A stretch of DNA of 45,795 bases from an uncultured Lysobacterales bacterium (GTDB taxonomy: Bacteria; Pseudomonadota; Gammaproteobacteria; Xanthomonadales; SZUA-36): positions 1 through 45,795 of the forward strand of contig CALBDB010000173.1 in the NCBI GenBank assembly GCA_937927755.1, given 5' to 3'. A model generated the notes under the pieces. That model was given only the letters and a program-made list of their open reading frames with translations, ran no database searches and had not been told where the DNA came from. Of the stretch, positions 1 through 45,795 are shown piece by piece. Each line of letters starts with the position of its first letter. Position 1 is the first letter of the stretch. A program made the position numbers and the translations under genes.

Positions 1-141
1 CTCAAGCCTGTCTCGGTACAGAAGAGCCGGGGATTCTATAAAGTATGGATAGGGCCGTATGCTTCAGAGGCGGAAATTGAAGCCAGCGCGCGCCGCGTGG
101 TTGAACTGGGCTATGAACGCCCGCATAAGGTTAATCGATAG
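1..141 (+). CDS. rlpA: C-terminal end of a SPOR-domain protein, probably RlpA (partial)
   Basis: An open frame enters from the left edge and stops with TAG at 139-141. The 46 visible residues have the pattern of the second half of a SPOR peptidoglycan-binding repeat (FYKVWIGPYASEAEIEAS). SPOR domains bind denuded glycan strands at the septum. The next gene is dacA, followed by ybeD, lipB and lipA. In many gammaproteobacteria rlpA sits directly upstream of dacA, so a septal lytic transglycosylase RlpA is the best guess. The catalytic barrel is outside the window, so the identity rests on the SPOR tail and gene order. Confidence 0.7.
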   Translation, partial: LKPVSVQKSRGFYKVWIGPYASEAEIEASARRVVELGYERPHKVNR

Positions 142-204
142 ATGTGCGGGCGCCTGGCAACTGCTCACGGGCCCCAAGACAGTAAAACGGAATAAATGTA
201 AACC

Positions 205-1383
205 ATGAAGAAAATCCTGTTGTTAATTGTCATTGCCATGGCCTTGCCATTAGCTGCGATGGCGCAACGTCCACCACCCCCGCCGCCCAAGGGGTTGCCT
301 ACACCGGCCGCGCCTGAGTTGGGCGCCAACAGCTATATCCTGATGGATTTCAACAGCAAAACGGTGATGGTGGAAAGCAACCCGGACATGCATGTTGAGC
401 CCGCCACCATCACCAAGGTGATGACCAGCTACGTCGTGTTCACGGAACTGGCCGCCGGCAATATCACGCTGCAGGAACCAGTCACCGTCAGTGAAACAGC
501 GTGGCGCACCGGTGGTTCGCGAATGTTCATAGAGCCGGGCATGGATGTGACCGTTGAACAACTGATCAAGGGTATGGTGATCCAGTCCGGCAATGATGCG
601 AGCGTTGCGCTTGCAGAGCACCTGGCCGGAACGGAAGCGGCATTTGCCGACCTGATGAACCATTACGCCGAACAAATGGGCATGACCAACAGCCATTTTG
701 TGAACGCCACGGGCTTGCCGCACGAAGACCATTACACCTCCGCCAGGGATGTTGCATTGCTGAGCATTGTCCTGATCGAAGAGTTTCCCGGGTATTATCG
801 CTGGTACTCTGAAAAAGAATATAATTTCAATAACATACGTCAGCACAACCGCAATAATCTGCTGTGGCGTGACCCGGCTGTCGATGGGCTGAAAACGGGG
901 CACACCGAAGCTGCAGGCTACTGCCTAGCAGCGTCGGCCAAGCGCGATGGTATGCGGCTGATCAGCGTGGTGCTGGGCTCCGGTTCAGAATCTTCACGGG
1001 TCAGCGAAAGCCAGAGTCTGCTCAACTATGGTTTCCGTTTCTTTGAGACCGTCCAGTTGTACAAGGCGGGACAGGAACTTGCCCAGGGCAGGGTCTGGAA
1101 AGGCCAGCAAGAGCAGATAAGCTTGGGCATCCGCGACGAATTGTTCGTTACCATACCGAGGGGGCGCTATGAAGAACTCGATGCGCAGGTAGAGATGCGT
1201 CCGCAGTTGATCGCACCGATAAGCGAAGGTGAGGAAGTCGGGCAGATTTCCATACGCCTGGAAGGTGAAGAGGTCGCTGGCCGTGGGCTGGTTGCACTGG
1301 ACGCCGTCGAAGAGGCCGGTTTTTTTGGTCGCACGTGGGATGGTATGAGCATGTGGTTTGGCGGTCTGTTTGGTGATGACTGA
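205..1383 (+). CDS. dacA: D-alanyl-D-alanine carboxypeptidase (PBP5/6 family) with Thr in place of the catalytic Ser
   Basis: A low-molecular-mass penicillin-binding protein that trims the terminal D-Ala from peptidoglycan pentapeptides in the periplasm. It has a signal peptide (residues 1-20, cut after AMA) and then a short proline run. The SxN motif is SGN at 128-130 and the KTG motif is at 230-232. The first active-site motif reads PATITK: the Lys is K71, but the nucleophile position is Thr68 (codon ACC), where PBP5 relatives have Ser (PASLTK). The C-terminal beta domain (about 290-360) and a terminal amphipathic segment (FFGRTWDGMSMWFGGLFG) for membrane association are present. Length is normal for the family (392 aa). 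The stop codon overlaps the ybeD start (TGATG), so the two are probably translationally coupled. Whether the Thr supports normal activity cannot be told from the sequence. Confidence 0.93.
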   Translation: MKKILLLIVIAMALPLAAMAQRPPPPPPKGLPTPAAPELGANSYILMDFNSKTVMVESNPDMHVEPATITKVMTSYVVFTELAAGNITLQEPVTVSETAWRTGGSRMFIEPGMDVTVEQLIKGMVIQSGNDASVALAEHLAGTEAAFADLMNHYAEQMGMTNSHFVNATGLPHEDHYTSARDVALLSIVLIEEFPGYYRWYSEKEYNFNNIRQHNRNNLLWRDPAVDGLKTGHTEAAGYCLAASAKRDGMRLISVVLGSGSESSRVSESQSLLNYGFRFFETVQLYKAGQELAQGRVWKGQQEQISLGIRDELFVTIPRGRYEELDAQVEMRPQLIAPISEGEEVGQISIRLEGEEVAGRGLVALDAVEEAGFFGRTWDGMSMWFGGLFGDD

Positions 1384-1679
1384 TGGCTTCCAGGTTCCCA
1401 CCTGACAACGGTGCCGGTGAGCAGGAGACGCTGCTTGAATTTCCCTGCAAGTTTCCGGTCAAGGTCATGGGCCGCGGCGACCCCGGTTTTAAAGAACTGG
1501 TAACGGGGATCATCCTGGCCCACGCAGAGACTTATGTCGGCGAACAGGTCACGACAAACGCAAGCAGTTCGGGCAAGTTCATTTCAGTTACTGTCACCAT
1601 TGAGGCCCTGTCAAAAGATCAACTGGATCGCATCTACCAGGATTTGACCGATTGCGAGCACGTGCTGGTAGCACTTTAA
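1383..1679 (+). CDS. ybeD: YbeD/DUF493 family protein
   Basis: A 98-residue cytosolic protein of the DUF493 (YbeD) family, a small ferredoxin-like fold of uncertain function that is often found between dacA and lipB. Typical features here are the N-terminal [14 protein letters not shown], the central PGFKELV and the C-terminal [20 protein letters not shown]. The ATG overlaps the dacA stop, and its own TAA overlaps the most likely lipB start (TAATG), so all three genes are coupled. A regulatory, ACT-like role near lipoate genes has been suggested for the family, but nothing here proves it. Confidence 0.9.
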
Positions 1680-2344
1680 TGGCCCCGGGCGGTATGCAGG
1701 CGGAATTGCAGGTCCGGCGCCTGGGCCTGATGGCCTACGAACCTGTTTGGCGGGCGATGCAGGCATTTACCGACCAACGCGACGAAAACACGGCCGACGA
1801 ATTGTGGCTGGTTGAACACCCGCCGGTTTTCACACAAGGCCAGGCCGGCAAGGCCGAGCACCTGCTGGCGCCCGGTGATATCCCGGTTGTCCAGGTAGAC
1901 CGGGGCGGCCAGGTCACCTATCACGGACCGGGCCAGATCGTGGCCTACCCCCTGATTGACATCAAACGGATGGGTCTGGGTGTGCGCAAACTGGTGCAGG
2001 GTATTGAACAGGCCATCATCGCAGTCCTGAAAAGCTATGGTGTTGATGCAGGCCTCGTTGCCGGGGCGCCCGGTGTGTATATAGACGGCGTCAAAATCGC
2101 CTCTTTGGGATTACGGATTCGCAAGGGCAAATCTTTCCATGGGCTCGCGTTCAACATTGATATGGACCTTGAACCGTTTCAGCGGATCAACCCTTGCGGT
2201 TTCCAGGGTCTGCAGGTAACCAACCTGTCAGCGTTGGCTGAAGTATCCTCCAAAACCGAAGTCGAGGACCGCCTGATCGCTGGCCTGGCCGGGGTTTTGG
2301 GCTACAATGACCGGTTCCGCCTGGTGGCGGGTGGTTTGCCCTGA
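1679..2344 (+). CDS. lipB: Octanoyl-[acyl carrier protein]:protein N-octanoyltransferase LipB
   Basis: Transfers octanoate from acyl carrier protein to the lipoyl domains of 2-oxoacid dehydrogenases and the glycine cleavage H protein, the first step of lipoate synthesis. Family motifs are clear: [31 protein letters not shown], the Lys-containing SLGLRIRKG and the catalytic-Cys motif [12 protein letters not shown] chose the ATG at 1679 because it overlaps the ybeD stop (TAATG) and the family's conserved region starts soon after. An in-frame ATG at 1652 would add nine residues inside ybeD. The product is 221 residues, normal for LipB. It overlaps the extended lipA frame and is co-transcribed with lipA. 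Confidence 0.95.
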
Positions 2345-2363
2345 GGCGGATGCCTTTTTGAGG

Positions 2364-3380
2364 ATGCTGGTTCAAGTGACTGAAGAAAACAAAATACCGA
2401 TCAAAATTGCGGATAACAAGAACCCGGGGGCAAAGGATTCCGGAGTAAAGGAACTGGGTGCCGACAAGGTGGCACGCAATACGGCCCGGTTTGATCCGGA
2501 TGCGCCGGTACTGCGCAAACCGCCCTGGATCAGGGTTCGTCTGCCTGCAGGCAATGCAGTCGCCGACCTGAAGTCGCGTTTGCGCGAAAATAGCCTGGTG
2601 ACTGTGTGTGAAGAAGCCACCTGCCCGAATATCCACGAATGCTTCAACAAGGGTACGGCCACCTTCATGATCCTGGGTGAGATCTGTACGCGACGATGTT
2701 CATTTTGTGATGTTGCACATGGCCGGCCCAATCCGCCGGATGAGACCGAACCGGAAAACCTGGCCCGGACCATCCGCGATATGAAAGTGCGTTACGTTGT
2801 GATCACCTCGGTTGACCGTGATGACCTGCGCGACGGCGGCGCCGGGCACTATGTAAAGTGCCTGCAGCGTATCCGCGAGCTGAGCCCAGGCATCAAACTG
2901 GAAGTACTCGTACCGGATTTTCGTGGCAAGGGCCGTATGGACCGGGCGTTGGAGATTCTTCAAGCCTCGCCGCCGGATGTATTCAATCACAACCTTGAAA
3001 CGGTCAAGCCACTGTATCCGAATGTCAGGCCCGGGGCCGATTACAAATGGTCACTGGAGTTGCTGAAGCGCTTTAAGGCGCAGCACCCGGACATCCCGAC
3101 CAAGTCGGGGGTCATGCTGGGTCTTGGTGAGACCTTTGAGCAGGTTGAGCAGGTATTGAAAGACCTGCGGGAGCACGACGTGGATATGATTACACTTGGC
3201 CAGTACCTGCAACCGACACCGCATCATCACCCGGTCATACGGTTTTGGACACCGGAAGAATTTGAGCAACTTGCCGAACTTGGATATGAGCTGGGATTCT
3301 CACACATGGCATCCGGACCATTGGTGCGTTCGTCCTACCATGCAGACCTGATGGCTGAGGAATCCGGGTTGGTTGATTGA
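2364..3380 (+). CDS. lipA: Lipoyl synthase LipA (radical SAM)
   Basis: Inserts two sulfurs into the protein-bound octanoyl chain to make lipoyl groups. Both 4Fe-4S sites are intact: the LipA-specific CX4CX5C motif (Cys82, 87, 93; [12 protein letters not shown]) and the radical-SAM CX3CX2C motif (Cys108, 112, 115; CTRRCSFC). The C-terminal RSSYHAD, whose Ser ligates the auxiliary cluster, is also present. Start choice is uncertain. The ATG at 2364 gives 338 residues and follows a G-rich stretch after the lipB stop. An in-frame ATG at 2307 lies inside lipB, and a GTG at 2376 is also possible. The N-terminal 50 or so residues are lysine- and proline-rich and poorly conserved in the family. Confidence 0.94.
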
Positions 3381-3492
3381 TCGGATAAAGGGTTTTATTG
3401 AATAATCCTGTCGTTATTTAAAGGCGTCTAAACTTTTGACCCTTGCGCGATGATACCGCCAAGTGGCTTAATAGACTGAAGAATTTCTCCAG

Positions 3493-3512
3493 CCCGGCAA
3501 CTCAAAGCCGGG
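3493..3512 (+). terminator. Possible weak terminator after lipA
   Basis: A 6-bp GC stem (CCCGGC/GCCGGG) with an 8-nt loop is followed by only three T residues. It lies about 110 bp past lipA and 55 bp before prc. It could end the lipoate operon, but the T tract is short. Confidence 0.3.
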
Positions 3513-3567
3513 TTTGTGGTCAGTAGGTAGTCGATAGTTAATTTTTTGCGTGTGATTTTTGGAGTAA

Positions 3568-5742
3568 ATGAGTTTGAGACTAATCAAATATTTTTTGATC
3601 ATTTTAGTCAGTACCTCGGTTTGGGCGTCTACCCAGCCAGCCGAGGAGGTGTTGTTCAAGCCCAGCGTAGAGCAGAGAAAGCGCAGCAACCTGGCCACCA
3701 GGTTTTTGGCAAACTGGCACTACAAGGACACCCGTCTTAACGACGAACTGTCTGTCAAAATATTTGACCGCTATCTTGAATTGCTCGACCCGAATTACAG
3801 TTTTTTCCTGGCTGACGACATCGAGACCTTTGCGCCTTACCGGTTACACATGGACGACGCCTTACAGCACGCCGACCCGACACCCGCCTACGAGATGTTC
3901 AACGTGTATGTGGACCGTGTTCATGAACGCGTCAAATACGCCCGGGAACAACTCAAGAACCCCATGGATTTCACCATCGATGAGAGTTATGAGTGGGACC
4001 GCAGTGATACTAAGTGGGCAAATACCGAGGCGGAGCTTGATGAATTCTGGCGTCAGCGTGTAAAAAATGATTACCTGCGGCTACGTCTTGCCGGCAAGGA
4101 AGATGAAGCCATTGTCGAGACACTCGATGATCGTTATAAAAACCTGGACCGTCGTATTACAGAATTGAATTCTGACGATATCTTTCAATTCTTTATGAAT
4201 TCTTACGCGCAATCGATAGAACCGCATACCGCGTACATGTCGCCACGCAGTTCTGAGAATTTTGAAATTTCCATGCGCCTGTCGCTGGAAGGCATCGGTG
4301 CGTTGCTGGGCCGTGAAAACGAGTACACCAGCATCGCCAGCGTCGTTCCCGGCGGCCCGGCCGACAAGGAAGGCAGCCTGAAGGCCGGCGACCGCGTCAC
4401 AGCGGTGGGCCAGGGGCAGGAAGGGAAGATGCAGGATGTCATAGGCTGGCGGGTGGATGATGTTGTAGACCTGATCCGTGGCCCCAAGCACACCATAGTG
4501 AGACTGGAAGTCCTGCCGGAAGACACCGGTATTGACGGCCCGACAACGATTATCAAAATCGTCAGGGACGAGGTCAAGCTGGAAGAACAGGCGGCCAAGA
4601 GCCGGATTATCGAAGTGCCCGGTGAAGGTGAAGAGATGATCAAGGTCGGTGTGATTGACCTGCCGGTCTTTTACCTGGACTTCAACGGTCGTGCCAGGAA
4701 TTTGCCGGACTACCGTTCCAGCACCCGCGACGTCAGAAAGCTGATCGATGATATGAAGGCCGAGGGAATAGAGGGTCTGGTCGTTGACCTCAGAAACAAC
4801 GGTGGCGGTTCCTTGCTGGAGGCAACCACTTTGACCGGCCTGTTTATCGATGAAGGCCCGGTTGTACAGGTACGCAATTCCAGCGGTCGTATCAGCACCG
4901 AGCAGGATACTGACCCGGGGATGGCCTGGAAGGGTCCGCTTGCCGTTCTGGTTAACCGCTACAGCGCTTCCGCTTCAGAGATTTTTGCCGCGGCAATTCA
5001 GGATTATGGCCGTGGCGTGATCATCGGTGAAACCACTTTTGGCAAGGGCACCGTACAGAACCTGGTGGATCTTGATGATTACGCCAAGCCAAGCGATTCC
5101 GGGAAAATGGGGCAGTTGAAGATCACAATGGCGCAATTTTTCAGGGTCAATGGTGGTTCAACTCAGAACAAGGGCGTAGAGCCTGATATCCGGTTCCCTT
5201 CCGCCGGCGACCCGGAGGATTATGGCGAGCGTTCTCTCGACAATGCGCTACCCTGGACCAGTATTTCCTCGGCCAGCTTCGAGCCCGAAGGCGATCTGAA
5301 CCGGCTGGTTGCAGTGGCTGAATTCCGTTACCAGGACCGGATTGCTGACGACCAGGAATTCAACTGGCTGCTGAGTGATGTAGCGGAGTTCAACCTCAAC
5401 AAGGACAAGAAGGAAGTATCGCTTCTCGAGACCACCCGTCGCCAGGAAATGGATGAGGACAAGGCCAAGGCCGAGGCCAGGAAAGCCGCCCGGGAAGATA
5501 ACGGGCCGCTTCTGGAAGATGCGGACGCCCTCGCAGACGCCGGCGAACCTGTGGAAGTCACGATAGATGAAGGGACAGAAGAGGCGGCTGACGAGGAAGA
5601 GGAAGACGACCGCCCGGATCTGCTGTTGCGCGAATCAGCTCGCATCGTCGGCGACATGGTCGTACTTTCCGGCGATGAGCCCGCACTTGCCAAGCAGTTT
5701 TCCGCGCTGAATAAAAACCGGGTTCCCGAAAGTCTTAATTAG
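3568..5742 (+). CDS. prc: Carboxy-terminal (tail-specific) protease Prc/Tsp
   Basis: A periplasmic S41 protease that degrades SsrA-like nonpolar C-terminal tails and trims envelope proteins. In related bacteria it controls peptidoglycan hydrolases and lipoproteins. A signal peptide (about residues 1-20, MSLRLIKYFLIILVSTSVWA) is followed by the N-terminal Tsp domain, a PDZ domain (about 240-335) and the S41 catalytic core. The Ser/Lys dyad is visible at Ser468 (YSASASEIF) and Lys493 (TFGKGTVQ), with Asp479 between them. The spacing matches E. coli Prc (S430, D441, K455). The C-terminal tail (about 630-690) is very acidic and the protein is about 40 residues longer than E. coli Prc. GGAG lies just upstream of the ATG. 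A strong terminator follows. Confidence 0.95.
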   Translation: MSLRLIKYFLIILVSTSVWASTQPAEEVLFKPSVEQRKRSNLATRFLANWHYKDTRLNDELSVKIFDRYLELLDPNYSFFLADDIETFAPYRLHMDDALQHADPTPAYEMFNVYVDRVHERVKYAREQLKNPMDFTIDESYEWDRSDTKWANTEAELDEFWRQRVKNDYLRLRLAGKEDEAIVETLDDRYKNLDRRITELNSDDIFQFFMNSYAQSIEPHTAYMSPRSSENFEISMRLSLEGIGALLGRENEYTSIASVVPGGPADKEGSLKAGDRVTAVGQGQEGKMQDVIGWRVDDVVDLIRGPKHTIVRLEVLPEDTGIDGPTTIIKIVRDEVKLEEQAAKSRIIEVPGEGEEMIKVGVIDLPVFYLDFNGRARNLPDYRSSTRDVRKLIDDMKAEGIEGLVVDLRNNGGGSLLEATTLTGLFIDEGPVVQVRNSSGRISTEQDTDPGMAWKGPLAVLVNRYSASASEIFAAAIQDYGRGVIIGETTFGKGTVQNLVDLDDYAKPSDSGKMGQLKITMAQFFRVNGGSTQNKGVEPDIRFPSAGDPEDYGERSLDNALPWTSISSASFEPEGDLNRLVAVAEFRYQDRIADDQEFNWLLSDVAEFNLNKDKKEVSLLETTRRQEMDEDKAKAEARKAAREDNGPLLEDADALADAGEPVEVTIDEGTEEAADEEEEDDRPDLLLRESARIVGDMVVLSGDEPALAKQFSALNKNRVPESLN

Positions 5743-5747
5743 TAAGC

Positions 5748-5771
5748 GGCGGGCTAAGCGCCCGCCTTTTT
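5748..5771 (+). terminator. Rho-independent terminator after prc
   Basis: A 7-bp GC-rich stem (GGCGGGC/GCCCGCC, loop TAAGC) is followed directly by TTTTT, six bases after the prc stop codon. Confidence 0.85.
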
Positions 5772-5790
5772 GACCGGGTTAGATAATTTA

Positions 5791-6354
5791 ATGAAACAGA
5801 TTATATTCGGTTTATGCCTGCTTGTTATCACGCTTGATGGCAGCGCTGAACCCGCTACCGAGGCAAATAAGGCCAAGGCGGCGATCAAGGATCTGGCTGG
5901 CGCCCTGCAGGCGGAACTGAAAGGCGCCATGCAGGCAGGTGGCCCAGTTGCAGCGATTGCTGTGTGTAACACGCAGGCCATAACCATCACCGCAAAAGTG
6001 GCTGCCGGTCATGACATAGCTTTGAGCCGTGTCAGCCTTAAAAACCGGAATCCGGCCAATGCGCCGAATGCCTGGCAAACTGCTGTCCTGGAAGATTTTG
6101 AACGTCAGAAGTCAGCAGGCGAAAATGTAACAACGCTCACCTGGTCTGAGACCGCGAAAGTTAAAGGCGGCCGTGAATTCCGTTTTATGAAGGCGATACC
6201 CACAGGTGCCGTTTGCCTCAACTGTCATGGAACAAGCCTGGCGCCCGGGGTCACCGATGTACTGGCCAGCCTCTACCCCGAAGACCGAGCGACGGGTTTT
6301 TCCGAAGGGGATATCCGCGGCGCATTCGTGGTCACCCGTAAACTTCCGGATTAA
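5791..6354 (+). CDS. Secreted DUF3365 (Tll0287-like) c-type heme protein
   Basis: A periplasmic protein of 187 residues with a signal peptide (MKQIIFGLCLLVITLDGSA). It has one c-type heme site, CLNCHG, near residue 147, preceded by the conserved FRFMKAIP stretch. The layout (helical N-terminus with VCNTQA, then RVSLKNRNPANAPN and the late CXXCH) is that of the DUF3365/Tll0287-like family, small heme proteins thought to act in redox sensing or electron transfer. The family also occurs as the sensor part of kinases. I chose the ATG at 5791 because it begins the signal peptide; a longer frame would start inside the prc terminator. The gene stands alone between the terminator and priA. Confidence 0.8.
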   Translation: MKQIIFGLCLLVITLDGSAEPATEANKAKAAIKDLAGALQAELKGAMQAGGPVAAIAVCNTQAITITAKVAAGHDIALSRVSLKNRNPANAPNAWQTAVLEDFERQKSAGENVTTLTWSETAKVKGGREFRFMKAIPTGAVCLNCHGTSLAPGVTDVLASLYPEDRATGFSEGDIRGAFVVTRKLPD

Positions 6355-6475
6355 TCCGAACCAGCCGTTTATTGGTAAATGTTTGCCTGGTGCTGCTGCG
6401 CCATGTTGGGTGTGTCCGGCAGAAACGGCAATTTATCTCCAAACATTCAGCCCCTGACTGCTAGAATCCATTGCC

Positions 6476-8662
6476 ATGCAAGCCCCTGTGAAAAATACTG
6501 TGTTAAGTGTCGCCCTGCCGGTGCCGCTAAGACAGCTTTTTGACTATCTGCCGGCGGAAAATGAGCATGCCCCGCGGGCTGGCCAACGGGTAGTCGTGCC
6601 CTTCGGCCGCCGCAAGCTGGTGGGTGTAATCGTTAAAATTTCCAACCGGAGTGACATGCCACTGGAAAGACTCGCCAGTGTTGCAGAATACCCCGACGGT
6701 GAGCAGGGGGTTTTGACTACTGAAACACTGGACCTGCTGGAATGGTGCTGGCGATATTACAAGCACGCGCCCGGCGAAGTGGTTTTCAATGCCCTGCCGC
6801 CCTTGCTGAGGAAGCCGGGCGGTTCAATTCCCCCGTTACCCGTTCAATACAGCCTGACACCTGCCGGTGAACGGCGTTTGCAGGAGCCGCCGGGCAGGAT
6901 AAAAGCCCAGATGCGGTTGCTGGAGCACCTGGTCCACGGCCCGGCTACCGAGCCGCAATTACGGGCGGTTTCACCGTCCTGGAAAAATTCGCTGGCGAAA
7001 ACAATCGAGCAGCAGTGGGTGAGTTGCCGGACGCAGGAGCCGGCAAGCCTGGATGCAACGCCGGGACCGGCGTTGCTGGAGGAACAGCGACAGGCAGTTG
7101 AGGCCATCAGCACGAGTCTTGGTAGTTTTCATTGCCACTTACTGGACGGTATTACCGGTAGCGGGAAGACCGAGGTTTACCTGAAAGTACTGGAACAGGT
7201 TCTTGAAAAGGGTGGCCAGGCGCTCTTGCTGGTACCTGAGATCGGATTGACCCCGCAACTGCTTGAGCGCTTCAAGAAACGTCTTGGTTTTGAGCCGGTT
7301 GTTACCCATTCGGGTCTCAGTGAAGGCCAGCGTCTGCAGGCATGGACCCTGGCTGGCAGCGGCCTGGCGAGGCTGGTGATCGGTACGCGCTCGGCGCTGT
7401 TCCTGCCGATACCCGACCTGCAGATGATTATCCTCGACGAGGAGCACGATGCGTCGTTCAAGCAGCAGGATGGATTTCGTTATTCATCACGGGACGTAGC
7501 GGTCAAACGCGCCGCCAGCCTGGGTGTGCCGGTGGTGCTTGGAACCGCAACGCCTTCACTGGAGACCTTCAGCAACGCAGCCAGCAAGCGTTACAGCTGG
7601 CACCGGCTCAGGCAGCGCGCAACTGGCGCCCTGGAACCACGCTGGCGCGTACTGGATTTAATCCAGCAAAACATGACCGGCGGAATATCGTCAACCGCCA
7701 TGGAAGCGATTGCCGGCACCCTTGATAAGGGAGAGCAGGCATTGATTTTCCTTAACCGTCGCGGTTACGCACCGGTGATCCTGTGCCACGAATGCGGCTG
7801 GCATGCCATCTGCCAGAGCTGTGACGCCAACATGACCTGGCACAGGGCCAGCCGGCGCCTGTTATGTCATCACTGCGACAACGGAGTCCGCGTGCCGGTG
7901 ATGTGCCCGGATTGTGGCGCCGATGCACTGCAGGGTGCAGGCGAAGGTACCGAGCAGCTTGAGCAGTTGTTGGCCAGGACCTTTCCCGAAGTACCCTTGC
8001 TGCGTTTCGACCGTGACACGGTGCGTAGAAAAGGTGAATTCGACCGTCTTTCACAACAGGTCAAAGACGGTGAGCCCTGCCTGCTGGTTGGAACCCAGAT
8101 GCTGGCCAAGGGCCACCATTTCCCCAGGGTGACGTTGGTGGTTATTGTCAATCTTGACCAGGCCCTGTACAGCGCGGATTTCCGCGCTTTGGAGCGCATG
8201 GGCCAGCTGATGGTACAAGTGGCAGGCCGGGCAGGCCGGGATCAGTTACCCGGCGAGGTCATACTGCAGACGCATTACCCACAGCACGCTTCTCTTCTAA
8301 GCTTGCTGTCTTCGGGCTACGAGGCCTTCGCCGCCGAAATCTGCGCAGACAGGCAGGCGGCTTGTCTGCCGCCCTTCAGCTACCAGGCACTGTTGCGTTC
8401 GGATGCGATCAAGAAGGACGATGTACTGGATTTTCTGAAACAGGCAAAACGGTGTTTTCCAAATGGGAAAACTTCGGTGTACGGACCCTTTCCGGCCATG
8501 ATGGAACGCAGAAGCGGCCGCACGCGCTGGTACTTGCTGGCGCAGGCGGCGGAGCGCCCGGCGCTGCACCGGCAGCTTGATGAATGGGTATTGAATATCC
8601 AAAAACTCCCCTCGGCCCGCAAGGTTCGCTGGGTGGTTGATGTGGACCCGCAGGATTATTGA
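6476..8662 (+). CDS. priA: Primosomal replication protein N' (PriA helicase)
   Basis: A superfamily 2 DNA helicase that reloads the replisome at collapsed forks. Visible parts are the N-terminal 3' DNA-binding domain (VALPVPLRQLFDYLPA), Walker A near residue 224 (GITGSGKTEVYL), the DEEH box near 320 (ILDEEHDASFKQQ), helicase motif IV-VI sequences (IFLNRRGYAP, GTQMLAKGHHFP, QVAGRAGR) and a zinc-binding insert at about 436-480 with paired cysteines (CHECGWHAICQSC, CHHC, CPDC). At 728 residues it matches the usual length. It is read as a single gene, with about 120 bp before and 158 bp after it free of genes. Confidence 0.96.
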   Translation: MQAPVKNTVLSVALPVPLRQLFDYLPAENEHAPRAGQRVVVPFGRRKLVGVIVKISNRSDMPLERLASVAEYPDGEQGVLTTETLDLLEWCWRYYKHAPGEVVFNALPPLLRKPGGSIPPLPVQYSLTPAGERRLQEPPGRIKAQMRLLEHLVHGPATEPQLRAVSPSWKNSLAKTIEQQWVSCRTQEPASLDATPGPALLEEQRQAVEAISTSLGSFHCHLLDGITGSGKTEVYLKVLEQVLEKGGQALLLVPEIGLTPQLLERFKKRLGFEPVVTHSGLSEGQRLQAWTLAGSGLARLVIGTRSALFLPIPDLQMIILDEEHDASFKQQDGFRYSSRDVAVKRAASLGVPVVLGTATPSLETFSNAASKRYSWHRLRQRATGALEPRWRVLDLIQQNMTGGISSTAMEAIAGTLDKGEQALIFLNRRGYAPVILCHECGWHAICQSCDANMTWHRASRRLLCHHCDNGVRVPVMCPDCGADALQGAGEGTEQLEQLLARTFPEVPLLRFDRDTVRRKGEFDRLSQQVKDGEPCLLVGTQMLAKGHHFPRVTLVVIVNLDQALYSADFRALERMGQLMVQVAGRAGRDQLPGEVILQTHYPQHASLLSLLSSGYEAFAAEICADRQAACLPPFSYQALLRSDAIKKDDVLDFLKQAKRCFPNGKTSVYGPFPAMMERRSGRTRWYLLAQAAERPALHRQLDEWVLNIQKLPSARKVRWVVDVDPQDY

Positions 8663-8820
8663 AACCGGGTCCGGAATAGGCCGTATTACACTTTGTTCGT
8701 GACCTATGACACTGACGTAATCAGGTGTATTTGAGCGACCATACTTGGTTGAAATATCACTCAATCACACCAATAAAATAATCTTCTCCGACAATGGAGC
8801 GGCAACAGCAGGTTTAGCAA

Positions 8821-9831
8821 ATGGAATCTACTCAGGATCAAGCACATAAAGACCAGCACCAGCATCCGGAACGGGCTGCGTTCAGGCAGCTCAGCAAGGT
8901 AGCCAACCAGCTCATTATCGGCCAGGAGCGATTGATGGAACGACTGGTCATGGCTTTGCTCTGCAACGGGCACTTACTGGTCGAAGGCGCCCCGGGCCTC
9001 GCGAAGACCACGGCCATCAAAGTGTTGGCGGAACGTATCGAGGGTGATTTCCACCGCATCCAGTTTACCCCGGACTTGCTCCCCGCCGACCTGACGGGTA
9101 CGGAGATTTACCGTCCCCGGGAAGGCATATTCGAGTTTCAGCAGGGACCGATTTTTCACAACATGATCCTCGCGGATGAAGTGAACCGTGCACCGGCCAA
9201 GGTGCAGTCCGCCATGCTCGAGGCCATGGGTGAGCACCAGGTCACCGTGGGCCGAATTACTTACCCGATGCCGAAGCTGTTCCTGGTCATGGCCACGCAA
9301 AACCCGATTGAACAGGAAGGCACTTACCCCTTGCCGGAGGCCCAGCTGGACCGGTTCCTGATGCATATTGCCATTTCGTATCCGGACGCCCAGGCAGAGC
9401 AGGACATCCTCGAACTGGCCCGTGGCCAGGCACGCGATGAGTTGGGTGAAAAACCCCAGCCCGGTATGCTGGTCACCCAGGAACAGGTGTTTGCCGCGCA
9501 AAAACAGGTGCTGGACCTGCACATGGCGCCGGCGCTGCAGGAGTACATCGTGCAACTGGTGCTGGCAACCCGCGATCCGGGCAAATGGGACGAAGAACTT
9601 GGGCACCTTGTAAGTTACGGCGCCAGTCCGCGCGCCACCATCGGGCTGGACCGTTGCGCCCGTGCGAGAGCCTGGCTCGACGGCCGTGATTTTGTTTCTC
9701 CTGATGATATCCATGCGGTTATCCACGAGGTCATGCGCCACCGCGTATTGCTGTCATACGAAGCGGAGGCAGACGGTGTAACCGTGGATGAACTGGTAAA
9801 CCGTCTGCTGGACCTGGTTCCTGTTCCATGA
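8821..9831 (+). CDS. MoxR-family AAA+ ATPase
   Basis: First gene of a six-gene MoxR/Bat operon. MoxR ATPases act as chaperones for partner proteins with VWA domains. Walker A (GAPGLAKTT, about residues 56-64), Walker B (LADEVNRAP, about 117-125) and sensor 1 (ATQNPIEQEGTYPLPEAQ) are intact, and the C-terminal lid domain carries SPRATIGL. It has 336 residues and no membrane segment, so it is cytosolic. AGGT precedes the ATG. Its end overlaps the DUF58 gene by 4 bp (ATGA), so the two are translationally coupled. Confidence 0.94.
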   Translation: MESTQDQAHKDQHQHPERAAFRQLSKVANQLIIGQERLMERLVMALLCNGHLLVEGAPGLAKTTAIKVLAERIEGDFHRIQFTPDLLPADLTGTEIYRPREGIFEFQQGPIFHNMILADEVNRAPAKVQSAMLEAMGEHQVTVGRITYPMPKLFLVMATQNPIEQEGTYPLPEAQLDRFLMHIAISYPDAQAEQDILELARGQARDELGEKPQPGMLVTQEQVFAAQKQVLDLHMAPALQEYIVQLVLATRDPGKWDEELGHLVSYGASPRATIGLDRCARARAWLDGRDFVSPDDIHAVIHEVMRHRVLLSYEAEADGVTVDELVNRLLDLVPVP

Positions 9832-10757
9832 CAGAAGCCCTGCCAGGTGACGGCATCCACCTGAGTGCATCCGAGTTAATCGCACTCAAGCCGCGTTGTA
9901 ACGCCCTGAGCCTGCCGATGAAGAGCCCGGCGGCCTCGGCGCTGGCAGGCGCATACCGCTCGCGTTTCCGGGGCCGCGGTGTGGATTTTGTAGAATCGAG
10001 AAATTACCTGCCCGGTGATGATATCCGCAATATGGATTGGCGTGTCACCGCACGCACCGGCAAACCGCACACGAAGATATTCCAGGAGGAACGTGAACGC
10101 CCGGTGCTGGTCGTCGTAGACGCCGGCCCCAGCCTGTATTTTGGTACGCGCACACGGCTCAAGTCGGTAGCAGCAGGGCAGTTTGCTGCATCGTGCGCCT
10201 GGGCCGCGGTGCGGCGTGGCGACCGGATTGGCGCTTTCCTGTTCGCACCTCACGGTCATCGCGAGTTACGCCCGGCCGGCGGACGCAGGGGCGCCATGCG
10301 TGTCATCCAGGGGTTGGTTGACTGGCTGAACCCGGAGACAGAGCACCGCGGTTTTGAACCGCTTTCCGTGTCACTGGAACGTGTCCGGCATGCCGTCCGC
10401 CCGGGCAGCCTGGTGATTATCATCAGCGATTTCTTCAATCTCGACGAGACATGCCACCGTCACCTGTCGCGTTTGCGTCAGCACAATGACGTGATCGGCT
10501 GCCAGGTAGTGGATCCCGCGGAAGAGTTTTTACCGGCCGGCCGCTTCCCGATATCGGATGGTGAGCACAGCGCCATGCTGGACACGCACCAGCAGAATTC
10601 CCGGCGGCGCTTCGACGAGATGAGCACGGAACACGGGAATATTCCCCGGCGTATGTTCCAACGCCACAAGTGTGGATGGATGGTGCTGAAGACCACCGAT
10701 GATCCGGTAGAAGTGCTGGGCCGGGAATTACGAATTCTTGTAGGACGGGGTACATGA
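9828..10757 (+). CDS. DUF58 domain protein (VWA-like partner of MoxR)
   Basis: A 309-residue cytosolic DUF58 protein. The family signature is plain: RGRGVDFVESRNYLPGDD, then IRNMDWRVTARTGKPHTK and FQEERERPVLVVVDAGPS, which leads into a VWA-like fold. DUF58 proteins are almost always encoded directly after a MoxR ATPase, as here, and probably act with it in envelope or metalloprotein assembly. It overlaps both neighbours by 4 bp. Confidence 0.92.
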   Translation: MTEALPGDGIHLSASELIALKPRCNALSLPMKSPAASALAGAYRSRFRGRGVDFVESRNYLPGDDIRNMDWRVTARTGKPHTKIFQEERERPVLVVVDAGPSLYFGTRTRLKSVAAGQFAASCAWAAVRRGDRIGAFLFAPHGHRELRPAGGRRGAMRVIQGLVDWLNPETEHRGFEPLSVSLERVRHAVRPGSLVIIISDFFNLDETCHRHLSRLRQHNDVIGCQVVDPAEEFLPAGRFPISDGEHSAMLDTHQQNSRRRFDEMSTEHGNIPRRMFQRHKCGWMVLKTTDDPVEVLGRELRILVGRGT

Positions 10758-11221
10758 ATCCGGACCTGTTATCACAATTGCGTGATATACACACTGCGCC
10801 TGCCGCCCCGTGGTGGCCGCCAGCGCCGGGCTGGTGGGTTCTGGCCCTGATTTTACTGTTGATACTGGCCTGGTTGATCCGCCGTGTTATCTCCCGCTAC
10901 CGGGATCATCAACGGCGCAAACAAATGCTGGGCTGGGTGGACTTTCTGAATGAGATGGTCGATCCGGAAAGTGAACCCCAGGCTTATCTGTCCATGTTGA
11001 ATCGCATATTTAAACTGACTGCCTTGAGGGCGTTCCCCGGTCAGCATTGTGCGGGCATGAAGGGGCAGGAATGGGCCGATTTCCTGATCGAAAAAATAAA
11101 GATTTCGCAATCGGCGGAATCACTCAATGTGCTGGCGTCGGGTCCCTATGATCCTGCGCCGCGGTTTGACCCTGAGGTCATGTGTGAGTTGACCCGGGCA
11201 TGGATTCGTCAGCATGGCTGA
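10754..11221 (+). CDS. DUF4381 membrane protein of the Bat operon
   Basis: A 155-residue protein with one transmembrane helix near residues 25-45 (WWVLALILLLILAWLIRR), preceded by a proline- and tryptophan-rich stretch (APAAPWWPPAPG) and followed by a cytoplasmic helical domain ending AWIRQHG. This pattern and its place between DUF58 and the first VWA gene identify the DUF4381 family, a standard but functionally uncharacterised part of Bat operons. It starts at an ATGA overlap and its end overlaps the next start by 8 bp. Confidence 0.85.
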   Translation: MNPDLLSQLRDIHTAPAAPWWPPAPGWWVLALILLLILAWLIRRVISRYRDHQRRKQMLGWVDFLNEMVDPESEPQAYLSMLNRIFKLTALRAFPGQHCAGMKGQEWADFLIEKIKISQSAESLNVLASGPYDPAPRFDPEVMCELTRAWIRQHG

Positions 11222-12233
11222 AGATGTACTGACAACCGGGTTTACCATCGCCTGGCCCTGGCTGTTGCTGCTGGCGCCGGTACCGTGGTTGTTGCGCCTG
11301 TTGATGCCGGCCTCGCCGTCTGCTGACCTGCAGGCCCTTCGTGTGCCCTGGTTCTCAGCCGTGGCCGGCGGTAAGGCTGGCTGGATGCGGCGGCCATGGC
11401 TGGCCATGATCGCTGCTCTGGTGTGGCTGTTGCTGGTTTTCGCTGCAGCCCGTCCGCAATGGATTGGTGAGATAGAGAGTTTACCGGTCACCGGGCGTGA
11501 CCTGCTGCTGGCTGTTGATATTTCAGGCAGCATGGACACCCAGGATATGGTCATGAACAAGACCGCGGTGAACCGTTTGAAGGTGGTGAAAAAGGTCGCC
11601 GGTGAATTTATCCAGCGGCGTCATGGCGACCGAGTCGGACTGGTTCTTTTTGGCAGCCGCGCCTACCTGCAGACACCCTTGACCTTTGATACCGAAACTA
11701 CCGCCACCTTGCTGGAAGAATCGGAAATCGGTCTTGCCGGACGTGAAACGGCGATAGGGGATGCCATTGGCCTCGCGGTCAAACGGTTACGTGATGATGC
11801 GGCGTCCGACCGTGTGCTGGTGCTGTTGACCGATGGCGCCAATACCTCCGGTGAGGTGCAGCCCTTGCAGGCCGCCGAGTTTGCCGCCCGCGACGGCCTG
11901 ACGGTTTACACCGTGGGTGTGGGTGCGGATGAAATGATGGTGCAGGATTTTTTTGGCAGTCGCGTGGTCAACCCGTCCGCAGATCTCGATGAAGACACGT
12001 TGCGCAGTATTGCCGAGCGAACGGGCGGACGTTATTTCAGGGCCCGGGACACCAGGGAACTGGAACAGATTTATGAAATCCTGGATGAGCTCGAGCCGGT
12101 CGAGAGCGACGTGGAAATCATTCGCCCGGTTGATGAGTTATTTTACTGGCCCATGGGTCTCGCCTATGTTCTGGCGTTGCTGGCGGCGCTGTTATCGATC
12201 CGGCCACTCAGTTTTCGCAGGGTGCATGCATGA
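11214..12233 (+). CDS. batA: BatA-like VWA-domain membrane protein
   Basis: A 339-residue inner-membrane protein with two N-terminal helices (about 10-30 and 60-80), a VWA domain facing the cytosol or periplasm (about 95-290) and a C-terminal helix (about 310-330). The metal-ion-dependent adhesion site is complete: AVDISGSM near 100-107 (DxSxS), a Thr in the TPLTFDT loop and the LLTDGAN motif. It is the first of two VWA proteins in this operon, as in Bat (Bacteroides aerotolerance) systems. The end overlaps the next gene by 4 bp. Confidence 0.9.
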   Translation: MAEDVLTTGFTIAWPWLLLLAPVPWLLRLLMPASPSADLQALRVPWFSAVAGGKAGWMRRPWLAMIAALVWLLLVFAAARPQWIGEIESLPVTGRDLLLAVDISGSMDTQDMVMNKTAVNRLKVVKKVAGEFIQRRHGDRVGLVLFGSRAYLQTPLTFDTETTATLLEESEIGLAGRETAIGDAIGLAVKRLRDDAASDRVLVLLTDGANTSGEVQPLQAAEFAARDGLTVYTVGVGADEMMVQDFFGSRVVNPSADLDEDTLRSIAERTGGRYFRARDTRELEQIYEILDELEPVESDVEIIRPVDELFYWPMGLAYVLALLAALLSIRPLSFRRVHA

Positions 12234-13933
12234 TGGACTGGCTGCCATTACATTTTATCCGGCCGATGTGGCTGGCCCTTGTGCCGGTGGCGGTTATCAT
12301 GCCGGTGCTATGGCGGCGGTTGCGGCGCCCGTCCGGTGACTGGGGCAAGATTTGTGATTCGCATTTGCTGCGATGGCTGAGCGTCGGTAACGCCGCAGCC
12401 CGGCCCTCCCGTTTCGGGCCGTGGCTGGCCGGGCTGGTCTGGTTGATCGCCGCCATCGCACTGGCCGGCCCAAGCTGGGAGAAACTTCCTGACAGCGCCT
12501 TTACCTCGACCGATGCACGTGTGCTGGTGCTTGATTTATCGCTTTCGATGCTGGCCGAGGACCTGAAACCGAACCGGTTGACCCAGGCGCATTTCAGGTT
12601 GTCGGATATGCTTGATGACACAATGGAAGGCCAGACGGGGCTTGTATCCTATGCCGGGGACGCGTTTGTCGTCTCGCCTCTGACGAGTGATACGAACACC
12701 ATCAGGAACATGCTGCCGGCGCTGCGTCCGGATGTGATCCCGGTAGCAGGCAGCCGCCCGGACCGGGCATTGGACCTGGCAGCCGAGCTGTTGCAACGTT
12801 CCGGTATGGCCCGTGGCGAAATCCTGTTGATCGCCGACAGTGGCGACAATGCTGCTGCCGATGTCGCCAGGAAACTGGCAAAGCAGGGTATTTTTACCTC
12901 GGTGCTGGCTGTCGGTACTGTACAGGGTGCGCCGATCCCGAGTGGCGACGGCTTTGTCAGCGACAGCAAGGGCAACATCGTGGTTGCACGTCTCGAGCGT
13001 GATGCCATGCAGTCAATCGCCCGTGCCGGTGCTGGCAAATACTCTGAGTTGACCACGGGTAGCAGTGAAATTTCACCATGGGCAGTCGTTGAAGGCAGTG
13101 AATTCACCCGCAAGGATGATGCCTTGGGTGAACGCTGGAAGGACTCGGGCCCATGGTTGGTGCTGTTGTTGCTTCCCCTGGTCGCCTTCAGTTTCCGGCG
13201 TGGACTGTTGTTTGTAATGCCATTGCTGATTTTGCCGGGGTTGCTAATCAGTGGAAATGCCAATGCAGGCCTGTGGGAAGACCTTTGGGCCACCCGGGAT
13301 CAACAGGCGCAGGCCGCGCTGCAACAGGACCGGGCAGCCGATGCGGCAGCCCTCGCGAAGGACCCGGCGATAGCCGGAGAAGCCCTGTATCGGAGCGGAG
13401 ACTTCCCCGGAGCGGGTCAGGCCTGGTCGCAACTGGACCAGGCGGACAGCCACTATAACCGCGGTAACTCGCTGGCCCAGGCGGGAGATTTTGAAGCCGC
13501 CATTGCCGCCTATGATGCTGCGCTTGCACTGGACCCGGAGATGGAAGACGCCAGCTTCAACCGCGCGCTGGTGGAACAGATGAAGCAGCAGCAGGAGCAG
13601 GAACAGCAAGACCAGGAGAACTCCGACGGCGAGCCTTCCGAAGACCAGTCCGCTGATGAATCGGAGCAGGGCGAGCAAAGCGATGAGCAGTCTGACCAGA
13701 GTCAGCAGGATGGCGAACAGAGCGACGAAGAATCTGATCAACAGCAGGAAGGTGAGGAAGAGGGGGAGCCCTCCGAATCTGAGATGGAGCAAAACTGGTC
13801 AGAGGAAGACGCACAGGCGATGGAGCAGTGGTTGCGGCGTATTCCGGATGACCCGGGCGGGTTGCTGAGACGTAAATTCCGTAACCAGCACCAGCGCCGT
13901 GGTACAACTGCTGATGAAACCGAGACGTGGTAA
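12230..13933 (+). CDS. batB: BatB/BatC-like protein: VWA domain fused to TPR repeats
   Basis: A 567-residue membrane protein that joins the roles of BatB and BatC. It has two N-terminal helices, a VWA domain (about 95-280) with MIDAS VLDLSLSM near residue 101, two more helices near 305-345 and then a TPR segment (about 400-450, SHYNRGNSLAQAGDFEAAIA). A 75-residue Gln/Glu/Asp/Ser-rich low-complexity linker follows (about 450-525), then a conserved basic end (MEQWLRRIPDDPGGLLRRKF). The MIDAS has Leu where BatA has Gly, but the metal-binding Asp and Ser residues remain. BatD follows after six bases. Confidence 0.9.
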   Translation: MMDWLPLHFIRPMWLALVPVAVIMPVLWRRLRRPSGDWGKICDSHLLRWLSVGNAAARPSRFGPWLAGLVWLIAAIALAGPSWEKLPDSAFTSTDARVLVLDLSLSMLAEDLKPNRLTQAHFRLSDMLDDTMEGQTGLVSYAGDAFVVSPLTSDTNTIRNMLPALRPDVIPVAGSRPDRALDLAAELLQRSGMARGEILLIADSGDNAAADVARKLAKQGIFTSVLAVGTVQGAPIPSGDGFVSDSKGNIVVARLERDAMQSIARAGAGKYSELTTGSSEISPWAVVEGSEFTRKDDALGERWKDSGPWLVLLLLPLVAFSFRRGLLFVMPLLILPGLLISGNANAGLWEDLWATRDQQAQAALQQDRAADAAALAKDPAIAGEALYRSGDFPGAGQAWSQLDQADSHYNRGNSLAQAGDFEAAIAAYDAALALDPEMEDASFNRALVEQMKQQQEQEQQDQENSDGEPSEDQSADESEQGEQSDEQSDQSQQDGEQSDEESDQQQEGEEEGEPSESEMEQNWSEEDAQAMEQWLRRIPDDPGGLLRRKFRNQHQRRGTTADETETW

Positions 13934-13939
13934 CCGGGA

Positions 13940-15676
13940 ATGGGAAAGATGATTTTTAATCAAGTACGCGGGCAGGTTTGCTTAAGGCGGTTACGCTTAT
14001 TCGGCCTGGCAGTTATTTTACTGATGACCTATTCGCTGGCGCAGGCCGCACCGGTAACAGCCAAGCTGGACCGCAGTAGCGCCGTGGTGGGTGAAACCGT
14101 GACCCTGGTTTTGCAGACCAATGATCCGGACCAGAGCCTGGATACAGACCTGTCGGTCTTGCAGGCGGATTTCGATGTGCTCAACCAGCGTTCCGAAACC
14201 CAGATGTCGTTTGTGAACGGCCGCCAGACTGCCAGTGTCCGTTTGGTGATTACGCTCGAACCAAAACACGCGGGCAACTTGCTGATTCCCGCGTTGAAGT
14301 TCCCCGGTGTAAGTTCGGAGCCGTTGTATCTGAAGGTGACAGCCGCACCGGAATTGGCGCCCGGTGAAGTTGAACCGGTTTTTATCGAAGTGACCGTGCA
14401 GCCCGACTCCGGCCCGTATTACGTGCTTTCCCAGGTTAGCCTGATGGTCCGGATTTTTTACCAGGCCAACCTGACAGAAGCCGCCATCAACCCGCCGGCC
14501 CCCGAACAGGCCTCGGTACGGTTGCTGGATGAAGTACCGTACCAGGCTGAACGCAACGGTGAACAATACCGTGTACTTGAGCGGCGGTATGCGATATTCC
14601 CCGAGCGCTCCGGAACGTTGACGATCCCGCCCATGCAACTCACCGGGCGCCTGATCGAAAGACCGTCCGACCGCCTCTGGCAACCCACCGTACGTGGCCG
14701 GCGCGTTCGCGTGGAGAGTGAGCCGCTGAACCTGGAAATCAGCCCGCGGCCAGGTGAGTACACAGGCGACTTCTGGTTGCCGGCCAGACGTATAACGCTG
14801 TCGCAGCAAATTGCCGACAATGAAAAACTGCGCGTGGGCGAACCGGTGACGCGAACGGTGATCCTGGATGCAGTGGGGCTGGAAGAAAATATGCTGGAGG
14901 AACCGGCCTGGCCGGAAGTGCCCGCAACACGTATTTACCCGGACCAACCGCAAGGTATCAGCCGCGATGATGGTGAATGGGTGTTGGGTCACAAGGAATT
15001 CCGCTATGCCGTTGTGCCGGAGCAACCCGGAGAACTGGTATTACCGGAAATCCAGCTTGATTGGTGGGATACGGTTGCCAACCGGCAGCGCACGGCGATA
15101 TTGCCGGAGCACCGGGTAAATGTACTGCCATCCGAGTTACATCAGTCGGCCATGACACCCCCGCCGCCGACGACCGTGCCGCAGGGGATTAATACCGGCA
15201 GTGCCGACGGGAATACGTCCGGGCCTGGAGGTTCAGACCTGTGGAAATTAACGACCGCGGCATTTGCTTTCCTGTGGTTGTTGACCCTTTTCTTCTATTT
15301 CCGGCGGCCGTCCCGCGGCGCGGGACCACTGCCTGTCAGCGGTGCTGTTGCGCCGGCTGAAAATGAATTGCTGAATCAATTCAAGCTAGCCTGCCGGGCA
15401 GGCGATGCCACTGCAGCCCGCCAGCATCTCGCGCAATGGATAAGAAATTATGCGCCGCAGGCCATGCGTGGCAGCATGCGCGACTTTGGCGCAGCCTGTG
15501 AAAACTCAGCCTTGCGAGCAGCAATAGCCGAACTTGATGTCAGCGGGTTTACCGATGAAGGCGCCGGCGCCTGGAAGGGGGAGGCCTTATGGGATACATT
15601 CAAGCGCTGGCAAAACGGCGCGTACAAGCCGCAAAACTCCGGGATCGCTGAAAAACCTGAGCTGTACCCGCGCTAA
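13940..15676 (+). CDS. batD: BatD-like protein (oxygen tolerance family)
   Basis: A 578-residue membrane-anchored periplasmic protein that closes the operon. An uncleaved or cleavable signal segment lies at about residues 15-37 and is followed by beta-rich repeats typical of BatD (PVTAKLDRSSAVVGETVTLVLQ at the start). A single transmembrane helix near 432-453 (LTTAAFAFLWLLTLFFYF) and a small helical cytoplasmic domain follow. BatD proteins are found with BatA/BatB and MoxR. Their exact function is not settled; roles in envelope stability and stress resistance have been proposed. Confidence 0.88.
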   Translation: MGKMIFNQVRGQVCLRRLRLFGLAVILLMTYSLAQAAPVTAKLDRSSAVVGETVTLVLQTNDPDQSLDTDLSVLQADFDVLNQRSETQMSFVNGRQTASVRLVITLEPKHAGNLLIPALKFPGVSSEPLYLKVTAAPELAPGEVEPVFIEVTVQPDSGPYYVLSQVSLMVRIFYQANLTEAAINPPAPEQASVRLLDEVPYQAERNGEQYRVLERRYAIFPERSGTLTIPPMQLTGRLIERPSDRLWQPTVRGRRVRVESEPLNLEISPRPGEYTGDFWLPARRITLSQQIADNEKLRVGEPVTRTVILDAVGLEENMLEEPAWPEVPATRIYPDQPQGISRDDGEWVLGHKEFRYAVVPEQPGELVLPEIQLDWWDTVANRQRTAILPEHRVNVLPSELHQSAMTPPPPTTVPQGINTGSADGNTSGPGGSDLWKLTTAAFAFLWLLTLFFYFRRPSRGAGPLPVSGAVAPAENELLNQFKLACRAGDATAARQHLAQWIRNYAPQAMRGSMRDFGAACENSALRAAIAELDVSGFTDEGAGAWKGEALWDTFKRWQNGAYKPQNSGIAEKPELYPR

Positions 15677-15703
15677 AAGGCCGTGCTGCAAAAATGCAGC
15701 ACG
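15675..15703 (-). terminator. Terminator hairpin between convergent genes batD and the exported orphan
   Basis: A perfect 9-bp stem (CGTGCTGCA/TGCAGCACG, 15682-15690 with 15695-15703) has an AAAA loop. Read on the minus strand it is followed by GCC and then TTTT, so it best fits the end of the minus-strand gene at 15727. It may also end batD transcripts, although the plus side has no T tract. Confidence 0.55.
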
Positions 15704-15726
15704 ACCCGGGTTAGCAGGTTTATTAG

Positions 15727-16206
15727 CTAGTTTCCCTTCTTTGGCGTCAAATCGTCCTGGCTCTCGCCCGAACCAACCGGCTCAAAGATGCTGATCATGA
15801 TTCTTCCATCTGTAAGGTCTTCTGTGACAATTTCGAAAGCGAGGGCTTTGTCGCTTGTCATGTTGCCCGCGGGAAGACGATTGATCGTAACGTCTTCGAT
15901 GGCGTCCATGTAAGTTTGAAAATCAGTGGGCTCCACGATAATACTGGTAACCAGTAATACCCTGCCGCCACAGTCGGCATTGCCTGAGCAGTCGTTGCCG
16001 CTGGAAGGTATGTCAACAGTACCCATGGAATCCATGATATCGCTCATGTCGATGGTCAGGTGCGGGCTGCCCGCTTCCACCAGATTATCATTTACCATTT
16101 GCCAGATGTCATCGGACACAATGCCCTCAGCCGGATGGTGTGACCATGCCGGTGCAGTGAACATTATTGCGAGGAACATAAGGGTAAAGATCATCACTCG
16201 TTTCAT
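15727..16206 (-). CDS. Exported protein of unknown function
   Basis: I do not recognise this family. The product has 159 residues with a clear signal peptide (MKRVMIFTLMFLAIMFTAPAWS) followed by HH at the mature N-terminus. The mature part is acidic, contains two cysteines close together (NDCSGNADCGG) that could form a disulfide, and ends with DDLTPKKGN. The ATG at 16206 was chosen because AGGAG lies eight bases upstream and the signal peptide starts there; a longer in-frame start at 16284 has neither. It is convergent with batD, sharing a terminator hairpin, and is likely a single-gene transcript. Confidence 0.7.
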   Translation of the reverse strand: MKRVMIFTLMFLAIMFTAPAWSHHPAEGIVSDDIWQMVNDNLVEAGSPHLTIDMSDIMDSMGTVDIPSSGNDCSGNADCGGRVLLVTSIIVEPTDFQTYMDAIEDVTINRLPAGNMTSDKALAFEIVTEDLTDGRIMISIFEPVGSGESQDDLTPKKGN

Positions 16207-16538
16207 ACGAAAGTCTCCTGGGTTGGACACGAAAAAGAGAAAAAGATATTCTCCACACAAACTGCAGCAAGCAGATGCGGTCATCCGCCGACAACAGCGT
16301 TACCCCCGGTCACATCTCATCGCATGAACGGCAAACGCAGGCGAATCATAACTTCGGCCAGCTTAATCCCAGCTTAAAAATTTCTAAATTTCAGACCGGA
16401 CAAATGTGCTGCTCAGCACAATTCACGTTTGTCTTCTATACTTAAAGGTGGGTCCGGAAATTCTGTCACTATTTCCGATTTGGCAGGTATAACCAGGTTT
16501 CAGGGTCCAGGCTAGTACCGCGTTTGTTGAGAAGTCAC
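16207..16538. other. 332-bp region without a gene between divergent genes
   Basis: No convincing gene is seen. The region holds an AT-rich stretch near 16375-16395, a palindrome with 7-bp arms at 16405-16420 (TGTGCTG-CT-CAGCACA) and a TATACT box at 16437-16442 on the plus strand, about 100 bp before the small ORF. No good -35 is visible, but the palindrome lies where an activator site could be. Confidence 0.4.
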
Positions 16539-16739
16539 ATGCAGAAACACACCATACACAAGAAAATTTACGACCCGTTTGCCCACTACACCCGCGGTGT
16601 CCTGACGTTTGATGAAGAGAAGTACACATTCGTTGCGCACCGTATGCCCTACGTGGGACTTAACCAGAAGTCCTGGAAAACAGAGAAGGCATTCACTGCC
16701 GATTATCGGCGAATGGTAGCCAGGAAATTCGTCGTTTGA
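16539..16739 (+). CDS. Possible small protein, 66 residues
   Basis: An open frame of 66 residues (MQKHTIHKKIYDPFAHYTRG at the start) that is basic and aromatic-rich, with no membrane segment and no family I recognise. GAGAAG lies a few bases upstream of the ATG at 16539, and a TATACT box about 100 bp upstream could serve as promoter. An in-frame ATG at 16524 would add five residues. It ends 22 bp before the convergent SPOR gene. The amino-acid composition looks protein-like, but coding status is not certain. Confidence 0.4.
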   Translation: MQKHTIHKKIYDPFAHYTRGVLTFDEEKYTFVAHRMPYVGLNQKSWKTEKAFTADYRRMVARKFVV

Positions 16740-16761
16740 AAAGAGCAGCTACGGAGGCTTT

Positions 16762-17349
16762 TTAGGGGTTAGCCTTCATAACCAGCGTATCGATGCGGTT
16801 GTCCGATAACATCCGGCGTATTTCATCTGCCTTGCGCGCGCCTTCGATCGGGCCGATCCTGACCCGGTGCCAGGTTTCGCCGTTGACCGTAACTTTTTGC
16901 ACTGCTGCCACCGAGCCCAGCAAGGCCAACGTGGCTTTCATCTGCTCGGCTTCGGCCTCGCTTCTGAAAGAACCTGCCTGCAGCACGTAGCTGTCCTGGG
17001 CTTTACCGGGTACCGGTTCGTTTGAGGGCTCGGCCTTGAGGCTAAGTTCCTGGTTGGGAACGACCACTTCCATTTCGGGTAAAACGGTAAAAAAGTCGTA
17101 ACGTGGTTTTTTGGGCTCTTCGGCCCTGGCCTTGTCGCTCTCGATCAACGCGGATTCAGTTGACGCGGATGATTCGTCCACGGAGGGTGCGTTTTGTTTA
17201 AAATCCGGCAAGTAACCCCTGAACATCAATGTCACAGCCAAACCCAGGCCGATTACAATGCCTCCAAGCAGCCAGAACCACGCCGGAATACCACCCGGGG
17301 AATTCTTTGTTCTGCGCCGGTTGCCGGCTGTCTTGCGCCTGGCTGCCAT
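16762..17349 (-). CDS. SPOR-domain (FtsN-like) membrane protein
   Basis: A 195-residue bitopic protein with a basic cytoplasmic start (MAARRKTAGNRRRTK), one transmembrane helix near residues 22-45 (AWFWLLGGIVIGLGLAVTLM), a Ser/Glu-rich periplasmic linker and a C-terminal SPOR domain (about 115-195, YVLQAGSFRSEAEAEQMKA ... WHRVRIGP). SPOR domains bind septal peptidoglycan. The same layout directly after argS is common in gammaproteobacteria, where it is annotated as FtsN or an FtsN-like division protein. The ATG at 17349 comes one base after the argS stop; a longer frame to 17394 would overlap argS. Confidence 0.87.
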   Translation of the reverse strand: MAARRKTAGNRRRTKNSPGGIPAWFWLLGGIVIGLGLAVTLMFRGYLPDFKQNAPSVDESSASTESALIESDKARAEEPKKPRYDFFTVLPEMEVVVPNQELSLKAEPSNEPVPGKAQDSYVLQAGSFRSEAEAEQMKATLALLGSVAAVQKVTVNGETWHRVRIGPIEGARKADEIRRMLSDNRIDTLVMKANP

Positions 17350-17350
17350 A

Positions 17351-19111
17351 TCACATGGATTCCGGCGCAGAGATGCCGAGTAATGCCAGGCCATTGGCCA
17401 GCACGATGCGTGCGGCGAGAATCAGATTAAGACGTGCATTCCTTACGTTTTCATCCTCCACCAGGAATTGCTGGGAGTTGTAATATGCGTGAAATTCGGT
17501 GGCCAGCGCCTGCAGGTAATGCGCGAACTGGTGCGGAGCCCGTAGACGGGCAGATGTCTCAATAATTTCCGGATACCGGCTCAGGGCCCGTAGCAGCAAC
17601 GTTTCGTTGGGCTCGGTTAACAGCTTAAGCGAAGCCTCACCAATCGCCTGGTTGTGTGTTTCATTCATCTGCTCGAGGTTACGGAACACGCTGCAAATAC
17701 GCGCATGTGCGTACTGGATATAATACACAGGATTTTCATTGCTTCGAGACTTGGCCAGATCGAGGTCGAAGTCCAGGTGTTGCTCGTGGGAGCGCATGAC
17801 ATAAAAGAACCGGGCTGCATCGCTGCCGACTTCTTCACGTAACTCCCGCAGGGTTATGAACTGACCCGATCGGGTGGACATCTGGACCTTTTTGCCATCG
17901 CGATAAAGCACGGCGAACTGCACCAGCAGAATTTCGAGGCGGTCGGGGTCTTCACCCAGCCCCTTTGCCGCGGCCCGCAGGCGGGCGATATAGCCATGGT
18001 GGTCGGCGCCAAAAACGTAAATGGCCTTTTCAAAGCCACGTTCCATCTTGTTCAGAAAATAGGCGATGTCCGAGGCAAAATAGGTTGTCCGTCCATTCTC
18101 CCGGATGATTACCCTGTCTTTCTCGTCGCCCAGTTCCGACGCCCGAAACCAGGTTGCGCCGTCCTTGATGTAGAGGTGGCCGTTCTCTTCCAGGCGGTCT
18201 ATGGCGTGCCTGATGGCGCCGCTGTCCTCCAGTTCCATTTCCGAGAACCAGTGGTCAAAATTAACACCGAAACCCGATAGGTCCTTTTGGATGTCGGACA
18301 ATATGCTGTCCACCGAAGTCTCAAAAAATACCAGGTATCCGTCAGCCCCCAGAAACTCCCGGGCACGGTTAATCAGTGCATCGATATGTGTTTCACGGTC
18401 ACCGCCCTGGCTTTGGTCGGGGGGCAGGCCGTCAACTACGTCCTGGCCCCTGAAACGCCATTTATCCCCGATCTCGCTGCGGACTTCGCGTGCGATGTTG
18501 TAGATGTAGTCACCACGGTATCCGTTTTCCGGGAAACGTAAGTGCTCCCCGCAAAGCTCCAGGTAGCGCAACCAGACACTGACGGCGAGGATATCCATTT
18601 GCCGCCCGTGGTCATTGACGTAGTACTCACGTTGAACCTTGTAACCCGCGGCCTGCAAAATGTTTGCGAGGCTGGCGCCGTAGGCGGCGCCGCGGCCATG
18701 ACCTACGTGCAGCGGGCCGGTGGGGTTGGCCGAGACAAACTCGACGGTAACCTCGTGCTCCTGGCTAGGCGGCACGTGTCCGTAATTATCACCGTGGTAA
18801 AGAATGTCATTGACGACGGTGGTCAGTGCGACCTGGTTCATGTAGAAATTGATAAACCCCGGGCCTGCTATTTCAGCATGATTCAATTGGCGTGAGGGCG
18901 GCATCCTGTCGATGATGGCCTGCGCCAGTTCCCGCGGTGGTTTACCTGCGCGCTTGGCGAGCACCATGGCGATATTGGAGGCAAACTCACCATGCTCAGG
19001 TGTGCGCGTACGCTCCAACTGGGGAACGATGTCGCAGTCCGGGTTTAGAAAGCCTTCTCGTATCAGGTGCAATAGAGCCTGAATCAATAATTCTTCAATG
19101 TGTTCTTTCAA
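17351..19111 (-). CDS. argS: Arginyl-tRNA synthetase
   Basis: Charges tRNA-Arg. Class I signatures are present: the HIGH-type motif NPTGPLHVGHGRGAAYG and the KMSKS-type KVQMSTRSG. The C-terminal anticodon-binding DALR domain ends LLGISAPESM, typical of ArgS. I place the start at a TTG (19111), giving MKEHIEELLIQALLH, which matches the usual ArgS N-terminus and 586-residue length. A longer frame to an ATG at 19210 adds 33 residues unlike ArgS, and a good promoter (-35 TTTTCA, 17-bp spacer, -10 TACAAT) lies inside that extension, arguing against it. The SPOR gene follows one base after the stop. Confidence 0.93.
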   Translation of the reverse strand: MKEHIEELLIQALLHLIREGFLNPDCDIVPQLERTRTPEHGEFASNIAMVLAKRAGKPPRELAQAIIDRMPPSRQLNHAEIAGPGFINFYMNQVALTTVVNDILYHGDNYGHVPPSQEHEVTVEFVSANPTGPLHVGHGRGAAYGASLANILQAAGYKVQREYYVNDHGRQMDILAVSVWLRYLELCGEHLRFPENGYRGDYIYNIAREVRSEIGDKWRFRGQDVVDGLPPDQSQGGDRETHIDALINRAREFLGADGYLVFFETSVDSILSDIQKDLSGFGVNFDHWFSEMELEDSGAIRHAIDRLEENGHLYIKDGATWFRASELGDEKDRVIIRENGRTTYFASDIAYFLNKMERGFEKAIYVFGADHHGYIARLRAAAKGLGEDPDRLEILLVQFAVLYRDGKKVQMSTRSGQFITLRELREEVGSDAARFFYVMRSHEQHLDFDLDLAKSRSNENPVYYIQYAHARICSVFRNLEQMNETHNQAIGEASLKLLTEPNETLLLRALSRYPEIIETSARLRAPHQFAHYLQALATEFHAYYNSQQFLVEDENVRNARLNLILAARIVLANGLALLGISAPESM

Positions 19112-19157
19112 GAATAAGTCCCATGACCGGCCGCGGTACGCAACACGAAAGCGGCTT

Positions 19158-19186
19158 ATTGTAACCCTTTGAACAGGCGCTGAAAA
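19158..19186 (-). promoter_or_regulatory. Likely argS promoter
   Basis: On the minus strand, TTTTCA (19186-19181) and TACAAT (19163-19158) are separated by 17 bp, a sigma-70-type arrangement. The predicted start of transcription, near 19151, leaves about 40 nt before the TTG start of argS. Confidence 0.55.
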
Positions 19187-19558
19187 CGATATGGATGATT
19201 TATCCCCCAAGCATGTTGATTACCTGTGGATAACTCTGTGCACAAAATCAATAGCGGGATGTACATTACGGTCCGTGCTAAGATTGCTCGTAATTAGAGT
19301 CCATTGCTGTTTGTATGAATAGCTCTATAAAACAGATAGATAAACAGTATTCTGCATGACTTCAGTTCAGGTATTGCATTAAGCCCATGTTTTTAGTCTG
19401 GAGCCGCCGACTGTGCATAAAAAGTCGGCCTGTTGGGTCAATATTTGTTGCAGGTTGCCGGGAACATGCATTTATCATGCATTTGTATGAGCCGCAGTAC
19501 CCAAGTTTGAATTTGTTTCTGCCAGTTGGCTAATAACAAGTGAAAGGGGCGCAATGAT
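19187..19558. other. Gene-free region with a DnaA-box-like site
   Basis: About 370 bp between argS and the TRAP fragment hold no convincing gene. A perfect DnaA box (TTATCCACA on the minus strand) lies at 19225-19233, and a looser copy (TGTGCACAA) follows at 19237-19245. A single good box is weak evidence for anything. The rest is AT-richer than its surroundings and has no clear repeat. Confidence 0.4.
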
Positions 19559-20026
19559 ATGAGTGGACTGATGTCCCTGGGATCGTTTGTTGCTGCCGGC
19601 CTATCCTTGCTGGCTGGCTTTCCCGTGGCATTCACACTGGCGGGTGTTGCACTGGTCGGTATCATGACGGGGGTCTTTGATCCGACGTTTCTGAGTGCCT
19701 TTCCCAGTCGTATTTTCGGCATCATGAGCAATGAAACCCTGATTGCCGTACCGGTTTTTGTATTCATGGGTGTCATACTCGAGCGTTCAAAGCTCGCTGA
19801 CCAACTGTTACAGGCGCTGGCGCAATTGATGCACAGGATACCCGTCGGCCTCGGTCTTGCGGTCATGCTGGTGGGAGCGTTGATGGCAGCGAGTACGGGT
19901 ATCGTAGGTGCAACGGTAGTCACCATGGGCTTATTGACATTGCCGACGATGTTGCGGAATAACTATGATCCATCTGTCACCTCTCCCGTTCCAGGTGCTA
20001 TAGTGAAAGACAGGAGTTTATATTAG
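19559..20026 (+). pseudogene. Truncated TRAP transporter large permease (DctM), N-terminal fragment
   Basis: The first 139 or so codons read as the start of a TRAP-type DctM permease of the dicarboxylate or mannitol/chloroaromatic group: hydrophobic helices with LLAGFPVAFTLAGVALVG, ETLIAVPVFVFMGVILERS and MAASTGIVGATVVTMGLLTLP. Complete DctM proteins have about 430 residues and continue with the second helical repeat. Here homology stops after NNYDPSV and the frame ends 16 codons later. No substrate-binding DctP or small DctQ subunit lies nearby. A protein of 155 residues cannot make the full carrier, so I call it a remnant left by a deletion. The frame itself is intact, with AAAGGGG upstream of the ATG, so it may still be translated. 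Confidence 0.78.
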
Positions 20027-20038
20027 ATTAAGGGTTCC

Positions 20039-20245
20039 ATGAAATCAGAGGACACCTCGGAAATCACAAGCTTGTTGGGCGAGCTTCGTGAAGAGCACCG
20101 CGACCTTGACCTGGCCATCAAACGCATGTCGATGGACCCGTGGCAGGACCAACTGCACCTGCGGCGATTGAAGAAACGCAAATTGAAACTCAAGGACTGG
20201 ATTGACCGTCTGGAATCAAAGCTGATTCCGGATCTTGATGCCTAA
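20039..20245 (+). CDS. YdcH/DUF465 family small protein
   Basis: A 68-residue helical-hairpin protein of the DUF465 (YdcH) family. The family pattern is seen as LREEHRDLDLAIKRM, a connecting WQDQLHLRR and LKKRKLKLKDWIDRLE. Function is unknown. A TATAGT box at 19999-20004, inside the 3' end of the TRAP fragment, could be its -10 element, which would mean that the fragment's deletion endpoint reaches into the promoter region of this gene. It is convergent with plsB, only 8 bp apart. Confidence 0.88.
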   Translation: MKSEDTSEITSLLGELREEHRDLDLAIKRMSMDPWQDQLHLRRLKKRKLKLKDWIDRLESKLIPDLDA

Positions 20246-20253
20246 CCCAAATT

Positions 20254-22779
20254 TTAGGGTTGGTCAGAGTCTCCCGGGTCATCTTCTTTTTCAGCGGGGG
20301 TCGTCTGCCGGTCAATTTCCTGCCTGATGGCCTCGCCCAGAATATAGCGCGCGTCGTTGCTGATCTGCTCCAGGCGTTGGTCGAATACCAGCTTGTTTTG
20401 CTGGTTGGATGACAGGTAACCAGTGCTTCGCAATTCAGCGATGAAACCCTTGAACAGCGATTTGTCGTAAAACTCCGGTGCATTGAACTCATGCAGCATG
20501 GATATGCGCTGTGCGGTGTGGATACACAGGCGCTCGAGTTCCGCACGGCTCAGGGTGCCCGAGCCATTCTTCGCCAGCACCGAAATGGTGATCAGGTAAC
20601 GGTGGATAGTCTGCAACAAGCTGTGCGCCAGGATATTGAGTTGCATGACCGCTTCCGGATTGTCAGTGGCGCGGGACAGGGTCTCCCCCTCATGCTGGCG
20701 TGTCAACAGGCCATTCTTGACCAGTTGCTCAATAGATTCGTCCAGGGCGCCGGTGATCTGGCGCTGGCTCCAGGGCAGGAAAAGTTCGGCCTGCAGAAAG
20801 GGGTGGGCGATGGTTGCGAATTTATGCAGGTGACTGACCTGGAAATTGCGGTGTTCCAGGAAACAGCAGGCAACCAGCGAGGGCAGTGCAAACAGGTGTG
20901 CAATATTATTGCGCAGGTAGGTTAATCCTATGGCCCGGTCTGCCTGGATGGAGATGATATCGCCAAGGGTATGTTCCTTGCGCTGCAGAACTTCCATCTT
21001 GAAGCCGTACTCGATAATTTCCTCCGCACTTTTGCCAGTCACGGTCACACGTTCGGGGGTTGGTTTCCGGCTCAACAACTCCTTGCACAGGTCTATCTGT
21101 CGGGCCAGTTGTTTTTCACCCAGTGCGTGCCGTGGTGTCCCCAGCAATACCAGTGCAAGCAGGTTCATCGGGTTGACGTCCGCACCGGCGTTTATACGTG
21201 TCATGATCGTATTGCCGAGGTTTTCGATCAGGCCACCCAGCCAGGCCGGGCGCCTGGCCTCCTTGCGGATGGTTTCCTGCCACTGGGGATCCTGCTCCTC
21301 GAGCAGGTCGTCGAGGAAAATGGGTTCACACAGACTGACATGCGCTTCGCCGTAGTTATGCCGGGCAATCCTGAAAATCTTGCCAAGATCCGAGAACTTT
21401 TCCGAGCGTTTCTTTTCCCCTGACAGTTCGGTTGTGTAGCTGTCGCTTTCAGCCAGCCTTTCGTAGCCGATATAGACCGGTTGAAACATGATGGGCCTGA
21501 CGGGGGCGTTCAGGTAACTCCTGACCGACATGGCCAGCATTCCGGCCTTGGGCGGCAACAGGCGCCCGGTACGGCTGCGGGTGCCCTCTATAAAATATTC
21601 GATCGAAACACCCTGGGTCTGGATCATGCTGAGGTATTCATAGAACACCGCGGCGTACAGCTTGTTCGAGCGGAACGAGCGGCGCAGAAAGAATGCTCCA
21701 CCACGGCGCAGCAAGGGTCCGACGAACGGCAGGTTCAGATTGATGCCGGCTGCGATGTGGGGTGGGACAAAGCCGTTTTCGTGGACCAGGTACGACAGTA
21801 ACACATAGTCGAGATGGCTCCGGTGACAGGGCACGTAAATGACTTCCTTGCCAATCGCCAGGTGCTGGAAATCCTCGAAATGCTTTAGCTTGATTCCGTT
21901 GTAAATCCTGTTCCAGAACCAGGCCAGTATCGCCTCGGCTACTATGATGAATGAGTATGAATAGTTGGCGGCAATTTCCCAGACATATTTCTCTGCTTTG
22001 TGCCGCGCCTGCTCGGGTGTAATCCTTGAGCGGCGTGCTTCTTCCTCACATGCCGCACGTACGGTAGGTGAGTTGACTACCCTGTCTACCATGGTGCGCC
22101 GATGCGAGAGGTCCGGTCCGATGGCGGCCGTGCGAACCCGTTTGAAATGTACCCTGAGGATGCGTGAGACTTTTCTGAGGGCAACCTTTGAATCAAGCCC
22201 CTCCTCGGCCAGATCCCGTAACGAGATCGGCCGGCTGAATTGCACAAAGGTTTTGCGGCCATTGACCAATGTTCCCAAGAAGCGGCGGAAGCGCCCCCCG
22301 ATCTCCCAGTTCTCGGCAAACAGAACACGCGTCAACCCACTGTCGCTGCTTGGGCGCTGGCCCACCAACACGGTAACAGGCACCAGTTGAATATCCAGCT
22401 CAGGGTTCTCCCAGCAAGTTTCGACCATCAGGCTCAGCATTTTGGAGTGCCGTCGCGGTTCCGGGCGGCGGATAAAAATGCCTTTCATGCGTTTCAATAC
22501 GGCATAGGAACGGTCGGGGCATTTCTGGATGCCGGGTATGGCATACAGCGGGCGGGCGAGATTTTGCTCTTCGCAGCACTTGTCCAGGATCAGCACTGAT
22601 GACAGCGCGTATGAATCCATGACATAGCAGACCGGCCTGCCATCGCTGGAACCGATATTTCCATCGGCGTCGGCCTGTATACGGTGTTTAACCCACAAAC
22701 CCTGGACCCCACGAAGGATCAGGTACCACTGTAATTTCAGTTTTGCAATCAGTGAGTCTGGTTTTTCTTGCTTAGCCAT
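20254..22779 (-). CDS. plsB: Glycerol-3-phosphate acyltransferase PlsB
   Basis: Inner-membrane enzyme that acylates sn-glycerol 3-phosphate at position 1, the first step of phospholipid synthesis. The acyltransferase blocks are present: HRSHLDYVLLSYL (HX4D, near residue 320), GGAFFLRRSF, the glycerol-phosphate-binding FIEGTRSRTGRLLPPKAG and the VRPIMFQPVYIGYER block. At 841 residues it is slightly longer than the E. coli enzyme (807) and has the same long N- and C-terminal regions. It is the last gene of a long minus-strand run, separated from pyrF by a terminator, so it probably has its own promoter in the 22780-22835 region. Confidence 0.95.
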   Translation of the reverse strand: MAKQEKPDSLIAKLKLQWYLILRGVQGLWVKHRIQADADGNIGSSDGRPVCYVMDSYALSSVLILDKCCEEQNLARPLYAIPGIQKCPDRSYAVLKRMKGIFIRRPEPRRHSKMLSLMVETCWENPELDIQLVPVTVLVGQRPSSDSGLTRVLFAENWEIGGRFRRFLGTLVNGRKTFVQFSRPISLRDLAEEGLDSKVALRKVSRILRVHFKRVRTAAIGPDLSHRRTMVDRVVNSPTVRAACEEEARRSRITPEQARHKAEKYVWEIAANYSYSFIIVAEAILAWFWNRIYNGIKLKHFEDFQHLAIGKEVIYVPCHRSHLDYVLLSYLVHENGFVPPHIAAGINLNLPFVGPLLRRGGAFFLRRSFRSNKLYAAVFYEYLSMIQTQGVSIEYFIEGTRSRTGRLLPPKAGMLAMSVRSYLNAPVRPIMFQPVYIGYERLAESDSYTTELSGEKKRSEKFSDLGKIFRIARHNYGEAHVSLCEPIFLDDLLEEQDPQWQETIRKEARRPAWLGGLIENLGNTIMTRINAGADVNPMNLLALVLLGTPRHALGEKQLARQIDLCKELLSRKPTPERVTVTGKSAEEIIEYGFKMEVLQRKEHTLGDIISIQADRAIGLTYLRNNIAHLFALPSLVACCFLEHRNFQVSHLHKFATIAHPFLQAELFLPWSQRQITGALDESIEQLVKNGLLTRQHEGETLSRATDNPEAVMQLNILAHSLLQTIHRYLITISVLAKNGSGTLSRAELERLCIHTAQRISMLHEFNAPEFYDKSLFKGFIAELRSTGYLSSNQQNKLVFDQRLEQISNDARYILGEAIRQEIDRQTTPAEKEDDPGDSDQP

Positions 22780-22835
22780 GGGCCCGTGCCTGGATTGCGG
22801 TGCAGTTATTCTAGCTTGGATTTGTGAGCGCGTAT

Positions 22836-22869
22836 AAAAAATCCGGGCGAGGCATAAAGCCTGCCCGGA
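22836..22869 (-). terminator. Rho-independent terminator downstream of pyrF
   Basis: A strong hairpin (7-bp TCCGGGC/GCCCGGA stem, one bulge, four more pairs, loop of about five) is followed on the minus strand by TTTTTT. It lies about 170 bp after the pyrF stop. A second small hairpin (TCCGGC-AGA-GCCGGA, 22873-22887) stands just before it. Confidence 0.8.
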
Positions 22870-22907
22870 AAATCCGGCAGAGCCGGAGAGGATCGGTTCC
22901 GTGGTTT

Positions 22908-22929
22908 TAGAATAGAAATTTATATTCTA
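22908..22929. repeat. Short AT-rich inverted repeat
   Basis: TAGAATA and TATTCTA, 7 bp each, are separated by 8 bp in the 3' untranslated region between pyrF and its terminator. It could be a protein-binding site or chance. Confidence 0.3.
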
Positions 22930-23035
22930 TTAGTTAGTTACGGCCGTATCGTAAAGTAAATTGTGAATAACTGTCAATACCCAAAAGAAAACTTCGGGTA
23001 ATCTTTTTACGCTATACCTTGTGAAAAGTAGAGTT

Positions 23036-23761
23036 TTAATCCCCTTCAGGGGTCTCTATGGCGCGGGCAATGTCTTTCTGGATGGCCTCAGCTGCTGCCG
23101 CCGGGTCGCTGGCGGAGCGGATTGGCCTGCCGACGACCAGGTAATCCGCACCATCACGAACAGCCTGGAATGGTGTCATGACACGTTGTTGGTCGTCATC
23201 ATTGTGCACGGGCCGTATACCCGGGCAGACCGTGATTAAACGTGGGTCTGCGTGTTCACGCAAGGCGCTGACTTCGAGCCCGGATGAAACCACGCCGTCG
23301 CAGCCAAGCGCCAGTGCACGTCTTGCACGCGACAGCACCAGTGTGCGGGCATCACACTGGAAGCCCAGGTCATTCAGGTCCCCCTGGTCAAGGCTTGTCA
23401 GTGCGGTCACGGCGAGAATTTGCATATTGCCTTTTGCTTCCGCCGCGGCCTTGAGCATGCCGTCGTTGCCATGCACCGTACAAAAATCCACCTCGTGACG
23501 GGCCAACTGGCGTACGGCAGCGGCAACTGTAGCCGGGATATCAAACAGTTTGAGGTCGGCAAAAACTTTTTTACCCGCGCCTTTCAGGTCATTCAGAAGT
23601 TCAAAATAATGACCGGACAAAAACACCTCCAGGCCAAGCTTGTAGAACTGCACCGAGTCTCCGAGCGTGGATATCAGCGCCTGTGCTTCACCGAGGCTGG
23701 GCACGTCGAGTGCAAAAATAAGACGTTCGCGGTTTGGGATTTGGGTATTCACTGTACTCAT
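23036..23761 (-). CDS. pyrF: Orotidine 5'-phosphate decarboxylase
   Basis: Last step of UMP synthesis: decarboxylates OMP. The active-site motif FADLKLFDIPATV, with the Asp-Lys-Asp array, is intact, as are the N-terminal LIFALDVPS and the phosphate-binding VVGRPIRSASDP. The ATG at 23761 (MSTVNTQIPNRERLIFALD) was preferred over the longer frame from 23794, because GGATC lies upstream at a fitting distance and the protein then has the usual length (241 residues). It follows uvrD in the same direction with about 70 bp between them. Confidence 0.95.
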   Translation of the reverse strand: MSTVNTQIPNRERLIFALDVPSLGEAQALISTLGDSVQFYKLGLEVFLSGHYFELLNDLKGAGKKVFADLKLFDIPATVAAAVRQLARHEVDFCTVHGNDGMLKAAAEAKGNMQILAVTALTSLDQGDLNDLGFQCDARTLVLSRARRALALGCDGVVSSGLEVSALREHADPRLITVCPGIRPVHNDDDQQRVMTPFQAVRDGADYLVVGRPIRSASDPAAAAEAIQKDIARAIETPEGD

Positions 23762-23832
23762 GGCTTTGATCCTGTTCTTGCATGCTCCCGGCATTCGCCG
23801 AACTGAATTCTATATTCTGTGTGAGTCTTTCA

Positions 23833-26019
23833 CTAACAAGCGGTTAAATTTGCGTAGGCCAGCACCAGCCACTTGGCGCCGGCACGGTGAAAATTCACCT
23901 GTACCCGGGCGTGTTCACCGGAACCCTCAAAACTGATCACGGTGCCATTGCCAAATTTTTTGTGGCTGACCGACTGCCCCAGCTGGAATGGCCAATCCTG
24001 CTTGATATTCGAATTGGACTTTCGATACTCGGGTGCCTTGGGGCTGGCCCACGGCCGCTGTACCTGTATACGCGGTCGAATTTCCTGTATCAGCCCCGTT
24101 GGAATCTCAGCCAGGAACCGTGACGGCCGGCAGTGGTTTTCCGAGCCGAACATACGCCTGACCTCGGCGTGGCAAAGGCACAGTTGCTCACGCGCACGGG
24201 TCATGCCCACGTAACAAAGCCGGCGTTCTTCTTCGAGACGGCCGCCGGCTTCGGTAACGCTGCGCTGGTGCGGGAACAGGCCGTCTTCCATACCGACGAT
24301 AAACACAAGCGGAAATTCCAGGCCCTTGGCCGAATGCAAGGTCATCAATTGAACGCAGTCATCCCAGGCCTCGCCCTGGGTTTCCCCGGCTTCGAGCGCC
24401 GCATGGCTGAGGAAAGACTGCAGGTCGGTCATGCCGGCTTCCTCGTCTTCCGTGGGTAGGACAAAGGATTCGGCCGCGTTAACCAGTTCGCGCAGGTTCT
24501 CGACACGTGACTCCATCTTTTCGCGGGGTTCTTTTTCGTAGTGGGTGACCAGTTGGCTGCTTTCGATGACGCCCTGCATCTGGTTACCCAGGGTCCAGTC
24601 GCCGATGCGCTCGCGCATCTCGGTAATGAGTTGCATGAAGCCATGAACCGCGCCGAGGGCTCTGGCCGGGAGCAGGTTCTGCCGGATGCACTCCTGCGCC
24701 GCCTGCCAAAGGGGCAGACTGCTTTGCCGTGCATGGAGCCGCAAGGTTGAAAGCGTTTTCTGGCCGATACCACGTGCAGGGGTATTTATGACCCGTTCGA
24801 TGGCTGCATCGTCATTGGGATTTTGAACCAGGCGCAGATAGGCTAGCGCATCCTTGATTTCCGCCCTTTCAAAAAAGCGTTGTCCGCCGTACACCCGATA
24901 GGCGATCGACGCCCTCAGCAGGTATTCTTCGAACAACCTCGATTGGGCCGTGGTGCGGTAGACAATGGCCACTTCTTCTGCGCGCCGGCCCTTGGCCAGC
25001 CACTGTTCCACCTGTTCGATGACAAAACGGGACTCGTCCTGTTCATTGAAAGCGGAATATAGCGTGATGGGTGAACCTTCTTGGCCGGCGGTCCATAATT
25101 TTTTGCCCATGCGGTCTTCGTTGTTGGAAATCAGGGCATTTGCCGCCTCGAGGATATTCCCGGTAGATCGATAGTTCTGCTCCAGCTTGATGGTCATCAC
25201 ATCTGCGAAATCACGGCTGAAATGCCGAACATTTTCGACCTGTGCGCCGCGCCAGCCGTAAATCGACTGGTCGTCATCACCCACCACCAGGACACTGCCA
25301 CTGTCCCCGGCCAGCAGGCGAATCCATGCATACTGTATCGAGTTGGTGTCCTGGAATTCGTCCACCAGCAAATGGGTCAGACGTTTGCGATAATGATCCA
25401 GCAGGCCCGGGTTGTTCAGCCAGAGCTCATGCGCCCGCAGCAGCAGCTCTGCAAAATCCACCAGTCCGGCCCGGTCGCAATAGGACTGGTAGAGTTGGTA
25501 GATGCGCACCCACTGGGCGGTCATCGGGTGGCCCATGTCCTCGATCGCGTCCGGCCGCTGGCCTTCATCCTTGCGGGCATTGATGTACCACTGGGCCTGT
25601 CTTGCCGGCCACTGGGCTTCGTCCAGTCCTTCTTCCTTAATCAGGCGGCGCAATATCCGGTGCTGGTCATCCGAGTCCAGTATCTGGAAATTCTCCGGCA
25701 ACCCGGCGTCTTCCCAGTGCATGCGCAATATCCTGTGTGCGATACCGTGGAAGGTGCCGATCCACATTGAACGCGCGGACACATTCAGCAGGTTTTGCGC
25801 ACGTTCGCGCATTTCCCCGGCCGCCTTGTTGGTAAAGGTTACCGCCAGGATACTGAGCGGTGAAACATGATCGACCTGTATAAGCCATGCCAGGCGATGG
25901 ATCAAAACACGGGTTTTGCCGCTGCCGGCGCCGGCAAGCACCAGCGTGTGCGGTGATTCCGTGGTTACCGCTTTTCGTTGTGCTTCGTTTAGCTCATCCA
26001 GCAGGTGTGAGACATCCAT
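23833..26019 (-). CDS. uvrD: DNA helicase II (UvrD)
   Basis: A superfamily 1A 3'-5' helicase for nucleotide-excision and mismatch repair. Its start, MDVSHLLDELNEAQRKAV, closely resembles E. coli UvrD. Walker A (AGAGSGKT, 29-36), motif II (LLVDEFQDTNS), motif III (VVGDDDQSIYGWRGA) and motif VI (YVGMTRAREQL) are intact. The C-terminal region carries the KFGNGTVISFEG Tudor-like motif shared by UvrD and PcrA. It has 728 residues against 720 in E. coli. It starts two bases after the purD stop, so the two are likely co-transcribed. Confidence 0.96.
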   Translation of the reverse strand: MDVSHLLDELNEAQRKAVTTESPHTLVLAGAGSGKTRVLIHRLAWLIQVDHVSPLSILAVTFTNKAAGEMRERAQNLLNVSARSMWIGTFHGIAHRILRMHWEDAGLPENFQILDSDDQHRILRRLIKEEGLDEAQWPARQAQWYINARKDEGQRPDAIEDMGHPMTAQWVRIYQLYQSYCDRAGLVDFAELLLRAHELWLNNPGLLDHYRKRLTHLLVDEFQDTNSIQYAWIRLLAGDSGSVLVVGDDDQSIYGWRGAQVENVRHFSRDFADVMTIKLEQNYRSTGNILEAANALISNNEDRMGKKLWTAGQEGSPITLYSAFNEQDESRFVIEQVEQWLAKGRRAEEVAIVYRTTAQSRLFEEYLLRASIAYRVYGGQRFFERAEIKDALAYLRLVQNPNDDAAIERVINTPARGIGQKTLSTLRLHARQSSLPLWQAAQECIRQNLLPARALGAVHGFMQLITEMRERIGDWTLGNQMQGVIESSQLVTHYEKEPREKMESRVENLRELVNAAESFVLPTEDEEAGMTDLQSFLSHAALEAGETQGEAWDDCVQLMTLHSAKGLEFPLVFIVGMEDGLFPHQRSVTEAGGRLEEERRLCYVGMTRAREQLCLCHAEVRRMFGSENHCRPSRFLAEIPTGLIQEIRPRIQVQRPWASPKAPEYRKSNSNIKQDWPFQLGQSVSHKKFGNGTVISFEGSGEHARVQVNFHRAGAKWLVLAYANLTAC

Positions 26020-26021
26020 GT

Positions 26022-27308
26022 TCAGGAACGTTCTCTGGCAATTGCGCGGTGACCAATATCACGACGGAAAAAGGCTCCATCCCAGTGGATTTTGTCGCAG
26101 CCGGCATAGGCCGCTTTTGCAGCTTCACTGACATTGTCGGCCATCGCACAGACACATAAGACCCTGCCGCCAGCGGCGACTACCCGGCCATCCGACAATT
26201 TTGTTCCGGCGTGGAATACACGGACCCCGTCATGGCTGGCTTCAGCCAGCCCGGAAATTTCCTGGCCTTTTGAGTAACTGCCCGGATAGCCGCCAGCGGC
26301 CATTACCACACCCAGGGCCGGTCGTGGATCCCACTTTGCTATGGCCTTGTCCAGTTGACCATTGACCGCCGCGAGGCAGAGGTCTGTGAGATCGGATTGC
26401 AGACGCATCAGGATGGGCTGGGTTTCGGGGTCTCCAAAACGGACATTGAATTCCAGGACCTTGGTTTCACCATCGGGCGATATCATCAGACCCGCATACA
26501 GAAAACCGGTAAAAGGCATGCCCTGTTCGGCCATGCCGCGAATGGTGGGCCGGATGACGGTATCCATCGCCCTTTGATGCAATACGTCATCAATTACAGG
26601 CGCCGGTGAATATGCACCCATGCCGCCGGTATTCGGACCGAGGTCACCTTCGTCGCGGGCCTTGTGATCCTGGCTGGTGGCCAGCGGCAGTATGTGTTCA
26701 CCATCGGCCATGACGATAAAACTGGCTTCTTCGCCGGTGAGGAATTCCTCGACGACCACCCTGTGGCCGGCTTCACCAAATGCATTGCCTGCCAGCATAT
26801 CCCTGACGGCGGCCTCTGCCTCGTCAACGGTTCCGGCGATGATCACACCTTTACCTGCAGCCAGGCCATCCGCCTTGACCACTATCGGCGCGCCCGTTTG
26901 GCGGATAAATGCCACCGCCTCGTCAATATCTGTGAAATTGCCATAGGCTGCAGTGGGGATACCATGCTGTGCCATGAAATCCTTGGCAAATGCCTTTGAG
27001 CCCTCAAGCTGGGCTGCGGCCGCGCTGGGTCCGAAGCATGCAAGGCCAGCCGCGCTAAACCTATCAACAATACCGTCTACCAGGGGGGCTTCGGGCCCGA
27101 CTATCGTCAGATCAACCTGGTTCTCAACTGCGAATGCGAGCAGTGCATCTATATCATCGCTACCCAGTGGGATATTCTCAACGCCGTGCTCAAGCCCGGT
27201 ACCGGCATTGCCGGGTGCGACATACACGTTTTCCACCCGGTCGGATTTTGCCACGCACCACGCCAAAGCATGCTCACGTCCCCCACTACCAACAACAAGT
27301 ACTTTCAT
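26022..27308 (-). CDS. purD: Phosphoribosylamine-glycine ligase (GAR synthetase)
   Basis: Second step of de novo purine synthesis: joins phosphoribosylamine and glycine with ATP. It is an ATP-grasp enzyme with the typical start MKVLVVGSGGREHALAW, the VGPEAPLVDGIVD stretch, the ATP-binding VVKADGLAAGKGV and the metal-binding LEFNVRFGDPETQ. Length 428 matches E. coli PurD. It lies between purH (upstream, 92 bp gap) and uvrD, continuing a purHD arrangement. Confidence 0.97.
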   Translation of the reverse strand: MKVLVVGSGGREHALAWCVAKSDRVENVYVAPGNAGTGLEHGVENIPLGSDDIDALLAFAVENQVDLTIVGPEAPLVDGIVDRFSAAGLACFGPSAAAAQLEGSKAFAKDFMAQHGIPTAAYGNFTDIDEAVAFIRQTGAPIVVKADGLAAGKGVIIAGTVDEAEAAVRDMLAGNAFGEAGHRVVVEEFLTGEEASFIVMADGEHILPLATSQDHKARDEGDLGPNTGGMGAYSPAPVIDDVLHQRAMDTVIRPTIRGMAEQGMPFTGFLYAGLMISPDGETKVLEFNVRFGDPETQPILMRLQSDLTDLCLAAVNGQLDKAIAKWDPRPALGVVMAAGGYPGSYSKGQEISGLAEASHDGVRVFHAGTKLSDGRVVAAGGRVLCVCAMADNVSEAAKAAYAGCDKIHWDGAFFRRDIGHRAIARERS

Positions 27309-27400
27309 TATTAGACCTAATACCTCAAAAGCTCACGCTCTTTTCATCTGTGTAATCAGTGTAATCTGTGGGTAAATAAATAAAACCTTAGAAATTTACA

Positions 27401-28966
27401 CTAATGCCTGAAGTGACGCACCCCGGTAAATACCATCGCAATGCCATGTTCGTTGGCTGCTGCTTTGACCTCGTCATCGCGCATGGAGCCGCCGGGCTGG
27501 ATAACGGCCTTGATACCGGCTTCGGCCGCGGTATCGATGCCATCCCTGAACGGGAAAAATGCATCAGACGCCATTGCCCCGCCGGTCAGGGAAAGACCGG
27601 CGTCCGCCGCCTTCCAGCGAGCTATCCGGGCAGAATCGACACGGCTCATCTGACCTGCACCAACACCGAGCGTGCGTCCTTCCGCTGCATAAACAATAGC
27701 ATTCGACTTGGCCATGCGGGCGACTTTCCAGGCAAATAGCATATCCTGCCACTCCTGTTCCGTCGGCTCACGTTCGCTGACACAACGGCAATCCGGCCTG
27801 CTAACCCGGTTTGCATCTTTTTGCTGTACCAACAGGCCTCCAGAAACGCGCTGGTAGTGCAAGCCAGCGTCGGGGCGTGCCGCAGCGCCACTGCTGAGCA
27901 GGCGGACATTTGGTTTGCCTGCAAATTTCTCTATCGCACCATCGCTGAATGCAGGTGCAATTACGACCTCGACAAACTGCTTGTCAATGATGGCCGCGGC
28001 GACCTCGGCCTGGACCAGTTCGCTGAAGGCGATGATACCGCCGAAACTCGAGACCGGATCAGTGGCGAAGGCTTTCAGATAGGCCTCCGTGTTGCTTTTG
28101 CCGACGGCGACGCCGCAGGGATTTGCATGTTTGACGATGACGCAGGCCGGTTGTCCGTTGAACTGATTTACACACTCCAACGCCGCATCAGCATCGTTGA
28201 TGTTGTTGTATGAAAGCTCCTTGCCCTGGAGTTGGTGAGTGGCGGCGATTCCGCTGGATTCGGCCCCGGACTCGACGTAAAAAGCAGCGGCCTGGTGTGG
28301 GTTCTCACCGTAACGGAGCTTCTGCCTGCTTTGAAATTGTGGGGTGATGTATCCGGGCAGCAGGTCCGGTTGTTCACCGTCGTCAGTTCTGCGGCTCAGG
28401 TATGCCGAAACCAGGCCATCGTATCGCGCGGTGTGTGCAAAAGCCTTGGTGGCCATTGAGAAACGAGTGCCTGAAGATACCTGCCCTGTTGCGGCGAGTT
28501 CATCCGCGATTGCCGCGTAATCGCCCGGATCGACAATGACCGTGACGCGGGCATGGTTCTTGGCCGCTGCACGCACCATCGCGGGGCCGCCGATGTCTAT
28601 ATTTTCAATCGCGTTTTCGAGGCTGCAGTTTTCATCGGCCGTGACCGACTCGAACGGGTACAGGTTCACGATGACAAGATCAATGGGCGGGATGTCGTGT
28701 GACTGCATGACATCCTGGTCCTGTTGACGGCCTAGTATGCCGCCATGGATTCGGGGGTGCAGGGTTTTGACACGGCCGTCCATGATCTCGGGGAAACCGG
28801 TATGCTCACTGACACCGGTTACGGCAAGACCTTCCTGGCTCAACAGCTTTTTTGTACCGCCGGTACTTAACAGGGTAAAGCCGAGGTCTGACAGGGCCCG
28901 GGCAAATTCTACCAGGCCGGATTTGTCAGAAACGCTAATTAAGGCGAACTTGTGGGATGAGGGCAT
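27401..28966 (-). CDS. purH: Bifunctional AICAR formyltransferase/IMP cyclohydrolase
   Basis: Carries out the last two steps of IMP synthesis. The N-terminal IMP cyclohydrolase half (about 1-195) has the MGS-like fold ([29 protein letters not shown]). The C-terminal transformylase half carries [12 protein letters not shown] and the catalytic Lys-His in [11 protein letters not shown]. It has 521 residues, normal for PurH. fis lies 74 bp upstream in the same direction and purD follows, so fis-purH-purD is probably one transcription unit. Confidence 0.97.
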
Positions 28967-29040
28967 TTTTTCTCTGCTATTTTACTGGTCAATCTAAACA
29001 GTTGCCTGGTCAGTACGGGGTCTTGCTAAACCGCTCTACA

Positions 29041-29322
29041 TCACCGGGTTAGCCGGGACTTTGTGCTGGAGTTGGCGTTGATGGAATAGCGCCGCATCTT
29101 GGTGCGCAAAGTGTTGCGGGTAATTCCCAACACGGCCGCCGCCCGCGACTGGTTTCCACCAGTCCACTTCAGGGTTTCTTCAAGCAGTGGAGGTTCTACC
29201 TCAGCAAGTAATAGCTGATATAGATTCTCCGGAGCTGTGTTGCCCATGTCCTGGAGGTATCTGCTGATGGTGCTCTTTACGTGTTGCCGGAGTGGTATAG
29301 CCTGGTCTGAATCTGCGTTCAT
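29041..29322 (-). CDS. fis: DNA-binding protein Fis
   Basis: A nucleoid protein and regulator of rRNA and growth-phase genes. The C-terminal helix-turn-helix is typical: EVEPPLLEETLKWTGGNQSRAAAVLGITRNTLRTKMRRY, which can be read in parts as PLLEETL, GGNQSRAA and NTLRTKM. The N-terminal activation region (PLRQHVKSTISRYLQDM) is present. It has 93 residues (E. coli 98). In enterics fis follows dusB; here it follows a DUF3426 gene and leads purH, as in many other gammaproteobacteria. The AT-rich 173 bp upstream (29323-29495) probably hold a promoter. Confidence 0.95.
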   Translation of the reverse strand: MNADSDQAIPLRQHVKSTISRYLQDMGNTAPENLYQLLLAEVEPPLLEETLKWTGGNQSRAAAVLGITRNTLRTKMRRYSINANSSTKSRLTR

Positions 29323-29495
29323 GGTGTCTTCTGATATTGGTTTATTGCAGGATTGATCGTTGATGCGAACACTAACATATTTGACCGGTGATACGTTGTA
29401 GTTTGTTGCTCAAATTCGACTAAATCACACTCAAACAAACCGCTATATATCGTATCGTTTGTGCCTTGGAATTTTACCCGGGCCAGGGGACTGTT

Positions 29496-30212
29496 TCACA
29501 TGAAATTAATTTCAAACCCGACAGCCCGGTTGCCCGGGTCTCCAAGTTCCAGCAGGACGGGTAAATACACATCCGCTGCGAGCCCCGCTTCAATGTCGGC
29601 GCCCGGCCGCAGGTAATCCTCGGGCTGAAGCCGACGTCTTGCCACCGGCTGGCCTGTCGCGTCCAGCAAGGTGATCTCGAGCACCGGAAATACCTGGATA
29701 CGCGGGGCGAGGTTTACAAAGGTGAGACTCAAAACCAGTATGCCTGAGCGTGTGGGGTGCGTATGGATATCACGGCTGATGAGCTGTATCTGTTGCGGGT
29801 CCCTGAGCAGGCTGTCGGGTTCATCCTGTACCCATCCATGTTGGCTCAGCCAGCCACTGACCAATGGGCTTTCGAGCGCCGGCCCGCGGAATGTCCAGGC
29901 CGTGTTTGCGATCGTAAACAGCACGAGCAATGCCATGGCCGCGCCCCAGGCCAGGCGGTTGCGCTTGCGTGCTTTTTCCTCTTCGCTTTCTGACGCGTTT
30001 TCATCTACCTGGCCGGGCCCAATCACGGGTGGAGCTGCGTTGGGGCCTTTTGCCGGCCCATGTGCCTGGCCGGACGGCCATTCATCAAAGAGGAAGCTCA
30101 GAGCACTGAATATTCTGTCGCATTCACCACACTGTACCAGGCCGCGAGCGTGCGCCAGCAACTCCGCAGACAGCGGGTGGACGGACTTGCACTGTGGGCA
30201 ACGGGTGAACAT
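29496..30212 (-). CDS. Zinc-ribbon and DUF3426 membrane protein
   Basis: A 238-residue protein. An N-terminal MJ0042-type zinc ribbon has two CxxC pairs (MFTRCPQCKSVHPLS, LVQCGECDRIF). A linker leads to one transmembrane helix near residues 90-115 (LAWGAAMALLVLFTIANTAW), followed by a periplasmic DUF3426 domain (ISRDIHTHPTRSGILVLSLTFVNLAP). It lies upstream of fis, as in many gammaproteobacteria where prmA precedes it. Here prmA is absent and a DUF4124 gene and pyrE precede it instead. The function of the family is unknown. Confidence 0.88.
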   Translation of the reverse strand: MFTRCPQCKSVHPLSAELLAHARGLVQCGECDRIFSALSFLFDEWPSGQAHGPAKGPNAAPPVIGPGQVDENASESEEEKARKRNRLAWGAAMALLVLFTIANTAWTFRGPALESPLVSGWLSQHGWVQDEPDSLLRDPQQIQLISRDIHTHPTRSGILVLSLTFVNLAPRIQVFPVLEITLLDATGQPVARRRLQPEDYLRPGADIEAGLAADVYLPVLLELGDPGNRAVGFEINFM

Positions 30213-30247
30213 CAGGTATTCACTTCGGGCAGCAGACCGGTGGGATT

Positions 30248-30895
30248 CTATCCCTGGTCCGGTGGCTCTTCTTCAGTTGTGTCAGCGTCCGATGTCAGGT
30301 ACCGGTAACGTTCGAGGTCTGACTGGTAACGGTCACGGATTCGCTCTTCCCGCCGGGCCATTGTCATACGTTTTTTTTCATCCGAGGCGCGTCGCGCATA
30401 CAGTTTATCGATACCTGCCTGTTGCTCCGGGCTAATCGGGCGGTTGGCCCGCTGCTGGTCCGCAGCTTGCCTGATCTGCTCCCGTATCGCGGCATTCGTG
30501 CTCTCGTAGGACTTGTTGATTATCCGCGTATCGTAACCCAGTTGGGCAATTTCCATCTCGAGGGCTTGCAGGATCTCCTCTTCCGAACGGTACTGTATGA
30601 CCAGTAAGCGGTCGGACTGGCGCTCGCGTTCCTCTTCCGAAATCAACGGCGCGCGCTCCTGCATCATTTGTTCCGCCCTGACTTCCATAGGCACGGAAGT
30701 ATCCTCCACATGCTCAATGACCATGCCGGCATTGTTCAGAACGTCATATGGCTGGTCGGCGTATTCAGGCGGTACAGCAGCGCCATAGTGGACCTTGCCG
30801 TCCTTGTCTTTCCAGCGGTAGGTGTCGGCTGCCAGCGAGGTGATTGACAGGCTAAATATCAGAGCGGTCAGTACTGCCGCAATCCTTGGCGTCAT
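30248..30895 (-). CDS. DUF4124 domain exported protein
   Basis: A secreted or periplasmic protein of 215 residues with signal peptide MTPRIAAVLTALIFSLSITSLAA, then the DUF4124 motif (TYRWKDKDGKVHYGAAVPPE) and a long charged helical region rich in Glu, Arg and Gln (about 90-200), probably coiled coil. DUF4124 function is unknown. I chose the ATG at 30895 because it starts the signal peptide; an ATG at 30913 overlapping the end of pyrE is also possible. The gene follows pyrE without a gap and is likely co-transcribed with it. Confidence 0.82.
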   Translation of the reverse strand: MTPRIAAVLTALIFSLSITSLAADTYRWKDKDGKVHYGAAVPPEYADQPYDVLNNAGMVIEHVEDTSVPMEVRAEQMMQERAPLISEEERERQSDRLLVIQYRSEEEILQALEMEIAQLGYDTRIINKSYESTNAAIREQIRQAADQQRANRPISPEQQAGIDKLYARRASDEKKRMTMARREERIRDRYQSDLERYRYLTSDADTTEEEPPDQG

Positions 30896-30902
30896 ATACG
30901 GG

Positions 30903-31544
30903 CTAGATTCCATACCGGTTACGATACCGCCGAATGGCTTCGATGTCGATATTTCCGGCTGACCGGCTTTCCAGGAATTCGATCAGATCATCAAGGCCTG
31001 CGATGGCAACTACGGGTATTTGAAATTCATCAACAACTTCCTGTGCGGCAGATTTCTCACCCAGTCCGCGCTCCTGGCGGTCCAGGGCAATCGCGACGCC
31101 GCATGGGGTTGCGCCCGCCTGCCTGATCCATTCGATTGATTCTCGCACCGAGGTACCGGCCGATATGACATCATCGGTGATCAGAACCCGGCCCTTGAGC
31201 GCTGCGCCGACCAGTGTGCCGCCCTCGCCGTGGTCCTTGGCCTCCTTGCGGTTATAGGCAAACGGGATATTTCTATGATGGTTGGCATTGAGCATGATGG
31301 CGACACCGGCAGCCAGCGGTATACCCTTGTAGGCGGGACCGAACAGCATGTCAAAACCTACACCTGAATCCAGTATGGCCTGCGCATAGCAGGCTGAGAG
31401 AAGTTCCAGGCTGTGTCCGTCGTCAAATCCGCCGGCATTGAAAAAATATGGGCTGACCCGTCCTGATTTCAGCGTAAACTCACCAAACCTGAGGTTGCCC
31501 CGCGCCATGGCCAGCTCAAAAAACTTCTGTTTGTAGTTTTGCAT
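30903..31544 (-). CDS. pyrE: Orotate phosphoribosyltransferase
   Basis: Makes OMP from orotate and PRPP. The PRPP-binding motif VLITDDVISAGTSVRES is intact, as is the N-terminal FTLKSGRVSPYFFNAGGFDDG. The ATG at 31544 gives 213 residues, the same as E. coli PyrE; the longer frame to 31631 adds an unconserved extension. It is transcribed away from the exonuclease III/Crc-type gene across a 150-bp spacer, the same neighbourhood as pyrE-crc in pseudomonads. Confidence 0.95.
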   Translation of the reverse strand: MQNYKQKFFELAMARGNLRFGEFTLKSGRVSPYFFNAGGFDDGHSLELLSACYAQAILDSGVGFDMLFGPAYKGIPLAAGVAIMLNANHHRNIPFAYNRKEAKDHGEGGTLVGAALKGRVLITDDVISAGTSVRESIEWIRQAGATPCGVAIALDRQERGLGEKSAAQEVVDEFQIPVVAIAGLDDLIEFLESRSAGNIDIEAIRRYRNRYGI

Positions 31545-31694
31545 CGGGGAAGTATCTCGCGGCTTTGCCGGGGCTGCAATCCGGAATTGCAAAAATAACC
31601 CTGAAAGCTGCCCGTTGTACGCACCGGTCATGACATCATGGACAAGGGCGGTTATGCTGCTCGCCTGCTTTCGAAAACAGAAGAATTACAAGCC

Positions 31695-32477
31695 ATGCGA
31701 ATAATCAGTGTTAACACCAACGGAATCAGGGCGGCAGCCAGAAAAGGTTTTTTTGACTGGATGCAAAAGCAGGAACCGGATGTTGTCTGTATCCAGGAAA
31801 CCAAGGCGCAGGAGCACCAGCTTAGCGACCCGGTATTTTCTCCGCCGGGCTACAACCGTTATTTCCATGACGCGCAGAAAAAGGGCTACAGCGGCGTAGC
31901 GATCTACACCCGTCATCAGCCCGATAAAGTTCATCTTGGTATCGGCTGGGAAGTCATGGATGAAGAAGGTCGATGGATAAGGGCCGATTTTGGCAATCTG
32001 AGTATTATTTCCCTGTACATGCAGTCCGGCTCATCCAAGGATGAGCGCCAGCAGGTCAAGTACCAGACCATGGATTACCTGCAACCCTTGCTCAAGGCGA
32101 TGGTAAATAAGGGTCGCGAGTACGTCATCTGTGGTGACTGGAACATAGCGCACAAAAAGATTGATATCAAAAACTGGCGCGGCAACCAGAAAAACTCAGG
32201 CTTCCTGCCGGAAGAACGCGCCTGGATGGATGAGCTGTTCGGCCCGGTGGGCATGGTTGATGCCTTCCGCCAGGTGGAAAGCGGCGAACACCAGTACACC
32301 TGGTGGTCAAACCGCGGACAGGCCTGGGCCAACAACACCGGTTGGCGTATTGATTACCACATCGCCACACCGGGGGTGGCATCAACGGCGCGCGCGGTGG
32401 AGATCTATAAGGACGAGCGCTTCTCGGACCACGCACCATTGACCATTGATTACGATTACGTGATTGCAGGCGGGTAA
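31695..32477 (+). CDS. Exonuclease III family nuclease (Crc-like lineage, catalytic residues intact)
   Basis: A 260-residue member of the exonuclease III/AP endonuclease family. Catalytic motifs are intact: IQETKAQ (metal-binding Glu), CGDWNIAHKKIDIKNW (Asp and Asn), TGWRIDYHIATP and the SDHAPLTIDYDY end. The start MRIISVNTNGIRAA and the position opposite pyrE recall Pseudomonas Crc, the catabolite repression protein that arose from this family. Crc has lost key catalytic residues, while this protein keeps them, so an active DNA-repair nuclease is more likely. The ATG at 31695 was chosen over 31638 from the family N-terminus. ampG follows after six bases. Confidence 0.9.
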   Translation: MRIISVNTNGIRAAARKGFFDWMQKQEPDVVCIQETKAQEHQLSDPVFSPPGYNRYFHDAQKKGYSGVAIYTRHQPDKVHLGIGWEVMDEEGRWIRADFGNLSIISLYMQSGSSKDERQQVKYQTMDYLQPLLKAMVNKGREYVICGDWNIAHKKIDIKNWRGNQKNSGFLPEERAWMDELFGPVGMVDAFRQVESGEHQYTWWSNRGQAWANNTGWRIDYHIATPGVASTARAVEIYKDERFSDHAPLTIDYDYVIAGG

Positions 32478-32483
32478 GGGGTT

Positions 32484-33728
32484 TTGAATACCACCCCCAG
32501 GCGCTGGCAGGAAATCTTGTTTAACCGCAAGATGGTGACCTGCCTGTTCCTGGGATTCACCTCCGGTATGCCGCTTTACGTGCTGATCCAGTTGGTGCCG
32601 GCCTGGTTGCGCAGCCATGAGGTTGATCTTGCGACCATCGGGCTTTTTGCATTGGTTTCATTACCCTATACCTGGAAATTCCTGTGGTCGCCGCTGATGG
32701 ACAGGTACAAGCTGCCATTTTTGGGCAGACGGCGGGGATGGGCGCTGATTACACAGGCCGGTCTGTTGGTATCCATTGCGGCCCTGGGCCGGTTTGACCC
32801 CTCGGTTTCGTTGCAGGCCATCGTTGTCACGGTATTCATCGTGTCCCTGTTTGGCGCCAGCCAGGATATTGTTATTGATGCCTACCGGCGTGAACTGCTG
32901 GCTGATGATGAACTGGGGACAGGTACATCCCTGTTTGTCAATGCCTATCGTCTTTCCTCGCTGGTGCCGGGGTCGCTGGCGCTGATTCTGTCCGATTTCC
33001 TGCCATGGCCGGTGGTTTACTGGGTCACGGCAGGGTTTATGGGTGTCGGCATAATCACCACGCTTATCATCAGGGAAGTCAGCGATGACGCCCTTGCCCC
33101 GGTGACGTTGCGAGAGGCAGTTGTTGACCCCTTCGTAGAGTTTTTTTCGCGTGACGGTATAGCGGCCGGTCTGGCGATACTCGGCTTCATGTTTTTGTAC
33201 AAACTGGGTGACAACATGGCCACCGCCCTGGCCACGCCCTTTTACCTGGATATGGGTTTCAGCCGTACGGAAATTGGCTCGATCGCCAAGATAGCCGCCC
33301 TGTGGGCTTCCATCGCGGGTGGCATCCTGGGTGGCGTGATCATGTTGAAACTGAGTATCAACAGGGCGCTTTGGGTGTTCGGGTTTGTGCAGATGGTGAC
33401 CATACTGGGGTTTGTCTGGTTGAGCACGGTCGGTCATCAGCCGGTGGGGCTGTTTATCGTGGTCAGTGGCGAATACCTGGGCGTAGGGCTGGGTACGATT
33501 GCGCTGACAGCGTACATGGCAAGGGAGACCAGCAAGGCTTTTACCGCCACCCAATTCGCGCTATTCAGCAGCTTTATCGCGGTGCCGAGGACGTTTGCCA
33601 ATGCTTCAACCGGCTTTATCATCGAAGCGGTTGGTTATACGCAGTTTTTTATCGTCTGCACCCTGGTGGCGGTTCCCGGGATGCTGTTGTTACTCAAGGT
33701 CGCACCCTGGAATGAACGCCGGGCCTAA
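32484..33728 (+). CDS. ampG: AmpG-like muropeptide permease (MFS)
   Basis: A 12-helix major facilitator protein of 414 residues, of the AmpG group that imports GlcNAc-anhydroMurNAc muropeptides for cell-wall recycling. The N-terminal signature is FLGFTSGMPLYVLIQLVPAW, then LPYTWKFLWSPLMDRY and LGRRRGWALITQ. The start is a TTG at 32484 preceded by AAGGGG; an ATG at 32532 (MVTCLFLGF) is the alternative. It is probably co-transcribed with the upstream nuclease gene. AnmK, which uses the sugar released from imported muropeptides, is encoded at the right end of the window. Confidence 0.9.
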   Translation: MNTTPRRWQEILFNRKMVTCLFLGFTSGMPLYVLIQLVPAWLRSHEVDLATIGLFALVSLPYTWKFLWSPLMDRYKLPFLGRRRGWALITQAGLLVSIAALGRFDPSVSLQAIVVTVFIVSLFGASQDIVIDAYRRELLADDELGTGTSLFVNAYRLSSLVPGSLALILSDFLPWPVVYWVTAGFMGVGIITTLIIREVSDDALAPVTLREAVVDPFVEFFSRDGIAAGLAILGFMFLYKLGDNMATALATPFYLDMGFSRTEIGSIAKIAALWASIAGGILGGVIMLKLSINRALWVFGFVQMVTILGFVWLSTVGHQPVGLFIVVSGEYLGVGLGTIALTAYMARETSKAFTATQFALFSSFIAVPRTFANASTGFIIEAVGYTQFFIVCTLVAVPGMLLLLKVAPWNERRA

Positions 33729-33777
33729 GTGGTTTTACCGGCTTTTTCCGGTTCCGGGAAATCGTTGACCGGGCAAA

Positions 33778-35016
33778 TCAAGCTACCCTGGATCCAGGGA
33801 GTAGTGATTTAACCTGCTCATCAATTTGTTCATCCTCGGCTCTCGGAAAAATCGGCAGGTAGTGCACCGCGAGAAAGAAAACGACGGTGCCACCCGTGAT
33901 AAATGCGAGTGACAATGCGATTTCCATCCAGGTCGGGATGTAATGGAGATGATCGCTAACATCCATTCCAATCCAACTAACATTGACCCGGTTGAGCACA
34001 ATGCCCGCCATAACAAGAAATGCGGCTGTCAGCAATCCTCTTGGCAGCAGCCTGAACTTTCTGATGGATAACAATATGGCGGGTAATGCAACGCAACCCA
34101 TCATTTCCACCAGGAACAGGCGGCTCTGCAGACTGCCCTCAAAAACCATTTCCAGGTGTCCGCGTGCGGTGAGGTCGGCCATTTTCATAGCCAGGTAAAT
34201 AAACAGGATGATGCCGGCGGCCCTTCCGAGGTCTCTCATCAGCATGGATTCGAGGCCGCGTCTGAGAATCTTGGCTGAGAAGTACGATTCCACGATTATC
34301 ACGCACATGCCTGCAGCCACGGCGGAGATCAGGAAAAATACAGGTAACAGCGGCGAGTACCACAAGGGGTAAAGTTTTTCCGGAACGATCAGGTACAGGG
34401 AACCCAGTGAAGACTGGTGCATGGTGGAGAGAATCACACCGGCAATCACAACCGGAATAGTGGTCGTTTTGACCAGTTTTAACAACCTGGTTAAACCCAG
34501 GCGCTCAAGTAAAGGCGGGCTGGTTTCGATGGCTAGCACTGTTGAGTAAAGTATCACGCACCAGGTTACTTCGAACATGATGGAATGGTGCTGCCACATG
34601 ACCAGCGGATGCCACCAGCTCAATGGACGCCCGATGTCAATAAAGAGTGCCACCGCGACCAGCATGTAGCCCAGAAATGCCGTGAGTATGGTCGGTCTGA
34701 GAATGGGTTCAAAACGCTCGATGCGAAATATATGTACCGTGGCTGCGATGACAAAACCACCGGCAGCCAGGGCGACGCCGGCGAACACATCTGCGCCGAT
34801 CCACAGACCCCATGGGGCCGCGTCGTTCATCCCCGTTACCGCACCGAGACCTTCGGAAAACCGCCTGATCAGCGTCCACAGGGCCGAAACCCAGATACAA
34901 AGAACGGTGATGGCCGTGACCGGCCGCAGGAATCGTGGTCTTTTATCGTAGACCAGGCATAAGGCCACCCAGGTCAAAATAGCCAGGCACACGAGTATGA
35001 AAATCCAGCCGTTCAT
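33778..35016 (-). CDS. NrfD/HybB-type quinone-interacting membrane subunit (module 1)
   Basis: A 412-residue integral membrane protein with about ten helices, of the NrfD/PsrC/HybB superfamily. Its start is typical (MNGWIFILVCLAILTWVALC), with NDAAPWGLWIGADVFAGVALAAGG, which holds the conserved PWGLWIG block, and DIGRPLSWWHP. In known complexes this subunit binds quinol and passes electrons to the ferredoxin-like partner. It overlaps the ferredoxin gene by 4 bp (ATGA). It ends with a perfect 14-bp palindrome (CCCTGGATCCAGGG, 33786-33799). It is the last gene of a cytochrome-ferredoxin-NrfD cassette with no molybdopterin subunit. Confidence 0.9.
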   Translation of the reverse strand: MNGWIFILVCLAILTWVALCLVYDKRPRFLRPVTAITVLCIWVSALWTLIRRFSEGLGAVTGMNDAAPWGLWIGADVFAGVALAAGGFVIAATVHIFRIERFEPILRPTILTAFLGYMLVAVALFIDIGRPLSWWHPLVMWQHHSIMFEVTWCVILYSTVLAIETSPPLLERLGLTRLLKLVKTTTIPVVIAGVILSTMHQSSLGSLYLIVPEKLYPLWYSPLLPVFFLISAVAAGMCVIIVESYFSAKILRRGLESMLMRDLGRAAGIILFIYLAMKMADLTARGHLEMVFEGSLQSRLFLVEMMGCVALPAILLSIRKFRLLPRGLLTAAFLVMAGIVLNRVNVSWIGMDVSDHLHYIPTWMEIALSLAFITGGTVVFFLAVHYLPIFPRAEDEQIDEQVKSLLPGSRVA

Positions 35017-35960
35017 TCGGAGTCCTCCTGGTTTTCGGAAGCATCTTGCCGTTCGGCAGCTTCCCGCCTGTTGAGACTCCAGGCCACTGTTCCGAAGAGA
35101 CCAGCCATGGCTCCCGCCATGATGGGAATCTTGGACAGCACCTCCCAGGTCAGCGGCGGCATAGGTGTTGTTTCCACATTGGATTTGAACCCGATGTTTT
35201 CAAAAGGAACGTCAGAGAGGTAGAGCCAGGCTGTTCCGCCGGCCTCGTGCTCGCCATAAATGTGGTCTATGTAACGTTCCGGCTGTGTTTTGATGCGAGC
35301 CCGGGCCTCGAACAGCAGGGAATCACGCCGGCCAAATTTCAACGCGCCGGTTGGGCAGGACTCGGCGCAGGCCGGAAGCCGCCCTTCCGCGAGCCGTGTG
35401 TGGGCGCACATCTGGCATTTTCCAATGACCGCAAACATGCCACCTTCCCATTCGAACTTGGGGACATCAAACGGACAGGCCATTATGCAATAACGACAGC
35501 CAATGCAACGGTCTGCACTGTAGAGGATTGGCCCAAGTTCGGACTTGGTCATTGCCCCGACCGGGCATACTGACACACAGGTGGGTTCCAGGCACTGCAT
35601 GCATTGAGTCTTGATATTACGGGTGACCTCGTTGCCATCTGTGTCGCAGCCGGTCGCCGGGTTGACGACAGTCCACTGGTCAAAGCGCAGTTCCTCCGGG
35701 TCCCAGGAGCCGGGGAAATCCGCAGTTAAATCAGTGTTGTCCGGCAAGTCATTTGCCTGCTTGCATGCCCGCATACATTGCCGGCAACCGATGCATCGTG
35801 TTACATCAACCAACACGGAAGGGGTTTGTGCGTAACTGGGTACATGTGCATTCACGCTGGTAGGTGAAAGGACGGCCAGGCCTGTTCCGCCTGCCAGGCC
35901 CTGCAGGAACCGTCTGCGGTTAAACTCGTGCGTTTCGGTTTTGTGCTGGTTTTTTTTCAT
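35013..35960 (-). CDS. Tat-exported four-cluster ferredoxin subunit, HybA-like (module 1)
   Basis: A 315-residue periplasmic iron-sulfur protein. A Tat signal (FNRRRFLQGLAGGTGLAVLS) is followed by four cysteine clusters for 4Fe-4S centres: CIGCRQCMRAC, CMQCLEPTCVSVC, CIGCRYCIMAC and CQMC with the later CAESC. A C-terminal transmembrane helix (IPIMAGAMAGLFGTVAW) anchors it. This is the HybA/HmcB/DsrO layout that bridges an NrfD-type quinone subunit and a periplasmic partner. It overlaps both neighbours by 4 bp (ATGA), so cytochrome, ferredoxin and NrfD are tightly coupled. Confidence 0.92.
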   Translation of the reverse strand: MKKNQHKTETHEFNRRRFLQGLAGGTGLAVLSPTSVNAHVPSYAQTPSVLVDVTRCIGCRQCMRACKQANDLPDNTDLTADFPGSWDPEELRFDQWTVVNPATGCDTDGNEVTRNIKTQCMQCLEPTCVSVCPVGAMTKSELGPILYSADRCIGCRYCIMACPFDVPKFEWEGGMFAVIGKCQMCAHTRLAEGRLPACAESCPTGALKFGRRDSLLFEARARIKTQPERYIDHIYGEHEAGGTAWLYLSDVPFENIGFKSNVETTPMPPLTWEVLSKIPIMAGAMAGLFGTVAWSLNRREAAERQDASENQEDSE

Positions 35961-36901
35961 TTTCTTTTCATCTTGTCAAAGACATACCAGCCAAACATCC
36001 AGCCGAGCAGTAAGCCAACCAGCAGGCCCAGAACCGAAACAGTCCATAGTTTCTTGCGGGCACTGTCCAGCATCCAGGTTAAAGTCCGTACTTCTTCATA
36101 CAGTTCCAGCGCAGTCTTGCCACCGGTCAGGTATTGACCCTTGGTAGCCTCCATTAGCTGCTCACGCATTTCAGGTAGCTGGGCACTGGAGTGCACCATG
36201 TCAGCGTGGCAGCGGCCACAGACTTCGGTGCCCACGTGAAGGTTGTGGCCGGGCGCGCCAGCACCCTCGATGACATTCTCGGGTTCGACGGATACCGGCA
36301 TATGACAACTATTGCAATGCAGCCCTTCCAGTTGGTGCGTTGCGTGTGCGAAGTCCTCGAGACGCTGGGAGTGGCAGGCGCCACAGAGCAGGTCACCGCC
36401 CTTTGAACGCATGGTCTGGGCATGGACCCCGTGACAGTCAAAGCAACGGATGTCATTCTGGTTATGCCGGCTTAGTTGCCATTCCTGGTAGGTTTTCTTG
36501 TGGCAGTCCCGGCATACTTCCGACGTAATGGGCAGGGGCATTTCAGCGTCTTGCTTGGTGTGCCCTTTGCTCATGATGCCGTGGCAGGATTCGCAGGTGA
36601 CGCCGGGGTGTGAAAAGGTCCCAGCCTCGACGTCCGCACCGGTGGCGTGGCATTCAAGACAGGAGAAATCGCTGCCCAGTTCTTTCCAGATTTCCTGGAA
36701 ACCATTGGAAAAAGCCCGGGCATGTGGTGATTCCTTCCACTGCTCATACTCGTCCTTATGGCACATACGACATTTTCGGGATCCCTCATAGTTAGCTGCT
36801 TGATCAGTTGCCTGGTCAGTTGTCTGGTCAGCTGCCTGGGCAACAGAAACAATCAACAGGAGGAACACGAAACACAGGGCTTTCTTCGTTGTTGAGATCA
36901 T
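35957..36901 (-). CDS. Membrane-anchored octaheme cytochrome c (module 1)
   Basis: A secreted c-type cytochrome with eight CXXCH sites, near residues 44, 81, 103, 130, 153, 173, 196 and 228 (CRMCH, CLECH, CESCH, CRDCH, CFDCH, CGACH, CNSCH, CGRCH). A signal peptide (about 1-24) is followed by a short repeat-like DQTTDQATDQAAN stretch. One C-terminal helix (VLGLLVGLLLGWMFGWYVF) anchors it with a basic tail. The first hemes resemble the cytochrome c554/NrfH-type WKESPHARAF pattern. I chose the ATG at 36901 because AGGAT lies at the right distance; one at 36907 is possible. An FNR-like box lies about 90 bp upstream. Confidence 0.9.
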   Translation of the reverse strand: MISTTKKALCFVFLLLIVSVAQAADQTTDQATDQAANYEGSRKCRMCHKDEYEQWKESPHARAFSNGFQEIWKELGSDFSCLECHATGADVEAGTFSHPGVTCESCHGIMSKGHTKQDAEMPLPITSEVCRDCHKKTYQEWQLSRHNQNDIRCFDCHGVHAQTMRSKGGDLLCGACHSQRLEDFAHATHQLEGLHCNSCHMPVSVEPENVIEGAGAPGHNLHVGTEVCGRCHADMVHSSAQLPEMREQLMEATKGQYLTGGKTALELYEEVRTLTWMLDSARKKLWTVSVLGLLVGLLLGWMFGWYVFDKMKRK

Positions 36902-36986
36902 CACCATATCCTTTCAGGAGGCCCGCCAGGCGGCGGATTTATCTGATAACTTATGTTCAGATTACTCCTGCGAATGGAGGGGGTAA

Positions 36987-37000
36987 TTGATCTATGTCAA
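36987..37000 (-). promoter_or_regulatory. FNR/Anr-like binding site upstream of module 1
   Basis: Read on the plus strand the site is TTGAT-CTAT-GTCAA, matching the FNR consensus TTGAT-N4-ATCAA at 9 of 10 positions and set in a wider AATTGA/TCAATT symmetry. If it acts at -41.5, transcription would start near 36952, with TAATCT at the -10 position, about 50 nt before the cytochrome ATG. That fits an oxygen-responsive, activator-dependent promoter for the cassette. Confidence 0.6.
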
Positions 37001-37126
37001 TTAAAGAGTGCGGATGTCAATTATACTGTGAAATCATTGAAATGGGTACAGTTTCGCGGATCGGGCATCACCACAGGAATGACGATATTGTCGTAGATTA
37101 ATTAGCAGTGTGACCTGGCTGGCGCC

Positions 37127-37915
37127 TTATAAACTCAGCCACTGTAAATCGCTTTTTGGATTCGTGGGTAAAACCCGGTATAACCAGCCCCTGAAATAGG
37201 GATCCTTTTCGACCAGCGAGGGATTTGAACTGGCGTCGTCGTTGACCTCGATAACCTGTCCGCTCAGGGGGCACATGATTTCATGCGTCAACCCATCCAG
37301 CGTAGTGGCCTGGCCACAGGGTATCCCTTGCAGCAACTCGTCACCGGTGGTTGCCAGCTCGAACTCCCGGATCCCATCGATCGATTTCATGAACAGGTCA
37401 CTGACGCCGATTCTTGCCGTGCCCTCGTCTTCCATGAGTGCCCAGCTTATATGACCGAGCCTGTAATAATTTGCGGGGGAGGGAACGTAGCTCATGGCGC
37501 GGCTGTGCTCCAGACCGGCCGAGTCGGCCTCCTCCAGCAAGGTGCTGCAACGCAGGCTGCAATTGACGATCGCTAACAATTCATCGGCAGTGAACGGCTT
37601 TGGAATATAGGCGATGGCGCCTGTTGAAGTCAGGCTTTTAACGGCGTTTTCCACGGTGGAATAGCCGGTCATCATGATAACGGGGGTATGAATGCCCCTG
37701 CGAACCAGTTCTTCCAGGAATTGGAAGCCGTTCAGTTCGGGCATCATGATGTCACAGAGCATCAGGCGAAACTCATTGTTTTCCAGTTGTTTTAGGGCGT
37801 CGGCGGCGTGTTCTGCAGTCGCTACCATCATCCCCTCCGAGCCGCAGATTTTCGCCACGGCCTGGGTCACTGTATGTTCATCGTCAATGACGAGGATGTC
37901 CTGTTTCTGGTTCAT
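37127..37915 (-). CDS. Response regulator: receiver domain fused to a GcvH-like domain without lipoyl lysine
   Basis: A 262-residue cytosolic protein. The N-terminal receiver domain (about 5-122) has all key residues: Asp11/Asp12 (VIDDEH), phosphoacceptor Asp55 (LCDIMMPELNG), Thr83 and Lys106 (YIPKPF). The C-terminal part (about 155-252) aligns with glycine-cleavage H protein: HISWALMEDEGTARIGVSD, then CPLSGQVIEVND and EKDPYFRGWLYRV. At the place of the lipoylated Lys the sequence reads LDGLTHE, so Asp207/Gly208 replace it and lipoylation there is impossible. No DNA-binding domain is present. The start overlaps the kinase stop by 4 bp (ATGA), so kinase and regulator are made together. Confidence 0.88.
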   Translation of the reverse strand: MNQKQDILVIDDEHTVTQAVAKICGSEGMMVATAEHAADALKQLENNEFRLMLCDIMMPELNGFQFLEELVRRGIHTPVIMMTGYSTVENAVKSLTSTGAIAYIPKPFTADELLAIVNCSLRCSTLLEEADSAGLEHSRAMSYVPSPANYYRLGHISWALMEDEGTARIGVSDLFMKSIDGIREFELATTGDELLQGIPCGQATTLDGLTHEIMCPLSGQVIEVNDDASSNPSLVEKDPYFRGWLYRVLPTNPKSDLQWLSL

Positions 37916-39780
37916 ATTCCCACCGGAATTCTGATAGTAAATGTGGTTCCAACGTCAACTTCACTGTCTACCACGATGGTCCCGTTGTGGTTATCCACGA
38001 TTCCCCAGGTAACCGCCAGGCCGAGACCGGTGCCCTTCTGGCCCTTGGTTGACATGAAAGGTTCGAAGAGTTTCGGAAGTTGTGATTTGGGGATGCCACA
38101 ACCGTCATCCGTTACCTGGATCTCGACGTACTCGTCGTCCCAGGCGGAATCAGCCTGTTCCCAGCGATGCCAGCCACAACCACTTTGCAGGCAGCCTTGA
38201 ACGAGGCCCTTCAAGGGCACCTCGAATACATAAATCGGGGAGCCGCACTGCGGACAGGTTTCCCCCTCTGCGATCAGCGAGGCCGAGCAATCCGGGCACA
38301 TCAGGTCGACATCCTCTTTCAAATCCGGCATGTCACCCAACTGGTGCCCGCTTGAGCCATACATGGGATCCAGATGGATAAGCCCGGTTTGTTTGCCCTT
38401 GCGGAATCGCATACTGATGGCCGGTTTGCCATCGACCTGAACTTTACGGTCAACCAGGTCATGTCGTTTCCGGCACAGTGCGCGCTTGATCTGGAGTGTA
38501 CCTGCGGGACCAAGGCTGATCACTTTGCTGGAAACCTTGATGGTGCCACCACCATCCCCGATGGCATCGCAGGCATTGACCAACAGGTTGATGAAAACCT
38601 GCTGAATCTGGTTGGCGTCAACCGTCGCGCTGGGAAGCGCGTCGTCCAGGTCCATGACCAGTTCAACCTGGCGCATGGAAAGCTGGTTCTCGACTACGGT
38701 GGCGGCTCGGTGGATGATTTGGTTAATATCGGCCTTGCGTTTCTTGGGCACCGTTTGACGGGAGAAATCCAGCAGGCTCTTGACGATCTCACGGCAGCGG
38801 ATGGTCTCGGAAACAATGACCTTGAGGTCATCGTTCATTTCGGGGCTGCCTTCCGACCGTTTAAGCAGGTAACTGCTGTTGGTGAGCACGGCTGTCAGCG
38901 GGTTGTTGATTTCGTGCGCCACGCCGGCTGCCAACCGTCCCAGTGATGCAAGTTTGTCCGACTGGAACAACTGCAAACGCGCATCCGCCAGGTTATCAGT
39001 CATGCTGTTGAAAGACTTGCCCAGCATGCCAATTTCGTCCTCCCGCTTTACCTCGACCCGGTAATTCAGGTTGCCACCTGCAATCTCCCGTGTGGCTGTC
39101 AGCAGATCCCGGACGGGCCGGTCGATCCACCAACGCACCAGGAAGCCGATCATCACGCTCAGCACGATGATGGCGCTGATCGCCAGCATGGTGATGGCTA
39201 CCTGGCTTTGACGGATGGTTTCATCGACCTCGGTGAGCGGGATGGTAACGTCCAGCACACCCAGCACGGTTTGTGATTCCGGGTGTGCGTGACAATTCGC
39301 CGTCCAGCAGCTTTCTTCATTGTAAATGGGATTGATGATGCCCATTGTCCGTTGGGAGTCAGGTGCGTGGCGGAAAATGCGCACGTGTTCCTGCTTCTTG
39401 AGGTTTTTCAGCGGCTCGCCTGTCAGGTGGCAGCGGAAGCACGTGGCGGCCTCGATGGTGACCATTTTTCCGACAGAGGATAAATCCGACGAATAGATCA
39501 CCTCACCATCCTTGTTGAATACGTTGATAATTTCGATGGTTTCCTGGCTGCCGATGCGAAGGATGCCAGCCTGTATCCGGCTGCGGTCAGCGTGCATCAT
39601 GTCGTAGCGCATGTCCGACTTCAGGTGTTCACTAAACTCGGTCGCGTGCCGCTCCACTTCCGTGAGCAGTGTCCTGTTCTGGGATTGAATATTGAAGTAA
39701 GCAAAAATGGCGATCGCAATGAGGATCGTCAGCACCGCACCGAAGGTCAGTCTCAGGCCTATTTTGCTATTTAACAACAT
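37912..39780 (-). CDS. Sensor histidine kinase with c-heme periplasmic domain and a cysteine-rich insertion in the ATPase domain
   Basis: A 622-residue inner-membrane kinase. Helices at about 8-28 and 195-217 flank a periplasmic sensor carrying CFRCH (114-118, a c-type heme motif) and CWTANCH (158-164, a CX4CH variant). HAMP follows (about 218-270), then the H box VAHEINNPLTA with His289 and the ATPase domain: N box INLLVNACDAIGDG near 397-410, G1 VTDDGCGIP near 556 and G2 GTGLGL at 583. Between the N and G1 boxes sits an insert of about 130 residues (about 425-550) with CPDC (495, 498), CPQC (509, 512) and CLQSGC (530, 535), probably zinc ribbons. The receiver-GcvH regulator follows with a 4-bp overlap. 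Confidence 0.9.
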   Translation of the reverse strand: MLLNSKIGLRLTFGAVLTILIAIAIFAYFNIQSQNRTLLTEVERHATEFSEHLKSDMRYDMMHADRSRIQAGILRIGSQETIEIINVFNKDGEVIYSSDLSSVGKMVTIEAATCFRCHLTGEPLKNLKKQEHVRIFRHAPDSQRTMGIINPIYNEESCWTANCHAHPESQTVLGVLDVTIPLTEVDETIRQSQVAITMLAISAIIVLSVMIGFLVRWWIDRPVRDLLTATREIAGGNLNYRVEVKREDEIGMLGKSFNSMTDNLADARLQLFQSDKLASLGRLAAGVAHEINNPLTAVLTNSSYLLKRSEGSPEMNDDLKVIVSETIRCREIVKSLLDFSRQTVPKKRKADINQIIHRAATVVENQLSMRQVELVMDLDDALPSATVDANQIQQVFINLLVNACDAIGDGGGTIKVSSKVISLGPAGTLQIKRALCRKRHDLVDRKVQVDGKPAISMRFRKGKQTGLIHLDPMYGSSGHQLGDMPDLKEDVDLMCPDCSASLIAEGETCPQCGSPIYVFEVPLKGLVQGCLQSGCGWHRWEQADSAWDDEYVEIQVTDDGCGIPKSQLPKLFEPFMSTKGQKGTGLGLAVTWGIVDNHNGTIVVDSEVDVGTTFTIRIPVGI

Positions 39781-39802
39781 GGTTCACCCAAAGGGGTGGT
39801 TA

Positions 39803-39940
39803 TCAACTCGAATCATTGCCCTTCTTGTCCGGCGTTGAGAGATACTTGATCAGGTAGACAAACAAGCCCCAGAAACATAACAAAAGCAGGTACTCGAGAC
39901 CTTTTGTTTCAAAGATGTTCACATAAGTAAATGAATCCAT
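39803..39940 (-). CDS. 45-residue one-helix membrane protein, HmcD-like by position
   Basis: A short gene with a good ribosome site (GGGAG five bases before the ATG) placed between the NrfD subunit and the kinase. The product begins MDSFTYVNIFETKGLEYLLL, has one transmembrane helix at about residues 15-34 (LEYLLLLCFWGLFVYLIKYL) and a short polar tail (STPDKKGNDSS). In the Hmc complex of Desulfovibrio, the subunit after HmcA (cytochrome), HmcB (ferredoxin) and HmcC (NrfD) is HmcD, a membrane protein of nearly this size. The order here is the same. Homology over such a short sequence cannot be proven by eye, so the HmcD name rests on size, topology and position. Confidence 0.75.
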   Translation of the reverse strand: MDSFTYVNIFETKGLEYLLLLCFWGLFVYLIKYLSTPDKKGNDSS

Positions 39941-39962
39941 ACTAACTCCCTAGATTCCTTTG

Positions 39963-41162
39963 TTAATGATCTGCACTAAAAACAGGCATACGGGTAACAA
40001 ACCAGCGGAATACCCAGAGTTCAGAGAAAATCACCATGAACGTTACTACGAACTCTTGCCAGGTCGGGATATAGTGTACATCCGCATACCAGTTATAGCA
40101 GATCACGGAAACATTCATTCGGTTGAGTACGATGCCGATCAATGCCATGACGGCGGCAATCTTGATGATTCTCAAACTCCGGTGTTTGAAACCGAATGCA
40201 AACATCAATGCCGGAATCAAGACGAATCCGATCACCTCGACCAGGTACCACAGACCCCAACCATCAACGATCAAGTCCCATTGCCCGTCATGGATAAAAA
40301 GCAGCGCCTTGAAAAAGTAATAAACAAACATGGTAATGGCGGCGCCTTTTGCCAGTCCAAAGACGATGTCGTCAAAGTGGTCATGATGTTTCTCGGGAAT
40401 CAAGCGGCTGAACACCCTGTGGCTGACAGTCCCCTCGACAATAATCATGGCCAAACCTGCATAAATGCTGGAGACAAAAAACAGTATCGGGATGAACTCC
40501 GACCACCACAGTGGGTGAACTTTGGGTTTGGCCATCAGGAACAATGCGCCGAGACCTGATTGGTGCAGTATCGACAAGGTTATACCCAGGATGACGGTGC
40601 CCAGAGTCAGCTTCTTGAGAAATCTTTTTGCTTTTTCCAGGTGTAACCATTCCGCGATCACCGGTGAGAACTCGACGAATTCTGCAATCATGTAGAGCAG
40701 GAAATGCCAACAGATCAGGAACAACACGGAACTGAACCCGAAGGAGTTACCGATGTAGGGGTTCGGAGCGTTCCAGGGTCGTCCAATATCGAACAGCAGG
40801 GCGGCGCCATAGAATGAATAGGCGAGCAAACCGTTCAAAACGGTCGCACGTACAATGCCGTGGTACTTGTCGACGCCCATGACATAAACCACGAAGGTTA
40901 TGACATAGGCGCCACCGGCCAGGGCAACACCGGTTACCACGTCGAAACCCATCCAAAGACCCCAGGGAGTTTCCTGCGACAGGTTGGTTACCGATCCCAG
41001 GCCATGGATAAAGCGGTAAACCAAAATGCCCACACCGGTCAGTATCACCGGGATCGAAATGATGTTGAACGGTGTGAGCCAGGGACCGCGTGGCTTTAAC
41101 TCCTGGATCAGGAAGCTGAAGAAGTTGCCAAATGAATCGGTTATTGCGACATCCTTATTCAT
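39963..41162 (-). CDS. NrfD/HybB-type quinone-interacting membrane subunit (module 2, HmcC-like)
   Basis: A 399-residue integral membrane protein with about ten helices, of the NrfD/HybB superfamily. It carries the same conserved block as module 1 (ETPWGLWMGFDVVTGVALAGG), plus DIGRPWNAPNPY and the late LNRMNVSVICY. I chose the ATG at 41162 (MNKDVAITDSFGNF). It overlaps the ferredoxin stop (ATGAATAA) and has GAGG upstream. A longer frame reaches 41273 inside the ferredoxin gene and adds 37 unlikely residues. It is followed by the HmcD-like small gene after 22 bp. Confidence 0.9.
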   Translation of the reverse strand: MNKDVAITDSFGNFFSFLIQELKPRGPWLTPFNIISIPVILTGVGILVYRFIHGLGSVTNLSQETPWGLWMGFDVVTGVALAGGAYVITFVVYVMGVDKYHGIVRATVLNGLLAYSFYGAALLFDIGRPWNAPNPYIGNSFGFSSVLFLICWHFLLYMIAEFVEFSPVIAEWLHLEKAKRFLKKLTLGTVILGITLSILHQSGLGALFLMAKPKVHPLWWSEFIPILFFVSSIYAGLAMIIVEGTVSHRVFSRLIPEKHHDHFDDIVFGLAKGAAITMFVYYFFKALLFIHDGQWDLIVDGWGLWYLVEVIGFVLIPALMFAFGFKHRSLRIIKIAAVMALIGIVLNRMNVSVICYNWYADVHYIPTWQEFVVTFMVIFSELWVFRWFVTRMPVFSADH

Positions 41163-42057
41163 TTCTTGCGCCCTCTTTGTCAACATCAAACTCGAGAGTA
41201 AATTCACTCTCCGGGTCAGATCTGCCGGCATCCGCCAGCGCATTGATCCCCAGCAGAAAAGCCGGGACACCAAAGAGAATCATGGGTACGGCATAGAGAA
41301 ACTCTTTTGTGTATTCCGGGTAAGGTCGTTTGCCGAGGTCAGTTCTGAACCCTATCTGGTCAAAGGGTACGGCAGACAGGTAGATGTATCCGGTGCCGCC
41401 AACTTCGTGCTCGCCATAAATATGGTGCACGTATTTGTCCGGATAGCTGTAAATGCGGTGCCTGGCAATTTCAAGATTTTTCAGGCGGGACCCAAACATG
41501 AGCGCGTCCGTAGGACAGGCAGAGACACAGGCGGGTTTCTGGCCTTCCTCCAGGCGCTCGAAACACATGGTGCATTTCTGCAGCTTCGGGTTCCAATCGT
41601 TGTACTCGAACTTGGGCATGTCAAATGGACAGGAAACCATGCAGAAGCGGCAGCCGATACACTTGTTGCCCCGCCAGACTACTGGACCACCCTTCATTTG
41701 CTTCATGGCCTCTGTCGGGCATGCGGTCGCACAGGCAGCCTGGTAGCAGTGCATACACTGTTTCTTGACAAATACGTCGCCTTTTTCCGTTTCGAATTTA
41801 TTGACGACGGTGAATTGATTCTCACTGGTATTGCGGTGTGCCTCCAGCGCGCCGTCATTGAGAACATCAGGTACATGCATATCCCACGTTTCGCCGCAGG
41901 CAACTTCACATGCCCGGCAACCGATGCAACGGGTGGTGTCCACCAGAATGCCGACAAACTCTTCCGGGTCGTGTTGTTCCTGGGCGCGTGCCTTGTTGCA
42001 TGTCAACGCGGTTCCACCAACAACCAATGATGTTTTTAGAAAACCTCGTCTATCCAT
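41155..42057 (-). CDS. Tat-exported four-cluster ferredoxin subunit, HmcB/HybA-like (module 2)
   Basis: A 300-residue periplasmic iron-sulfur protein. The Tat motif is at the very start (MDRRGFLKTSLVVGGTAL). Four 4Fe-4S cluster motifs follow: CIGCRACEVAC, CMHCYQAACATAC, CIGCRFCMVSC and CTMC with CVSAC. A C-terminal helix (AVPMILFGVPAFLLGI) is followed by a charged tail. It is a paralogue of the module 1 ferredoxin in layout. AAGGAG stands upstream of the ATG. Between it and the cytochrome gene lies a hairpin that may affect relative expression. Confidence 0.92.
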   Translation of the reverse strand: MDRRGFLKTSLVVGGTALTCNKARAQEQHDPEEFVGILVDTTRCIGCRACEVACGETWDMHVPDVLNDGALEAHRNTSENQFTVVNKFETEKGDVFVKKQCMHCYQAACATACPTEAMKQMKGGPVVWRGNKCIGCRFCMVSCPFDMPKFEYNDWNPKLQKCTMCFERLEEGQKPACVSACPTDALMFGSRLKNLEIARHRIYSYPDKYVHHIYGEHEVGGTGYIYLSAVPFDQIGFRTDLGKRPYPEYTKEFLYAVPMILFGVPAFLLGINALADAGRSDPESEFTLEFDVDKEGARNE

Positions 42058-42091
42058 TATGTCTCCTTAACCCTGGCGGGGTCTGAGTCTT

Positions 42092-42117
42092 GCCGGCGTA
42101 TTACATTTTTCGCCGAC
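42092..42117 (-). other. Intercistronic hairpin between cytochrome and ferredoxin genes
   Basis: On the minus strand GTCGGCG and CGCCGGC pair (7 bp, one G-U) around a 12-base AT-rich loop. There is no T tract after it. It may protect the cytochrome mRNA end or tune subunit ratio, rather than terminate. Confidence 0.35.
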
Positions 42118-42121
42118 AGTG

Positions 42122-43072
42122 CTACTTTTCTTCCTTTACATGACAGTCAACACAACCCTGGCTTGCCTCAACACCGGTCCTGGTGTCATGGCATTTCCAG
42201 CAACTTTTGTGGACAACCACTTTGGAACTGAGTGTTTCATCCGCGATATTGTCCTGGTCCGTGTGATGACACTCGCCACACTGGTAGTAAACCTGGTCGG
42301 ACGCTGAGTCCGGGTTGTGGCAGGCCTGGCAATTTATCCAGGAAGACGCCAGGTAGTCCGGATGAGGGGTGTCCAGTTCAACGGCATGAATCTGGTGGTG
42401 ACATTCCACGCATTCCATCTCGACGCCCGTGACATGGAAATCGTGTGGGAAAATCACATATCCGACTGAAGATTCAATCAGGATTTCCTGCAGACTGCCG
42501 GCTTCGCCCAAGGCCGGGCTGTCGTCACTTTCCCCTGCAGTTTCAACGGGTACCGCGTGTGCGATGTCCAACCAGCTTGCTTCGAAATCAAACCCCTTGA
42601 AGGTGGGGCTTTCTTCGTTGTGGCACTTCCTGCAGCCGGTGTTCATTATCAATCCAGCTTCCCTGGCAGCCTCGGGATCAATCATGACTTTCCTGGATTT
42701 ATAATCTGAACCGGGGCCGTGGCAAGCTTCACAGCCCACACCTTCGTTATCTGTATAGTTCGCCTTTTCGTGTATCACTGCACCCTCGCCAAGACTGACC
42801 CTGGTGGCGTGACATTTCAGGCAGGCAGTTTCCTGCTGCGGATCACCAAGCCCCCTGTCAGCGGCGATTTTTTGTGATTCAGCCGATGCCAGGGTCTCGA
42901 ATGCCCTGGCATGTCGGGACTCGGCCCAGATTTTCCATTGGTCGCCGGTTTTGGCCTTGTGACAGGTCTTGCACTTTGGTGCACCGATAATCTCGGGTGA
43001 AGCGGCCGCCAGTTGTGTCATGCAGAACATCAGGCCCGCAAGCAAGACCAGAAAAACATGAAATTTACGCAT
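42122..43072 (-). CDS. Nonaheme cytochrome c with c554-like and c3-like halves (module 2)
   Basis: A secreted 316-residue cytochrome with nine CXXCH sites, starting at residues 34, 84, 114, 147, 221, 248, 265, 291 and 307. The signal peptide ends near residue 24. The first four hemes follow a cytochrome c554 pattern (CKTCHKAKTGDQWKIWAES, CLKCHATRVS, GVGCEACHGPGSDYKS, CRKCHNEESP). The last five resemble a cytochrome c3/c7 unit (FPHDFHVTGVEMECVECHH onward), and a linker of about 65 residues separates the two. No C-terminal membrane anchor is seen, unlike module 1. In position it corresponds to HmcA, which is much larger (16 hemes) in Desulfovibrio. GAGG lies upstream of the ATG. Confidence 0.92.
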   Translation of the reverse strand: MRKFHVFLVLLAGLMFCMTQLAAASPEIIGAPKCKTCHKAKTGDQWKIWAESRHARAFETLASAESQKIAADRGLGDPQQETACLKCHATRVSLGEGAVIHEKANYTDNEGVGCEACHGPGSDYKSRKVMIDPEAAREAGLIMNTGCRKCHNEESPTFKGFDFEASWLDIAHAVPVETAGESDDSPALGEAGSLQEILIESSVGYVIFPHDFHVTGVEMECVECHHQIHAVELDTPHPDYLASSWINCQACHNPDSASDQVYYQCGECHHTDQDNIADETLSSKVVVHKSCWKCHDTRTGVEASQGCVDCHVKEEK

Positions 43073-43090
43073 AAATGCCTCGCAAGAGTT

Positions 43091-43123
43091 TATCTAAGAA
43101 AGACCCTGCTTCAGGCAGGGTCT
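43091..43123 (-). terminator. Hairpin over the stop codon of the first regulator gene; possible attenuating terminator
   Basis: A perfect 9-bp stem (AGACCCTGC/GCAGGGTCT, 43101-43109 with 43115-43123) has a 5-base loop that contains most of the TGA stop codon. On the minus strand it is followed by TTCTT. It lies between the receiver-GcvH regulator gene and the cytochrome gene, so it could let only part of the transcripts through. Confidence 0.55.
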
Positions 43124-44280
43124 TTTGCTTGCCGGAATGGTTTGGTAAAACTGTCCAGCAACTCTACGTATTGCGCTGGTGAGAGCTGCTGCCCTTCTTC
43201 TATGTGATCACCGGTGTCCTGCTTTGTGAACTCCCCGGCGAGTTTGTGGAACCGATCGATTTCCTGCTGGTACCAATCCAGCGAGTCCCGGCCGATCTTC
43301 AGTGCAGGCAACTCCCCGGCCAGATTTGAAGGTTCGATGCAACACATCCAGCTCAGTTCAAATGGCTTGACAGCCAGCCATTCGGGGTGTTCGGCGTGTT
43401 CGGTGTTAACGGCAATGACATTGCCGCTGAATGGGGCCGGGATAGCCAGGTTGTAATCTCCGTAGCTGAGCGAAAACAGGGTATCGCCCTTATTGACCTT
43501 CTGGGCAAGGCCGGGCAGCTCAACCTGGTCCACCTTGTCAAATACCTTTCTGACCAGATCATCCAGGCCAACCTGTACAGCGCCGTTCGACAGGATCTTG
43601 GCCCAGGCGTGCTGCGGGGAGATAAAGATACCCGCGGGAACATTGATCTCGAATTTTGAATCGGATTCGCTGGTTCCCGGTTTGACCAGGCGGATCTTGT
43701 GCCGCTTGTTTTTTTCCAGGTTTGCCTGGCGTTTGATCAGCGCCTTGTTGACGAAGGCCAGCAACTCATCTTCGGTAAATGGTTTCTCTATATAGGCCAT
43801 GGCGCCGAAACTAACCGTTTCCACGGCGGTCTCGATCGATGCGTAACCGGTAATGACGATGACATCGATATCAGGACGAAGATGCTTGACGGCCTTGGTG
43901 ACTTCGACACCGTCCATTTCAGGCATTTTGAGATCGGTGAAGACAAAATCGTAGTCATTTTTGCGGATCAGACCCAGTGCCTCGGAACCCTTTTCCACGG
44001 TATCGATGGCATAGCCTGCGAGCACCAGTATCTTGCGAAAACTGCTGAGCACGATTTCTTCATCGTCCACGGCCAGTATGCGGGCTTTAGGGTTGTCCAG
44101 TTCTACACGTTTCAGCGAAGGGGCTTCTTCGCTCACATCGAGTTTCAAGCCGATATCCAATGCCTGTTCTCTTTCGGCCAATAACCGTGCTTCGCGCGCT
44201 CTTTTGATCAGCATGCGGAGCGCGAGATCAACCAGGATAAAAACAACGATTGTGGTGACAACAATTAAGGCAACAATCAT
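43111..44280 (-). CDS. Membrane-anchored response regulator: receiver domain fused to a GcvH-like domain
   Basis: A 389-residue protein beginning with a membrane helix (MIVALIVVTTIVVFILVDLAL), followed by a charged linker and a receiver domain (about 66-182) with phosphoacceptor Asp116 (FTDLKMPEMDG), the acidic pair in AVDDEE and Lys166 (YIEKPF). The next part (about 216-315) resembles glycine-cleavage H protein (FISPQHAWAKILSNGAVQVG, APFSGNVIAVN). The position of the lipoylated Lys is Asp/Tyr in SYGDYNLAIPA, so no lipoylation is expected there. A 70-residue helical tail follows. I chose the ATG at 44280, which AGAGG precedes; a TTG at 44304 would add eight residues. It has the same architecture as the second regulator plus the membrane anchor. 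Confidence 0.88.
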   Translation of the reverse strand: MIVALIVVTTIVVFILVDLALRMLIKRAREARLLAEREQALDIGLKLDVSEEAPSLKRVELDNPKARILAVDDEEIVLSSFRKILVLAGYAIDTVEKGSEALGLIRKNDYDFVFTDLKMPEMDGVEVTKAVKHLRPDIDVIVITGYASIETAVETVSFGAMAYIEKPFTEDELLAFVNKALIKRQANLEKNKRHKIRLVKPGTSESDSKFEINVPAGIFISPQHAWAKILSNGAVQVGLDDLVRKVFDKVDQVELPGLAQKVNKGDTLFSLSYGDYNLAIPAPFSGNVIAVNTEHAEHPEWLAVKPFELSWMCCIEPSNLAGELPALKIGRDSLDWYQQEIDRFHKLAGEFTKQDTGDHIEEGQQLSPAQYVELLDSFTKPFRQAKDPA

Positions 44281-44755
44281 TTTACCAATCCTCTGAAATG
44301 ACAAAATCAGCTGGATTTGTAATGACAGGTCCGGGTGTGTGTTTCGCTGCTATGGTTCCAGCGGTCGCGGTCCGGTTTGATTTGTGTCCAAGGGCCGTAT
44401 CACCGGTACCGAATCAAGTCAGCAGTGCACTCATTCCTTGTTATTACAAATCGCCTGAAATTTAATTCAAGCAATTTCCCACACGCCTGGTTACCGACCG
44501 TGCGAACAGTATATGACTGGTATTTTGTCCGGCTGAGCGGACTTTCAATTGACTATCGGTTGCATGTATCACATGGGGCTCCAGGCGCATGAACCTAAAG
44601 AGAGTAAAGCAAATAAATCTGCGGGTGATATTGATTTAGATCATCTAAATATCAGCAAAATTTAAAAACATACGTATCCGTATGGGTTACGTCTTTCGAG
44701 CGCTTGAAATGCACATTTTCCGGCCATCGAATTACGGCTCAGGAAGGCGGGACTG
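44281..44755. other. 475-bp non-coding region, long leader of the module 2 locus
   Basis: No convincing gene is present. A plus-strand frame at 44335-44592 shows no protein-like features. The region holds an FNR-like box (44631-44644), an inverted repeat overlapping it (ATTTAGA-TCA-TCTAAAT, 44634-44650) and a second inverted repeat (CATACG-TATC-CGTATG, 44669-44684). If the FNR-like box drives the minus-strand locus, the leader before the first start codon would be about 300 nt. Confidence 0.5.
44631..44644 (-). promoter_or_regulatory. FNR/Anr-like binding site upstream of the module 2 locus
   Basis: TTGAT-TTAG-ATCAT on the plus strand matches TTGAT-N4-ATCAA at 9 of 10 positions. If placed at -41.5 for minus-strand transcription, TTTACT (44608-44603) falls at the -10 position. 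No plus-strand gene follows nearby, so the minus-strand redox locus is its likeliest target. Confidence 0.5.
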
Positions 44756-44947
44756 TCAGTCGGTATCGACCACCCGAAAACCAAATGGGAGGATTGCAAG
44801 CCGGGTCATTTTCAGATGCTGGGTTGCGAACGGGATTCCGATAATGGTAATACACAACGGGATTCCGCCCAGGATGTAGGCCAGCGACACGATAAAGCCG
44901 CCTAAGGCAAACCAGAGAATATTCGGAAGGATTGACAAAGCCGGCAC
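44756..44947 (-). CDS. YccF-domain small membrane protein
   Basis: A 63-residue protein with two hydrophobic segments and the YccF (DUF307) pattern: ILWFALGGFIVSLAYILGG, then ITIIGIPFATQHLKMTRLAI and LPFGFRVV. Known YccF proteins of enterics carry two such domains in about 150 residues; this has one. The start is a GTG at 44947 with no clear ribosome site, so the true start may differ. It follows anmK in the same direction after about 50 bp. The function of the family is unknown. Confidence 0.75.
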   Translation of the reverse strand: MPALSILPNILWFALGGFIVSLAYILGGIPLCITIIGIPFATQHLKMTRLAILPFGFRVVDTD

Positions 44948-44997
44948 CTATGTGATTGTAAGTGTTGGATAGGTATACCTTACACCAGCATGGGTGT

Positions 44998-45795
44998 TTA
45001 AGGCTCGTAAATATCACCCAAAAGGACAGGTTTGCCTGCGCCGGTGATCGGGGGTGTATTCTGGAGTTGACCGTTCAGTCGTTCATGTGCCAGCCAGGCG
45101 AATAACAGGCCTTCAACCCAATCCGGGTCTGCCCCGTAGCGACTGGTTGGCTCAACCACCACGTCGGGCAGAGCCGCCGCCAGCCTGCGCATCAGGTATT
45201 TATTGTGCACACCGCCGCCACAGACAAGCATACGTGCCGGTTGGTTTGTGTTTTGCAGGCTGCGGGCAATGCTTTGCGCGCTTAACTCGACCAGCGTGGT
45301 TTGAACGACAGCTGCCGGTGGCGACGGGTCGCCCAGCAAGCTGTTCAGCCAGTTGATATTAAAGTATTCCAGCCCGGTACTTTTCGGTGGCGACCGCTTG
45401 AAATACGGGTCCGCCAGTAGACGCTCAAGCAGGCTGGCGTCCAACTCACCTTTTGCGGCCCACCGGCCTCCGTCGTCATAATCCGTTTGCAGATGAAGCG
45501 CTGTCCAGGCATCCATCAGGCAATTGCCCGGACCCGTATCAAAGCCCGTAACCTGTCCGCTGCATGGCAGGATCGTAAGATTGGCAATCCCGCCAATATT
45601 CAATACCGCACGGCTTTCTGTTTCGCTGCGAAACAGGTCCTGGTGTAAAAGCGGCGCCAGTGGAGCGCCCTGGCCGCCTGCCAGCACATCCGCCATCCGG
45701 AAATTGGCCACTACGGTGGAGCCGGAATTTTTCGCAATCAGATCGCCCCTGCCCAGCTGGATACTCACCGGGTCTTCGCCATCGGGTTCGTGCCA
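44998..45795 (-). CDS. anmK: Anhydro-N-acetylmuramic acid kinase (partial; 5' end outside the window)
   Basis: The C-terminal 265 residues of AnmK, which phosphorylates and opens 1,6-anhydroMurNAc released during cell-wall recycling. Family motifs are seen: GDLIAKNSGSTVVANFRMAD, AGGQGAPLAPLLHQ, VLNIGGIANLT, FDTGPGNCLMDAW and the phosphate-binding VCGGGVHNKYLM. The frame continues to the right edge (reading WHEPDGEDP before VSIQLG), so the N-terminal third is not included. The nearby AmpG and DacA genes belong to the same peptidoglycan turnover pathway. Confidence 0.94.
   Translation of the reverse strand, partial: WHEPDGEDPVSIQLGRGDLIAKNSGSTVVANFRMADVLAGGQGAPLAPLLHQDLFRSETESRAVLNIGGIANLTILPCSGQVTGFDTGPGNCLMDAWTALHLQTDYDDGGRWAAKGELDASLLERLLADPYFKRSPPKSTGLEYFNINWLNSLLGDPSPPAAVVQTTLVELSAQSIARSLQNTNQPARMLVCGGGVHNKYLMRRLAAALPDVVVEPTSRYGADPDWVEGLLFAWLAHERLNGQLQNTPPITGAGKPVLLGDIYEP

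Follow-up and report, generated by a model that had tools for sequence, protein, structure and literature searches.

Response regulators are normally soluble; they have mostly been studied as gene switches, and most of them act on DNA. Membrane-bound transcription activators such as CadC exist, and regulators of the CheY type, together with some others, act on proteins. The GcvH-like LbpA proteins carry lipoate and are not known to possess a receiver or a membrane helix. In Desulfovibrio, Hmc contains an HmcB-HmcC-type pair and a multihaem cytochrome, and rrf1 and rrf2, regulators of hmc expression, are encoded next to hmc. The LbpA proteins are described as part of the sHdr sulfur-oxidation system, in which they serve a redox enzyme outside glycine cleavage (PMC6067878). 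Among the Geobacter sensors with c-type haem, GSU0935 and GSU0582 are presented as chemoreceptors, and GSU0591 and GSU0599 have two motifs (PMC8396549). The NrfCD pair of Melioribacter roseus is thought to feed multihaem cytochromes (PMC3534657), and a tail-anchored three-gene Fe-S/HybB-like module is reported to have no conserved pattern of flanking genes (PMC10924467).

The locus considered here lies in the window, the whole stretch of 45,795 nucleotides from an uncultured Lysobacterales bacterium that was analysed (GenBank assembly GCA_937927755.1, contig CALBDB010000173.1). All its genes discussed below are on the minus strand, and they form a run consisting of RR2, a multihaem cytochrome, an HmcB-like protein, an NrfD-like protein, a sensor kinase, RR1, and a second cytochrome/HmcB/NrfD set. 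RR2 (43111..44280), delimited by its open reading frame, Pfam and AlphaFold2, is a membrane-tethered receiver-GcvH response regulator of 389 aa. Its start codon is ATG, and a likely ribosome-binding site, AGAGG (44290..44294), was recognized by eye 9 bases 5' of it. Pfam found Response_reg (PF00072) at residues 68-177 (4.8e-29; 101.2 bits against a cut-off of 30.2) and GCV_H (PF01597) at residues 223-321 (9.7e-14; 51.8 bits against 22.2). The AlphaFold2 model (mean pLDDT 87.3, pTM 0.59) contained, in order, a single helix at residues 2-46, the receiver, the GcvH part, and two tail helices at residues 331-355 and 368-383. Profile and fold together rule out a chance match as the source of these domain calls. 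The preliminary description had stated that RR2 repeats the domain pair of another regulator and ends in a helical tail; indeed, Pfam found both Response_reg and GCV_H in RR1 as well, and the tail was modelled as two helices. The structure alignment (VIA-align) barely covered the membrane helix and the tail, so that their folds come from the model only.

Distinct frames in the family set numbered 83 for RR2 and 52 for RR1, the latter including the true GcvH (L001); 75 RR2 frames of 365-400 aa were kept for alignment, and 74 were left after the redundancy filter. The N-terminal membrane helix, placed by alignment and model at residues 2-25 (44206..44277), confirmed that RR2 is anchored to the membrane. 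A hydrophobic stretch of 19 residues (Kyte-Doolittle value of at least 1.9) preceded the receiver in all 101 distinct tethered-type relatives, while it occurred in none of 67 soluble receiver-GcvH proteins of the RR1 type and in 6 of 62 other receivers. By our own judgement, five of these six frames were truncated or broken, and the sixth was a degenerate member of the tethered family. All three totals refer to distinct frames, with near-identical frames counted apart. The N-terminal helix of the preliminary description was thus borne out, and its reservation that the true start might lie downstream of the hydrophobic segment did not hold, the segment being conserved in the relatives; a start-site artefact is ruled out by its presence in 101 of 101. 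Within the helix, Arg22 was invariant, and residue 18 was Asp in 66 of the 74 aligned relatives and Asn in the other 8. Lysine and arginine averaged 6.2 in the 15 residues after the helix and about 0.1 before residue 18. Judged from these positive charges, the topology should be N-out/C-in, with the receiver in the cytoplasm. The juxtamembrane linker that follows (residues 47-65; 44086..44142) was also conserved in the alignment, including Leu56, Lys57, and Arg58.

The receiver, defined by Pfam, fold and alignment, occupies residues 66-185 (43726..44085). Its phosphorylation pocket is intact as read from the sequence: Asp72, Asp73, the phospho-acceptor Asp116, Thr144, and Lys166 were present in RR2 of the window and in all 74 relatives. 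The receiver was also the best conserved part of the family, with a mean pairwise identity of 0.77, followed by the linker 47-65 (0.65), the GcvH part (0.48), and the helix (0.38); the receiver of the soluble partner RR1 reached 0.51. The GcvH (H-protein) fold, likewise defined by Pfam, fold and alignment, spans residues 212-340 (43261..43647) and superposed on the Escherichia coli apo-H-protein 3a7l at 1.6 Å over 128 residues (Z 19.6). The lipoyl lysine of the E. coli protein aligned without a gap with Asp275 (43456-43458) of RR2. The lack of lysine here had been noticed from the single sequence, and the family agrees: the position varies freely, with lysine in only 5 of 74 relatives (6 of 75 in the wider set). 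Since the lipoyl lysine is replaced and not conserved, RR2 is not counted as a working H-protein. The next position, 276, was Lys in 8 of 74 relatives and Arg, His, Lys, or Tyr in 59, and Cys313 was kept in 72. A separate true GcvH is encoded in the genome of the window; a 456-aa frame of the same genome (L004, contig C150) gave a further weak GcvH match of 24.3 bits over 43 positions.

According to the model and the alignment, the C-terminal tail (residues 341-389; 43114..43260) consists of the end of helix 331-355, a variable stretch, and helix 368-383. Phe382, part of a conserved aromatic motif, was found in 70 of 74 relatives. Pfam found no domain in the tail and no DNA-binding output domain anywhere in RR2, and the AlphaFold2 model contained no DNA-binding output domain either. 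None of the best 60 of 286 PDB matches extended beyond residue 334. A DNA-binding domain in the tail, which would have refuted the preliminary description, was therefore not found by Pfam, by the model, or among those best 60 of 286 PDB matches.

The genes downstream of RR2 encode a candidate respiratory module. A multihaem cytochrome c of the C554/C7 type (42122..43072; Pfam) is followed by an HmcB-like Fe-S protein with a twin-arginine start (41155..42057), for which HmcB was the best NCBIfam match under its cut-off, and by an NrfD/HmcC-like quinol-interacting membrane protein (39963..41273; Pfam and NCBIfam), whose frame opens with TTG and whose true start is perhaps further in. The second set contains a multihaem cytochrome c (35957..36907; Pfam), an HmcB-like Fe-S protein (35013..35960; Pfam and NCBIfam), and an NrfD/HmcC-like protein (33778..35016; Pfam and NCBIfam). 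HmcB and HmcC were the best NCBIfam matches of these proteins, with 308.8 and 283.8 bits against a cut-off of 420 for HmcB and 382.8 and 317.6 bits against 550 for HmcC, all below the cut-offs. Four NrfD proteins are encoded in the genome, two of them in the window. A twin-arginine motif stands at the start of both HmcB-like proteins (Pfam TAT_signal, 18.8 and 16 bits against a cut-off of 22.7), and both should face the periplasm.

Between the two sets stand the kinase and RR1. RR1 (37127..37915; Pfam) is a soluble receiver-GcvH response regulator of 262 aa. The sensor histidine kinase (37912..39780; 622 aa) has, by Pfam and model, a periplasmic PAS/Cache-like sensor, HAMP, HisKA, and HATPase. 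Its sensor carries two c-haem motifs identified from the sequence and its relatives, CxxCH at residues 114-118 (39427..39441) and CxxxxCH at residues 158-164 (39289..39309). Both were present in all 59 kinases examined, namely the frames of at least 380 bits and at least 480 aa, one of which (L104) lies outside an RR2 cassette. In the alignment of 54 of these sensors (two were too short, and three were removed by the redundancy or the unknown-letter filter), the six Cys and His residues of the motifs were invariant. The sensor probably binds c-type haem, as these motifs would suggest. The modelled sensor was PAS/Cache-like and its best fold match was the haem-free WalK domain; 3b42 (GSU0935) ranked third in Foldseek (E 4.9e-6), with a TM-score of only 0.41. 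The kinase also contained two zinc-ribbon-like CxxC pairs within its ATPase region, lying between residues 419 and 548 (38245-38298 in the window). Both pairs were found in 44 of 59 kinases, one pair in 2, and none in 13, so that a zinc ribbon is ruled out as a general, essential part of the kinase. A kinase-RR1 fusion in L074 was not accepted, as the 711-aa frame runs over the kinase gene in a different reading frame.

At E values of at most 1e-30, 16 of 121 near genomes gave matches, the window's own among them; some of these matches came through the receiver alone. RR2 frames of at least 240 bits were held by 68 of the 79 loci from named genomes; the remaining 11 (L099-L109) were weak matches, mostly via the receiver. 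The taxa represented were Gamma- and Betaproteobacteria, Ignavibacteria and other Bacteroidetes, Calditrichota, KSB1, Gemmatimonadetes, Acidobacteria, Elusimicrobia, and Krumholzibacteriia, mostly as metagenome-assembled genomes (MAGs). In the phylum of the Ignavibacterium genome that holds locus L047 (G121), the family profile matched 21 of 296 genomes at 1e-80, one match being degenerate. In KSB1, the phylum of G122, it matched 21 of 82 genomes at 1e-45, of which 17 had the tethered form and 4 only an untethered receiver-GcvH protein. A class-wide draw of 369 gammaproteobacterial genomes yielded a single match, the window's own. This patchy distribution in Gammaproteobacteria would fit lateral spread.

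The RR2 cassette recurs in several phyla, and two gene orders dominate. RR2 opens one of them, RR2-cytochrome-HmcB-NrfD-kinase-RR1, which may end in a second RR2, and closes the other, HmcB-NrfD-cytochrome-kinase-RR1-RR2, where the cytochrome was identified by reading. Of the loci in which RR2 was flanked by 6 kb or more on each side (34 in all), NrfD was found in 33, HmcB in 32, the kinase in 33, and RR1 in 24, on the same strand and within 6.5 kb; across all 76 RR2 loci, short contigs included, the corresponding numbers were 63, 61, 67, and 54. RR1 immediately preceded RR2 in 42 of the 76. Around the new hits in the phylum of G121, 19 of 20 regions contained the membrane segment, NrfD, HmcB, the two-motif kinase, and RR1 within 9 kb. 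The 16 KSB1 regions contained the membrane segment in all cases, NrfD in 14, HmcB in 12, the kinase in 15, and RR1 in 6, on the same strand. These further regions overlap the earlier 79 loci (3 of 20 in the first phylum and 9 of 16 in the second) and come from genomes found by the family profile; they thus test linkage rather than occurrence. NrfD was missing from the RR2 strand in L222, where RR2 is divergent from the kinase and RR1, and in L227, a contig of just 7.6 kb. In genomes with two RR2 copies, the second copy accompanied RR1, without another NrfD to itself in the stretch examined (e.g., L055).

Some features at the edges of these loci were recorded separately. An RR2-cytochrome fusion (L013/L036; L036:8881-10587) comes from one MAG, may be a real fusion or a joining error, and is kept out of the main evidence. 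In some Gamma- and Betaproteobacteria, another type of response regulator with C-terminal hydrophobic segments lies upstream of the cassette (L037:6157-6885; L042:8002-8637); it was rejected as part of the window's system, the window's genome giving matches to the receiver part only. On the downstream side of the cassette of Stygiobacter electus (L088:10226-16817), we observed an 816-aa multihaem cytochrome b, a C554 cytochrome, a likely outer-membrane barrel without a Pfam match, and more multihaem cytochromes, a gene set as in extracellular electron transfer.

In a few genomes RR2 was found apart from the kinase. The L047 genome has RR2-cytochrome-HmcB-NrfD, and a whole-genome search gave no kinase match at 1e-60, the kinases counted elsewhere scoring at least 380 bits. 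No kinase was found in the L051 genome either, a weak case since the locus begins at a contig edge. At L183 (genome G418), a degenerate RR2 (L183:745-1845) sits within an HmcB-NrfD-cytochrome operon, and the kinase and RR1 are absent between the cytochrome and RR2. The best kinase match in the whole of this genome was generic (88 bits), while the absence of RR1 refers to a 10-kb stretch. This RR2 shows Asp72Glu, Asp73Lys, and Asp116Gly, has Glu at residue 18, and has a drifted GcvH hairpin; it retains the helix, Arg22, the Leu-Lys-Arg linker, Trp311, Cys313, and Phe382. As its pocket is lost, the usual phosphorylation is not expected in this single genome.

Untethered relatives had different neighbours. 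In KSB1, untethered receiver-GcvH genes adjoin cytosolic [NiFe]-hydrogenase genes, by Pfam in L238 and similarly, by reading, in L237 and L239; in L240 such a gene is near genes of related hydrogenase subunits. The gene of the L238 protein (L238:7759-8853) also lies beside that of a Cache-domain kinase. In L107 an untethered receiver-GcvH gene lies beside NuoE/NuoF/NuoG-like genes; the run includes NuoF- and NuoG/formate-dehydrogenase-like genes and a receiver fused to a NuoE-type [2Fe-2S] thioredoxin-like domain (L107:9792-10739). Desulfoferrobacter has GcvH-plus-tail relatives without receiver or helix beside flavin oxidoreductase genes, the neighbours being identified by reading. Cys-rich GcvH-domain proteins, also without receiver or helix, were seen by flavin or HdrA-like oxidoreductase genes (L130:1111-2007; L133:997-1986), and the L130 protein has an RR2-like tail.

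Taken together, these results, with the recurrence of the arrangement in several phyla, suggest that RR2 switches a respiratory complex directly rather than genes. We consider it slightly more probable than its negation that RR2 is a tethered, non-DNA-binding response regulator whose docking on the adjacent HmcB-NrfD-cytochrome quinol:cytochrome oxidoreductase modulates that complex. The c-haem sensor of the kinase would read the redox state of periplasmic cytochromes, and the kinase would phosphorylate both soluble RR1 and tethered RR2. Phosphorylation would then alter the docking of the receiver-GcvH body and the C-terminal peptide of RR2 at the cytoplasmic surface of the NrfD complex; this docking in turn would change the electron flow or the assembly of the complex, switching it either on or off. 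The NrfD module is chosen as the target because RR2 stays beside it without the kinase (L047, L183), because the topology fits the enzyme, the untethered relatives adjoining genes of cytosolic enzymes, and because the RR2-NrfD linkage recurs in 33 of 34 loci and in the further regions. A membrane partner such as the NrfD or ferredoxin subunits, rather than DNA, had been proposed in the preliminary description. The NrfD part of that proposal agrees with the gene context and with the lack of a DNA-binding domain, and RR2 may bind NrfD directly; direct contact with the HmcB-like ferredoxin is unlikely, as the twin-arginine start of that protein would send it to the periplasm while the receiver would be cytoplasmic.

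Against the NrfD module as target stand the second RR2 copies that follow RR1, the fact that L183 is a lone genome, and L222, with no NrfD on the RR2 strand. Moreover, the kinase accompanies RR2 just as closely as NrfD does (33 of 34 loci each, within 6.5 kb), RR1 lies immediately 5' in 42 of 76, and the receiver-GcvH pair is common to RR1 and RR2, so that a purely signalling role is possible: RR2 would be a scaffold for the kinase and RR1 at the membrane, or a phosphate sink or relay, and the output would be RR1 or another regulator. We regard this as unlikely, considering that RR2 and the NrfD module coexist in the L047 genome without a kinase match at 1e-60 and that L183 keeps RR2 without operon kinase, RR1, or phospho-acceptor. 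The retention of RR2 without phospho-acceptor at L183, and its leading position in the cytochrome-HmcB-NrfD run of the window and of many loci, could also mean that RR2 assembles or places the complex instead of modulating its activity, with phosphorylation as a minor or lost input. To this we assign only a small probability, as a pocket invariant in 74 of 74 relatives and a receiver that is the best conserved part (0.77) point to a working switch. It is very improbable that the GcvH part has kept a carrier function, using a different residue for a lipoyl or other group, and that RR2 is a redox relay; the full H-protein fold and the Arg, His, Lys, or Tyr just after the lipoyl position in 59 of 74 relatives speak for it, but lysine is not conserved at or beside that position (5 of 74 at 275, 8 of 74 at 276), and Cys313 is conserved in 72 of 74. 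Finally, since response regulators mostly act on DNA and membrane-bound activators such as CadC exist, RR2 might be a membrane-bound transcription regulator with its DNA-binding part in the tail. This we think hardly credible, because no DNA-binding domain was detected by Pfam, among the best 60 of 286 PDB matches, or in the model, whose tail is a pair of helices separated by a variable stretch of low confidence.

A wider hypothesis can be put forward tentatively, and we hold it to be somewhat doubtful: receiver-GcvH proteins may form a general class of response regulators which dock directly on respiratory and redox enzymes and thereby control them, soluble for [NiFe]-hydrogenase and NuoEFG-type enzymes and tethered for NrfD. 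The cassette would then form a closed loop at the post-translational level: a kinase with two c-haem sites would read the redox state of periplasmic cytochromes, and this state would set quinol oxidation without transcription. With a conserved regulator fixed in the membrane and tied to a quinol:cytochrome complex, respiratory electron flow would be under direct phosphorylation control in organisms that use multihaem, and perhaps extracellular, electron transfer, and the H-protein fold would gain a lipoate-independent job.

No paper on a receiver-GcvH protein, tethered or not, was recognized in the open-licence literature searched by titles and abstract starts, and an exact-phrase search was also empty. 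The parts of RR2 are thus known, while their combination, a response regulator whose H-protein output is tethered and not lipoylated, was not met in the literature searched. Like the CheY-type regulators, RR2 has a receiver with an intact pocket and no DNA-binding domain, but it differs from them in its own membrane helix, its H-protein fold as output, and its tie to a respiratory module. It shares the fold of the glycine cleavage H-protein; however, the lipoyl lysine is replaced and not conserved, and the genome has a separate true GcvH. LbpA is comparable as a GcvH-like protein in the service of a redox enzyme that is not part of glycine cleavage, as far as described (PMC6067878), whereas RR2 has a receiver and a membrane helix and no conserved lipoyl lysine. 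The window's kinase resembles the described GSU0935, GSU0582, GSU0591, and GSU0599 in its periplasmic PAS-like domain with c-haem motifs, but in contrast to the chemoreceptors GSU0935 and GSU0582 it is a two-motif kinase paired with two receiver-GcvH proteins (PMC8396549). Unlike the tail-anchored Fe-S/HybB-like module, as far as its flanking genes are described (PMC10924467), the window's module is flanked by a two-component cassette. With Desulfovibrio Hmc it shares the HmcB-HmcC-type pair, the multihaem cytochrome, and adjoining regulator genes, although its proteins score below the HmcB and HmcC cut-offs.
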